In this document: positions 1-42,335 of the stretch, piece by piece | Layout: every line of letters starts with the position of its first letter | How positions within the stretch are numbered: the stretch's first letter is position 1 | Source of the DNA: a virus | Strand: one strand, 5' to 3' | IMG/VR virus record: IMGVR_UViG_3300017757_000028 | Span: 1 to 42,335 of that record | Length of the DNA stretch: 42,335 nucleotides | Made by a program: the position numbers and the translations under genes | Notes under the pieces: generated by a model | The model's input: only the letters and a program-made list of their open reading frames with translations | The model's database searches: none | Told to the model about the DNA's origin: nothing

Positions 1-165
1 GACCCTATCACATACTTCCGCAAGTGTGGCAAGTGTACGACTCACAAGGGCATGGAGAGGCAGTTTGAGCGTATGGTGCAAGAGGCATGTGATGCTTGGA
101 GAAACTATGAGATCAAGAGTTTCGTAGTCTCCCGTGTGCCAGCAGAGGAAGTGCCACATAACTGA
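1..165 (+). CDS. Hypothetical protein, C-terminal part (5' end outside window)
   Basis: The frame is open from base 1 to a TGA at 163-165 and gives the last 54 residues of a protein whose start lies outside the window. The visible part has one CxxC pair (KCGKC, residues 8-12 of the fragment) followed by a charged helical stretch (MERQFERMVQEACDAW). One CxxC pair is not enough to claim a zinc site. A perfect hairpin starts 3 bases after the stop, so this is probably the last gene of its transcript. I do not recognise a family. The CDS call rests on the long open frame, fitting codon use and the hairpin after it. Confidence 0.6.
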   Translation, partial: DPITYFRKCGKCTTHKGMERQFERMVQEACDAWRNYEIKSFVVSRVPAEEVPHN

Positions 166-167
166 TC

Positions 168-190
168 TATAGGGCACTCAATGCCCTATA
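168..190 (+). terminator. Perfect 9-bp hairpin after the first gene
   Basis: TATAGGGCA (168-176) pairs perfectly with TGCCCTATA (182-190) around a 5-base loop. No T-run follows, so it is a weak intrinsic terminator or an RNA-end stabiliser. The sequence CTATACT at its 3' edge could also be a -10 box for the gene at 220, an overlap seen again in the GC-rich island further on. Confidence 0.5.
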
Positions 191-219
191 CTTAATTCAA
201 CAGCAATCAACTTCTCATC

Positions 220-399
220 ATGCCAACTGATTTCCCAATCTACAAGAAACAACTCCCACAAGTCTGGATGGAGGATGGTAAGTTTATCATCGAATCAGAC
301 TCGTTCCGATATGTGATTGAAGATGACTTGAAACTGTTGTTTAAGTTATGCAGAAGATTTAAGTCTGATGCAATTGCTCAAACCTACTCCATTAACTAA
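220..399 (+). CDS. Small hypothetical protein (59 aa)
   Basis: The ATG at 220 opens a 59-residue frame ending in TAA at 397-399, three bases before the next gene. The protein starts MPTDFPIYKKQLPQVW and carries a basic segment near its end (LFKLCRRFKSD). No signal peptide or membrane segment is visible. The leader (CAGCAATCAACTTCTCATC) has no Shine-Dalgarno and resembles the A/C-rich leaders found before other small genes here. I do not recognise a function. The tight packing against the next gene supports it being real. Confidence 0.6.
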   Translation: MPTDFPIYKKQLPQVWMEDGKFIIESDSFRYVIEDDLKLLFKLCRRFKSDAIAQTYSIN

Positions 400-402
400 A
401 TC

Positions 403-684
403 ATGAACTACACTCTCAAGCAACTTCAAGACCGTGTGAATAGCATGATCAAAGAACAAGGAGAAGATGCAGAATGTGCCGCATGGATTTATACCAAGGA
501 AGATATTCATTTGAAGGATGAAAATGGTGAGTTCGATTATGATGCTCAGGTAGAAAATCCTGCATTGATTAGACGTATCTTTGATGATGTAGGCAACAAT
601 GATTACATCTATCAGGTCATTCAAGAGAGTGTGGATGAGGTTACAGAGGAGCAATTCATGTCATATCAGCAGGAGTTAGTATGA
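403..684 (+). CDS. Hypothetical acidic protein (93 aa)
   Basis: ATG at 403, three bases after the previous stop; the frame ends in the TGA at 682-684, which overlaps the ATG of the next gene (ATGATGA), suggesting translational coupling. The protein is soluble and acidic, with a predicted helical N-terminus (NYTLKQLQDRVNSMIKEQGE) and a central stretch rich in D and E. It has no catalytic motif I can name. It looks like one of the conserved small proteins of T4-like cyanophages, but I cannot assign a role. Confidence 0.7.
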   Translation: MNYTLKQLQDRVNSMIKEQGEDAECAAWIYTKEDIHLKDENGEFDYDAQVENPALIRRIFDDVGNNDYIYQVIQESVDEVTEEQFMSYQQELV

Positions 685-836
685 TGACACCACAACGTGA
701 GATGCACATTGGTGAACTTGACAAGAGTATTGTTGCTTTATCAAAGCGTAAATTAAAACTATTACAAGAGGTTGAGCAGATCAACTTAGATATTGCTTTT
801 CTTCGCAAACAACAAGAGGATTTAACTGATGTGTGA
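681..836 (+). CDS. Small coiled-coil protein (51 aa)
   Basis: The start at 681 (or the adjacent ATG at 684) overlaps the upstream stop, and the stop at 834-836 overlaps the ATG of the next gene at 829, so three genes are chained by short overlaps. The product is one long amphipathic helix: leucine, isoleucine and valine recur at heptad-like spacing from about residue 10 to 45 (GELDKSIVALSKRK, then LKLLQEVEQINLDIAFL). It is probably a small oligomerising coiled coil. No function can be assigned. Confidence 0.6.
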   Translation: MMTPQREMHIGELDKSIVALSKRKLKLLQEVEQINLDIAFLRKQQEDLTDV

Positions 837-1008
837 ATTCAACGCAACCAAAGAACAAGTAAATGCTATCATCCAACATCTGGAAGATGCCATTCATGTT
901 TGTTATACTGCACCAGAAAATCCAAAGGATGAAGGTTATCCTTATGCGACAGGATTTGCACGGTCAGCGATGCAAGGAGCAGTACAAGACTTACAGCGAT
1001 TGATGTGA
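829..1008 (+). CDS. Small hypothetical protein (59 aa)
   Basis: ATG at 829 overlaps the previous stop; TGA at 1006-1008. The sequence begins MCEFNATKEQVNAIIQHLED and ends with a helix (MQGAVQDLQRLM). It looks like a compact helical protein with a central proline/tyrosine-rich loop (YTAPENPKDEGYPYATGF). A TATAAT lies at 1009-1014, immediately after the stop, and could serve the next gene, but no good -35 box is placed 16-18 bases upstream of it. Family unknown. Confidence 0.6.
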   Translation: MCEFNATKEQVNAIIQHLEDAIHVCYTAPENPKDEGYPYATGFARSAMQGAVQDLQRLM

Positions 1009-1040
1009 TATAATTATAGTTGTAGTCTTTGGTGGATAAG

Positions 1041-1247
1041 ATGATGTATGAAAAACAAGTCCCACTCAATGTTCATGAAATGGGTGTTATTCTATCTGCA
1101 TTACAACTACTATCACGCCAAGATGAAAATCAAATTGCTAAAGAATACGGTAGTGCATCAACACTTCATAATCGTTTAAAAGAAGTGTATGATGTAATGG
1201 ATCAATCAACCCTTTGTTTAAATTATGACTGTGAACCTTCCTTCTGA
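1041..1247 (+). CDS. Hypothetical protein (68 aa)
   Basis: I chose the ATG at 1041 (followed by a second ATG at 1044) over an in-frame TTG at 1029; GGTGGA lies just upstream. The protein reads MMYEKQVPLNVHEMGVILSA and continues as an alpha-helical protein (LQLLSRQDENQIAKEYGSAS). The motif LNVHEMGVxLSAL looks familiar from small cyanophage proteins of unknown role. The end overlaps the next gene by 23 bases if that gene starts at 1225, so the two are probably co-translated. Confidence 0.65.
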   Translation: MMYEKQVPLNVHEMGVILSALQLLSRQDENQIAKEYGSASTLHNRLKEVYDVMDQSTLCLNYDCEPSF

Positions 1248-1431
1248 AATGAACACTGACGACATTGAAATGTTTATCAAAGCATTTGACGATTTCATGC
1301 AACATGCTGAAACTGAGATTGATTCATATGAGAAACGAAAAGAAGCAAAAGATTATACAGATAAGTTCTTTGAACGTAAAGCAGCAGAGCTAGAGGTGAC
1401 GGTTGATTATTATATGCAGGAGTTTCTGTAG
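1225..1431 (+). CDS. Small acidic helical protein (68 aa)
   Basis: The start at 1225 gives an N-terminus MTVNLPSEMNTDDIEMF; an in-frame ATG at 1249, just after the upstream stop, is an alternative. The protein is rich in E, D and K, predicted mostly helical (FIKAFDDFMQHAETEIDSYE), and ends DYYMQEFL. No motif of known function. The stop (1429-1431) directly abuts the -35 box of the promoter at 1432, so this gene closes one transcription unit and the next promoter opens another. Confidence 0.6.
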   Translation: MTVNLPSEMNTDDIEMFIKAFDDFMQHAETEIDSYEKRKEAKDYTDKFFERKAAELEVTVDYYMQEFL

Positions 1432-1460
1432 TTGACAAAGTTCTATCAATCAGATAAAAT
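1432..1460 (+). promoter_or_regulatory. Near-consensus sigma70 promoter
   Basis: TTGACA (1432-1437), a 17-base spacer and TAAAAT (1455-1460) make an almost perfect host-type promoter, 22 bases before the ATG at 1482. This is the pattern of early T4-like cyanophage genes read by unmodified host RNA polymerase. It should drive the genes from 1482 rightwards. Confidence 0.8.
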
Positions 1461-1481
1461 GGTTAAATCCACAAAGCACAA

Positions 1482-1715
1482 ATGAAGTCACTTTACATTG
1501 TTGATTACTGGGTACCGTTTCCACAATCTGAATATGGTGGAGTGGTAAACTTAATTGCAGAATCTGATACTGAAGCATTTGAATTATGTGCTGATGAAGA
1601 TGGGTTAAATCATCCAGGGTATGAAGATCGTATCATGCCGAATATTATGAGAGCACAAAAGTTTGCTTTGGTTGATGAATATGAGTCTTCCATTATTGAC
1701 GCCTTTACCACCTAA
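1482..1715 (+). CDS. Hypothetical protein (77 aa), first gene behind a strong promoter
   Basis: The ATG at 1482 lies 22 bases after the -10 box of the promoter at 1432-1460. The protein (MKSLYIVDYWVPFPQSEYGG at the start) has a short beta-like N-terminus, then an acidic helix (AESDTEAFELCADEDG). It looks like a small alpha/beta fold, with no catalytic motif I recognise. It is followed after 6 bases by the next gene, so 1482-2488 probably form one early transcript. Confidence 0.65.
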   Translation: MKSLYIVDYWVPFPQSEYGGVVNLIAESDTEAFELCADEDGLNHPGYEDRIMPNIMRAQKFALVDEYESSIIDAFTT

Positions 1716-1721
1716 ACAAAA

Positions 1722-1907
1722 ATGTCTGAAAAAACGTATCGAATTGAATCACTACAAACAACTGGATGGGAGATTGTTGAACCATTAGGTAAGTATGAGA
1801 ATTTAACAAGAGAACAAGCAAAAGAATCACTTGACATGTTAATTCAACATGAAGAGTATAATCCTAACTCATTACGTGCAATCCCAGATGGAACCACTGG
1901 AGTGTAA
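1722..1907 (+). CDS. Hypothetical protein (61 aa)
   Basis: ATG at 1722, six bases after the previous stop. The product (MSEKTYRIESLQTTGWEIVE at the start) has two short beta-like segments and then a helix with the pattern LTREQAKESLDMLIQHE, ending NPNSLRAIPDG. The 'LTREQAKExLDxLI..E' helix is common in small cyanophage proteins of unknown function. The 3' end overlaps the next gene by 20 bases. Confidence 0.65.
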   Translation: MSEKTYRIESLQTTGWEIVEPLGKYENLTREQAKESLDMLIQHEEYNPNSLRAIPDGTTGV

Positions 1908-2217
1908 TCTACCACCTGATTTTATTCATGAACCACCAAAAGGATACAGATACGAAGTCATTCGTAAAACGTCTCATGTACTTTCAATTTGGACTGTATG
2001 TGAGTCTGGGTTTAATTACAATGATCATCATGAGTGTTATTGCATCTGGGGATTCTGTAAAACAAAGACAACAGCAAAGAGAGGCAGTTCGTACACTTAC
2101 TATGCCCCCATCAACTCAAATAAAATAGGAAAGGAAGTATCAATTAACGATACTACTCCCTACTCTGCAATGCAACTTAATTTCAGTAATTCCCTTGAAC
2201 AACTCTTATTTGCCTAA
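1888..2217 (+). CDS. Conserved cyanophage protein of unknown function (109 aa)
   Basis: I use the ATG at 1888 rather than the upstream in-frame ATG at 1849. It gives the N-terminus MEPLECNLPPDFIHEPPKGY, which fits the start I recall for this small cyanophage family, and shortens the overlap with the preceding gene. The middle has cysteine/histidine-rich text (NDHHECYCIWGF) and the end has DTTPYSAMQLN. A shorter frame inside it (1928-2128) looks membrane-like but is most likely a shadow. The job of the family is not known to me. Confidence 0.65.
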   Translation: MEPLECNLPPDFIHEPPKGYRYEVIRKTSHVLSIWTVCESGFNYNDHHECYCIWGFCKTKTTAKRGSSYTYYAPINSNKIGKEVSINDTTPYSAMQLNFSNSLEQLLFA

Positions 2218-2488
2218 AGTAGATGATTATGTTATTTGGAAACATAATGGATTAGTTCATCAGGGATGGGTCTATTTTATTGATGACCTGTATATTACGA
2301 TAGAGACAGGTATTAAACCTAAACCTAATTGTGAGTACACAAAGAATGAAAGACACAAATATATTCACACACTCTTATTATGTTTCCCAAACCAATGGAA
2401 AGACTTAGAGTATATTCATACAAGAAAGAATAGGTATGGTAAGACTTTAGAAGATATGGAGACTTACAATCGTTTCAGTGATTCATAA
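2195..2488 (+). CDS. Conserved cyanophage protein of unknown function (97 aa), TTG start
   Basis: No ATG is available near the 5' end; the frame begins with TTG at 2195, and a second TTG at 2210 would give a start MPKVDDYVIWKHN. The pattern 'YVIWKHxxxxxGWVYFxDDxYITIExGxKPKP' followed by 'LLCFPNQWKxLxYIxTR' looks like a conserved small cyanophage family. It is predicted mostly beta. It overlaps the previous gene by up to 23 bases and is followed by a late-promoter motif. Function unknown; the exact start is uncertain. Confidence 0.65.
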   Translation: MNNSYLPKVDDYVIWKHNGLVHQGWVYFIDDLYITIETGIKPKPNCEYTKNERHKYIHTLLLCFPNQWKDLEYIHTRKNRYGKTLEDMETYNRFSDS

Positions 2489-2491
2489 ATA
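2484..2491 (+). promoter_or_regulatory. Late-type promoter motif CATAAATA
   Basis: CATAAATA fits the NATAAATA late promoter of T4-like cyanophages (read by host core polymerase with gp55/gp33-type factors). It overlaps the stop of the preceding gene and lies 30 bases before the ATG at 2522, a normal distance. The same motif with T in the first place occurs at 2970, 9161, 24247 and 33721. Confidence 0.55.
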
Positions 2492-2521
2492 TCATTTACG
2501 AGACGGATCGCGCCCTAAAAA

Positions 2522-2704
2522 ATGAAGACTTATAAGACCTTTGTAGAACAGATTGCACCACTTAAAATCTATTCAAATCCCAGTGGTTTGAACTTAAAGA
2601 CTGGTAAGGAGAAGATGAATGATATAAGAAGACTTGTCAATCGTCCATCAGTTAATAATGCAACTCAGACAGGTAGGATGGTTTATCCTTTTAGTGCTCC
2701 ATAA
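2522..2704 (+). CDS. Small basic protein, candidate late gene (60 aa)
   Basis: ATG at 2522, 30 bases after a late-type promoter motif, suggesting late expression. The peptide begins MKTYKTFVEQIAPLKIY; an N-terminus of the type MKTYKxFxEQ is frequent in cyanophage late and virion-associated small proteins. The rest is basic, with KTGKEKMNDIRRLVNR and a C-terminus GRMVYPFSAP. No signal peptide or membrane segment. The stop abuts the next ATG directly. It may be a small virion or prohead protein, but that is inference from the promoter and the N-terminus. Confidence 0.6.
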   Translation: MKTYKTFVEQIAPLKIYSNPSGLNLKTGKEKMNDIRRLVNRPSVNNATQTGRMVYPFSAP

Positions 2705-2944
2705 ATGAAAGAGTTTCTTCGTGTATGGAAGTATAGTTTGGGATCGTTTTCTGACACCAAAACTGAGAGATATGATAACTGGATAGCAACAATCAGAACT
2801 ATCATATTCGTCAGTGTATTAGTCACTAACTCTGTCATTGTTGCAGGGGTTATAAGACACTGGAACGCTTCGCGTCCTGAGGTACCAGAGTACCGAGATA
2901 GAATACCGAATGTATCGGTTGATACCAAATGTGTGGTAAAATAG
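2705..2944 (+). CDS. Predicted single-pass membrane protein (79 aa)
   Basis: ATG at 2705 directly follows the stop of the previous gene. Residues 1-27 are mixed and charged (MKEFLRVWKYSLGSF), then a hydrophobic span at about 27-48 (WIATIRTIIFVSVLVTNSVI) forms one transmembrane helix, then a polar tail of about 30 residues. The topology is probably inner membrane with a basic cytoplasmic N-terminus. Short one-span proteins are common in cyanophage accessory regions; a role in host takeover or lysis timing is possible but not shown. It is the last gene before the 372-base gene-free stretch. Confidence 0.65.
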   Translation: MKEFLRVWKYSLGSFSDTKTERYDNWIATIRTIIFVSVLVTNSVIVAGVIRHWNASRPEVPEYRDRIPNVSVDTKCVVK

Positions 2945-3176
2945 ATTAAAATAAGGTTTTTAATATGATTATAAATATAAAACTGTTTTTTATCTTCTGA
3001 GATACTCTGTGGTTGCTGTGGAGTGTCTTGGGAGTGTCTCTGTAGTAGTTTTATGGTCTTTTATGTGTTATAATGTCTTATAAAGGTCTCAGGGTCTTGT
3101 GGGTTTAGCGAGCGTATCATAAGACGGGCGACTTGTCAACCCACCGGGCGGAAAAAATTCACAGAAGGACACAATA
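2945..3176 (+). other. Gene-free, G/T-biased segment left of the operator array
   Basis: No credible CDS on either strand. Bases 2990-3110 are rich in G and T on the + strand and poor in C, with repeated GTGTCT-like words (GGAGTGTCTTGGGAGTGTCTC). TGTGTTATAAT near 3064-3074 resembles an extended -10 box without a good -35. The segment ends with a GC-rich stretch (about 3119-3152, CGGGCGACTTGTCAACCCAC). It might hold a small RNA, an untranslated leader or a replication/packaging signal. I see no tRNA fold. Confidence 0.5.
2970..2977 (+). promoter_or_regulatory. Late-type promoter motif TATAAATA without an adjacent gene
   Basis: TATAAATA matches the late motif found before gp25 and gp8 in this window. 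The next credible start codon is at 3317, nearly 350 bases downstream, so if active it would make a long leader or a non-coding RNA. AT-rich context makes a chance match possible. Confidence 0.35.
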
Positions 3177-3200
3177 ATCTCGACGAGTTATGTTATGATA

Positions 3201-3229
3201 ATGACACAATCTCGACTAGATCTTATACA
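3201..3229 (+). promoter_or_regulatory. Possible secondary sigma70 promoter in the array
   Basis: ATGACA (3201-3206), 17-base spacer, TATACA (3224-3229). Copy 2 of the array (3209-3219) sits in the spacer, as copy 4 does in the stronger promoter downstream. The 11-mer ATCTTATACAT holding this -10 recurs at 3400-3410 inside the CDS. Confidence 0.45.
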
Positions 3230-3264
3230 TAGATACATGAATCTCGACTAGACACAACATATAG

Positions 3265-3293
3265 TTGACATCTCGTCGATATATCAGTATAAT
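3265..3293 (+). promoter_or_regulatory. Consensus sigma70 promoter with operator in its spacer
   Basis: TTGACA (3265-3270), 17 bases, TATAAT (3288-3293): an exact match to the bacterial sigma70 consensus, with the ATG of the acidic protein at 3317. The array site ATCTCGTCGAT (3270-3280) fills the spacer next to the -35 box, so a protein bound there would block RNA polymerase. Copy 5 (3302-3312) covers the leader just after the expected start point. Confidence 0.85.
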
Positions 3294-3316
3294 ACACAAA
3301 GATCTCGACGAGAATT

Positions 3317-3499
3317 ATGTACGACGACTACGATCTCGACTATACCCATGCACCCGCATATGAATATGATCTCGACGAGAGTTATGAGATGTTAGTACAA
3401 TCTTATACATCACATCTAGATGATAACCTAGACCTAGATGAAGAGTACACACGCGATACGCAGGATTATGATGCGCTTGCGTATAAGCATTACGCATGA
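3317..3499 (+). CDS. Very acidic, tyrosine-rich small protein (60 aa)
   Basis: ATG at 3317, 23 bases after a consensus -10 box; TGA at 3497-3499. The product has 13 Asp, 5 Glu and 11 Tyr against one Arg and one Lys in 60 residues, a net charge near -16. The tripeptide DLD recurs (residues 6-8, 18-20, 39-41); the first two are encoded by array copies 6 and 7, so the DNA motif is also coding sequence. The C-terminus QDYDALAYKHYA looks like that of related small cyanophage proteins. Such charge resembles DNA-mimic inhibitors, but that is inference. An opposite-strand frame here is a shadow. The gene is probably controlled by the array. Confidence 0.7.
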   Translation: MYDDYDLDYTHAPAYEYDLDESYEMLVQSYTSHLDDNLDLDEEYTRDTQDYDALAYKHYA

Positions 3500-3505
3500 T
3501 ATAAT
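3477..3505 (+). promoter_or_regulatory. sigma70-like promoter for the gene at 3532
   Basis: TTGCGT (3477-3482), 17-base spacer, TATAAT (3500-3505). The -35 box lies inside the end of the upstream acidic-protein gene. The leader before the ATG at 3532 is A/C-rich (ACACTCACACCACACACGCC) with no Shine-Dalgarno. Confidence 0.65.
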
Positions 3506-3531
3506 ACGTACACACTCACACCACACACGCC

Positions 3532-3684
3532 ATGTATGCCACTAAGCGAACTGTCCGCGTGACACTTGACATAGAGTGTTATGATGACTTAGACTTACAA
3601 TCCTATGATTGGAATGAAGTCTTAGGTCTGGAAGGTGATGAACGAGTACAAGTTAGCACAGAAGAATGCCTTGACTGCTGGTAG
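3532..3684 (+). CDS. Small conserved cyanophage protein (50 aa)
   Basis: ATG at 3532 follows its own promoter and an A/C-rich leader; TAG at 3682-3684 is followed 14 bases later by a rho-independent terminator, so this is a complete one-gene transcription unit. The protein starts MYATKRTVRVTLDIECYDD, probably a beta strand, and continues with acidic text (LQSYDWNEVLGLEGDERVQV) to a C-terminal CLDCW with a CxxC pair. The start and the W(N/K)xxLxLEGDE pattern look familiar from other marine cyanophages. Function unknown. Confidence 0.7.
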   Translation: MYATKRTVRVTLDIECYDDLDLQSYDWNEVLGLEGDERVQVSTEECLDCW

Positions 3685-3698
3685 TGTGCCAGTTTGAA

Positions 3699-3731
3699 AA
3701 CCGTCCACCGCTCTTATGGGGCGGTTTTTTT
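3699..3731 (+). terminator. Rho-independent terminator
   Basis: AACCGTCC (3699-3706) pairs with GGGCGGTT (3719-3726) with one G-U pair, followed by a run of seven T (3725-3731). This is the clearest intrinsic terminator in the window and closes the unit 3532-3684. Confidence 0.85.
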
Positions 3732-3873
3732 ATGATTATTTTATGGCAGGATCGGTGGCGATGTATTGTCGTCAACAGCGGTACCCCCCGCCTCGTCTGA
3801 TTTCTTATAAGATAACAGGGATTGGAGGGTTATGGGGCTACCTTGTGCCACTTTCTGAACTGTCCCTTACCCC
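3732..3873 (+). other. Intergenic segment with degenerate inverted repeat
   Basis: A frame of 61 codons starts at 3716 inside the terminator but has no promoter or leader and is not accepted as a gene. The sequence TGTGCCACTTTCTGAACTGTCCC (about 3845-3867) resembles the TGTGCCA-N10-TGGCACA family found at 5329-5352. Base composition changes here from AT-rich to GC-rich, marking the left edge of the cassette island. Confidence 0.5.
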
Positions 3874-3902
3874 TTGCGCTGGGTCGAAATCTGGGGCATG
3901 AT
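3874..3902 (+). promoter_or_regulatory. sigma70-like promoter for the gene at 3928
   Basis: TTGCGC (3874-3879), 17-base spacer, CATGAT (3897-3902), then an A/C-rich leader ending AAACCAACGGACCG before the ATG at 3928. The TTGCG -35 form is the same as in the promoter at 3477. Confidence 0.55.
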
Positions 3903-3927
3903 TGGCACAAGTCAAACCAACGGACCG

Positions 3928-4104
3928 ATGACTACTGGATCTTACCTCGTTGCCTGCCCTGCTCTCGGTGAGCGGGAAATCGTGAGCGATCCCTACACAG
4001 CGGCGGATTTATGCTACAGTATGCACAGCGAGTCAGGATCCTATGCTTTCGTTGAGGATTGGTTAGGTTGGACATACATGGAGTACGGGGAAGACACCCT
4101 GTGA
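3928..4104 (+). CDS. Small hypothetical protein (58 aa)
   Basis: I chose the ATG at 3928 because it follows the leader CAAACCAACGGACCG, which matches the leaders of other genes of this island; the in-frame ATG at 3898 overlaps the predicted -10 box. The product (MTTGSYLVACPALGEREIVS at the start) has a short beta segment, then YTAADLCYSMHSESGSYAF and a tryptophan/tyrosine-rich tail (WLGWTYMEYGEDTL). No known domain is recognised. GC-rich codon use differs from the genes before 3500. Confidence 0.6.
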   Translation: MTTGSYLVACPALGEREIVSDPYTAADLCYSMHSESGSYAFVEDWLGWTYMEYGEDTL

Positions 4105-4130
4105 CACTTGCCGAACTGGTCTACACCTGG

Positions 4131-4158
4131 TTGCTTCGGCGTCTGGGTGTGTCATAAT
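4131..4158 (+). promoter_or_regulatory. sigma70-like promoter for the gene at 4186
   Basis: TTGCTT (4131-4136), 16-base spacer, CATAAT (4153-4158) with TG one base before the -10 (extended -10). The leader TAACTCATCAGCAAACAAACCAACGCC precedes the ATG at 4186. Confidence 0.6.
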
Positions 4159-4185
4159 TAACTCATCAGCAAACAAACCAACGCC

Positions 4186-4374
4186 ATGAAAAACTACGGA
4201 AACGGGATCTTCGCATCAGATGACCGCCTCGCAGCGATTGGTCTGAAGTGTCTGGAGCAAGAACGCCAACAGGCACAAGCACGGGCAGCATCACGCCAGG
4301 AATGGTTCAGCAAGTGGAACGACACCCGCCCTAGTGGACAGTTCGGAACCTGGAACATCAGCGATCGACACTGA
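4186..4374 (+). CDS. Small basic helical protein (62 aa)
   Basis: ATG at 4186 follows its own promoter and the leader AAACAAACCAACGCC. The protein begins MKNYGNGIFASDDRLAAIG and continues as a glutamine/alanine/arginine-rich helix (LKCLEQERQQAQARAASRQE) with a tryptophan-containing tail (WFSKWNDTRPSGQFGTWNIS). Nothing points to an enzyme. The stop overlaps the -35 box of the following promoter (TCGACA, 4365-4370), showing how tightly the cassettes are packed. Confidence 0.6.
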   Translation: MKNYGNGIFASDDRLAAIGLKCLEQERQQAQARAASRQEWFSKWNDTRPSGQFGTWNISDRH

Positions 4375-4393
4375 TCCGCTCATCCCTTATAAT
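4365..4393 (+). promoter_or_regulatory. Strong sigma70-like promoter for the gene at 4450
   Basis: TCGACA (4365-4370, five of six consensus bases), 17-base spacer, TATAAT (4388-4393). It overlaps the last codons of the upstream gene. The leader to the ATG at 4450 is longer than usual here (56 bases). Confidence 0.75.
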
Positions 4394-4449
4394 TGAAACA
4401 CGGGAACGGCAGCGCCCTAAAGACTCCACAAAACAAACTCTACAAAATC

Positions 4450-4656
4450 ATGATCAACGCTTTCAACTCATCCGCTCTTGAATCAGTCGCTCTTGACGGC
4501 GACCGCGTGACCGTTACTTTCAACGGCGGGCGTGCTTACACTTACACAGTGGCAGACGTTCAGCGTTTCGCTCTGGGGTTCAATACTGCCGAATCCAAAG
4601 GTAAGTTTATGAATCAGCAGATCCGCAACGAAACTCTTCAAACTGTGACGGTCTGA
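4450..4656 (+). CDS. KTSC-domain-like small protein (68 aa)
   Basis: I use the ATG at 4450, not the upstream in-frame TTG at 4393 that lies at the -10 box. The protein reads MINAFNSSALESVALDGDRV and then TVTFNGGRAYTYTVADVQRF, followed by an A-E-S-K-G-K-F helix. This resembles the KTSC pattern: a beta strand, a G-x-x-Y-x-Y strand, then a helix ending in S-x-G. KTSC domains are small alpha/beta modules often linked to nucleic-acid proteins; their biochemical role is not settled. A strong hairpin follows the stop. Confidence 0.65.
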   Translation: MINAFNSSALESVALDGDRVTVTFNGGRAYTYTVADVQRFALGFNTAESKGKFMNQQIRNETLQTVTV

Positions 4657-4666
4657 TAAGCGTCCA

Positions 4667-4694
4667 CTAGGGGGGTTCACAAACTCCCCCCTAG
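4667..4694 (+). terminator. Perfect 9-bp hairpin, overlapped by the next promoter
   Basis: CTAGGGGGG (4667-4675) and CCCCCCTAG (4686-4694) pair perfectly around a 10-base loop (TTCACAAACT). No T-run follows. The loop contains the -35 box of the promoter at 4676-4704, so end and start signals share the same bases. Confidence 0.65.
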
Positions 4695-4704
4695 GGTCTA
4701 CAAT
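4676..4704 (+). promoter_or_regulatory. sigma70-like promoter whose -35 sits in a hairpin loop
   Basis: TTCACA (4676-4681, five of six consensus bases), 17-base spacer, TACAAT (4699-4704), 39 bases before the ATG at 4744. The spacer carries the 3' arm of the hairpin at 4667-4694. Confidence 0.6.
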
Positions 4705-4743
4705 AAACACAAGCGGGACCAACCCGCACTCTCACACAGAATC

Positions 4744-5226
4744 ATGCTCACTGGAATCGCTCTCAAGAACACTGTCGCCGCAATGCAAGCGGAAGGCAAG
4801 AAACCTACAGAGATCGCCATCGCTTGTGGTTATTGTACCGTCGAAGGTTCGAACACTAAAGTTCACTTTACCGATTTTTACATGGCATTGTTGGAGGTAA
4901 AGGGTGAATTAGTTGATGACATCGAAGAAGAAACGATTGAGGCAGAGAATAGTGATAATCAAGAAGCAATCAATGAGGCATTAGAGGATTATCCTGCTGA
5001 TGGAATCCGTGCCTTTATTGAATACTTTGGAGAGGATTGTATCTCTGACATTTGTGACTCTTATCAGGGCGAAATGTCAGGCGCTGAGTTTGCAGAACAA
5101 TTGGTTTCTGATTGTTACTCACTCGACATTCCTTCCTTTGTTTCTGTTGATTGGGAAGATACATGGGATAATCTACGCCACGACTACATTGAGCAGGACG
5201 GATATATTTTCTGCACCAACTTCTGA
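4744..5226 (+). CDS. AbrB-like / ArdA-like fusion, predicted antirestriction protein (160 aa)
   Basis: Residues 1-55 (MLTGIALKNTVAAMQAEG at the start, then IAIACGYCTV and FTDFYMALLEVKGE) match the pattern LTGxALxxKV..., CGY, FxxALLxAKG of cyanobacterial AbrB-like regulators. Residues 56-81 are an acidic linker. Residues 83-160 match the C-terminal part of ArdA: EYFGEDCISDICDSYQGEM, then SGAEFAEQL, then a tail ending HDYIEQDGYIFC. ArdA proteins mimic DNA and inhibit type I restriction enzymes, so the product probably protects phage DNA in the host cell. The AbrB-like part may bind DNA or give dimers. Own promoter upstream, terminator hairpin downstream. The fusion is unusual; the ArdA part is shorter than full-length ArdA. 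Confidence 0.75.
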   Translation: MLTGIALKNTVAAMQAEGKKPTEIAIACGYCTVEGSNTKVHFTDFYMALLEVKGELVDDIEEETIEAENSDNQEAINEALEDYPADGIRAFIEYFGEDCISDICDSYQGEMSGAEFAEQLVSDCYSLDIPSFVSVDWEDTWDNLRHDYIEQDGYIFCTNF

Positions 5227-5234
5227 TAACACTT

Positions 5235-5260
5235 AAGGGGACTAATCATCCCCTTTAATT
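5235..5260 (+). terminator. Intrinsic terminator after the AbrB-ArdA gene
   Basis: AAGGGGA (5235-5241) pairs with TCCCCTT (5249-5255) around CTAATCA, followed by a short T/A stretch (TAATT). A second small hairpin (ACCCTC/GAGGGT, 5268-5286) follows. Confidence 0.65.
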
Positions 5261-5282
5261 AATACTTACCCTCTCAACCGGA

Positions 5283-5305
5283 GGGTCTACCTTCATCCTA
5301 GCACG
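5283..5305 (+). repeat. Intergenic repeat, copy A (23 bp)
   Basis: A 23-base segment starting GGGTCTACCT and ending CACG is repeated at 5975-5997 with two mismatches (21 of 23 identical). Both copies lie between genes, after a hairpin and before an inverted repeat. Shorter parts occur at 4694-4700 and 5669-5676. Confidence 0.6.
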
Positions 5306-5328
5306 CCATGGGGGTTGAATTTGGATTG

Positions 5329-5352
5329 TGTGCCAGTTTGACAGGTGGCACA
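5329..5352 (+). repeat. Perfect inverted repeat TGTGCCA-N10-TGGCACA
   Basis: TGTGCCA (5329-5335) and TGGCACA (5346-5352) flank a 10-base loop that contains TTGACA (5338-5343). Related, more degenerate forms with the same N10 spacing occur near 3688, 3845, 6017 and 6750. They look like one family of binding sites or RNA hairpins placed between genes. Confidence 0.65.
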
Positions 5353-5357
5353 TGAAA

Positions 5358-5386
5358 TAGGCACAACGCACCGGATGCCCTATTCT
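5358..5386 (+). promoter_or_regulatory. Possible sigma70 promoter for the gene at 5410
   Basis: TAGGCA (5358-5363), 17-base spacer, TATTCT (5381-5386), then the leader TATCTCAGTTGAAACAACCAACC directly before the ATG at 5410. The -35 is a four-of-six match only. Confidence 0.45.
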
Positions 5387-5409
5387 TATCTCAGTTGAAA
5401 CAACCAACC

Positions 5410-5637
5410 ATGCAAGTTCAATCACTCGGCGCAAACAAAACTCAAGTTGACCTGGCAGACGGTACGTCGGTGTTCTTCTCATACAAGACCCCTGTCGCTG
5501 CTCTGGTGCCTGGTAAGGGATGGATACGCAGCAGCACCCGCTACAGTGTCACCACAACGAAGCACGTTAACCAGTGGTGTTCAATGCCTGCCGAAGAGGT
5601 TGATCAGTGGGAGATCGATCAATTAGTCGCATTCTAA
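5410..5637 (+). CDS. DUF8033-like small protein (75 aa)
   Basis: ATG at 5410, directly after the A/C-rich leader; an in-frame TTG at 5395 lies inside that leader and is rejected. The protein begins MQVQSLGANKTQVDLADGT and continues with VFFSYKTPVAALVPGKGW and a block STRYSVTTTKHVNQW. The pattern 'DGTxVxFSYxTPVAAxVPGxG....YSVTTSKHxNxW' fits a small beta domain of unknown function seen in phages and marine cyanobacteria, which I believe is DUF8033. A hairpin 10 bases after the stop closes the cassette. Confidence 0.7.
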   Translation: MQVQSLGANKTQVDLADGTSVFFSYKTPVAALVPGKGWIRSSTRYSVTTTKHVNQWCSMPAEEVDQWEIDQLVAF

Positions 5638-5647
5638 AACAATTGTA

Positions 5648-5670
5648 AAGGGATCGCCATTCGGTCCCTT
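5648..5670 (+). terminator. Hairpin terminator-like element before the next cassette
   Basis: AAGGGATCG (5648-5656) pairs with CGGTCCCTT (5662-5670) with one G-U pair. Seven bases later comes TACAAT (5678-5683), a -10-like box without a recognisable -35, then the leader TAACTCAGTTGAAACCAACC. The hairpin resembles the one at 6385-6407. Confidence 0.6.
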
Positions 5671-5707
5671 CATCCTGTACAATTAACTCAGTTGAAACCA
5701 ACCAACC

Positions 5708-5923
5708 ATGGATCACCTAAACTACGCTTCACACCACGGCGATCTTATCCCCCGTCAGGGTCTTGCATACTGCGAGGATGACAACACGTTTCAACCTTAC
5801 ACCTACCACGTCAATGCTTGGGCGTGCATGTTGTCAGATGCTCCAAAAGCAAACCCTGATCCAGGTAATGCTACCAAGTACCATACATGGGAAGAACTAG
5901 CGGAAGCGATGTTCGGTTCATGA
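5708..5923 (+). CDS. Small hypothetical protein (71 aa)
   Basis: ATG at 5708 follows the leader TTGAAACCAACCAACC and a -10-like TACAAT at 5678. The protein starts MDHLNYASHHGDLIPRQGLA and carries aromatic, cysteine-containing text (CEDDNTFQPYTYHVNAWACM), ending in an acidic helix (TWEELAEAMFGS). It does not match a family I know. A hairpin begins 9 bases after the stop, so it is a single-gene unit like its neighbours. Confidence 0.6.
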   Translation: MDHLNYASHHGDLIPRQGLAYCEDDNTFQPYTYHVNAWACMLSDAPKANPDPGNATKYHTWEELAEAMFGS

Positions 5924-5931
5924 GCTGGCAC

Positions 5932-5954
5932 AAGGGAGGCAGCAGTTCTCCCTT
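5932..5954 (+). terminator. Hairpin terminator-like element
   Basis: AAGGGAG (5932-5938) pairs with CTCCCTT (5948-5954) around a 9-base loop. It directly follows a TGGCACA half-site (5926-5932). Confidence 0.55.
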
Positions 5955-5974
5955 CTGACCCCTTTTCAAAAATA

Positions 5975-5997
5975 GGGTCTACCTCCATCCTATCACG
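5975..5997 (+). repeat. Intergenic repeat, copy B (23 bp)
   Basis: Second copy of the segment at 5283-5305 (21 of 23 bases identical). It is followed 19 bases later by the inverted repeat at 6017-6040, just as copy A is followed 23 bases later by the inverted repeat at 5329-5352. Confidence 0.6.
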
Positions 5998-6016
5998 GGG
6001 TCGGTAGATTTTAACA

Positions 6017-6040
6017 GTGGACACTTTAGAAACTGTCCAC
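6017..6040 (+). repeat. Perfect inverted repeat GTGGACA-N10-TGTCCAC
   Basis: Seven-base arms (6017-6023 and 6034-6040) flank a 10-base loop CTTTAGAAAC. Arm length and loop length are the same as in the repeat at 5329-5352; the arm sequence is related but different. Confidence 0.65.
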
Positions 6041-6095
6041 CCCTATTTTGGCGTTGGATGCTGTAGGATTAACTCAGTTGAAACCAACCAACGCC

Positions 6096-6374
6096 ATGAC
6101 CGACTTCCACAACACTTCACTCGATGCCTACGAAGCACGGGTGAATCGGATCGAAGATCTGGACCTTCCCGCTATCCGCGAATATATCCAGGAACACGCT
6201 GGATGCTCTTGGGATGATGCTATAGACTGGTATGAGGAGATCACAGGGCGTAGCGTACCGGAAGAGCAGTGGAAAGAATTTGAGGAAGTATGGGAGGAAG
6301 AGTCAGCAGATTGGGAACCATCAGACGATGATGTCATGGCATCGTTCGGGACTAAGTGGCACGACGGATTGTGA
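6096..6374 (+). CDS. Acidic hypothetical protein (92 aa)
   Basis: ATG at 6096 follows the leader AACTCAGTTGAAACCAACCAACGCC; an upstream in-frame ATG at 6048 lies before the -10-like TAGGAT (6064-6069) and is rejected. The protein is strongly acidic and helical: MTDFHNTSLDAYEARVNRIE at the start, a central GCSWDDAIDWYEEITG, then EEQWKEFEEVWEEESADWE with many tryptophans and glutamates. The charge could suit a nucleic-acid-mimic or protein-binding role, but nothing specific is recognised. A hairpin follows 10 bases after the stop. Confidence 0.65.
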   Translation: MTDFHNTSLDAYEARVNRIEDLDLPAIREYIQEHAGCSWDDAIDWYEEITGRSVPEEQWKEFEEVWEEESADWEPSDDDVMASFGTKWHDGL

Positions 6375-6384
6375 AGATATTCTG

Positions 6385-6407
6385 AAGGGACCGCGATTTG
6401 GTCCCTT
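6385..6407 (+). terminator. Perfect 8-bp hairpin before the next cassette
   Basis: AAGGGACC (6385-6392) and GGTCCCTT (6400-6407) pair perfectly around GCGATTT. A -10-like TACAAT follows at 6415-6420 and then the leader AAACACAAGCAAACAAACCAACG. Confidence 0.65.
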
Positions 6408-6443
6408 TACCCCTTACAATAAACACAAGCAAACAAACCAACG

Positions 6444-6743
6444 ATGTTCACCTCAATCACAAGTCGTCAGTCCTTCGGTGCTACGTATCAGTGGGCGATC
6501 CTGTCAGTTCTTCCTATGGATGACGGCGACGATGGTATGGCACAGGACGGAATGCGTCCCACGGACATCAACGCTGCTCTGGGTCTTCCTAATGAAGCAC
6601 GCACGGGTCTATCAATGCTGCTTAAGGTGATGGCAGAGCAGGGTCTGATTAAGCGTCATGAACTAGGAGCACGGTGGGTAGAATACACCCGCCTGATGCC
6701 CCTACGCAACAGAGAGCGCATCGCCCGTTGGTTGTGGCAGTGA
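6444..6743 (+). CDS. Predicted winged-helix DNA-binding protein (99 aa)
   Basis: ATG at 6444 after an A/C-rich leader. Residues 11-24 form a first helix (FGATYQWAILSVLP). Residues 39-70 read as a helix-turn-helix: RPTDINAALGLPNEARTGLS, then MLLKVMAEQGLIKR. Residues 71-84 (HELGARWVEYTRL) fit a wing. 'TDINxALGL......LxxLxxxGLIKR' is the usual pattern of winged-helix regulators of the MarR/PadR type, although the exact family is not clear. The size suits a stand-alone transcription factor. It could bind one of the repeat families of this window (3177-3379 or the N10 inverted repeats), which is only a hypothesis. Confidence 0.6.
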   Translation: MFTSITSRQSFGATYQWAILSVLPMDDGDDGMAQDGMRPTDINAALGLPNEARTGLSMLLKVMAEQGLIKRHELGARWVEYTRLMPLRNRERIARWLWQ

Positions 6744-6794
6744 GTTAAGTGGCACAGGGCTGGTTGACAGTCCTATTAGTTCGGGATTCGCAGT

Positions 6795-6809
6795 GCCCCG
6801 TTGCGGGGC
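6795..6809 (+). other. GC-rich hairpin at the right edge of the island
   Basis: GCCCCG (6795-6800), loop TTG, CGGGGC (6804-6809), followed by a run of GCCGCCCGCCGCCGCG-type sequence to about 6828. No T-run. After it, composition drops sharply to the AT-rich level of the virion genes, so it marks the right border of the GC-rich island. Confidence 0.55.
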
Positions 6810-6866
6810 GTTGCCGCCCGCCGCCGCGTATGCCCCCCGTTTCTAAAACGCTAAGGTACCATTAAG

Positions 6867-6899
6867 CTATAAAGTCTTGCTTTCGCGAGCTCTTTATAG
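6867..6899 (+). other. Inverted repeat upstream of the AbrB-fold gene
   Basis: CTATAAAG (6867-6874) and CTTTATAG (6892-6899) are a perfect 8-bp inverted repeat; the loop can fold further (CTTGC/GCGAG). It lies 30 bases before the ATG at 6929. It could be an operator, for example for AbrB-type autoregulation, or a terminator for the island. Confidence 0.5.
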
Positions 6900-6928
6900 A
6901 ACTCTACACTTTTCTATATAAAACAAAA

Positions 6929-7123
6929 ATGGAAACAGAAATACCTCTTATGCAAAAAAATCCGGGTGAAAATTTTTCGACCGTAGGGGTCGATCCTGTA
7001 ACAGGTGAATATGTCATTCAAGTACCAGAGTGGATTATCTCTGAATTTGGATGGTATGAAGGTACACAGTTAAATATGGAGGTTGATAAAGATGCTATCG
7101 TGATTACCGAACTCAAAGATTGA
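6929..7123 (+). CDS. SpoVT/AbrB-fold small protein (64 aa)
   Basis: ATG at 6929, AT-rich leader. Residues 27-62 (EYVIQVPEWIISEFGWYEGT, then QLNMEV and AIVITEL) match the swapped-hairpin AbrB/MazE pattern: a strand ending in I-x-V/I-P, a helix ending in G-W, E-G-T/D-x-L, and a C-terminal strand V-I-T-E. Residues 11-26 hold NPGENFSTVGVDPVTG. A stand-alone AbrB-fold protein usually binds DNA as a dimer, or is an antitoxin; no toxin gene is next to it. The stop codon is inside the -35 region of the following promoter. Confidence 0.7.
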   Translation: METEIPLMQKNPGENFSTVGVDPVTGEYVIQVPEWIISEFGWYEGTQLNMEVDKDAIVITELKD

Positions 7124-7148
7124 CGTGCTCTTTATAATGGAGTATAAT
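7120..7148 (+). promoter_or_regulatory. Strong sigma70 promoter for the glycosyltransferase unit
   Basis: TTGACG (7120-7125, five of six), 17-base spacer, TATAAT (7143-7148). The -35 box overlaps the stop of the AbrB-fold gene, and the ATG at 7187 lies 38 bases after the -10. Confidence 0.75.
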
Positions 7149-7186
7149 TACATTTGAATGCATTCACATTTTAATTTGACCTAATT

Positions 7187-7945
7187 ATGGCAAAAGGATT
7201 TACGGTAAAAGCAAAAACGCCCGTTGCGGCAAAGAAAGAACCTGAATGGGATTACGTTAAAGCAAGAGAGATGGTTAAAGGAAAAACCATTGTATTCTGT
7301 TTACCAGGTCGCGGTGTATCATATACGTATCTGAAGAACTTTGTACAATTGTGTTTTGATCTTGTACAGTCTGGAGCAAGTATTCAGATTTCACAAGACT
7401 ATAGTTCCATGGTGAACTTTGCTCGTTGTAAGTGTCTTGGAGCAAATGTTCTTCGTGGTCCTGATCAGAAACCATGGGATGGTAAGTTGAATTATGATTA
7501 TCAGTTATGGATTGATAGTGATATTGTGTTTAACACTGAGAAGTTCTATCAGTTAGTATTGATGGACCAGAACATTGCAAGTGGTTGGTATTGTACCGAA
7601 GACGGTCAAACCACCTCAGTTGCACATTGGATGGAAGAAGATGACTTCCGTAATAATGGTGGTGTCATGAACCATGAAACACTTGAGAGTATTGCTAAGC
7701 GTAAGAAACCATTCACTGTAGACTATGCAGGATTTGGATGGTTGCTGATCAAGAATGGAGTCTTTGAGCACGAAGAGATTAAGTATCCTTGGTTTGCACC
7801 GAAGATGCAAGTCTTTGAATCTGGAGAAGTACAGGACATGTGTGGAGAGGATGTAAGTTTCTGTCTGGATGCAATTGCAGCAGGATTTGAGATTTGGTGT
7901 GATCCTCGCATTCGCGTTGGTCACGAAAAAACTCGCGTTATCTGA
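7187..7945 (+). CDS. GT-A fold glycosyltransferase (252 aa)
   Basis: After a basic N-terminal tail (residues 1-30), strand 1 reads KTIVFCLPGRGVSYTYLKNF (33-52). The DxD motif is WIDSDIVF (Asp110-Ser-Asp112), which binds the metal and sugar nucleotide in GT-A enzymes. A GED at 220-222 followed by a helix, and a terminal VGH (His246), fit the acid and metal-binding positions of GT2-like enzymes. It should transfer a sugar from a nucleotide-sugar donor; the acceptor is not known (virion protein, DNA or host surface glycan). T4-like cyanophages often carry such a gene near the structural cluster. A strong host-type promoter precedes it, and the next gene starts one base after its stop. Confidence 0.8.
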   Translation: MAKGFTVKAKTPVAAKKEPEWDYVKAREMVKGKTIVFCLPGRGVSYTYLKNFVQLCFDLVQSGASIQISQDYSSMVNFARCKCLGANVLRGPDQKPWDGKLNYDYQLWIDSDIVFNTEKFYQLVLMDQNIASGWYCTEDGQTTSVAHWMEEDDFRNNGGVMNHETLESIAKRKKPFTVDYAGFGWLLIKNGVFEHEEIKYPWFAPKMQVFESGEVQDMCGEDVSFCLDAIAAGFEIWCDPRIRVGHEKTRVI

Positions 7946-7946
7946 T

Positions 7947-8108
7947 ATGTCTCAGGAGATTTATACAATTCTCCATAACGGTCAAGTGCTTGCTAAGGGC
8001 TTGACCCAAGAGGAATATCTTGATAAAATGATGGACCTGGCAGAAGACTTCTATACGTCAGGTACTCCGAATCCTTCGGAGATTGATACTAAAATTACTA
8101 CAGGTTAA
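7947..8108 (+). CDS. Small conserved cyanophage protein (53 aa)
   Basis: ATG at 7947, one base after the glycosyltransferase stop. The product begins MSQEIYTILHNGQVLAKGLT, a beta hairpin (IYTILHNGQVLAKG), followed by a helix QEEYLDKMMDLAEDFYTSG and an acidic tail. The composite 'NGxVxAKGLTxEEYxDxMxDLAxDFY..G.PNPxEI' looks like a conserved small cyanophage protein of unknown role. It is translated with the genes on both sides. A longer in-frame start at 7869 inside the glycosyltransferase is rejected. Confidence 0.7.
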   Translation: MSQEIYTILHNGQVLAKGLTQEEYLDKMMDLAEDFYTSGTPNPSEIDTKITTG

Positions 8109-8110
8109 TT

Positions 8111-8257
8111 ATGGCACGCTCTAGAACTGGTCTTAATGGGCAAACATTCGTAGAATCCCAACCGAAAAAAACTCGTCAAGGACAAGGAAAGAATACAAAA
8201 TACGCCGCGACTTCTCGCAATAATGCTAAAAAATGCTATAAAGGGCAAGGTCGATAG
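8111..8257 (+). CDS. Very basic small protein (48 aa)
   Basis: ATG at 8111, two bases after the upstream stop; TAG at 8255-8257. The protein reads MARSRTGLNGQTFVESQPKK at the start and ends AKKCYKGQGR. About one quarter of the residues are Lys or Arg, and there is a central TRQGQGKNTKYA. The charge suggests binding to nucleic acid or to the acidic host machinery. The N-terminal pattern MARSRTGLNGQTF looks conserved among marine T4-like phages. No structure-based function can be claimed. Confidence 0.7.
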   Translation: MARSRTGLNGQTFVESQPKKTRQGQGKNTKYAATSRNNAKKCYKGQGR

Positions 8258-8282
8258 ATATAATAGTTGTGTTACGTAATGT

Positions 8283-8963
8283 ATGGCGTGCTTGATTGCT
8301 AATCTTCCTTCAGTGGAAGTATGGGTTCGTAAGGAATATCTTACAGATCATCAGTTCGGTCATGGAGAATTTGTTAAAGGCGTTTGGGTATCGGTTAAGT
8401 CGATACCTGGACGTGCTTTTTATTTTGAGACATACTTACCAGAGTATGCTGCCATGTACGATAAACTTCCTATCAGTGCATTTGTAACAGATCCTGAGAC
8501 ACCAACACCTGATATGAGTTTACCTAACCTACAGTTCTGGAATTGTATGGACTATGGTGTCGTATCTGTTGATAAGAAGTTTATTGGTTCAATGGACTTT
8601 GAATGTTATACAAGAGATCATGGTATCGTGAAGGGTACTTATGTCTGTACGATTGATAACTATCACCATGATCCAGACTATGTTGATTGGGCTACAAGTG
8701 AAAATCCTGCTGAACATAAGTCTCATAATCTAATCGAACTAGAAAATGGACAGTTTGCTCTGTATCCTAATAATAGAATGCGTATTTTTGATAATAGTTT
8801 GACACCTATTGATCCAAAAATGCCCGACTTTAAGGTATCAACACAGTATTATTCAGTAGAAAATGGTTATGATCGCCTTGGAATGGGTCGTGAAGATGAA
8901 TATCATTGGAAAACTGCTAAAGAACGAGCAGAAGAGGACAAAATAAATACTGATGAGGGATAA
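8283..8963 (+). CDS. Conserved cyanophage protein of unknown function (226 aa)
   Basis: ATG at 8283; TATAAT (8259-8264) lies upstream but without a clear -35. The start MACLIANLPSVEVWVRKEYL, the segment VKSIPGRAFYFETYLPEYAA and the middle LPNLQFWNCMDYGVVSVDKK look like a protein I associate with the region next to the baseplate genes in T4-like cyanophages. It is soluble and rich in Tyr, Asp and His (NYHHDPDYVDW). The C-terminus is charged and probably disordered. I know no biochemical function; a virion or morphogenesis role is plausible from its place. Confidence 0.75.
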   Translation: MACLIANLPSVEVWVRKEYLTDHQFGHGEFVKGVWVSVKSIPGRAFYFETYLPEYAAMYDKLPISAFVTDPETPTPDMSLPNLQFWNCMDYGVVSVDKKFIGSMDFECYTRDHGIVKGTYVCTIDNYHHDPDYVDWATSENPAEHKSHNLIELENGQFALYPNNRMRIFDNSLTPIDPKMPDFKVSTQYYSVENGYDRLGMGREDEYHWKTAKERAEEDKINTDEG

Positions 8964-9009
8964 AACCCTATAAAAAGTTTTAATTAATACTATCGGGAGT
9001 AATATTAAT

Positions 9010-9156
9010 ATGGGAAATTCACCTGTAGATAGAGACATAGATTATATGTACCAGACATACGGAACTAAAAGATTAATTACCGACTATTGGACCAAACCAC
9101 CTGAAATCGATGATGACGTAGAAAAACTGGATGAGAATGAGCAAAATCCTGAGTAA
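9010..9156 (+). CDS. Small conserved acidic protein (48 aa)
   Basis: ATG at 9010 with a Shine-Dalgarno GGGAG at 8995-8999; TAA at 9154-9156. The N-terminus MGNSPVDRDIDYMYQTYGTK and the WTKPPEIDDDVEKL tail make an acidic, partly ordered peptide. An AATAAATA at 8942-8949 could be a late promoter for it. It directly precedes the gp25 late promoter, and similar small genes precede gp25 in related phages as I recall them. Role unknown. Confidence 0.65.
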   Translation: MGNSPVDRDIDYMYQTYGTKRLITDYWTKPPEIDDDVEKLDENEQNPE

Positions 9157-9160
9157 GGGA

Positions 9161-9168
9161 TATAAATA
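9161..9168 (+). promoter_or_regulatory. Late promoter TATAAATA for the baseplate operon
   Basis: TATAAATA lies 24 bases before the ATG of gp25. The motif, the distance and the following run of closely spaced virion genes fit the late promoter of T4-like cyanophages. Confidence 0.75.
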
Positions 9169-9192
9169 AATTCAGGAAAATCTATCACATCA

Positions 9193-9594
9193 ATGCCTTC
9201 TTTAAGGATTTCAAAAGGATTTAAAGATATAAGTTTCTCATTTGACCCACATCCTGTGACGAAGGATCTCCCTATACTCGTTAATGAGCGTGCAATCATC
9301 AGATCTGTACGTAATTTGGTAGAAACAATCCCAACAGAGAGATTTTTTAACTCTGATTTGGGATCTGATGTTAGAGCAAGTCTGTTTGAACTTGTTGATA
9401 TTGCTACAACAAAAGTTATTGAAGACCAAATCCTCGAAACAATTCGATTTTATGAACCTCGTGTCGAAAATACCTTCGTAGAAGTTGACATTAGACCCGA
9501 TAATAACAGTTTTGATGTAAATGTCTACTTTGATGTTGTTGGATTAGATTTACCACCTCAAGAGTTCTCTTTCATTTTAGAGACAACCCGATAA
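9193..9594 (+). CDS. gp25: gp25 baseplate wedge subunit (lysozyme-like GPW/gp25 family)
   Basis: The protein has 133 residues, nearly the same as T4 gp25 (132). The family signature is clear: a helix-rich middle (NERAIIRSVRNLVETIPTER, residues 31-50), the F-x-x-x-x-G-S region, and the conserved EPR triad at residues 88-90 in IRFYEPRVENTF, followed by two strands. In T4, gp25 with gp6 and gp53 forms the wedge core, and the EPR core bundle anchors the sheath initiator. Late promoter directly upstream, gp6 starting 3 bases after the stop. Confidence 0.93.
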   Translation: MPSLRISKGFKDISFSFDPHPVTKDLPILVNERAIIRSVRNLVETIPTERFFNSDLGSDVRASLFELVDIATTKVIEDQILETIRFYEPRVENTFVEVDIRPDNNSFDVNVYFDVVGLDLPPQEFSFILETTR

Positions 9595-9597
9595 AAT

Positions 9598-11502
9598 ATG
9601 CCTTTTACTCAATTTACAAATCTCGATTTTGATCAAATCAAGGCTCAAATCAAAGATTATCTCCGTGCAAATTCAAATTTCACGGATTTTGACTTTGAAG
9701 GGTCTAATTTTTCAGTACTAATTGACACCTTAGCATACAATACCTACATTAATGCATTCAATGCGAACCTTGTAGTCAATGAATCCTTCTTGGATGGTGC
9801 TTCAGTTCGTGAAAACGTAGTTTCTTTAGCAAGAAACATTGGTTATGTACCACGCTCTAGGACCGCTTCTAAGGCAAGTGTGTACTTTGACGTGCCAGTT
9901 GATCCATCTCTTAGGACTTTAACTCTTCAGGCAGGTCTGACGTGTATTGGAGTGAGTAATAACTCATCATATCGCTTCTCACTTCCAGAAGACGTGACTG
10001 CGATTGTACAAAATGGGATTGCATCATTTGGAACTGTAGATTTTCCAAGAGAAATCTTCCAAGGTTCGTTACTATCAAGACAATTTTTAGTAAATACTGC
10101 ACAAGATCAGAGATTTATACTCGATAATCCAAGTATTGATACGTCTACCATTAGATGTTATGTAAAACCTAATGGTGGTACTGGTTTAGGGCGCGAATTT
10201 AAGTTAATTGATAACATTTTGAATCTCAACGAGAATTCTGAGGTGTTCTTAGTCCAAGAAGTTCAAGATGAAAAGTATGAATTATTGTTTGGTGATGGAT
10301 ATTTTGGTAAAAAGTTGGAAAATGGCGAATTTATTACCGTAAGATACCTTGTAACTGATGGTGAAAATGGAAATGGACCATCAAGATTTGATTTTCAAGG
10401 TACTTTTGTTGATGAAAAGGCAAATTCAGTCATTCCAAGTGGGTCTATTACCGTAAATACAGTTCAAAAGGCACAAAATGGTGGAGAAATTGAAGATGTT
10501 TCTTCAATTAAGTACTTTGCACCTCGTTTGTACTCTGCACAGTATAGAGCAGTCACTGCAAGGGACTACGAAGCGATTATTTCGGAGATATATCCCAATA
10601 CAGAGTCTGTAGCAGTTGTTGGTGGAGAAGAATTGTCCCCACCTAAGTTCGGTAGTGTTCAAATTAGTATCAAACCAAAAAATGGAACATTTGTTTCAGA
10701 TTTTGATAAGCAAAATATTCTCAATAGACTAAAGCAATATTCTATTGCCGGTATTAATCAAAAAATTATTGATCTAAAAATTCTTTATGTTGAACTTGAT
10801 TCGACAATTTACTACGACATAACTAAAGCATCAAATGCTGATGATCTTAAAACTAATATTTTAGATGTATTAACGTCATATTCTAATAATATTGATATGA
10901 ATCGTTTTGGTGGACGTTTCAAATATAGTAAAGTTCTTCAATTAATTGATAGAGTTGACAATGCAATTACGTCCAACATAACTAAGATTATCATTAGAAG
11001 AGATTTGCAAGCATTAACAGGTCAATTTGCTCAATATGAACTATGTTTTGGTAATAAATTTAATGTAAAACCAGGTGGATTTAATATTAAATCCACTAAG
11101 TTCAAAATAGCAGGTGAAACTGAAGATGTATCAATCATTGATACCCCAAATAGTGATCTATCTACAGGTACACTTTCAGTAGTTAAAGTTGATACTGAAG
11201 GGAATATAGTTGTTGTTGCTAAAGTTGCAGGAACGGTTGATTATGTGAAGGGAGAAATTATTTTGAATACTTTAAATATTGCTTCAACATCTAGACCAAA
11301 CGATATAATTGAAATTCAAGCATATCCAGACTCTAATGATGTTATTGGACTTAAAGATCTTTATCTCAGTTTAGGCATTTCTAATAGTCAGATAAATATG
11401 GTTAAAGATGTTATTGCATCTGGTGAAGACATTTCAGGCGTCACATTCACAAGAGATTTTTATACATCAAGTTATTCAAACGGATCATTAGAGAGGAAAT
11501 AA
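9598..11502 (+). CDS. gp6: gp6 baseplate wedge subunit
   Basis: At 634 residues it is close to T4 gp6 (660). The N-terminus (MPFTQFTNLDFDQIKAQIKD) and the segment VLIDTLAYNTYINAFNANLV followed by NESFLDGASVRENVVSLARN are the typical start of cyanophage gp6, related to baseplate J/gp47 proteins. The middle has the expected FGDGYFGKKLENGEFITVRY strand pair and the ARDYEAIISEIYPNTESVAV segment. gp6 dimers link neighbouring wedges into the baseplate ring. It lies between gp25 and the gp7-position gene, in T4 order. Confidence 0.93.
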   Translation: MPFTQFTNLDFDQIKAQIKDYLRANSNFTDFDFEGSNFSVLIDTLAYNTYINAFNANLVVNESFLDGASVRENVVSLARNIGYVPRSRTASKASVYFDVPVDPSLRTLTLQAGLTCIGVSNNSSYRFSLPEDVTAIVQNGIASFGTVDFPREIFQGSLLSRQFLVNTAQDQRFILDNPSIDTSTIRCYVKPNGGTGLGREFKLIDNILNLNENSEVFLVQEVQDEKYELLFGDGYFGKKLENGEFITVRYLVTDGENGNGPSRFDFQGTFVDEKANSVIPSGSITVNTVQKAQNGGEIEDVSSIKYFAPRLYSAQYRAVTARDYEAIISEIYPNTESVAVVGGEELSPPKFGSVQISIKPKNGTFVSDFDKQNILNRLKQYSIAGINQKIIDLKILYVELDSTIYYDITKASNADDLKTNILDVLTSYSNNIDMNRFGGRFKYSKVLQLIDRVDNAITSNITKIIIRRDLQALTGQFAQYELCFGNKFNVKPGGFNIKSTKFKIAGETEDVSIIDTPNSDLSTGTLSVVKVDTEGNIVVVAKVAGTVDYVKGEIILNTLNIASTSRPNDIIEIQAYPDSNDVIGLKDLYLSLGISNSQINMVKDVIASGEDISGVTFTRDFYTSSYSNGSLERK

Positions 11503-11505
11503 AAT

Positions 11506-14500
11506 ATGTCCAATTTTGAGAAGAGAGTGCAACTCAATAAAATTATTGAGAGCCAACTTCCAGAATTTTTAGTTGCCGATTTTCCAAAAGCGGTAGACTT
11601 TTTCAAGCAATATTATATCTCTCAAGAATACCAGGGAGGTAATATTGACTTGGTGGACAACCTTGACCGTTATATTAAGGTTGATAATCTTGTTCCAGAG
11701 GTTGTTGTTGGATCTACAATTCTTTCTTCAGATATTGACACTTCTGCAACCACAATTACCGTCGAATCAACAAAGGGATTTCCGGATGATTACGGTCTTT
11801 TGAAGATCAATGCTGAAATTATTACATATACTGGAAAAACCGATACATCTTTTACTGGGTGTATACGTGGTTTTAGTGGCGTTACTGGATATAATAAAAA
11901 TATTTCCGATAATATTAACTTCAGCAATAAAGAAACTCTTTTATTTTCCGAGACAGAAGCATCTGCACATAAGACTAATGATACTGTAACAAACTTAAGT
12001 GTTATATTCCTTCAAGAATTTTATAAAAAGTTAAAAGCAACTTTTACTCCTGGATTCGAAGATCTTAAATTTGTAGATGATCTAAACGTTGGAAACTTCA
12101 TTAAGAACGCTAGAAACTTCTATCAGGCAAAAGGTATTGAAGAGTCGGTTAAAATACTCTTCAAGATCCTCTACGGTGCCAATGCGGAGGTTATAGATCT
12201 TGAACAGAGACTTATAAAACCTTCTTCTGCAGAGTATATTCGAAGAGAAATTTTTGTTGTTAAAAATTTACCTTTTTTAAATGAAAAAACTGGTTTTTAT
12301 GAATATGGAGATCCTTTTAAACTAAAAGGTCAGACTATTTTTAAAAATGATGATACAGATGTAAGTGCATCAATATCTGAAGTTGAAATATTTACAAGAA
12401 ATTCTGAAACATTTTATAAACTAGGTGTCTTTGTAGGTAATAATGATAGACAGCATATTCGGGGATTATTTTCTGTTCCTGGTGCTTCTAGAGTTATTGA
12501 AGATGTAAATCCAAATGATTCTATTATTACAGTAGATTCTACAATTGGTTTTGGTCATACTGGAACCCTTATTACAAATACTGAGTCTATTAATTTTATT
12601 ACTTCAACATCTAATCCGGTAACAATAGTAGATTCAAATACTGTTATCACGTATACTTCTAAGAGTATTAATCAATTTTATGGTTGTGTTGGTGAAGGTG
12701 GCGATATTGGAATTGGTTCTACCATAAAACTTGGACAATTAATTAGATCTAATGAAAGTGTTTTGGGATATGAAGATGGTGATATTACTAAAGAAGTGCA
12801 TTTGCGTGTAACTGGTGTACTTTCCGAATTTGAACCTCTTGAAGATATTCCTCTTATGGAAGATGAAGAGGAAATTGGTGTAAGAAATTTAGGAGAGATA
12901 ATTCCAAATCCTGAAGGTGATCAGACTTTTAAGGAAGTATTTGCAAATTCATGGATTTACAATACTAGTACTCGTTACATTGCAGAATCAGTAAATGGAT
13001 CTACATTTTCTTTAGGATTTAATTCTGTTGTTAATGAGGCATCATTAAAAGTTGGAGATTTTGTAGAAATTGTTGCCGGTACAATTGGTATCGGGACCGT
13101 TGCCTATCCATCTACATCTAGTGGATCATTTGCAACAGTATCATCTATTGATTTTGCAAACAAAACTGTTACTTTAACAAATACTTCAGGATTTGTACCA
13201 GATCCAACAAGATCATATAGTATTAGAAGGAAGATAATAAAAGCGTCTAGTTCTGGTGCAGATCTTTTGCATGGAAATAATACTCAAGTTTCAAATATTT
13301 TAAACGTATATACTGATAATGATGGAACACATGGATATGTTGCATCCAACTCATTGCCTGGATATGAAATTGTAGAAAATATTGTTGAAGAAGTTAATAT
13401 AGAAACTTCGCCTGGTAGCTCACTTTCAGATTTTGATTCATTCTACAAGGCATATAATTTAATTGAATTTTCAAATCCAGTTCTTTTTGAGGATGGTGAT
13501 AAGATAGTCTACACATCAGATTATCCATATTCTGGATTAGAGTCTGGAGAAACATATTATATTACGGTAGTATCTGAAAGAAAGATTAAAGTTTATATTT
13601 CTAGAGAAGTTCTTGCAAGTGGAGAACATGTAAGAGTTGGACCAAATGCAGTTGCTGGCACACATACATTTACTCTTGATCGTCATAGTAATAGAAAAAT
13701 TGCCGATAATAAAATTTTAAGAAAATTTCCATTAGCACCATCTGATAATGATATTAATTCAGATAAGAGAATTGATGGTTCTATTGGTATTTTAATTGAT
13801 GGTGTTGAAATAGTAAGTCCAAATTCTCAAAATAAAGTTTACTATGGTCCACTAACATCTTTTGAGGTATTAAATGGTGGTAAAGATTATGATGTAATTA
13901 GTTTACCCGAAATTTCAATTAGTGCGGGGGTAGGAGGATTTGATGCAAAAGTACAACCTTATGTTAAAGGTTCTGTTAAAGATGTTTACGTAGATCCACA
14001 AGACTTTGATGTTAAGAGTGTTAGTTCTGTTAGTTTAACTGGTGGTAATGGTTCTGGATGTACATTAGAACCAGTTGTTGGATCCAGATTCCGCGAAATA
14101 AAGTTTGATAGTAGAAGACTTGATCTCGGTGGTGGAATTGATATTAATGCAGAAACTATTACATTTACTCAAAACCATAACCTAACCACTGGTGATGTAA
14201 TCATTTACAATCAAAATGGAAATGATCAACTTGGAATTGGTGTTGCTGGAGATTTGACTAATACTCAAAATGGTACACTACAAAGTGGAGATGAGTATGT
14301 TGTAGGATTTATTAACACAACAACAATTCAACTTTACAAAACAAAAGCAGATGCTCCAGAAATAGATCAAAATTTTAACGTAACTAGACTGGGAATTAAT
14401 ACTGTTGGTCTTACAGAGGCAACTACTGCTTCCGGTATTCATAAATTCAGAACACAATTTAGAAACAATTTAAGATATGTTAAAGTTTTAGATCCTGGTT

Positions 14501-17500
14501 CTGGATACTCTAACAGAAAACTTAGGGTAAAAGCATCTGGTATCTCGACTTCTTATGATACAGTTAGCTTTAAAAATCATGGATTTGAAACGGGTGAGAT
14601 TGTAAACTATGAAACTACTGGTACAGTAATTGCAGGTTTATCTACAGCAAATCAATATTCTATTGTAAAAGTATCTGATGATACTTTTAGTCTTATCAAT
14701 GTTGGTATCGGCAGATCAATTACAACAGATCTGACAAAATTTAAAATAACAAAATTAAATTCCCAAGGAACTGGATATCAAATATTCAAAGATCCAGAAA
14801 TTAAAGTTGAAGCATCTTATGTTGGATCAGGCACCTTTACGTTTACTCCTATTGTAACTGGACCAATACATGATGCCTATTTGTATGAAAGTGGTGCAGG
14901 GTATGGATCAACTATATTTAATGTTCATAGAAAACCTATTATTTCTCTCTCTAGGGGCAAAAATGCTCAGGTAAATCCAATTATTGTTAATGGTAGAATT
15001 GAAGATATCCAAATACTTAATAAAGGAAGTGGATATACTTCTGTACCAAATATCAGTATTGATGATCCATCAGGTGGAGTTGGAGCATTATTACGCCCTG
15101 TAGTGGAAAATGGTAGAATTGAAGATATCGTCATACTCAATCCGGGTATTGGATATACTCCAAATTCAACATCTATTTTTGTAGATCCAAGAGGTTTTGG
15201 TGCAATATTTGACACTAGAGTTAGAGGTCTTACAATTGACGATGCATTTAGATTTGGCAAAATTTCACTAGACAATCCCAACAATCAAATTTTTGCAAAT
15301 TTGAGCAATAATAATGAAAATGAGTATCTTAATTATGGAATTTATGGATATTCTGAAGATCTTGCAGATAGTTTAGAATCTTTAAATGGCAGCCACTCAC
15401 CAATTATTGGTTGGGCATATGATGGAAATCCAATCTACGGACCTTTTGCATATACTGATGGAGACACTGCAGGATCTGCCATTAAGAGGGTTCAATCTGG
15501 TTATGAGATTGACACTAATAGTGTTGTAGATAGACCACAATTTGAAGCAGGTTTCTTTATTGAAGATTATGTTTATAATGGTTCTGGGGATCTTGATGAA
15601 CATAATGGAAGATTTTGCAAAACTCCAGAATTTCCAAATGGAACTTATGCATACTTTGCTAGTGTAAAAAATGTTCAATCAACTAATGATTTTATTCCAG
15701 AATATCCATATTTTGTGGGAAATACATTTAAATCAAACTTTATTAATGAAAATAAAATTTTAGATCAGACATTTGATTTTAACTCAAGTGGATTGGTCAG
15801 AAATACTTTCCCATATAATGTAAATGAACCATCAATAGAATATGATTTCTTTAATGAATCTTATGAAACTCTCGAACAACCTGGTGTTGTTGAGGCAGTA
15901 ACTAGTGGATCTGTTTCTGATATTAAAGTTATTTCTGGAGGAATCGGATATAAGATTGGCGATCGTGTAAACTTTGATTCTGATGGACTTGATGTTTCTG
16001 AAGTAAGAGGAGAAGTATCAGAATTGACAGGAGTAGATATTACTTCTTTGAACACTACATTGGAAAATTATCCAAATTCAGTTTTTGTCTGGGATAATCA
16101 AGAACAAGTATCCGCATACTATCGTAACGGTGGATATGATATACTTAATGAAAATACTGTTCTTGTTAGTGGACTTTCAACATCCATTGCAAGATTAGAG
16201 GGATCTAAGAAAGTAAAAATTAATTCAGAATCTATATCTCTTGCATCTACTATGACCTCATACAATGCAGGTCAAGGTCCATTAACTGAAACAATTTACA
16301 TTTCTAAAAAATTTAAAAATGTATCTATAGGAAACTCAATTAGTATTGTATCTTCGGATGGTGAAGAAATTGTAAGGGTTCTTAATGACTATGGTAATGG
16401 TATTTTAAAAATTAAGAGATTTAGTACAGGTCCTGGAGCGGCACACTCTATGGGTAGTACTTTAAATCTTCCTGGTGATAGAATTACTTTACCTGTATTT
16501 ACAGATAAGTTTAAATCTGAAAGGAATGATATTGTATATTTCAATGCATTAAAACAAGTTGCAATTGGAACCGCTCAAGGTGCTTCTATATCTCTTGATG
16601 CAATTGAACGTCCAGACGGAACTTTTATATCTGCAGATGTTCCAACTCGTACAATCTATCTTCCAAATCATCCATTTAAAGGTGGGCAAAAAGTTCGTTT
16701 TCATGCTCCATCTTTTGCAACTCCAATAACTGTATCGGCAGAAGCAGGATCTACAAACTTCTTTTTACCAGATCCAACAGCAGGAGAATCTGAAGTTTAT
16801 ATTATTAACAAAGGACCAGATCACATTGGTCTTGCAACTCAACTTTCAGATATTACAGCATCTGATGGAGTATTTTTCAAACTTGCTGGTAGTGATCATC
16901 ACGAATTTTTACTTGAATCTCAGAAAAAGCAAGTTATCGGAAATGTTTCTAGAATTGTAACCCGTGTTGGCACTTCTGCTACGCATGGATTGCAAAACGG
17001 TGATAGTATTAAACTTACAGTTAATCCAAATACTGTAGTTGGATTAGGAACTACTGCTGCACTTAATATTAAAATTAATCATCATGATCATAAAATTATT
17101 GTAAATCCTTTAGGTATTGCTACTGCAGGAATTAATACAATTACCAATACATTATCATATGCCAACCATGGATTTAAAAATGGAGATAAAGTATTTCTTG
17201 AGGCAAATAATGTTGCTCCAGGTCTTGCAGTAAGCTCTTATTACACTATTAAAGTCTCTGATAATGAATTTAAGTTAGCAGAAACTTTATATGATACAAA
17301 TCCAAATACTAGGAATGAAGTTAACATCATTGATACTGGTGTTGGTACTCATACTGTTGGATTAATAAATCCACAAATTAATGTAATTAAAAATGGAGAT
17401 CTCAAATTCATTCTGAATGATGAATCTCTTAGGGGATATGAATTAAAAATCTATAGAGATAGAGAATTTATTAATGAATATGTAACTTCTAGTGACAGTA

Positions 17501-20500
17501 GAGAATTTAATGTTTCTAATATTGGTGGAGAGGTTGGTCTTGGAACTACTGGAAATGCATCTTTGACTATTAAATATTCTGAAAATATACCATCAGAACT
17601 TTTTTATACTTTTAAGAAGGGTAGTTATATTAGTACCTCTGATACTGATATAGTAAATTATTCCAAAATTAATTATATTGCTAGTGAATATAATGGAAAT
17701 CATAAAGTTTATGGAATTGCAGGTGTAACAAGTACTGCCTTTGAAATTTCTCCCTTCAGATATCCAAGTGTATTAAATTATGATTTATCACAGTGTGATG
17801 TTTTATCATATAACACTCAATCAAAAACTGCATTGAATGGATCTATTGCAAAGATAAAAATTATTTCTGAAGGATTTAATTTTGATACACTACCTAAACT
17901 TGAAAGTATAACTTCTGATGATGGTACTAATGCAAACATTCAAGGTGTATCAACTTCTATTGGAAGAATAAGAACTCTTAGATTAAGAGATGTTGGATAT
18001 GATTATCCTTCAGATAAAACTCTTAGACCAGAGGCTAGTGTTCCACCAATTGTTTCTATTGATAATTTGGATGTTTTTAAGGAAGCAAATATTAAAACTG
18101 CCGGATCAAAATATCTCAATAGTCCAAATGTTTTACTTTGGAATGAAACTAGAAAAGCAATTGTTGATTCTAACTCATTAATTGCAAAAGCACCTTTTGG
18201 GGCAATTGCTGAAATTGAACAAATTGCTCCAATATTTGGTTTAGAATCAGAACCACATAAAATTATTTGTGTTGATAATTCTAATGGTGTTGGTATTGTC
18301 TCAATGCTATCCGGACCAAGTGGAATTGCAACTTGTATATTAGAAACACCAACTCTTGGATTTAATATATCACCATTTGCTATTGGAGATAAAGTTTTCG
18401 TTGAAGGTATTGAACAAGCAGTACCTGGAATTGGAACTGGATTTAATTCGGCAGATTATGATTATAGATTTTTTGAAGTTATTGATTATGCTAATACAAG
18501 TCCAGCAGTACTTACATTTGAGATATTAGATGATAATGGTGTTGGTTTAACCACTAATGCAGGTATTGCCAAAACATATCAAAATGGATATGCAACTATT
18601 ATTAATTCAAACAATTATCCCCAAATTGATGCAATTCAAGAACGTGGAGTTTTTGAAAAAAATGAAAGACTTTATGTAAGTGAACCAACTGCATTTGGAA
18701 AAATTCCAAAATGGGAAAAAAGAGATCTTTCTATTGCTTTAGTGAGAGATGATTATGTAAAAGTTGGTGGTAGATATAAACTTAAAAAGAATGATCTTGT
18801 TAAAGGTTTTATTAGTGGTGTAATTGCAAAAGTTATATCTGTTGATACTAAGCGAGCAAGATTTAAAGTTGATTATTCGTCAAAATTGAATATTGGTTGG
18901 AATGATGATATTGGAAAACTTAGTGAAGATTATCAAGCAACTCCAGATAATGACTACTACCAAAATCTTTCCTATTCTGTTAAAAGTCCAATTACTTGGG
19001 AACAACAAAATAGTCCTGTAAATAGCCTCATTCATCCAGCAGGTCTTAAGAACTTTGCCGATGTTGGTATTCAATCAACTGGTTCTGGTACAGCAACTTT
19101 GATTGGTTCAACATCTGCGGTTGTTATTTTGGATGTTGTTGGTGAAAGAAGGGTAGATATTATTAATAACTTTGATAATGCAATTGATGATAATCCAAGA
19201 TCTAATCCTATAAATTCAAATTTACAACAATCAAATACTCTAAAAATTCAAAATAGAAAACTCAATGATTATATTGAATGTAGAACAAATCAAGTTTTAA
19301 TTCATGATGATATTTCTAATAAATTCTCCAGTAGAGGATTTAAAGATAGATTTGTAGAAATAGATGTAATAGATTTTCTTGATAATCATGTAAGATATTT
19401 GGTTCAAATTCAAGATCCAGACACTGGTGATATTCAACTCAGTGAATTATTATACCAATCTACACCTCTTGATTTATTCTTATTTGAAAAGCATACTGCT
19501 TTTAGTAATATTAAACTAGGAAACTTTGAAGTAGATACTGATGGTAGTGGAAGAAGATCTTTAAGATTTGTACCAACAGATCCATTTGATAGGGATCATG
19601 ATATTAAAATTCTTAAAAAGACATACTTATATCAAAGTCTTGCACTTGGTAAGTCTGATATTGAAACCAAAAGTTTTGGATCTATTAATCTTACAGGATC
19701 TTTTATTGCAGGAATTACTAGTGTAGGAACTGCTTCAAGCATTAAGACCTTTAAAGAATTTAATACATCTGATTTCAATGGTGCTTTTGCAAATATTGAA
19801 ATTTCGGATTTATTTGGTAATACGAATGTTGTTGAAGCAATATTAGATTTTGATGGAACTGATACTCATCTCAGTGAATATTATTTTGACACAAATGATA
19901 TTTCATATAGTGCATCTCAAACTGGAATTATAACTGCCACATATGATTCTACTACTGGAATTGTATCCTTTAGAGCAGTCAATTCTGGAATAAATTCAGA
20001 AAATTCATTGACTGTTCGTGCTAATATTATTGGATTTGGTTCCACTTCCGCAGGTATTGGAACGTATAGATTTCTACTCAACAATCAACCGGCAGGAACT
20101 GAAAGAAGTGGTATTTTTGAAAGTACTGTCGGTTATGGTACAGATGTTATCAGAGTTGGAACTTTTGACTTTGATTTAAATTCTTCTGCAACATCTGTTG
20201 TTCGTGTTTCTGTAGGAGAAACATCAGCAATACACCAAGTTTATACTTTAGCAAACTTTTCAGATAAGGAAGTTACTGTAATTCCTGGACCATTCTCTCA
20301 AGTAAATGAGACTGTTGGTCTTGGCACATTTGGTTCAGAGATAAGTGGTAATGATTTCTTCTTAAACTTCTATCCAGATATACAGTATTATGATGGTCAA
20401 GATTTAACCGCTCAGGCATTTAATGAAGTCTTCTATCGAGAAATGGACTTTGATAACCAAGCATTACCATTGGAGTATGGTCCAACAAATCATGAACTTT

Positions 20501-23500
20501 ATCTCAGTGCCTTTGATGGTATCAATGGGTTGAGAGCAAATAGGGTCAATTTCCCACTCACTTATCAAGGTAATCCAATTTACAATAAGTCATTTGATCC
20601 ATCAGATACTACAAAAATTGATTACGTAACTGGAATATTTACATACCCAAATCACTTCTTTAATACTGGTGAAGAACTTAATTATATTCCAAGATCAACT
20701 TTTACTGGTATTGGACAGACTGGAATGGGTATTGGTGCAACAGCAAACTATGCAGGTATTGTTACGACAGTGCTTCCAGAAAAAGTTTATGCTATTGCAA
20801 TTACTCCAGATACATTCCAACTTTCATCTAAGAAAGAATATACAAGTTTGGGAATTGCTGTAACCTTTACTAGTGCGGGATCAGGTAATGCACATGAACT
20901 AGAATTTACTAAAAAACTTTCCAAGACAGTTATTGGTATTGATGGAATTGTACAACAACCTATCACATTTTCACCAATTAATTATACTCTTGAAAATAAT
21001 GATCATTATTTCTCTGGAGGTATTCCTGTAGGAATTAATACATTCAATATAAGTGGAATTTCATCACTTCAACCAAGAGATATTCTTCGTATTGATGATG
21101 AATATATGAAGATTGAAACTGTTGGTTTCTCAAGTAACATCAATGGGGAAATTGTTGGTCCCATTACTGGTGTAATTCAATCTGGTATCGGTGCAACTTT
21201 TAATACAGTTTCTGTCGTAAGAGGTTTTGTTGGTAGTGCTGCTACAAGTCATCTTAATCAGGCAAATGTTCAACTCTATAAAGGTTCATTCAATATTGTT
21301 AAAAATGATATTTTCTTTACAGATCCTCCAAAAGGAAATACTCGTGCAAGAAGAGATGAGCAAAATCTTCCATATGTAAAAGCAGAATTTTCTGGTAGAA
21401 CATTCTTGAGACAAAATTATGACGAAAATATGATATTTGATGACAATTCAAATGAATTTACTGGTATTGGTAGAACATATACTTTAAAAGTTGGTGGTGC
21501 AGATACTACAGGAATTTCTCCTGGAAATGGAATTCTGTTTATCAATGGAGTATTCCAAACACCATCAACAGAAAACAATACTGGTAATAATTATGATGTT
21601 ATTAGAGATATTAGTGCAGGTATTTCTAGTGTTGTTTATACTGGTATCACTTCAGTTGATGGAACTAAAATTCAATCAGAATTTGATATTAATCAAAATC
21701 AAATTCCTAGAGGTGGTTTGGTAGTATCATATGGTTCTACTCCTGGTCTTGGATATGCGCCATTATATGGTCCTTCTGTATTAGTAGATAAAAATGGAAG
21801 TGGTGAAATTACAAATATTGTTGGTGTCAATACACATAGAAATGCTGTTTCAATCTCCACAGCATCTTATGACAAGATAAGTGGTCTTCTTAGGATTGAA
21901 ACTTCAAGTGATCACAATTTAAATTATGATCACAGAGTCAAACTTGATGGTCTTGAATTTAGTTGTGATTCAGCACACGCTGGGGTTACCACAACTATAT
22001 TCCCAGATTATGATTATGCATTAGATGTTTATAATATTATTTCTGATACAGAATTGACTGTTAATGTTGGTCCTTCAACAATCACACATTTATATGAAAA
22101 TAGTGGAACAATTGCAAGATATTATGATCTTTCTATTGGTTCTGGATATAGAAGTCCCGTTTCAATTGCTGTAACAGATCTCAGTGGTGCTGGAAGTGGA
22201 GCAACTGTTGAAGCAATTGTTGGTGCTGGTGGAACACTTGCATTTAATATTACTGATCCTGGTACAGGATATATCGAACCAGTTCTTAATATTCCCGAAC
22301 CAAATTATGAAAATATGGAAGTCATTGGTGTATCAAGACTTGGTGTTGGTTCAACTACTGAAACTGGAAAAAATCTTCTATTAAATCTTACTGTTGGTGC
22401 TGCAGGAGGAGTTGGAATTGGATCTACATTATTTGATATTGAATCTTTCAAAGTTATTAGATCTGGTTATGGATTTAAATCTGGCGATGTTATGGAAGTT
22501 GTTGGTCTTGTAACCGCAAAAGGTCTTGCCCAACCGATTTCAAATTTCCAACTTGAGGTTCGTGAAACATTTACGGACACATTCTCTTCTTGGTCATTTG
22601 GTGAAATGGATTTCATCGATAACATTGGTGGATATCAAAATGGAACCAGAAAGAGATTCCCATTATTTTATAAAGGAGAACTTCTAAGTTTTGAATTAGA
22701 TCCTACAGCTCCACTTTCCCAAAATATTGATTTAGATTCCGTACTTCTTATCTTTGTTAATGGTGTATTACAAACTCCAGGATATTCATATCAATTTACT
22801 GGAGGGACTTCATTTATATTTACTGAACCACCACAATCAAAAGATAAAATTGATATTTTCTTTTATATTGGTGAAGAAAATGTTGATTCCGTTTCTATTG
22901 AAGTTACATCAACTATTAAAGTTGGTGACGATGTATTCGTAAGAAAACATCCAAATTATTCTACACTTGCACAAGAAACTAGTAGAACAATTTCTGATAT
23001 ACCTGGTGCTGATATTCTGCAAACTGAAATTTACACTGGTAATGGCATTGATGAGAATAATTTCAGACCTATTGATTGGATTAAACAAAAGAGTGATATT
23101 TTTGTTAGAGGAAATATTGTCACTAAAGCAAGGGATGTTTATGAACCTAAAATTTTCCCAACCGCAAAAATAATTGGTGATGTATTGCCAACAGATACTG
23201 AAATATTCGTAGATAATGCACAATTCTTTACATATGATAATAGAATTTTAGATGTTAATAAGACATCAGCATTTGATTTTGATGCATTCTTTACTGATAA
23301 TAAGGAATTAACATCTGCAGAATTTACAAATACTGTTTCTGCTGCAGGAACTGTTAGTTCAATTACTATTACAACTGTTGGTGCTGGTTACACAGGTTCC
23401 ACTATAGATGTTAAGTTTTCTGCACCTAAATCTATTGGAGTTGGAGTTGGCACCACTGCCACTGCCACTGCTACAATTACAAATGGTCAAGTTTCTGCAG

Positions 23501-24228
23501 TTACAATAACCAATCCTGGATTTGGATATACAACTACAAATCCACCTTTTACTATTATCGAGTCTCCAAAAGTACTTACTGAAGAAATTACAACTGTACT
23601 AAATGTTCAAGGATTTAGTGGCATTATTACGGGAATTAGCACATGTCCAGGAATAAATGGTCATCCACTAGCTTTAAAGTTTAATTTTACTGCACTGCAA
23701 GATTATGCAATTCTAGGTGGCAATTTTAATGTTGCCGCAGATACAAATGATCTTCAGGTTGGATATCCAGTCATGATTTATGACACTGTTGTTGGACAAG
23801 GAGTTACTTCAGTAGATGACAACAACAATTCAGTTGTTGGTATTGGTTCAACTTTCTTAGACAACATCTATAAAGTTCATTCTAAGACTGGACTTCTTGA
23901 AGATGGTGAAATTATTTGCAATATTCATACAGATAGTCCTGTAACTGGAATTGCTATTACTGGTGCTTGGGATCCAAGTCAATCCGGAATTTGTACAAAT
24001 CTAGGTAGAATTTCTTTTGGAAGAATTTACAACTTCGATACTAGGAATAATGGAATTGCAATTGGTGTTACTGGACTTACAGTTGATGCTGGATTATCAT
24101 CTTTCCCATCAATTCAAAGAAGAGGTGACTTTGGAGAGCAAAAGAGTGGTGCTGTTAGATCTAAAAAACCACCCGAAAGTGGTGTTTCTTTAGAACTGGA
24201 TAATTATCTACCATTCTACGCCCAATAA
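11506..24228 (+). CDS. Giant virion structural protein in the gp7 position, with YHYH domain (4240 aa)
   Basis: The ATG at 11506 follows a good Shine-Dalgarno (GAGAGGAAA), and the frame is open for 12.7 kb. By position between gp6 and gp8 it replaces T4 gp7 (1032 aa) but is four times as long. Residues 1-260 hold a distinct N-terminal domain (NFEKRVQLNKIIESQLPEFL; later NARNFYQAKGIEESVKILFK). A YHYH domain lies at about 1290-1385: HSPIIGWAYDGNPIYGPFAY from His1297 and HNGRF at 1366. Much of the rest is beta-rich with recurring GxGYxxxP repeats and 'NHGFxxGDxV...YYxIKVSDxxFxL' modules. It is probably a baseplate-peripheral or fibre-like protein with the wedge part at its N-terminus. No catalytic motif is seen. 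The gp7 homology is inferred from gene order, not shown. Confidence 0.85.
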   Translation: MSNFEKRVQLNKIIESQLPEFLVADFPKAVDFFKQYYISQEYQGGNIDLVDNLDRYIKVDNLVPEVVVGSTILSSDIDTSATTITVESTKGFPDDYGLLKINAEIITYTGKTDTSFTGCIRGFSGVTGYNKNISDNINFSNKETLLFSETEASAHKTNDTVTNLSVIFLQEFYKKLKATFTPGFEDLKFVDDLNVGNFIKNARNFYQAKGIEESVKILFKILYGANAEVIDLEQRLIKPSSAEYIRREIFVVKNLPFLNEKTGFYEYGDPFKLKGQTIFKNDDTDVSASISEVEIFTRNSETFYKLGVFVGNNDRQHIRGLFSVPGASRVIEDVNPNDSIITVDSTIGFGHTGTLITNTESINFITSTSNPVTIVDSNTVITYTSKSINQFYGCVGEGGDIGIGSTIKLGQLIRSNESVLGYEDGDITKEVHLRVTGVLSEFEPLEDIPLMEDEEEIGVRNLGEIIPNPEGDQTFKEVFANSWIYNTSTRYIAESVNGSTFSLGFNSVVNEASLKVGDFVEIVAGTIGIGTVAYPSTSSGSFATVSSIDFANKTVTLTNTSGFVPDPTRSYSIRRKIIKASSSGADLLHGNNTQVSNILNVYTDNDGTHGYVASNSLPGYEIVENIVEEVNIETSPGSSLSDFDSFYKAYNLIEFSNPVLFEDGDKIVYTSDYPYSGLESGETYYITVVSERKIKVYISREVLASGEHVRVGPNAVAGTHTFTLDRHSNRKIADNKILRKFPLAPSDNDINSDKRIDGSIGILIDGVEIVSPNSQNKVYYGPLTSFEVLNGGKDYDVISLPEISISAGVGGFDAKVQPYVKGSVKDVYVDPQDFDVKSVSSVSLTGGNGSGCTLEPVVGSRFREIKFDSRRLDLGGGIDINAETITFTQNHNLTTGDVIIYNQNGNDQLGIGVAGDLTNTQNGTLQSGDEYVVGFINTTTIQLYKTKADAPEIDQNFNVTRLGINTVGLTEATTASGIHKFRTQFRNNLRYVKVLDPGSGYSNRKLRVKASGISTSYDTVSFKNHGFETGEIVNYETTGTVIAGLSTANQYSIVKVSDDTFSLINVGIGRSITTDLTKFKITKLNSQGTGYQIFKDPEIKVEASYVGSGTFTFTPIVTGPIHDAYLYESGAGYGSTIFNVHRKPIISLSRGKNAQVNPIIVNGRIEDIQILNKGSGYTSVPNISIDDPSGGVGALLRPVVENGRIEDIVILNPGIGYTPNSTSIFVDPRGFGAIFDTRVRGLTIDDAFRFGKISLDNPNNQIFANLSNNNENEYLNYGIYGYSEDLADSLESLNGSHSPIIGWAYDGNPIYGPFAYTDGDTAGSAIKRVQSGYEIDTNSVVDRPQFEAGFFIEDYVYNGSGDLDEHNGRFCKTPEFPNGTYAYFASVKNVQSTNDFIPEYPYFVGNTFKSNFINENKILDQTFDFNSSGLVRNTFPYNVNEPSIEYDFFNESYETLEQPGVVEAVTSGSVSDIKVISGGIGYKIGDRVNFDSDGLDVSEVRGEVSELTGVDITSLNTTLENYPNSVFVWDNQEQVSAYYRNGGYDILNENTVLVSGLSTSIARLEGSKKVKINSESISLASTMTSYNAGQGPLTETIYISKKFKNVSIGNSISIVSSDGEEIVRVLNDYGNGILKIKRFSTGPGAAHSMGSTLNLPGDRITLPVFTDKFKSERNDIVYFNALKQVAIGTAQGASISLDAIERPDGTFISADVPTRTIYLPNHPFKGGQKVRFHAPSFATPITVSAEAGSTNFFLPDPTAGESEVYIINKGPDHIGLATQLSDITASDGVFFKLAGSDHHEFLLESQKKQVIGNVSRIVTRVGTSATHGLQNGDSIKLTVNPNTVVGLGTTAALNIKINHHDHKIIVNPLGIATAGINTITNTLSYANHGFKNGDKVFLEANNVAPGLAVSSYYTIKVSDNEFKLAETLYDTNPNTRNEVNIIDTGVGTHTVGLINPQINVIKNGDLKFILNDESLRGYELKIYRDREFINEYVTSSDSREFNVSNIGGEVGLGTTGNASLTIKYSENIPSELFYTFKKGSYISTSDTDIVNYSKINYIASEYNGNHKVYGIAGVTSTAFEISPFRYPSVLNYDLSQCDVLSYNTQSKTALNGSIAKIKIISEGFNFDTLPKLESITSDDGTNANIQGVSTSIGRIRTLRLRDVGYDYPSDKTLRPEASVPPIVSIDNLDVFKEANIKTAGSKYLNSPNVLLWNETRKAIVDSNSLIAKAPFGAIAEIEQIAPIFGLESEPHKIICVDNSNGVGIVSMLSGPSGIATCILETPTLGFNISPFAIGDKVFVEGIEQAVPGIGTGFNSADYDYRFFEVIDYANTSPAVLTFEILDDNGVGLTTNAGIAKTYQNGYATIINSNNYPQIDAIQERGVFEKNERLYVSEPTAFGKIPKWEKRDLSIALVRDDYVKVGGRYKLKKNDLVKGFISGVIAKVISVDTKRARFKVDYSSKLNIGWNDDIGKLSEDYQATPDNDYYQNLSYSVKSPITWEQQNSPVNSLIHPAGLKNFADVGIQSTGSGTATLIGSTSAVVILDVVGERRVDIINNFDNAIDDNPRSNPINSNLQQSNTLKIQNRKLNDYIECRTNQVLIHDDISNKFSSRGFKDRFVEIDVIDFLDNHVRYLVQIQDPDTGDIQLSELLYQSTPLDLFLFEKHTAFSNIKLGNFEVDTDGSGRRSLRFVPTDPFDRDHDIKILKKTYLYQSLALGKSDIETKSFGSINLTGSFIAGITSVGTASSIKTFKEFNTSDFNGAFANIEISDLFGNTNVVEAILDFDGTDTHLSEYYFDTNDISYSASQTGIITATYDSTTGIVSFRAVNSGINSENSLTVRANIIGFGSTSAGIGTYRFLLNNQPAGTERSGIFESTVGYGTDVIRVGTFDFDLNSSATSVVRVSVGETSAIHQVYTLANFSDKEVTVIPGPFSQVNETVGLGTFGSEISGNDFFLNFYPDIQYYDGQDLTAQAFNEVFYREMDFDNQALPLEYGPTNHELYLSAFDGINGLRANRVNFPLTYQGNPIYNKSFDPSDTTKIDYVTGIFTYPNHFFNTGEELNYIPRSTFTGIGQTGMGIGATANYAGIVTTVLPEKVYAIAITPDTFQLSSKKEYTSLGIAVTFTSAGSGNAHELEFTKKLSKTVIGIDGIVQQPITFSPINYTLENNDHYFSGGIPVGINTFNISGISSLQPRDILRIDDEYMKIETVGFSSNINGEIVGPITGVIQSGIGATFNTVSVVRGFVGSAATSHLNQANVQLYKGSFNIVKNDIFFTDPPKGNTRARRDEQNLPYVKAEFSGRTFLRQNYDENMIFDDNSNEFTGIGRTYTLKVGGADTTGISPGNGILFINGVFQTPSTENNTGNNYDVIRDISAGISSVVYTGITSVDGTKIQSEFDINQNQIPRGGLVVSYGSTPGLGYAPLYGPSVLVDKNGSGEITNIVGVNTHRNAVSISTASYDKISGLLRIETSSDHNLNYDHRVKLDGLEFSCDSAHAGVTTTIFPDYDYALDVYNIISDTELTVNVGPSTITHLYENSGTIARYYDLSIGSGYRSPVSIAVTDLSGAGSGATVEAIVGAGGTLAFNITDPGTGYIEPVLNIPEPNYENMEVIGVSRLGVGSTTETGKNLLLNLTVGAAGGVGIGSTLFDIESFKVIRSGYGFKSGDVMEVVGLVTAKGLAQPISNFQLEVRETFTDTFSSWSFGEMDFIDNIGGYQNGTRKRFPLFYKGELLSFELDPTAPLSQNIDLDSVLLIFVNGVLQTPGYSYQFTGGTSFIFTEPPQSKDKIDIFFYIGEENVDSVSIEVTSTIKVGDDVFVRKHPNYSTLAQETSRTISDIPGADILQTEIYTGNGIDENNFRPIDWIKQKSDIFVRGNIVTKARDVYEPKIFPTAKIIGDVLPTDTEIFVDNAQFFTYDNRILDVNKTSAFDFDAFFTDNKELTSAEFTNTVSAAGTVSSITITTVGAGYTGSTIDVKFSAPKSIGVGVGTTATATATITNGQVSAVTITNPGFGYTTTNPPFTIIESPKVLTEEITTVLNVQGFSGIITGISTCPGINGHPLALKFNFTALQDYAILGGNFNVAADTNDLQVGYPVMIYDTVVGQGVTSVDDNNNSVVGIGSTFLDNIYKVHSKTGLLEDGEIICNIHTDSPVTGIAITGAWDPSQSGICTNLGRISFGRIYNFDTRNNGIAIGVTGLTVDAGLSSFPSIQRRGDFGEQKSGAVRSKKPPESGVSLELDNYLPFYAQ
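14989..15228 (+). repeat. Tandem 40-residue repeat inside the giant protein
   Basis: Two units of 120 bases start at 14989 and 15109 (residues 1162 and 1202). Each begins with the codons for NGRIEDI and contains ILN, G-x-GYT and a D-P-x-G turn. A block of about 20 bases at the start of each unit is identical. This looks like a recent duplication within the GxGY repeat region. Confidence 0.7.
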
Positions 24229-24246
24229 TTAAATATTACATTCCTC

Positions 24247-24254
24247 TATAAATA
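24247..24254 (+). promoter_or_regulatory. Late promoter TATAAATA upstream of gp8
   Basis: TATAAATA in the 42-base gap between the giant gene and gp8, 16 bases before the ATG at 24271. It gives gp8 and the following genes an independent late start despite the very long gene upstream. Confidence 0.65.
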
Positions 24255-24270
24255 CATAAAAAAGATAAAG

Positions 24271-25827
24271 ATGCCCGCAATTGTTACTGATCAATTTAGA
24301 ATTCTGAATGCCAGTAATTTTGTAGATTCTGTTGATTCTGCAAATAACTCATATTATATTACTGTTGGTCTTCCAAATCCAGCAAATAATTTATATGGAA
24401 GAAGTACTACTTGGAATACTAACCCACCGACACCTACAGACAGCATTTCTTCAAATGCTCATTCTGGAGATGTTGTTTTATATGGTAAAAGAATTACTGG
24501 AGCCAATATAAGACGCATCGTAAGAAAGATTAATTGGGTTGCTGGTAATAAATACGAAATGTATCGACATGATTATGAAATATCCACCCCCGCACCAATA
24601 ACTAACGCATCTAGATTATATGATGCAAATTATTATGTAATTAATGAAGACTTTAGAGTCTATATTTGTATTGAAAATGGATCTACTGGGAATAATTTAA
24701 AAGGAAATGTCTCTCTTGACCAACCAACTTTCACAGATTTAGAACCTTCTCGTGCAGGTGATAGTGGTGACGGTTACATTTGGAAATATCTTTACACAAT
24801 CACTCCTAGCGATATTATCAAATTTGATTCTACAGAATATATTACTGTACCAAATGATTGGTCCACTTCAACAGATACTCAAATTAGATCAATTAGAGAA
24901 TCTGCAGATTCTAGTCTAAATGGCAATCAAATTAGAACTGTTTATATTGGTGCCGAAGGCGAAAATTATGCAAACGGTCTTGGACAAGAATTTGATTTAA
25001 TTGGTGATGGAACGGGAGGTAAAGTTAGAGTTGATGTTGAAGGTGGAAAAATTACAAATACTACTGTAGTTTCTGGTGGTAAAGATTATAGTTATGCATT
25101 TGTAGATCTTGGAGCAATTAATTCAAATACAACTAGTACAAGTGCCAACTTGGTTCCCATCATTCCACCTTCAAAAGGTCATGGATTTGACATATATACA
25201 GAACTTGGAACTGATAAAATATTAGTTTATGCAAGATTTGATGATTCCACCAAAGATTTTCCTGTAGATACTAGTTTTGCTCAAGTTTCGATTGTGAAAA
25301 ATCCAACTAAAGTTGGAACAAATGATATTTACACTGATACCACTTTTACTGGATTGTATTCTTTAAAACTCGATAGTTCAGTATCTGGTAAACCAAAAGT
25401 TGGTGAACAAATTGAACAATCTTTAAGTGTTGGAAAAGCACGAGGATATGTTGCTTCTTGGGATGATGAAACTAAGGTTCTTAAATATTTTGTTGATAGA
25501 TCTTTATTCATAAATCAAACTACTCAAGATAATCAAGATTACACTGGTATTTCCACTAATGGAAGATTATATAATTTTGATTCTAACAGTGGAACGATTA
25601 ATGGTCAAGTTTCTAACTTTACTGGAAGTATTGATTCTGGATTTTCTGGAATTACAACAAATCCATCAGGAACCAAACTAATTAATCTTGGTGTTGATTT
25701 TACAAACGGGATTGCGATACCTGAAATAAATAAAGGGTCAGGAGAAATAATTTATCTTGACAATAGATCTAGTATCGCTAGAAACCCAAGACAAAAAGAA
25801 GACTTAAAAATTATACTGGAATTCTAA
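24271..25827 (+). CDS. gp8: gp8 baseplate wedge subunit
   Basis: 518 residues against 334 in T4. The N-terminus MPAIVTDQFRILNASNFVDS and the following block SYYITVGLPNPANNLYGRST match cyanophage gp8 as I know it, as do SRLYDANYYVINEDFRVYIC and GDGYIWKYLYTITPSDIIKF. gp8 forms a dimer on the outer wedge and binds gp7 and gp10 in T4. The extra length is in the C-terminal half, which contains a GGKDYSY repeat of the same type as in the giant gene upstream. Own late promoter; the next gene starts 3 bases after the stop. Confidence 0.88.
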   Translation: MPAIVTDQFRILNASNFVDSVDSANNSYYITVGLPNPANNLYGRSTTWNTNPPTPTDSISSNAHSGDVVLYGKRITGANIRRIVRKINWVAGNKYEMYRHDYEISTPAPITNASRLYDANYYVINEDFRVYICIENGSTGNNLKGNVSLDQPTFTDLEPSRAGDSGDGYIWKYLYTITPSDIIKFDSTEYITVPNDWSTSTDTQIRSIRESADSSLNGNQIRTVYIGAEGENYANGLGQEFDLIGDGTGGKVRVDVEGGKITNTTVVSGGKDYSYAFVDLGAINSNTTSTSANLVPIIPPSKGHGFDIYTELGTDKILVYARFDDSTKDFPVDTSFAQVSIVKNPTKVGTNDIYTDTTFTGLYSLKLDSSVSGKPKVGEQIEQSLSVGKARGYVASWDDETKVLKYFVDRSLFINQTTQDNQDYTGISTNGRLYNFDSNSGTINGQVSNFTGSIDSGFSGITTNPSGTKLINLGVDFTNGIAIPEINKGSGEIIYLDNRSSIARNPRQKEDLKIILEF

Positions 25828-25830
25828 AAA

Positions 25831-28800
25831 ATGCCCCAAAAGACTAACTTAAACGTAAATCCTTATTTCGACGATTTTGATAAGGATGATAATTTTTACA
25901 AAGTCCTTTTCAAGCCTGGGTATCCTGTTCAGGCGAGAGAACTTACTAATCTCCAATCGATTCTTCAAAATCAAATAGAATCTTTTGGAAAACATACGTT
26001 CAAAGAAGGTTCTTTGGTAATTCCTGGTGAGCAGACTTGTGATGATACTTTTACGACTATTAAGGTAAATAGAGATCATCTGGGCATTGATGTATCAGTT
26101 TACCTTGACGCTATTGTTTCTGCAAATGGTGGTAAAGGTTCGGAATTACTTTCTAAAAATACCAATATAAGTGCAAGAATTAGTGGGTACTTACTTCCAC
26201 CTCAAGAGGGTGTTGAAGAAATCACTCTTTTTGTAAAATTTATTACAGGTGACGGTGAAGAGGGCACTTCCTTTGAAGATGGAGAAGAATTACTACTTCA
26301 GGATAATATCGCTTATGGAAATACATCGATTTTATCGGGCGATAGTGTATTTACTCTGAGCAGTATTAATGCAGTTAATACTGGATATGCTTTTGGTATT
26401 ACAGATGGAATATATTATATCAGAGGAACTTTTGTACACGTTAAACAGCAACGCATTGTTCTCGATCCATATAATAACACTCCATCATATAGAGTTGGAT
26501 TTGATATTATTGAAAATATTTTAAATTCTGATCAAGAACCAAAATTAAATGATAATGCAAAAGGATTTACAAACTATGCTGCACCAGGTGCAGATAGATT
26601 AAAAATTGAATTAAAACTTACAAAGAAACAACTTACTGATAACGAAGATACTAGTTTCGTAGAGCTAGTACGAATTGAAGAAGGTGTTATTAAAAAAATT
26701 CAAAATACTTCACAATATAGTGAAATTAAAAAATATTTTGCCAAGAGAACTTTTGAGGAATCTGGTAATTATGCTGTAGATAATTTTATCGTTGATGTTG
26801 TAGATCTTCTTAATGATGAGACTGGCAACGGAGGTCTCTTCACAGAAGAAGAACTAACTGATGATGGTAATGTACCTAAAGAAGAAAATATGGGCATCAG
26901 GGTGTCTGCAGGCACCGCATACGTGAGGGGATTTGATATTGATCATATTGGAAGTACTATCGTTGATGTACCTAAACCAAGAAAAACAAAACCTCCAACT
27001 AAAGCAAGAATTCCATTTGATATGGGAAGTCTTATCAGAGTTAATAATGTTCATGGAACACCATTTATCAATATTGGTGGTTCAACTGCAAATGTTATTG
27101 GACTTTATAATAAAAGAAGAGATGGTGTGGATAACGGTGGTCTTCTTGATGGAACCGGTCAAGGTGATGAAATAGGTAAGGCAAGAGTTTATTGGTTTGG
27201 TCTTACTGATGCCAAATATACTGGTGCAGAAACTAGTTTTGATCTTTATTTGTATGATATTCAAACATATACAGAAGTAAAAGTTACAAACTTTGAAACG
27301 TCGGATAAAGCACCTGATGGTTCTAGAATTAGAGGTCTTTCAAGTGGTGCTGTAGGTTACGTTAGCGCCAGAAGTGGAAGAGACTTATCTCTCGCACAAA
27401 CTTCAGGAAATTTCCTGAAAGGTGAAGATGTAATTATTAATGAAGTAGATGAAACTATAACTTCTATTACTAAGGTTACGGTTTATGATATATCCGATAT
27501 TAAGTCGGTTTATCAAGACTTCAGCAGCTTATCAGGAAATACTAATGCTCCAGACTTTGTTGCCGACACTGTTCTTTATGAGCAACCATTAGCAAACGTT
27601 GGTGCAACGGATTTGTTGGATATTGTTGCAGATGGTTCAGGGCATTACGGGCAAGTTTCTGGTAGATATTTTGCTGGTATTAATGGTGGACTCAAGAAAG
27701 GATCAATTTTAAAATATCAGTCTACAGGTAATGCAGATCCAACATATAACACAGTTGTCAGAGTTAGACCAGGTGGAAAAAAGATTGAACTAGTTGATGC
27801 ACCTTTTACAGTATCTAATGTTTGCGATAAAGCAATAGTTACTGGACAGCATATCTTTTCCTTAATGGCTCCAAAAATTCTTGCTTATGGTGATAATGGT
27901 CTTTATGCTCCAATGCCTGTTGAGAATATTGCTTCTGTAGACTTATCATCAGCAAATCTCACTATTACTAAGCAGATTTCAGGACAAAATGTTAGTGGCA
28001 ATCAAAAAACTATTAGTATTTCTGAAGTATTAGATACTAGTGCTGGTATTGTAACAGCATTTTTTGAGTCTTTCGATCAAGAAAGATATGGCATTACAGA
28101 TGCAAGTGGATCACCTGTTGCAATCGATTCTGGTATGGTTACCTTAGGTGCCAATGCAGAGTCAATTACATTTACAAATTTAGTTAATGCTAATAATTAC
28201 ACATTTAATGTAACTCTTAAGAAAGAGGGAGTTACTAATAAATCAAAAGAGTTTGTAAGATCTTCAACACTTGATATTGTAAGAACTACTGGTATTTCAA
28301 CAGTAACTGGACTTTCCACTAGTCCATATTATGGAACTAGAGTTGAAGATGAAGAAATTTCATTAAATGTTCCTGATGTAGTTAATTTACGTGCAGTTTA
28401 TGAATCATCAACCAATGATGCACCAGTATTAGATAAACTAACTTTCTCAACAGGATTAGCACTTAATCAAAGTGTTATTGTTGGTGAAAAAATATTTGGT
28501 AATGAGAGTAGATCTGTAGGACAAGTTGTTTCAAGGACATCAACAACAGTCGATTATATTGCATTAAATGATGACACATTTACTGTTGGTGAAAGTGTAA
28601 TCTTTAAAGATTCTTCTGTTGAAGCAGTTGTTCAACAAGTTAATCCCGGTACTTACTTAGATGTAACTTCAAATTATAGTCTCAATAAATCTCATGGACA
28701 TCAATTCTGCAATTATTCTAAAATTGAAAGAAGAGAAGGAAGCCCAACTCCAGATCGTAAATTAAAAATTATATTTGATTATTATAAAGTTGGTGCAGGA

Positions 28801-31800
28801 AATGCTGGAGACATCTTCACCGTAAATTCGTATACAGCAGATAGATTTGGAGATATACCACTTCTTTCAAATGGTCTCCGTGCTAGCGATATGATTGACT
28901 TTAGACCAAGAGTTAAACCCTGGACTGATATTAGTGGTTATGAAACTAAATCACCATTTGCTTTTGAAAGTAGAGAATTTGAATACACCTATAAGTATGT
29001 AATTTCTCCAGGAGAATCTTCTTCTGTTGGATATACATATTATCTTCCAAGAGTTGATCTAGTTACACTTAACAAATCAGGGCAGATTGAAGTAACTCAA
29101 GGTGTATCTGCAGATGAACCAGAATCACCAACTCTTTCTGACGATTCAATGGAATTGGCTCAGGTATTCTTACCACCATACCTTTACAACACAACAAAAG
29201 ATCCTAGGGTTGTACTTCGTGATAATAGAAGATTCACGATGCGTGATATTGGCGCACTTGAAAATAGAATTGAAAATCTTGAGGATGTTACAAGTCTCAC
29301 TATGCTCGAATTGACTGCTAACACAACAAAAGTTACAGATGCAAATGGTTTGAATAGATTTAAGAGTGGATTTGTTGTCAGCGACTTTAAAGATAAGTCG
29401 ATTATGAATAAAAAATTATCTACTGTAGATGTAAATACGGGAAAAGGGGTTTTAGTAGCACCTGTGGATATGTGGACTATTGATGCAGAATTAAGATATC
29501 ATCCAAATATTGATGTAGATACTGCCGATTTAAGTCAAGATTTGGAACTTCCACCCGCAAGTGGATGTCAAAAAACTGGTGATCTTATTACAATTAAGTA
29601 TAAGGAAAAGGAGTGGATTACTCAACCACATGCAACAAAAGTTGAGAACGTAAACCCATTCAATGTCATAACTTTTACTGGTGGTGTTATACTTGATCCA
29701 TCTTCTGATAACTGGGTTAGAACAATTTATCTTCCCGATAATCAGAGAACAGAATCTACTGGTGCTAAATGGAAGCAACAGGCAAAAACCACAACAAGTA
29801 TTAGTGATCCTATAAAAGACCATGAAATATATAAAAAAGGTGGTGGTAGAGGTGAAAAAGTTAAGAGAGTATTCACTACTCAACAAATTACAACAAAAAC
29901 AAAGTTTAAACCAAAACTTACAGGACCTTCTAGAGAATTTGATTATGTCGAAGATGTGAAAGTATCAGGTGAAGCAGATCCTTGGATGCGTTCAAGAAAC
30001 GTTTCATTCTTTGCAGACGGTCTGAGACCAAATCAAAGGCACTACTTATATCTTGATAGTCAACAAGTTAATTATGTTCCAAGAATATTTGAAATCGAAA
30101 TGAATTCTGGAACTTTTGATCACAAGGAAAATGTTATTGTACATAACAAAAGTGGAAACAAAAAAGTCGGTTATTTTCCACTTGCAAAACCAAATCGAAA
30201 AATTGGTAATCAAGCAAGTCCAGAAATTTCTGCAGGTTTAGGGAAACCATCTCTTGGTGCTGAAAAATATACTGTTAATCCTTATGATAAAAATGCTCCT
30301 GCACCAGGAGATGGATACTCACCAACTTCAACATTGTTGAATGTTAACATTAAAAGACTTGCCAAGAATCAAAAATTCTTTGGTTTTGTTAAAAAAGGAT
30401 TTCATATTGAGGGAGAAAAATCTGGTGCCTGTGCAACAGTTAAGGATGTTAAATTACTATCTGATAATTGGGGAGACATTCTTGGATCTTTCTATATTAG
30501 AGATCCCAATGGGGATCCGCTACCATCAATTAGAGTTAAGTCTGGTACAAAAACTGTAAAGATTACTTCAGTGAAACCAGGTGAGGTAGAAGTGCCTGGT
30601 TCTACTACGTCATTTGCACTTGGTTCGTACAGTGGTGATGGAACAATTTTAACTCAAGAAACTTCTAGAGTTTCTGTGAGAAATCCTGTCAAGCCACAAC
30701 CATTGGACACTATTAAAGTAATAACACCTGTAGAAACTACTATTCGTGTAATAGATGACTTTGAAAGGGAAGATGATACGGAGAAGAAAGTCAAGGCAGT
30801 ACATAGAGATCCTCTTGCACAGTCATTTACTGTTGATGAAAATGGTGCATTCTTAACTTCCTTTGATTTATACTTTGCTAGTGTAGATCCTAAAAAGAAA
30901 GTCTATATTGAACTTAGAACTATGGAGCTTGGAACACCAACAAATCTATTGGTTGAAGATTATACTAAGACTTATCTAAAACCAGAAGATATAAACGTTT
31001 CAGATGATCCATTAAAACCAAAAGCAACAAATGTTAGGTTTAGTTCACCAGTTTATTTGGAACCAGATACTGAATATGCAATCGTTATTTTGTCCCCTTC
31101 ATCGGATCGATATGAGATGTGGACAGCAGAAATGGGTCAAAAGACTGTAAATTCATCCAAGTTAATTAGACAAGGTGAAGTTGATGTTAATGATGTTGTT
31201 GTAACTAAACAGTATATTGGTGGTTCTCTCTTTAAGTCTCAAAATGGTACAATTTGGACTCCAAGTCAAATGCAAGATTTGACATTCACTCTTTATAAAG
31301 CAAAATTTAAGGAGACTGGTTCTGTTATATTTTATAACAGTGATATTACGCCAAAAGGTGATAATGCACAAAAACCTGATAACAACCCAATCGAAGCGTA
31401 TCCAAGAAAACTGAAAGTACCTATTAGTGGAACTTTCAGTCCTAATGGTGCGAAGCTTGGAACTAAAATTATTCAGGGAAGTGGTACTACTGGAATTACT
31501 GGTTATGTTGATAGATTAGGTGCCGCAATTCAGTCTAATGATTCTACTGCAGTTTCTATTGCAAAAAGTGGAACTGATTATACACCAGGAACTTACACTG
31601 GAGTTAACTTATTTTCTCTAGGTGGTAGAGGTGAGGGAGCTCCCTGTAATGGTGAGGGAGCTGTGGCAACTATCGAGGTCAATAGTGCTGGTAATATTTC
31701 CTTAGTTACAGTTACTACTGGAGGAAGTGGATATATTTCTGGCGAACATGTTGGAATTACAACCTCAGACCTGGGTGGTAGTAGTGCCGGTGGTTTTGGA

Positions 31801-33342
31801 GCAAAACTCACAGTTAAAGACCGTGTTGGTACTGTTGATACACTCTATCTGACTGATGTCCAGGGTGAACACTTTATCAATACTGAAGACATTTATTATT
31901 ATACTGATCCAATTAATAGTCCAAATACAACTGCAAATTCTGGAGCAACCGTAAATGGAACATCTTCTATAAGGGTTAGTAATTGTACTGGAAATGTTTT
32001 CAGAATTAAACAAAGAAATCATGCTAATCATGGTGGAAATAGTAGAGTTACAATTGAAGATATAGAACCAGATACTAAAACAACTGTTACTACAGCAAAA
32101 TTTGATATTAACGATACTTTAGTTTCTGTTGAAGATATAAGCGCATTTGCAACTTATGAGAATTCTACTTCTAATTCCGGATATGCTCTTATTAATACGG
32201 AAGTTGTTGCATATAGCGCAGTAACTGCTGGTTCTGGGAATGCAGGAACTCTTACAATTTCGGATAGAGGTTTAAACGGAACTACTAAAACTATTCATAG
32301 TATTAATTCTACTATCAGATCTTATCAAGTAAATGGTATTTCTCTCATGAGAATTAATACTACTCATAGTATTCCATCAACTTATCATTCTATGGATAAT
32401 TCAAATCTTGATTATTACTATCTAGAATTTGATAGATCCACACAATTCCCAACTGCTAGGGATAGTGGTGATGCAATGTTAAATTTTGCATCTCGAAAGG
32501 GATTTGGTGGAAAAGATGTTGGTGTTTCTCAAAACTATCAATATAGTACGATCAAACCTAAATTTAATGTTATTACTCCAGGAAAAGGTACTTCAGTAGA
32601 ATGTAATATTAGAACAATTTCTGGAACTAGTGCTGGAGGAAATGAAGTTCCATTCCTCGATCAAGGATACGAACCTGTAACTTTAAATAAGAACACTAAG
32701 TTCGATACACCAAGAATGCTTGCATCTAGAGTTAATGAACTTGAACAATTGGATGGTATTCCTCGTAATAGATCTTTATCTTTGAGGGTTGATATGGTGT
32801 CGGGTAATGAAAATATGTCTCCAGTATTGGACTTACAAAACGCAGGATTTGTTATTGGTAGAAACAAAATAAATAGCCCAGTTAGTGATTATGTTAATGA
32901 CTCCAGATCTAATAAAAAGAAGAATGATCCACATGGGGCAGTATTTGTAACGAAAGCAATTTCACTTGCAAATCCAGCAACTAGTTTAAAAGTTTATATT
33001 GCCGCACATAGACAAGAATCTGCAGATTTTAGAGTTTTCTACAGTCTTTTTAAAGCAGATTCTAGTGGTATTGATCCCGAATTTACTCCATTCCCAGGAT
33101 ATGATAATTTAATTGATGATGATGGGGATGGGTTTGGTGATAGAGTAATTGATCCAGATAAGAATAGTGGGAGAGCAGATGCTTTTGTTACTGCAAATGA
33201 TAAGAACGGATTTTCTGAATATCAATTCTCCGTTAATGACTTGGAACAGTTTACTGCTTTTGCAATTAAAGTTGTTATGTCATCAACGAACGAATGTACT
33301 CCTGTTAAATTGAAAGATTTTAGAGCTATCGCACTTGCATAA
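25831..33342 (+). CDS. DUF4815 virion structural protein, probable baseplate/fibre component (2503 aa)
   Basis: The N-terminal 550 residues show the DUF4815 pattern: LNVNPYFDDFDKDDNFYKVL, then FKPGYPVQARELTNLQSILQ (about 29-48) and later YIRGTFVHVKQQRIVLD. Homologues occur in tail or fibre proteins of many phages. The middle is beta-rich, with one GGSGYISG repeat and an 'INTEVVAYS...RGLNGT' module. The C-terminus has a DDDGDGFGD calcium-type loop (2429-2437) and ends LEQFTAFAIKVVMSS...RAIALA. It lies where T4 has gp9-gp12 and probably takes over short-fibre/peripheral baseplate roles, but no single T4 homologue can be claimed. Expressed from the gp8 late promoter. Confidence 0.85.
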   Translation: MPQKTNLNVNPYFDDFDKDDNFYKVLFKPGYPVQARELTNLQSILQNQIESFGKHTFKEGSLVIPGEQTCDDTFTTIKVNRDHLGIDVSVYLDAIVSANGGKGSELLSKNTNISARISGYLLPPQEGVEEITLFVKFITGDGEEGTSFEDGEELLLQDNIAYGNTSILSGDSVFTLSSINAVNTGYAFGITDGIYYIRGTFVHVKQQRIVLDPYNNTPSYRVGFDIIENILNSDQEPKLNDNAKGFTNYAAPGADRLKIELKLTKKQLTDNEDTSFVELVRIEEGVIKKIQNTSQYSEIKKYFAKRTFEESGNYAVDNFIVDVVDLLNDETGNGGLFTEEELTDDGNVPKEENMGIRVSAGTAYVRGFDIDHIGSTIVDVPKPRKTKPPTKARIPFDMGSLIRVNNVHGTPFINIGGSTANVIGLYNKRRDGVDNGGLLDGTGQGDEIGKARVYWFGLTDAKYTGAETSFDLYLYDIQTYTEVKVTNFETSDKAPDGSRIRGLSSGAVGYVSARSGRDLSLAQTSGNFLKGEDVIINEVDETITSITKVTVYDISDIKSVYQDFSSLSGNTNAPDFVADTVLYEQPLANVGATDLLDIVADGSGHYGQVSGRYFAGINGGLKKGSILKYQSTGNADPTYNTVVRVRPGGKKIELVDAPFTVSNVCDKAIVTGQHIFSLMAPKILAYGDNGLYAPMPVENIASVDLSSANLTITKQISGQNVSGNQKTISISEVLDTSAGIVTAFFESFDQERYGITDASGSPVAIDSGMVTLGANAESITFTNLVNANNYTFNVTLKKEGVTNKSKEFVRSSTLDIVRTTGISTVTGLSTSPYYGTRVEDEEISLNVPDVVNLRAVYESSTNDAPVLDKLTFSTGLALNQSVIVGEKIFGNESRSVGQVVSRTSTTVDYIALNDDTFTVGESVIFKDSSVEAVVQQVNPGTYLDVTSNYSLNKSHGHQFCNYSKIERREGSPTPDRKLKIIFDYYKVGAGNAGDIFTVNSYTADRFGDIPLLSNGLRASDMIDFRPRVKPWTDISGYETKSPFAFESREFEYTYKYVISPGESSSVGYTYYLPRVDLVTLNKSGQIEVTQGVSADEPESPTLSDDSMELAQVFLPPYLYNTTKDPRVVLRDNRRFTMRDIGALENRIENLEDVTSLTMLELTANTTKVTDANGLNRFKSGFVVSDFKDKSIMNKKLSTVDVNTGKGVLVAPVDMWTIDAELRYHPNIDVDTADLSQDLELPPASGCQKTGDLITIKYKEKEWITQPHATKVENVNPFNVITFTGGVILDPSSDNWVRTIYLPDNQRTESTGAKWKQQAKTTTSISDPIKDHEIYKKGGGRGEKVKRVFTTQQITTKTKFKPKLTGPSREFDYVEDVKVSGEADPWMRSRNVSFFADGLRPNQRHYLYLDSQQVNYVPRIFEIEMNSGTFDHKENVIVHNKSGNKKVGYFPLAKPNRKIGNQASPEISAGLGKPSLGAEKYTVNPYDKNAPAPGDGYSPTSTLLNVNIKRLAKNQKFFGFVKKGFHIEGEKSGACATVKDVKLLSDNWGDILGSFYIRDPNGDPLPSIRVKSGTKTVKITSVKPGEVEVPGSTTSFALGSYSGDGTILTQETSRVSVRNPVKPQPLDTIKVITPVETTIRVIDDFEREDDTEKKVKAVHRDPLAQSFTVDENGAFLTSFDLYFASVDPKKKVYIELRTMELGTPTNLLVEDYTKTYLKPEDINVSDDPLKPKATNVRFSSPVYLEPDTEYAIVILSPSSDRYEMWTAEMGQKTVNSSKLIRQGEVDVNDVVVTKQYIGGSLFKSQNGTIWTPSQMQDLTFTLYKAKFKETGSVIFYNSDITPKGDNAQKPDNNPIEAYPRKLKVPISGTFSPNGAKLGTKIIQGSGTTGITGYVDRLGAAIQSNDSTAVSIAKSGTDYTPGTYTGVNLFSLGGRGEGAPCNGEGAVATIEVNSAGNISLVTVTTGGSGYISGEHVGITTSDLGGSSAGGFGAKLTVKDRVGTVDTLYLTDVQGEHFINTEDIYYYTDPINSPNTTANSGATVNGTSSIRVSNCTGNVFRIKQRNHANHGGNSRVTIEDIEPDTKTTVTTAKFDINDTLVSVEDISAFATYENSTSNSGYALINTEVVAYSAVTAGSGNAGTLTISDRGLNGTTKTIHSINSTIRSYQVNGISLMRINTTHSIPSTYHSMDNSNLDYYYLEFDRSTQFPTARDSGDAMLNFASRKGFGGKDVGVSQNYQYSTIKPKFNVITPGKGTSVECNIRTISGTSAGGNEVPFLDQGYEPVTLNKNTKFDTPRMLASRVNELEQLDGIPRNRSLSLRVDMVSGNENMSPVLDLQNAGFVIGRNKINSPVSDYVNDSRSNKKKNDPHGAVFVTKAISLANPATSLKVYIAAHRQESADFRVFYSLFKADSSGIDPEFTPFPGYDNLIDDDGDGFGDRVIDPDKNSGRADAFVTANDKNGFSEYQFSVNDLEQFTAFAIKVVMSSTNECTPVKLKDFRAIALA

Positions 33343-33343
33343 T

Positions 33344-33559
33344 ATGGAACAAGAAGATCTAACTCGTGTTGAAGGTGAACAAAACCTTTATAGAGACAAC
33401 AAAACCAACGCTATTATTAATACTGATAATGCTAGTTACATTCAATATATGAAAATGAAGAAAAAGAGTCAGACAGAAAGAGAAGAACTTGACACACTTA
33501 AGAAAGATATTGCAGAAATCAAATCTTTACTCAAGGAGATTACTAATGGACCCAGATGA
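33344..33559 (+). CDS. Small coiled-coil protein in the late operon (71 aa)
   Basis: ATG at 33344, one base after the upstream stop; an earlier in-frame TTG inside the previous gene is rejected. The product starts MEQEDLTRVEGEQNLYRDNK and ends in a charged coiled coil (EREELDTLKKDIAEIKSLLK). The 'LTRVEGExNLYRD..TNAIINTDN..YxxY' text looks like a conserved cyanophage protein found among tail genes. It overlaps the next gene by 14 bases. It may be a small virion or chaperone protein; function not known. Confidence 0.75.
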   Translation: MEQEDLTRVEGEQNLYRDNKTNAIINTDNASYIQYMKMKKKSQTEREELDTLKKDIAEIKSLLKEITNGPR

Positions 33560-33725
33560 CATCAAACTTGAATCACTTTCTAAACAATTTGCATATCAAA
33601 AATTAGCAAATGAAATTGATGAATGCGATTCTATTGCTATGTTAAAAGACATTACAAAGTCTTATGCAAAACTTTATTTAAAGCAACAAGAAGTTGTTTC
33701 TGTATTGGGACTTGAAGGAATATAA
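33546..33725 (+). CDS. Small helical protein in the late operon (59 aa)
   Basis: ATG at 33546, inside the end of the previous gene; an upstream in-frame ATG at 33489 would deepen the overlap and is rejected. The protein begins MDPDDIKLESLSKQFAYQKL and is alpha-helical throughout (NEIDECDSIAMLKDITKSYA, then KLYLKQQEVVSVLGL). It looks like a conserved short cyanophage family with no known role. Its stop codon lies inside the late-promoter motif at 33721. Confidence 0.75.
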   Translation: MDPDDIKLESLSKQFAYQKLANEIDECDSIAMLKDITKSYAKLYLKQQEVVSVLGLEGI

Positions 33726-33728
33726 ATA
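33721..33728 (+). promoter_or_regulatory. Late promoter TATAAATA overlapping a stop codon
   Basis: TATAAATA starts two bases before the stop of the upstream gene (TAA at 33723-33725) and lies 25 bases before the ATG at 33754. It should start a transcript for the fibre-like, neck and terminase genes. Confidence 0.65.
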
Positions 33729-33753
33729 TTCTTACATCCTGAACTGTATATAA

Positions 33754-33981
33754 ATGGCTGAAATCAAAGTCAGAGTAGGTCAACAACCAGCAGTAAAAGT
33801 AATATCTTCTCTTGCTGGTGCTCAAGGTCTCTCTTTGGCAGAACTCAGTGATGTTAGTGCTTCTAACTTGCAGAATGGTATGGTACTGGTTTATAACAGT
33901 GCTATTAAAAAGTGGGAAGCAACTTTGGAGCTCACACCAGGTGCAACGCAGAATTTAGACATCAACGGAGGAAATTTCTGA
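33754..33981 (+). CDS. Small virion-associated protein (75 aa)
   Basis: ATG at 33754 behind a late promoter. The product starts MAEIKVRVGQQPAVKVISS and contains LSLAELSDVSASNLQNGMVL followed by VYNSAIKKWEAT. The 'LxDLSDVxxxxxxDGxVLVYNxxxxxW' motif is very common in cyanophage tail-fibre-associated proteins and probably is a small beta module that joins fibre or baseplate parts. The next gene, a 570-aa fibre-like protein, starts right after its stop, so the two probably work together. Confidence 0.75.
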   Translation: MAEIKVRVGQQPAVKVISSLAGAQGLSLAELSDVSASNLQNGMVLVYNSAIKKWEATLELTPGATQNLDINGGNF

Positions 33982-33982
33982 C

Positions 33983-35695
33983 ATGGCAAGTATTATTAGG
34001 ATTAAAAGATCCTCAGGTACTAGCAAACCAGCCAGTTTACAATGGGGTGAACTTGGATACGTAACTGGTATTGGTAGTTACGGAGGAGTAAATCAATACA
34101 AGGATAGAATATTTCTTGGCGATGATGGTACTAACTCCAATCCTGTAGGTGGTTTCTATTACACCTCAATGATGGAGCATACTCCTGGAAATATTCCAGT
34201 TGCTTCTCATAACGGAAGAAACCAAGATAGAGGTGTTGTTGCCATTATGGCACCAGCAACTAACTCTGGATTGAGTGGTGCAGAATCACTTAAGGTTGAT
34301 CAATGGAATGTAGATAATATTAGAATTGATGGAAATATAATTTCATCAACTGATACTGATGGAGATATTAAATTAGATCCTCACGGTTCGGGTGAAATTC
34401 ATATCCCAGATGATACTTTCCTATCATTTGGTGATGATAAAGATGCAAAATTTGAATATGATGAAGACGGAGTTAATCAGTTAACTTATACTGGTGCAGA
34501 TCTCCGAATTAATGTTGATACAAATTCTTCTGATAAAGATACTGGCGCACTGATTGTAGAAGGTGGCGTTGGTATTGAAAAAAATGTAAATATTGGTGAA
34601 AATATTGCGGTTACCGGTACTTCACAACTCGGTTTAATCAAAATTGATGATAATATTATTTCCAGTGTTACAGGTAGTAATAATACTATTTTCATTGATC
34701 CATATCCCGATGGATTAAGTAATGAAGGTTCTGTTATTATTAAGGGAGACTTGCAAGTTGATGGTACAACTACTACCATTAATTCTACAAGTTCTACATT
34801 AAATGATCCTATTATGCATCTTGGTGATGTAACCAGCACCAGAACGGTGATGGCAACTCATACAAGTGGAACTAATGTAATTACTTTAGATTCGATTGTT
34901 GGCATTAACACTGGTGATGTTATTGCACATGCTAACATTCCCAATGCAACAACAGTTTCCTCTTATAATACGGGAACTAAAGTTGTCACAATGTCAGCAA
35001 GTAGTACTTCTGGTATTTCAACAACTGAGCAAGTAACAATTACTCATGCTTACGATAGTAATACTGATAGAGGTATTTCTTTCACATTTAATACTAGTTC
35101 TGGAGTATCAAATAATAAAAGTGGTTTCTTTGGTATGGAGGATGACTCCATTGCCACCAGTACTGCTGGATTAAATAATCACGGAACTCATGCTGATGAT
35201 AGTAGAAGATGGGTATATGTTCCCGATGCTGCTATTGCAAATAGTGTTGTATCAGGAACTAAAGGTTTCCTTGATGTTAAGGGTATTTACTATCAGTCTG
35301 GTGATTACGCGACTGGTGGTGTTACATACTTTGATAGCACTGGTCTTCAGAGATCTACTAATGCAGTTGCATCTCCAGTCACTACTTCTAAACAGATTCT
35401 GACTGCTATTACAAAAGAAACTTTAGTGTTATCAGTTGCAATTACAGTATCTGCTGGTGATATTATCAGACAAGATACTTCAAATGCATATGGTGTTGTT
35501 GAGACTGGTGTTTCTGGTTCAACAACTGTGAGTTTGATTGGTGTAGAAGGTGGTGGTTTCCAAACAGGACAAAATCTCAGAAGAGAAGGTCAGAATGGAG
35601 TAGTATCAAATCTTGCCTCAACTCCTAATACTGTTACCCCCATATATACTAATAAGCCCCACTGGACTTCAACACTTGATGGGGGAATTTTCTGA
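33983..35695 (+). CDS. Fibre-like virion structural protein (570 aa)
   Basis: ATG at 33983 with GGAGG 12 bases upstream. The N-terminus MASIIRIKRSSGTSKPASLQ followed by WGELGYV and DRIFLGDDG is the short beta attachment domain typical of cyanophage fibre-like proteins ('xIRIKRS...LxxGELAY.....RLFIG'). The middle repeats beta-rich 'GDIKLDPHGSGEI' and 'GALIVEGGVGIEKNVNIGEN' text, as in trimeric fibre shafts. The C-terminal part has TSGISTTEQVTI-type strands and ends HWTSTLDGGIF. It is probably trimeric and at the virion surface. No host-range domain is recognisable by eye. Confidence 0.75.
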   Translation: MASIIRIKRSSGTSKPASLQWGELGYVTGIGSYGGVNQYKDRIFLGDDGTNSNPVGGFYYTSMMEHTPGNIPVASHNGRNQDRGVVAIMAPATNSGLSGAESLKVDQWNVDNIRIDGNIISSTDTDGDIKLDPHGSGEIHIPDDTFLSFGDDKDAKFEYDEDGVNQLTYTGADLRINVDTNSSDKDTGALIVEGGVGIEKNVNIGENIAVTGTSQLGLIKIDDNIISSVTGSNNTIFIDPYPDGLSNEGSVIIKGDLQVDGTTTTINSTSSTLNDPIMHLGDVTSTRTVMATHTSGTNVITLDSIVGINTGDVIAHANIPNATTVSSYNTGTKVVTMSASSTSGISTTEQVTITHAYDSNTDRGISFTFNTSSGVSNNKSGFFGMEDDSIATSTAGLNNHGTHADDSRRWVYVPDAAIANSVVSGTKGFLDVKGIYYQSGDYATGGVTYFDSTGLQRSTNAVASPVTTSKQILTAITKETLVLSVAITVSAGDIIRQDTSNAYGVVETGVSGSTTVSLIGVEGGGFQTGQNLRREGQNGVVSNLASTPNTVTPIYTNKPHWTSTLDGGIF

Positions 35696-35703
35696 GGTAA
35701 TTA

Positions 35704-35889
35704 ATGGAAAATCAAAGTGAAGTGGATGTCAACGTTCTTATCAAGATTTATAATTCTAAATTAGCAGCAGTATCAAATCAAAATATTCTTCTTGAGGCAA
35801 AGTTAGCAACTTTAACTCAAGATTTTCAGGAGCAGATGGATACTTTGCTAGAAGAAAACGCTGACCTCAAAGCAAAATTAGAAAAGTAA
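35704..35889 (+). CDS. Small coiled-coil protein (61 aa)
   Basis: ATG at 35704 with GAGG at 35694-35697, overlapping the upstream stop. Residues 10-60 form an unbroken coiled coil (VLIKIYNSKLAAVSNQNILL, then EAKLATLTQDFQEQMD and LEENADLKAKLEK) with hydrophobic residues at a/d positions and a short acidic N-terminus. Small coiled-coil genes at this point between fibre and neck genes occur in other T4-like cyanophages as I recall. It could be a trimerisation or assembly factor. The next gene starts one base after its stop. Confidence 0.75.
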   Translation: MENQSEVDVNVLIKIYNSKLAAVSNQNILLEAKLATLTQDFQEQMDTLLEENADLKAKLEK

Positions 35890-35890
35890 T

Positions 35891-36754
35891 ATGGCAAAAC
35901 CATCAACTAAGCAAGGACTTATAGATTACTGTTTACGTCAACTTGGTGCTCCAGTGTTGGAAATCAACGTGGACGATGATCAAATTGATGATCTAGTTGA
36001 TGATGCAATTCAATATTTCAATGAACGTCATTTTGACGGTGTTGAAAAGATGTATCTCAAGTATAAGATTACTCAAGAAGATATTGATAGAGGAATAGGC
36101 GCACAATCTTCTGGTGATAAAACAGTTAATCCTACTGGAGGAGTAGGCATTGTAACTACAACTGCAACATCCGTTGGAGTTGCAGCATCAACATTTAATT
36201 TTTATGAAAATTCCAATTACATTCAAGTTCCTGATTCAGTAATTGGTATTGAAAAGATTTTTAAATTTGATACTAGTTCCATTTCTGGTGGAATGTTCAG
36301 TATTAAATATCAATTATTTTTAAACGATCTGTATTATTTCAATTCTGTTGAGTTGTTACAATATGCGATGGTAAAATCATATCTTGAAGATATTGACTTT
36401 TTACTAACGCCAGATAAACAAGTAAGATTTAATAAGAGACAAAATAGATTATATCTTGATATTGATTGGGGTTCACAAAATGTGGATAGTTTTATGGTTA
36501 TTGAATGTTATAGGGCATTAGATCCAGAATCATTTACAAAGATCTATAACGATAGTTTCTTAAAAAGATATTTGACTGCTTTGATTAAACGTCAGTGGGG
36601 TAGAAATCTCAGCAAGTTTAGAGGAGTTAAACTTCCTGGAGGAATTGAACTTAATGGTGGAGAAATCCTACAACAAGCAGATCAAGAACTTGCAGAAATC
36701 AAATCAAGGATGTCTATGGAATATGAACTTCCACCTCTCGACTTTATTGGATAA
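35891..36754 (+). CDS. gp13: gp13 neck (head completion) protein
   Basis: 287 residues against 309 in T4. The start (KQGLIDYCLRQLGAPVLEIN) followed by DDDQIDDLVDDAIQYFNERH is the standard cyanophage gp13 N-terminus. Further conserved parts are YYFNSVELLQYAMVKSYLED and the C-terminal RYLTALIKRQWGRNLSKF. gp13 binds the portal and, with gp14, forms the neck that joins head and tail. Its stop overlaps the gp14 start (TAATG), which suggests translational coupling of two proteins of one complex. Confidence 0.92.
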   Translation: MAKPSTKQGLIDYCLRQLGAPVLEINVDDDQIDDLVDDAIQYFNERHFDGVEKMYLKYKITQEDIDRGIGAQSSGDKTVNPTGGVGIVTTTATSVGVAASTFNFYENSNYIQVPDSVIGIEKIFKFDTSSISGGMFSIKYQLFLNDLYYFNSVELLQYAMVKSYLEDIDFLLTPDKQVRFNKRQNRLYLDIDWGSQNVDSFMVIECYRALDPESFTKIYNDSFLKRYLTALIKRQWGRNLSKFRGVKLPGGIELNGGEILQQADQELAEIKSRMSMEYELPPLDFIG

Positions 36755-38217
36755 TGGCACTTAATCCGTTTTTTCTACAAGGGACTGCATCTGAACAAAG
36801 ATTAGTCCAAGATATAATTAATGAACACCTGTCGTTTCATGGTGTTGAAGTAACTTATATACCAAGAAAATATGTAAATGTAAAAACGATTATTGATGAG
36901 GTCCAAACATCAAAATTTGATGATAATTTTGCGATTGAAGCATATGTTAATACGTTTGAGGGATATGGTGGAGCAGGAGATATCCTAACAAAGTTTGGTG
37001 TAAGTATTAGAGATGAATTAATTCTTACAGTTTCTAAAGAAAGATTTGAAGATTTTATTGCGCCATTTATGGCAGGTCAGGATGATGGTACAGATACTTC
37101 CATTATGCCTACTCCAACTCGTCCTAGAGAAGGAGACTTAATATATTTTCCCTTAGGTCAAAGATTATTTGAAGTAAAATTTGTTGAACATGAAGATCCC
37201 TTTTTTCAGTTAGGAAAAAATTATGTTTATCAACTAAAATGTGAACTCTTTGAATACGAAAATGAAGTTATCGATACAAGTATCGAAGGTATTGATACAC
37301 AAGTTCAAGATGAAGGATATATCACAACGTTGCAATTGATTGGTGTTGGCAAAACTGCTACTGCCATAGCAAGTATTAATGGATCTGTAACAAGTGGTTA
37401 CATAAAACAGATATTCCTTAATGATGGTGGAGGTGGATATACTTCTCCCCCTACCATCACATTTAGTCCATCACCAACAGGTCAAATTGGTGATGTACCT
37501 ACTGCAGAAAGTTTTTTAAAAACTAGTGGTGATGTTACTTCTGTTGATAGAATTTCTGTTACAAATTCTGGTGCCGGATATACAACTCCACCAACAATCA
37601 CAATAACTGGTGGCGGTGGTGTTGGAGCAGCTGCAACTGCTTCTATCATAACTAGTGGTCAAGGTGTAATTAGATTTACTGTTACTGATGGTGGTGTTGG
37701 TTATGGGACTGTTCCAATTGTTACTGTTGCAGGTCCACCATCAAGTGGTATTGCTCATACAGCAGTTGGTATTGCATCTATTGGTAATGTAGGATCTAAT
37801 ATTGTAGTTAAATCCATTTACATCCAAGATCCAGGAAGAGGGTATAGTTCTTCTCCAGAAGTTACTATTGCGGATCCAGAAATAATATCTGGTGTTGGAA
37901 CATCATATGTTGGTTTTGGAGGAACATATTTGTTTAATGAAATTATTATTGGTTCTAAATCTGGATTACAGGCAAGGGTTAAAGAGTGGGATCAAGATAA
38001 CTTTACTCTGAAGATTGCAAATGTTGGCATAGGTATTACTAGACCTACATTCTATCCTGGAGAAAACGTGGTTGGTGAGGACTCTGGTGCATCATATCCA
38101 GTTAAGATTTATACAGAGGATGATACCTATGATAAATATACCGAGAACGATGAGTTTGAATCTGCAGCAGACGATATCTTAGACTTCACAGAATCCAATC
38201 CATTTGGTACATATTAA
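36754..38217 (+). CDS. gp14: gp14 neck protein, enlarged by beta repeats
   Basis: 487 residues against 256 in T4. Residues 1-170 are the gp14 core: NPFFLQGTASEQRLVQDIIN, VTYIPRKYVN, then PREGDLIYFPLGQRLFEVKF and KNYVYQLKCELFEYENEVID. From about 210 to 390 there are four GxGYxxxP repeats (near 226, 272, 313 and 360) spaced 41-47 residues, of the kind also seen in the giant gp7-position protein. The C-terminus is acidic. gp14 closes the head-tail joint with gp13; the inserted domain probably faces outwards. The overlap of stop and start codons with both neighbours shows a coupled neck operon. Confidence 0.92.
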   Translation: MALNPFFLQGTASEQRLVQDIINEHLSFHGVEVTYIPRKYVNVKTIIDEVQTSKFDDNFAIEAYVNTFEGYGGAGDILTKFGVSIRDELILTVSKERFEDFIAPFMAGQDDGTDTSIMPTPTRPREGDLIYFPLGQRLFEVKFVEHEDPFFQLGKNYVYQLKCELFEYENEVIDTSIEGIDTQVQDEGYITTLQLIGVGKTATAIASINGSVTSGYIKQIFLNDGGGGYTSPPTITFSPSPTGQIGDVPTAESFLKTSGDVTSVDRISVTNSGAGYTTPPTITITGGGGVGAAATASIITSGQGVIRFTVTDGGVGYGTVPIVTVAGPPSSGIAHTAVGIASIGNVGSNIVVKSIYIQDPGRGYSSSPEVTIADPEIISGVGTSYVGFGGTYLFNEIIIGSKSGLQARVKEWDQDNFTLKIANVGIGITRPTFYPGENVVGEDSGASYPVKIYTEDDTYDKYTENDEFESAADDILDFTESNPFGTY

Positions 38218-39062
38218 TGTTAGGTTCATATTATTATCATGAAATAATTAGAAAAACGATTATATCGTTTGGAACATTATTTAACGATATCCATATCAGG
38301 CATACGGATGGTTCTGGTATTGATGCTAGTGATATAAAAGTTCCTCTCGCATATGGACCTAGCCAAAAGTTTTTGGCAAGAATAACACAACAAGCAGATC
38401 TGAATAAAGCAGTTCAGATTACAATGCCAAGAATGTCATTTGAGATGACATCAATACAATACGATTCTACTAGAAAATCAAGTTTAGTTCAAACATATAA
38501 AACTTGTGATGATGGTGGTAGAGCAAAAAAAGTTTTTATGCCTGTACCATATAATATTGGATTTGAACTTAATATTCTTTCAAAATTAAATGATGATGCT
38601 CTACAAATTGTAGAACAAATTTTACCATATTTCCAACCACATTTTAATTTAACTGTAGATTTAATTGATTCAATTGGAGAAAAAAGAGATATTCCAATTA
38701 TTCTTGAATCTATAGGTTTTCAAGATGATTATGAAGGAAACTTTGATACAAGAAGATCTTTAATATACACACTACAATTTACAGCAAAAACTTATCTGTT
38801 TGGTCCCATTGCTGATAGTAGTGATGGTCTTATCCGTAAGGTTCAGGTTGATATGTACACAAGTACAGATATTAAGACCGCTAAGCGTGAGATGAGATAT
38901 ACAGTCACACCAACTGCTAAAGAGGACAAAAATAATGATGGTGTTATTAATGAAGCAGATCACAAACTTCTCCAACCTGGAGATAACTTTGGTTTCGATG
39001 AAGAATGGGAGTTCTTTGCCGATTCTAAAAATTACTCTCCCTCAAGACAAACTGACATCTAA
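38217..39062 (+). CDS. gp15: gp15 tail terminator / sheath stabiliser, with EF-hand-like loop
   Basis: 281 residues, near the T4 length (272). The N-terminus GSYYYHEIIRKTIISFGTLF, then NDIHIRH, the middle QITMPRMSFEMTSIQYDSTR and NIGFELNILSKLNDDALQIV are typical for cyanophage gp15. gp15 forms a hexamer on the last sheath ring and joins the tail to the neck. Near the C-terminus, residues 237-248 (DKNNDGVINEAD) have the D-x-N-x-D-G-x-I-x-x-x-D order of a calcium loop of dockerin/EF-hand type; calcium binding is inferred. Starts on the last base of the gp14 stop. Confidence 0.92.
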   Translation: MLGSYYYHEIIRKTIISFGTLFNDIHIRHTDGSGIDASDIKVPLAYGPSQKFLARITQQADLNKAVQITMPRMSFEMTSIQYDSTRKSSLVQTYKTCDDGGRAKKVFMPVPYNIGFELNILSKLNDDALQIVEQILPYFQPHFNLTVDLIDSIGEKRDIPIILESIGFQDDYEGNFDTRRSLIYTLQFTAKTYLFGPIADSSDGLIRKVQVDMYTSTDIKTAKREMRYTVTPTAKEDKNNDGVINEADHKLLQPGDNFGFDEEWEFFADSKNYSPSRQTDI

Positions 39063-39067
39063 TAATT

Positions 39068-39499
39068 ATGAGTGATAATTATGAATCCATTGACAACGCA
39101 CTTGATATTGAAAGTAGCATTGTTGAATCTAAACCAATGAAACCTGTTCCTCCTAAGGTGGAAAAGGATGATATTAAAAAAGACTATGAGTACACAAGAG
39201 CAAACTTATATTCATTAATTGAGAAAGGTCAAGAAGCAATAAATGGTATTATGGAACTTGCAGGTGAAAGTGCAAGTCCTAGAGCATATGAAGTTGCTGG
39301 TCAATTAATTAAATCAGTTGCAGATACTACTGATAAGTTAGCAGATCTACAAAAGAAGTTAAAAGATCTAGAAGAAGATAATATTAAGAAAGGTCCAAAT
39401 AATGTTACAAATAATGCTTTGTTTGTCGGATCAACAAGTGAGTTATCCAAACTACTGAAGCAAGGTTTTCTAAATAATACAGAAGATATCTCCAAATAA
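39068..39499 (+). CDS. gp16: gp16 small terminase subunit
   Basis: 143 residues against 164 in T4. The acidic, disordered N-terminus (residues 1-35) is followed by a long helical core: DYEYTRANLYSLIEKGQEAI, then MELAGESASPRAYEVAGQLI and ADTTDKLADLQKKLKDLEED, which fits the central coiled coil that makes the small-terminase ring. The C-terminal NNALFVGSTSELSKLLKQ is typical of cyanophage gp16. It recognises DNA and stimulates the gp17 ATPase. The stop overlaps the start of the 738-aa gene that separates it from gp17. Confidence 0.9.
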   Translation: MSDNYESIDNALDIESSIVESKPMKPVPPKVEKDDIKKDYEYTRANLYSLIEKGQEAINGIMELAGESASPRAYEVAGQLIKSVADTTDKLADLQKKLKDLEEDNIKKGPNNVTNNALFVGSTSELSKLLKQGFLNNTEDISK

Positions 39500-41715
39500 T
39501 GGCAAAGAAATCCTGCAAAAGAGGATATTATTATTGTTATGCTTCTAGTAAGTGTAAAAAAATTCCTATGGGATATTTTGTTGGTATGGGTGGTTGGCTT
39601 CGTAAGGAAAAAGGTGATGATTCTGATGAAGAAACAAAAAATAATGGTAATGGAGGAAATGGAAATGGAAATCACTCAAATGGCAATGGAAACGGGGATG
39701 GCTCCTCTTCTGATGGAGGTGGTGAAAGCGGCGGAGGTGGCGTCTCTGAAGAATGGAGTGCAAAGTACAAAAAATCCATCGATTGTGACAATCCAAAAGG
39801 ATTCTCTCAGAAATCCCATTGTAGGGGTAGGAAGAAAGTGAACGAAGAGAAGAAAGATCACGAGTATTCCATGGCTCGTTCAGAACTCAAAACTATTAAG
39901 AACGCTGCTTCCCGTCTTGAAAAGAAAATGGGTAAAAAGGGCGAAGGTGAACTTAAGGCGTGGGTTCAATCAAAAATTACCAAGGCAGCAGATTATATTG
40001 ACACTGCAGCAGATTATGTAACTAATGAGGAAACTATTGCAGAAAAACGTGATGGTAAATCTGCTAAAGATAAAGGTTATTCTCTTAAAGATTGGTTCAA
40101 AGGTGGTGGTTGGGTTCAAGCAGGTGGTAAGTACGATGGAAAACCATGTGCCAAACAACCAGGACAAAAAACTAAACCATTTTGCCGTGATGCTGATGAT
40201 CGAGCCAACATGAGCAAGAAAGAGAGAAGCAGAAGAGCAGCAAAGAAACGTAGAGAAGATCCAAACGCAAATAGGACAGGTAAAGCAAACATGGTATCAG
40301 CATCTTACTCAAACTGGAAACAAGACTTAAATCAACTAGATGAGGTCGCTCCATTAGTATATGCAGCAGGTGCTGCTGCTCTTGCTGCACCATACCTTAT
40401 TAAAAAGTTTGTTAAACCAAAAGTAGATAAGATGCTTGATGGTACGACAAAAACTAAACCATTATCTAATTCAACATCAAAACCATCATCCCTTCAACAA
40501 GCACAACAAAATGCTAGAGATATTGGTAAGATGACAGGAACTTCTGGTTTGATGAATAAGACTATTAATACTTCAGATAAAATACAAACCAGATATGATC
40601 GTCTCAGAGATGCGATGAGACAATCAGGAATGAAAGGTGCGGATCAAAATATGAATATGCGTGGAGTTATGATGAAAAATTCATATCAACCAGAAGGTGG
40701 ATTAGTTGATGAAGGAAATATTGGATACTCCAATCCATCAATCAATGGCAAACCCATTCTAGACCGTAAAGGCAAACCCGTGTCTTTCAATAAGGCAGAA
40801 ACTGAGGATATGAATCGCTATAGGAGAGCAAGTAAAAAAGCGGGTAGAAAAATTTATGCAGATGAACCTTTACCTGAAGAAACTGAGATAGTAGATGAGG
40901 GTAAGAAAGATGCCTGCTACCATAAAGTCAAGTCCCGTTATTCTGTCTGGCCAAGTGCATATGCATCAGGCGCTCTAGTGAAGTGCCGTAAAGTTGGTGC
41001 TAAGAATTGGGGTAACAAGACCAAAAACGAAAGTTATGAGTTCTCCAACTGGAGAGATGATTTCCAGGCAACTGAAGTAGAATCGGTAGATTTGATTTCT
41101 AACGAACCACTTCAACCAACTCAAGGTCTTGGTAGTGATATGCTTGATGAGAAAAAAGATATACCATCAGATGTAAAGAATATCGCTAAAGAATTAGACA
41201 AAGCAGGTATTTCTGAAGAAAATATTAATGAGAAGTGTTGGAAAGGATATACCAAAAAAGGCATGAAGACTATGTTTGGAAAGAGGTATCCAAACTGCGT
41301 AAAGAAAGAAGAAGTTGAAATTCAAGAAGCAATTCCTGAATATGGGAAATATGATTCTGCTATGGACAAGATTAGAAAAAAATCTTTTACCGGACGAGAA
41401 TTGATTAATGCATTAAAAACAGCTGCTAAATTGAGACCTACTGAAAAAAAAGTAGTGAGTGAAGACTGGCAGAAGTCGAACCGCAAAGATGGTGTTGATG
41501 GTATGAGTCAAAAATCTGTCAATGCTTATAAAAGTGAAAATCCAGGTTCAAAGTTACAGACTGCGGTAACTGGCAAAAATCCTAAAGGTAAAGACAAAAA
41601 GAGACGTAAGTCTTTCTGTGCCAGATCTAAGGGTCAAAAAGATATGCACAACATTGATTGTTCTAAGACACCAGATAAGAAAATCTGTAAGGCACGTAAA
41701 CGTTGGAGATGTTGA
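39499..41715 (+). CDS. Mosaic of short cysteine modules between gp16 and gp17 (738 aa)
   Basis: ATG overlaps the gp16 stop. Modules by residue: Cys-rich start (6-19); Asn/Gly/Ser-rich linker (48-81); CDNPKGFSQKSHCRGR (96-111); KPCAKQPGQKTKPFCRDADD (215-234); two SNWxxD copies (271-276 and 516-521); one hydrophobic span (283-301, VAPLVYAAGAAALAAPYLI); CYHKVKSRYSVWPSAYASGA (473-492); CWKGYTKKGMKTMFGKRYPN (580-599); and KSFCARSKGQ...CKARKRWRC (704-738). Similar short cysteine modules occur scattered in marine phage proteins of unknown role, some under the name DUF5872. The high Lys/Arg content and the place in the packaging operon suggest a head or DNA-associated role, possibly an internal virion protein. 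That is inference. Confidence 0.8.
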   Translation: MAKKSCKRGYYYCYASSKCKKIPMGYFVGMGGWLRKEKGDDSDEETKNNGNGGNGNGNHSNGNGNGDGSSSDGGGESGGGGVSEEWSAKYKKSIDCDNPKGFSQKSHCRGRKKVNEEKKDHEYSMARSELKTIKNAASRLEKKMGKKGEGELKAWVQSKITKAADYIDTAADYVTNEETIAEKRDGKSAKDKGYSLKDWFKGGGWVQAGGKYDGKPCAKQPGQKTKPFCRDADDRANMSKKERSRRAAKKRREDPNANRTGKANMVSASYSNWKQDLNQLDEVAPLVYAAGAAALAAPYLIKKFVKPKVDKMLDGTTKTKPLSNSTSKPSSLQQAQQNARDIGKMTGTSGLMNKTINTSDKIQTRYDRLRDAMRQSGMKGADQNMNMRGVMMKNSYQPEGGLVDEGNIGYSNPSINGKPILDRKGKPVSFNKAETEDMNRYRRASKKAGRKIYADEPLPEETEIVDEGKKDACYHKVKSRYSVWPSAYASGALVKCRKVGAKNWGNKTKNESYEFSNWRDDFQATEVESVDLISNEPLQPTQGLGSDMLDEKKDIPSDVKNIAKELDKAGISEENINEKCWKGYTKKGMKTMFGKRYPNCVKKEEVEIQEAIPEYGKYDSAMDKIRKKSFTGRELINALKTAAKLRPTEKKVVSEDWQKSNRKDGVDGMSQKSVNAYKSENPGSKLQTAVTGKNPKGKDKKRRKSFCARSKGQKDMHNIDCSKTPDKKICKARKRWRC

Positions 41716-41729
41716 ATTAGGTTTTTATT

Positions 41730-42335
41730 ATGAGTGAACAGTATCTTGGTAATCCCAATCTAAAAAAAGCAAATACGGCGGTCGAATTTAGCGAAGAGCA
41801 AATCATTGAATTTGTCAAGTGTAAGGAAGACCCTGTTTATTTTGCAAACAATTATATTAAAATTGTTTCTCTTGACGAGGGTCTTACACAATTTCATCCA
41901 TATCATTTTCAGGAAAAATTAATCAACAACTTTCATGAAAATAGATTCAATATTTGCAAGATGCCAAGACAGACTGGTAAGTCTACTACTGTAATATCTT
42001 ACCTTCTACATTACGCTGTTTTTAACGATAGTGTTAATATTGGCATCCTAGCAAACAAGGCAGCAACCGCAAGGGAACTTCTCAGTAGATTACAGACTGC
42101 ATACGAGAACTTGCCTAAATGGATGCAACAGGGTATTATATCCTGGAACAAAGGATCTATGGAGTTAGAGAATGGCAGTAAGATATTGGCAGCTTCTACG
42201 TCTGCAAGTGCTGTCCGAGGCATGTCATTCAATATCCTCTTCCTCGACGAATTTGCATTCGTTCCAAACCATGTTGCAGACTCGTTCTTTGCATCTGTTT
42301 ATCCTACTATTACTTCTGGTAAAAACACCAAAGTA
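41730..42335 (+). CDS. gp17: gp17 large terminase subunit, N-terminal part (3' end outside window)
   Basis: ATG at 41730; the frame stays open to the end of the window (202 residues seen; T4 gp17 has 610). The Walker A motif is PRQTGKST at 79-86 and the Walker B motif is ILFLDE at 169-174 with the catalytic Glu174, so the packaging ATPase domain is intact. The text HPYHFQEKLINNFHENRFNI and SASAVRGMSFNILFLDEFAF is characteristic of the T4-like family. The nuclease domain lies beyond the window. gp17 drives headful DNA packaging through the portal and works with gp16 upstream. Confidence 0.95.
   Translation, partial: MSEQYLGNPNLKKANTAVEFSEEQIIEFVKCKEDPVYFANNYIKIVSLDEGLTQFHPYHFQEKLINNFHENRFNICKMPRQTGKSTTVISYLLHYAVFNDSVNIGILANKAATARELLSRLQTAYENLPKWMQQGIISWNKGSMELENGSKILAASTSASAVRGMSFNILFLDEFAFVPNHVADSFFASVYPTITSGKNTKV

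Follow-up and report, generated by a model that had tools for sequence, protein, structure and literature searches.

A promoter-registered array of short dyad sites as a putative multi-site operator conserved in T4-like cyanophages

INTRODUCTION

Regulation in T4-like cyanophages has been described mainly as driven by sigma factors and host factors. In the lambda-type operator region, several dyad operators overlap a sigma70 promoter, and ribbon-helix-helix proteins (MetJ, Arc, CopG) have as operators short dyads whose half-sites lie close together and which often stand in tandem. In the cluster A mycobacteriophages L5, Bxb1 and TipsytheTRex, many copies of a short site, the ‘stoperator’, lie in promoters and in short intergenic gaps and point predominantly with transcription; those of L5 are asymmetric 13-mers found throughout the genome and predicted to be bound by a monomer (PMC9283540 and PMC6550527, available portions). 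For cyanophage promoters, the accessible part of PMC3037559 gives the Pho and NtcA box motifs CTTA-N7-CTTA and GTA-N8-TAC, and TATAAAT as the T4 late promoter, while host PhoB acts on cyanophage promoters according to the available part of PMC10976474. Here we describe an array of short dyads lying over a sigma70 promoter in a cyanophage and its relatives. A literature search, mostly of open-access papers and with the P-SSM2 transcriptome papers outside its range, showed no earlier report of this array in cyanophages among the papers listed.

RESULTS

Seven dyad sites cluster over a consensus promoter

The window, by which we mean the whole stretch of 42,335 nucleotides that was analysed, comes from a virus of marine cyanobacteria and carries seven copies of a short dyad with the consensus A-TCT(C/a)G-W-C(G/t)AGA, also written TCTCGwCkAGA with an A before it. 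The original prediction of seven copies at start-to-start steps of 32, 32, 29, 32, 31 and 36 was confirmed: six copies contain the exact word ATCTCGAC (3177, 3209, 3241, 3302, 3333 and 3369), and the copy at 3270 is ATCTCGTC, which differs by a T as centre base. The perfect dyad core TCTCGACGAGA is present in two of the seven sites (3303 and 3370), the other five cores departing from it by one or two changes (CGAGT, CTAGA twice, CGATA and CTATA).

3177 to 3188, no strand: site 1, ATCTCGACGAGT
3209 to 3220, no strand: site 2, ATCTCGACTAGA
3241 to 3252, no strand: site 3, ATCTCGACTAGA
3270 to 3281, no strand: site 4, ATCTCGTCGATA, overlapping the final -35 base and the spacer of promoter P_A
3302 to 3313, no strand: site 5, ATCTCGACGAGA, where transcription is expected to start (placed from the -10), directly 5' of the start codon
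3333 to 3344, no strand: site 6, ATCTCGACTATA, within ORF A, encoding D-L-D
3369 to 3380, no strand: site 7, ATCTCGACGAGA, within ORF A, encoding D-L-D-E

This clustering is far above chance. With one further copy outside the array, at 14542, ATCTCGAC occurs seven times in the window against 0.72 expected, and none of 100 shuffles reached seven (maximum five). The degenerate site, at one mismatch or fewer, gave eight matches in the window, seven of them inside 210 bp, against a biggest cluster of two in 300 dinucleotide shuffles of the window and of one in 2000 shuffles of the local 800 bp. No second cluster was seen in the 42 kb window with two mismatches allowed.

The elements around the array are as follows.

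2970 to 2977, plus strand: late-promoter-like TATAAATA, upstream of the array; P-SSM2 has a similar block
3104 to 3139, minus strand: conserved block TTTAGCGAGCGTATCATAAGACG / TTTAGCGAGCGTATCATAAG...TTGTCAA, left of the array
3265 to 3293, plus strand: promoter P_A, TTGACA-17-TATAAT, 12/12 consensus, aligned in relatives
3317 to 3499, plus strand: gene A, a 60-aa acidic, Tyr/Asp-rich ORF with two DLD repeats spelled by the sites
3477 to 3505, plus strand: promoter-like TTGCGT-17-TATAAT, overlapping the end of gene A and leading to gene B
3532 to 3684, plus strand: gene B, 50 aa, phrog_12516 (unknown function), E=1.6e-17
3707 to 3725, plus strand: terminator-like hairpin 3' of gene B

A promoter scan of the window gave four promoter-like sites against 3.2 in shuffles, so that only a perfect score such as that of P_A is telling. 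Two of the elements were read by eye and are absent from the scan list. The first is the block at 3104-3139, which could be a leftward promoter or another element; similar blocks occur in the array-less phages S-SM2, Bellamy and Sf-CH8. The second is the pair at 3477-3505, similar hexamers of which occur in relatives; its hexamers are spelled by the last codons of gene A (LAYKHYA), and by eye another small ORF also has a promoter-like end (loci L172 and L130). In S-SM2 and Bellamy, gene B follows promoter-like hexamers, and the stretch printed holds neither array nor gene A. Neither Pfam nor PHROGs gave a match to gene A at E up to 0.05. The AF2 model of gene B (pLDDT 82, pTM 0.51), with a single short helix assigned, was uninformative.

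The array is widely conserved in related phages

A DNA-pattern scan of IMG/VR matched at least 120 loci, many of which carry arrays of the window's site. As sampling independent of the motif, homologues of gene B were fetched by protein, giving 65 loci, many of them near-duplicates. At 61 of the 65, at least three sites (TCTCGWC or its complement) lie within up to 600 nt upstream of gene B. Of the exceptions, L160 and L173 are cut short (127 and 25 nt of upstream sequence), L149 has two full sites plus half-sites, and L181 has weak variants and no exact site. Elsewhere in these loci the sites are nearly absent, save that some ten of the loci have another array 1.2-2.5 kb farther downstream. 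The concentration of sites at one place and their retention in relatives are the reverse of what was to be seen if the word were equally frequent elsewhere or the motif unconserved.

The array is present in S-T4, S-SRM01, P-SSM2, P-SSM5 and two single-cell phages, with AG-345-L05 among the carriers. It occupies the matching place in P-SSM2 (65995-66169), P-SSM5 (21153-21327) and AG-345-F15; these three phages, like Sf-CH8 and ACG-2014j, were examined because of their AbrB-like gene (see below). We regard it as a real, widely conserved, putative operator array of cyanophages.

How many arrays does one genome carry? G013 (231 kb) and P-SSM2 each have a single cluster, S-SRM01 has three (at 85.6, 88.1 and 90.9 kb), and S-T4 (MH412654.1) has two identically spaced copies of the array, one close to each end of its linear record (2.7 kb and 174.3 kb), which suggests that the ends of the deposited sequence overlap. 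Single clusters and a pair of copies near the record ends would suit an iteron-like replication origin or a partition site. That the array holds a consensus promoter in fixed register and that other phages have further arrays between genes make such a role very unlikely.

Promoter register and codon choice preserve the sites

Among 41 distinct promoter segments (gene-B loci, the window and S-T4), the site over the -35 and spacer is present with at most one mismatch in 31, with two mismatches in two, as a half-site only in seven, and not at all in one, S-T4. In all 31 of the first class its centre lies 11-13 bp before the -10. A second site, between the -10 and the ATG, is found in 41 of 41 segments at two mismatches or fewer and in 37 of 41 at one or fewer. 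In the aligned loci the outer sites shift or vanish and both promoter sites remain. Over 14 aligned loci, noncoding sites are better conserved than the spacers between them (mean pairwise identity 0.83 against 0.63, p=9e-6), and third codon positions score 0.96 (8 columns) inside sites against 0.67 (51 columns) outside. The original reading of a multi-site operator over a sigma70 promoter thus holds, as a putative one, in that motif, copy number and place are kept and the sites are concentrated there.

The sites extend into gene A, two of the seven lying there in frame, and the repeats could be imagined as the by-product of a repetitive protein (DLDE). Five of the seven precede the start codon. 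Leucine in the [DN]LD motif of gene A is spelled CTC in 77 of 112 cases, compared with 18 of 99 for its other leucines, 3 of 50 for [DN]LD in gene B and 27 of 355 for all leucines of long window genes. By this bias, seen in gene A and not in gene B, codon choice in gene A preserves the DNA site. Given this codon choice and the arrays in noncoding gaps, we rejected the by-product explanation, to which we give next to no weight.

The relatives keep motif, copy number and locus, and in part the step of about 32 bp. In 144 distinct spacing vectors the predicted step of about 32 bp does appear, as a peak at 29-33 bp, beside peaks at 17, 24, 36 and 42 bp, and centre-to-centre steps run from 13 to over 60 bp. 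Helical phasing is therefore loose, and partly set by codons. Strict phasing was set aside: a 10-10.5 bp component was detected (vector strength 0.31 against a jitter-null mean of 0.06) and is not relied on, because the arrays are related, codons impose spacing and a few unrelated bacterial repeats are in the set.

Secondary arrays and half-site loci

Three or more sites are present in 208 distinct arrays, of which 131 adjoin a gene-A signature and 77 do not; this split uses a short peptide pattern that misses some gene-A loci (e.g. L427), and the 77 include 16 at a contig edge and some unrelated bacterial repeats or missed gene-A loci. Among 15 arrays inspected, 11 occupy a short gap that follows a stop codon, mostly directly before the next small gene, and have no promoter recognisable by eye; the other four are promoter-region arrays. 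Two arrays (L380 772-1052 and L396 5210-5596) lie upstream of a diverged gene-B-like ORF, with no gene-A signature detected.

Downstream of secondary arrays, a noncoding-looking stretch that ends in a GC-rich hairpin and a T-run recurs at L402 6290-6561, L189 5088-5580, L172 5432-6288 and L130 13000-13700. It is possibly a cyanophage small RNA; at the Rfam gathering score there was no match to this stretch and nothing in the window or the four loci.

In S-SKS1, L149, L484 and L490 the site is mostly reduced to the half-site ACGAGAT, with 6-10 isolated half-sites against one or two full sites. All 31 isolated CGAGAT half-sites of these four loci are on the sense strand. At 2490-2706 L484 has a second half-site array, again one-way, between a stop codon that it follows directly and a tRNA-Leu (taa) gene; the half-sites of L029 and L094 are one-way as well. 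Overall, isolated half-sites favour the sense strand in 60 distinct contexts against 16; of 16 clusters of them, 10 are uniform (S-SKS1 counted twice; gene direction is unknown for L015, L056 and L353) and six are mixed.

Changes at the ±2 pair of the dyad do not covary

Could the sites act in RNA? The sense transcript would then present CGAGA(U) repeats or short hairpins to an RNA-binding protein, for antitermination or translation control. The one-way half-sites, the spacers of the secondary arrays, which are C/A-rich and G-poor on the sense strand (A.34, C.31, G.13, T.23), and the site directly 5' of the start codon of gene A are all in its favour, and strand bias and G-poor spacers could also reflect an RNA function.

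A paired stem would be expected to show compensating changes. At the ±2 pair of the main arrays the four classes number 88, 32, 23 and 9; the double change that restores pairing (9, against 55 single changes) is no commoner than chance (odds ratio 1.08). In 39 secondary arrays the counts are CG 75, AG 30, CT 21 and AT 0 (p=0.0036), so that the double is absent against 51 single changes. These 39 were picked by hand from 60 of 61 entries; 21 were dropped because the strand was unclear, a gene-A or gene-B-like ORF adjoined the array or the repeats were unrelated bacterial ones. For L186, L187 and L195 the strand guessed by the script was overruled in favour of the direction of gene B at the locus. 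In the consensus, spacing and secondary-array sets the sites were themselves chosen at one or two mismatches at most, which inflates per-position conservation. A hairpin or cruciform was rejected because the changes do not covary, and the scarcity of doubles is in keeping with a protein for which one half at least must be good. In palindromic arrays, moreover, either side may hold the intact half, and the fixed promoter-spacer site lies outside the transcript of P_A itself, although RNA started farther upstream could include it. We consider a function in RNA quite unlikely.

An acidic AbrB-like gene tracks the array

Which protein might read the sites? Three window genes had been proposed as sources of the binder: a winged-helix protein at 6444, an AbrB-ArdA protein at 4744 and an AbrB-fold protein at 6929. 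The distribution of the first two does not follow the array, and both were rejected. The protein at 6444, whose sub-threshold MarR match is the only HTH-like match among the window proteins scanned (Pfam, PHROGs), has counterparts among phage records only in two of S-SRM01 and, among six array phages, only in G013 and S-SRM01. That at 4744 is found only in G013 among the six; it also occurs in AG-345-F15 and, by its ArdA part, in AG-345-L05. The C-terminal part of this protein (4744-5226) matches an anti-restriction PHROG and its N-terminus presumably resembles the cyAbrB N-terminal domain, a fusion that may be of interest for host takeover.

The third candidate fared differently.

6929 to 7123, plus strand: AbrB-like protein, acidic, 64 aa (PSSM2_102 in P-SSM2); its presence tracks the array

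In G013, 144 of 386 genes are common to S-SRM01, S-T4 and P-SSM2, and four of these are absent from five array-less genomes: the AbrB-like gene and ORFs of 662, 131 and 43 aa. The AbrB-like gene is the only one of the four to resemble a regulator (the other three were not annotated further). Among 29 window genes it alone is present in six of six array phages (including S-SKS1, with the half-site form) and in none of the five array-less ones; gene A, which belongs to the array's own cassette, is in five of six and none of five. Sampling by neighbouring glycosyltransferase, a palindromic array accompanies the AbrB-like gene at 11 of 13 loci and is found at 0 of 33 loci without it, a comparison confounded by kinship, since all loci with the gene come from one fetch and all loci without it from the other. 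The two loci that have the gene and lack a palindromic array carry half-site arrays instead. The table covers the 46 of 159 loci that reach the place of the array, from two fetches with two glycosyltransferase queries; one gene-B query was typed as we read it from S-SM2 DNA and may contain errors. A search of phages for the AbrB-like protein gave 18 records. The array was checked in S-SKS1, P-SSM2, P-SSM5, AG-345-F15, S-T4, S-SRM01, Sf-CH8 and ACG-2014j, leaving out Sf-CH5 and ACG-2014e. Seven cultured phages with no AbrB match (DSL-LC03, S-CAM9, S-B43, S-SM2, S-SCSM1, Bellamy and MED4-213) have no array. Outside the cassette of the array, the AbrB-like gene is by its distribution the best-linked phage gene.

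The protein probably has an AbrB/MazE fold. Its model shows strand-strand-helix-strand-strand (pLDDT 70), and the top Foldseek matches are VapB, MazE and AbrB, all weak (best E 0.79). PF04014 matches 17 of 29 family members at E up to 0.1 (best 4.9e-5); the window member scores 14.3 bits, under the 24.7 cut-off, and the family profile found no PDB sequence at E up to 1. DNA-binding proteins of the AbrB/MazE swapped-hairpin type have basic DNA-contact residues, and this expected feature is missing here: complete copies (those with no extra N-terminal ORF sequence) have a net charge of -6 to -13, and one Lys is the sole invariant basic residue of the family.

The idea that the AbrB-fold protein itself reads the sites and represses P_A finds support in its distribution and its weak fold resemblances; its acidity counts against the idea. 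Moreover, Sf-CH8 has the gene together with gene A- and B-like ORFs, ACG-2014j has a weak match, and neither has the array. Nor does the sequence of the protein follow the form of the site: very similar proteins accompany half-site (S-SKS1) and mixed (L352) arrays, and the half-site locus L484 has a different subtype. What remains of the proposed binder at 6929 is its co-occurrence with the array; as the reader itself we consider it unlikely. A role as partner or antirepressor is as likely as that of reader, given the strong acidity and the presence of the gene in Sf-CH8 without the array.

No protein with basic DNA contacts was found to track the array, which leaves room for a host transcription factor, so that the phage would sense the state of its host through the array. 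Host PhoB provides a precedent on cyanophage promoters (PMC10976474, available part), and a host CopG-type repressor would suit the short dyad. Genomes from 84,980 species of bacteria and archaea were scanned for the triple-site pattern, which turned up in only six contigs. Five (L329, L331, L332, L333 and L334) are unrelated tandem repeats; the sixth, L330, does carry the array. It is titled as a Rhodobacteraceae MAG, probably through misbinning, and can be aligned to cyanophage array contigs of IMG/VR, among them L067 (87% over 1.3 kb). As the scan addressed the triple-site pattern, a host reader that acts on single sites in its own genome would still be compatible with it. Other observations weigh against one: S-SCSM1 shares its host strain, WH 7803, with S-T4 and yet is without the array, and the array goes with a phage gene, the AbrB-like one. 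A host reader is a credible idea, and an unlikely one.

DISCUSSION

We propose that the array is a DNA-level operator, a ‘stoperator’-like silencing cluster for a putative sequence-specific DNA-binding protein, and we give this reading a probability of roughly 0.6. What the candidate protein would recognise is the half-site (A)CGAGA(T), in most cases paired into a dyad. With one unit bound over the -35 and spacer of P_A and a second over its start region, initiation should be blocked. The other sites, some of them upstream and some inside gene A, would increase occupancy nearby and stand as roadblocks to elongation, rather as the stoperators of mycobacteriophages do; in relatives, the same would hold for sites in the gaps without a promoter that separate neighbouring small genes. 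Protein binding, repression and roadblocking are what we infer around the observed sites, their conservation, promoter register and codon-level preservation, and the observed link to the AbrB-like gene. Two observations sit uneasily with the model, namely S-T4, which has no site in the promoter spacer, and the irregular spacing; in addition, a simple operator does not explain the secondary arrays, where no promoter is seen by eye.

What are the implications of such an array? Its conservation in register with a promoter, in many cyanophages and among them the model phage P-SSM2, implies an unnamed sequence-specific regulator, for which the array could serve as bait. Arrays of this kind also suggest a route from operator repeats to coding sequence. 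We tentatively sketch a fuller picture, which is more probably wrong than right as a whole: in lytic T4-like cyanophages, clustered stoperators, a new regulator and an acidic AbrB-fold antirepressor would together restrain a small-gene region, in at least two lineages the palindrome would have given way to half-sites of one orientation, and operator repeats would be the origin of gene A.

How does the array compare with known systems? A CRISPR array, with near-identical repeats of more than 20 nt and regular unique spacers, is a poor match for degenerate sites of 11-13 bp at irregular steps. Ribbon-helix-helix operators share the short dyad, and no such protein was identified here. Pho and NtcA boxes are likewise short motifs at cyanophage promoters, yet by eye they differ from the array consensus, and the accessible part of PMC3037559 describes no long arrays. 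The lambda-type operator region is closer, with several dyad operators over a sigma70 promoter; unlike it, the present array has more sites, irregular spacing and sites that extend into coding sequence. Nor was a divergent repressor gene seen next to it: the genes that probably flank it (2705-2944, 3317-3499 and 3532-3684) are all on the plus strand and gave no repressor family match (PHROGs for all three, Pfam for the latter two). The stoperators of cluster A mycobacteriophages are similar in placing many copies of a short site in promoters and short intergenic gaps, a likeness found in the array family as a whole, the window itself having the promoter array only. The one-way asymmetry that predominates among stoperators is shared by every isolated copy in the half-site loci (31/31, and in L029 and L094), and not by the window or the palindromic arrays. 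Unlike the genome-wide sites of L5 (PMC9283540 and PMC6550527, available portions), those described here are packed, about 3-10 to an array, are mostly palindromic and lie within a few kb, in T4-like phages. Taken together, the sequence evidence is best read as a multi-site silencing element.
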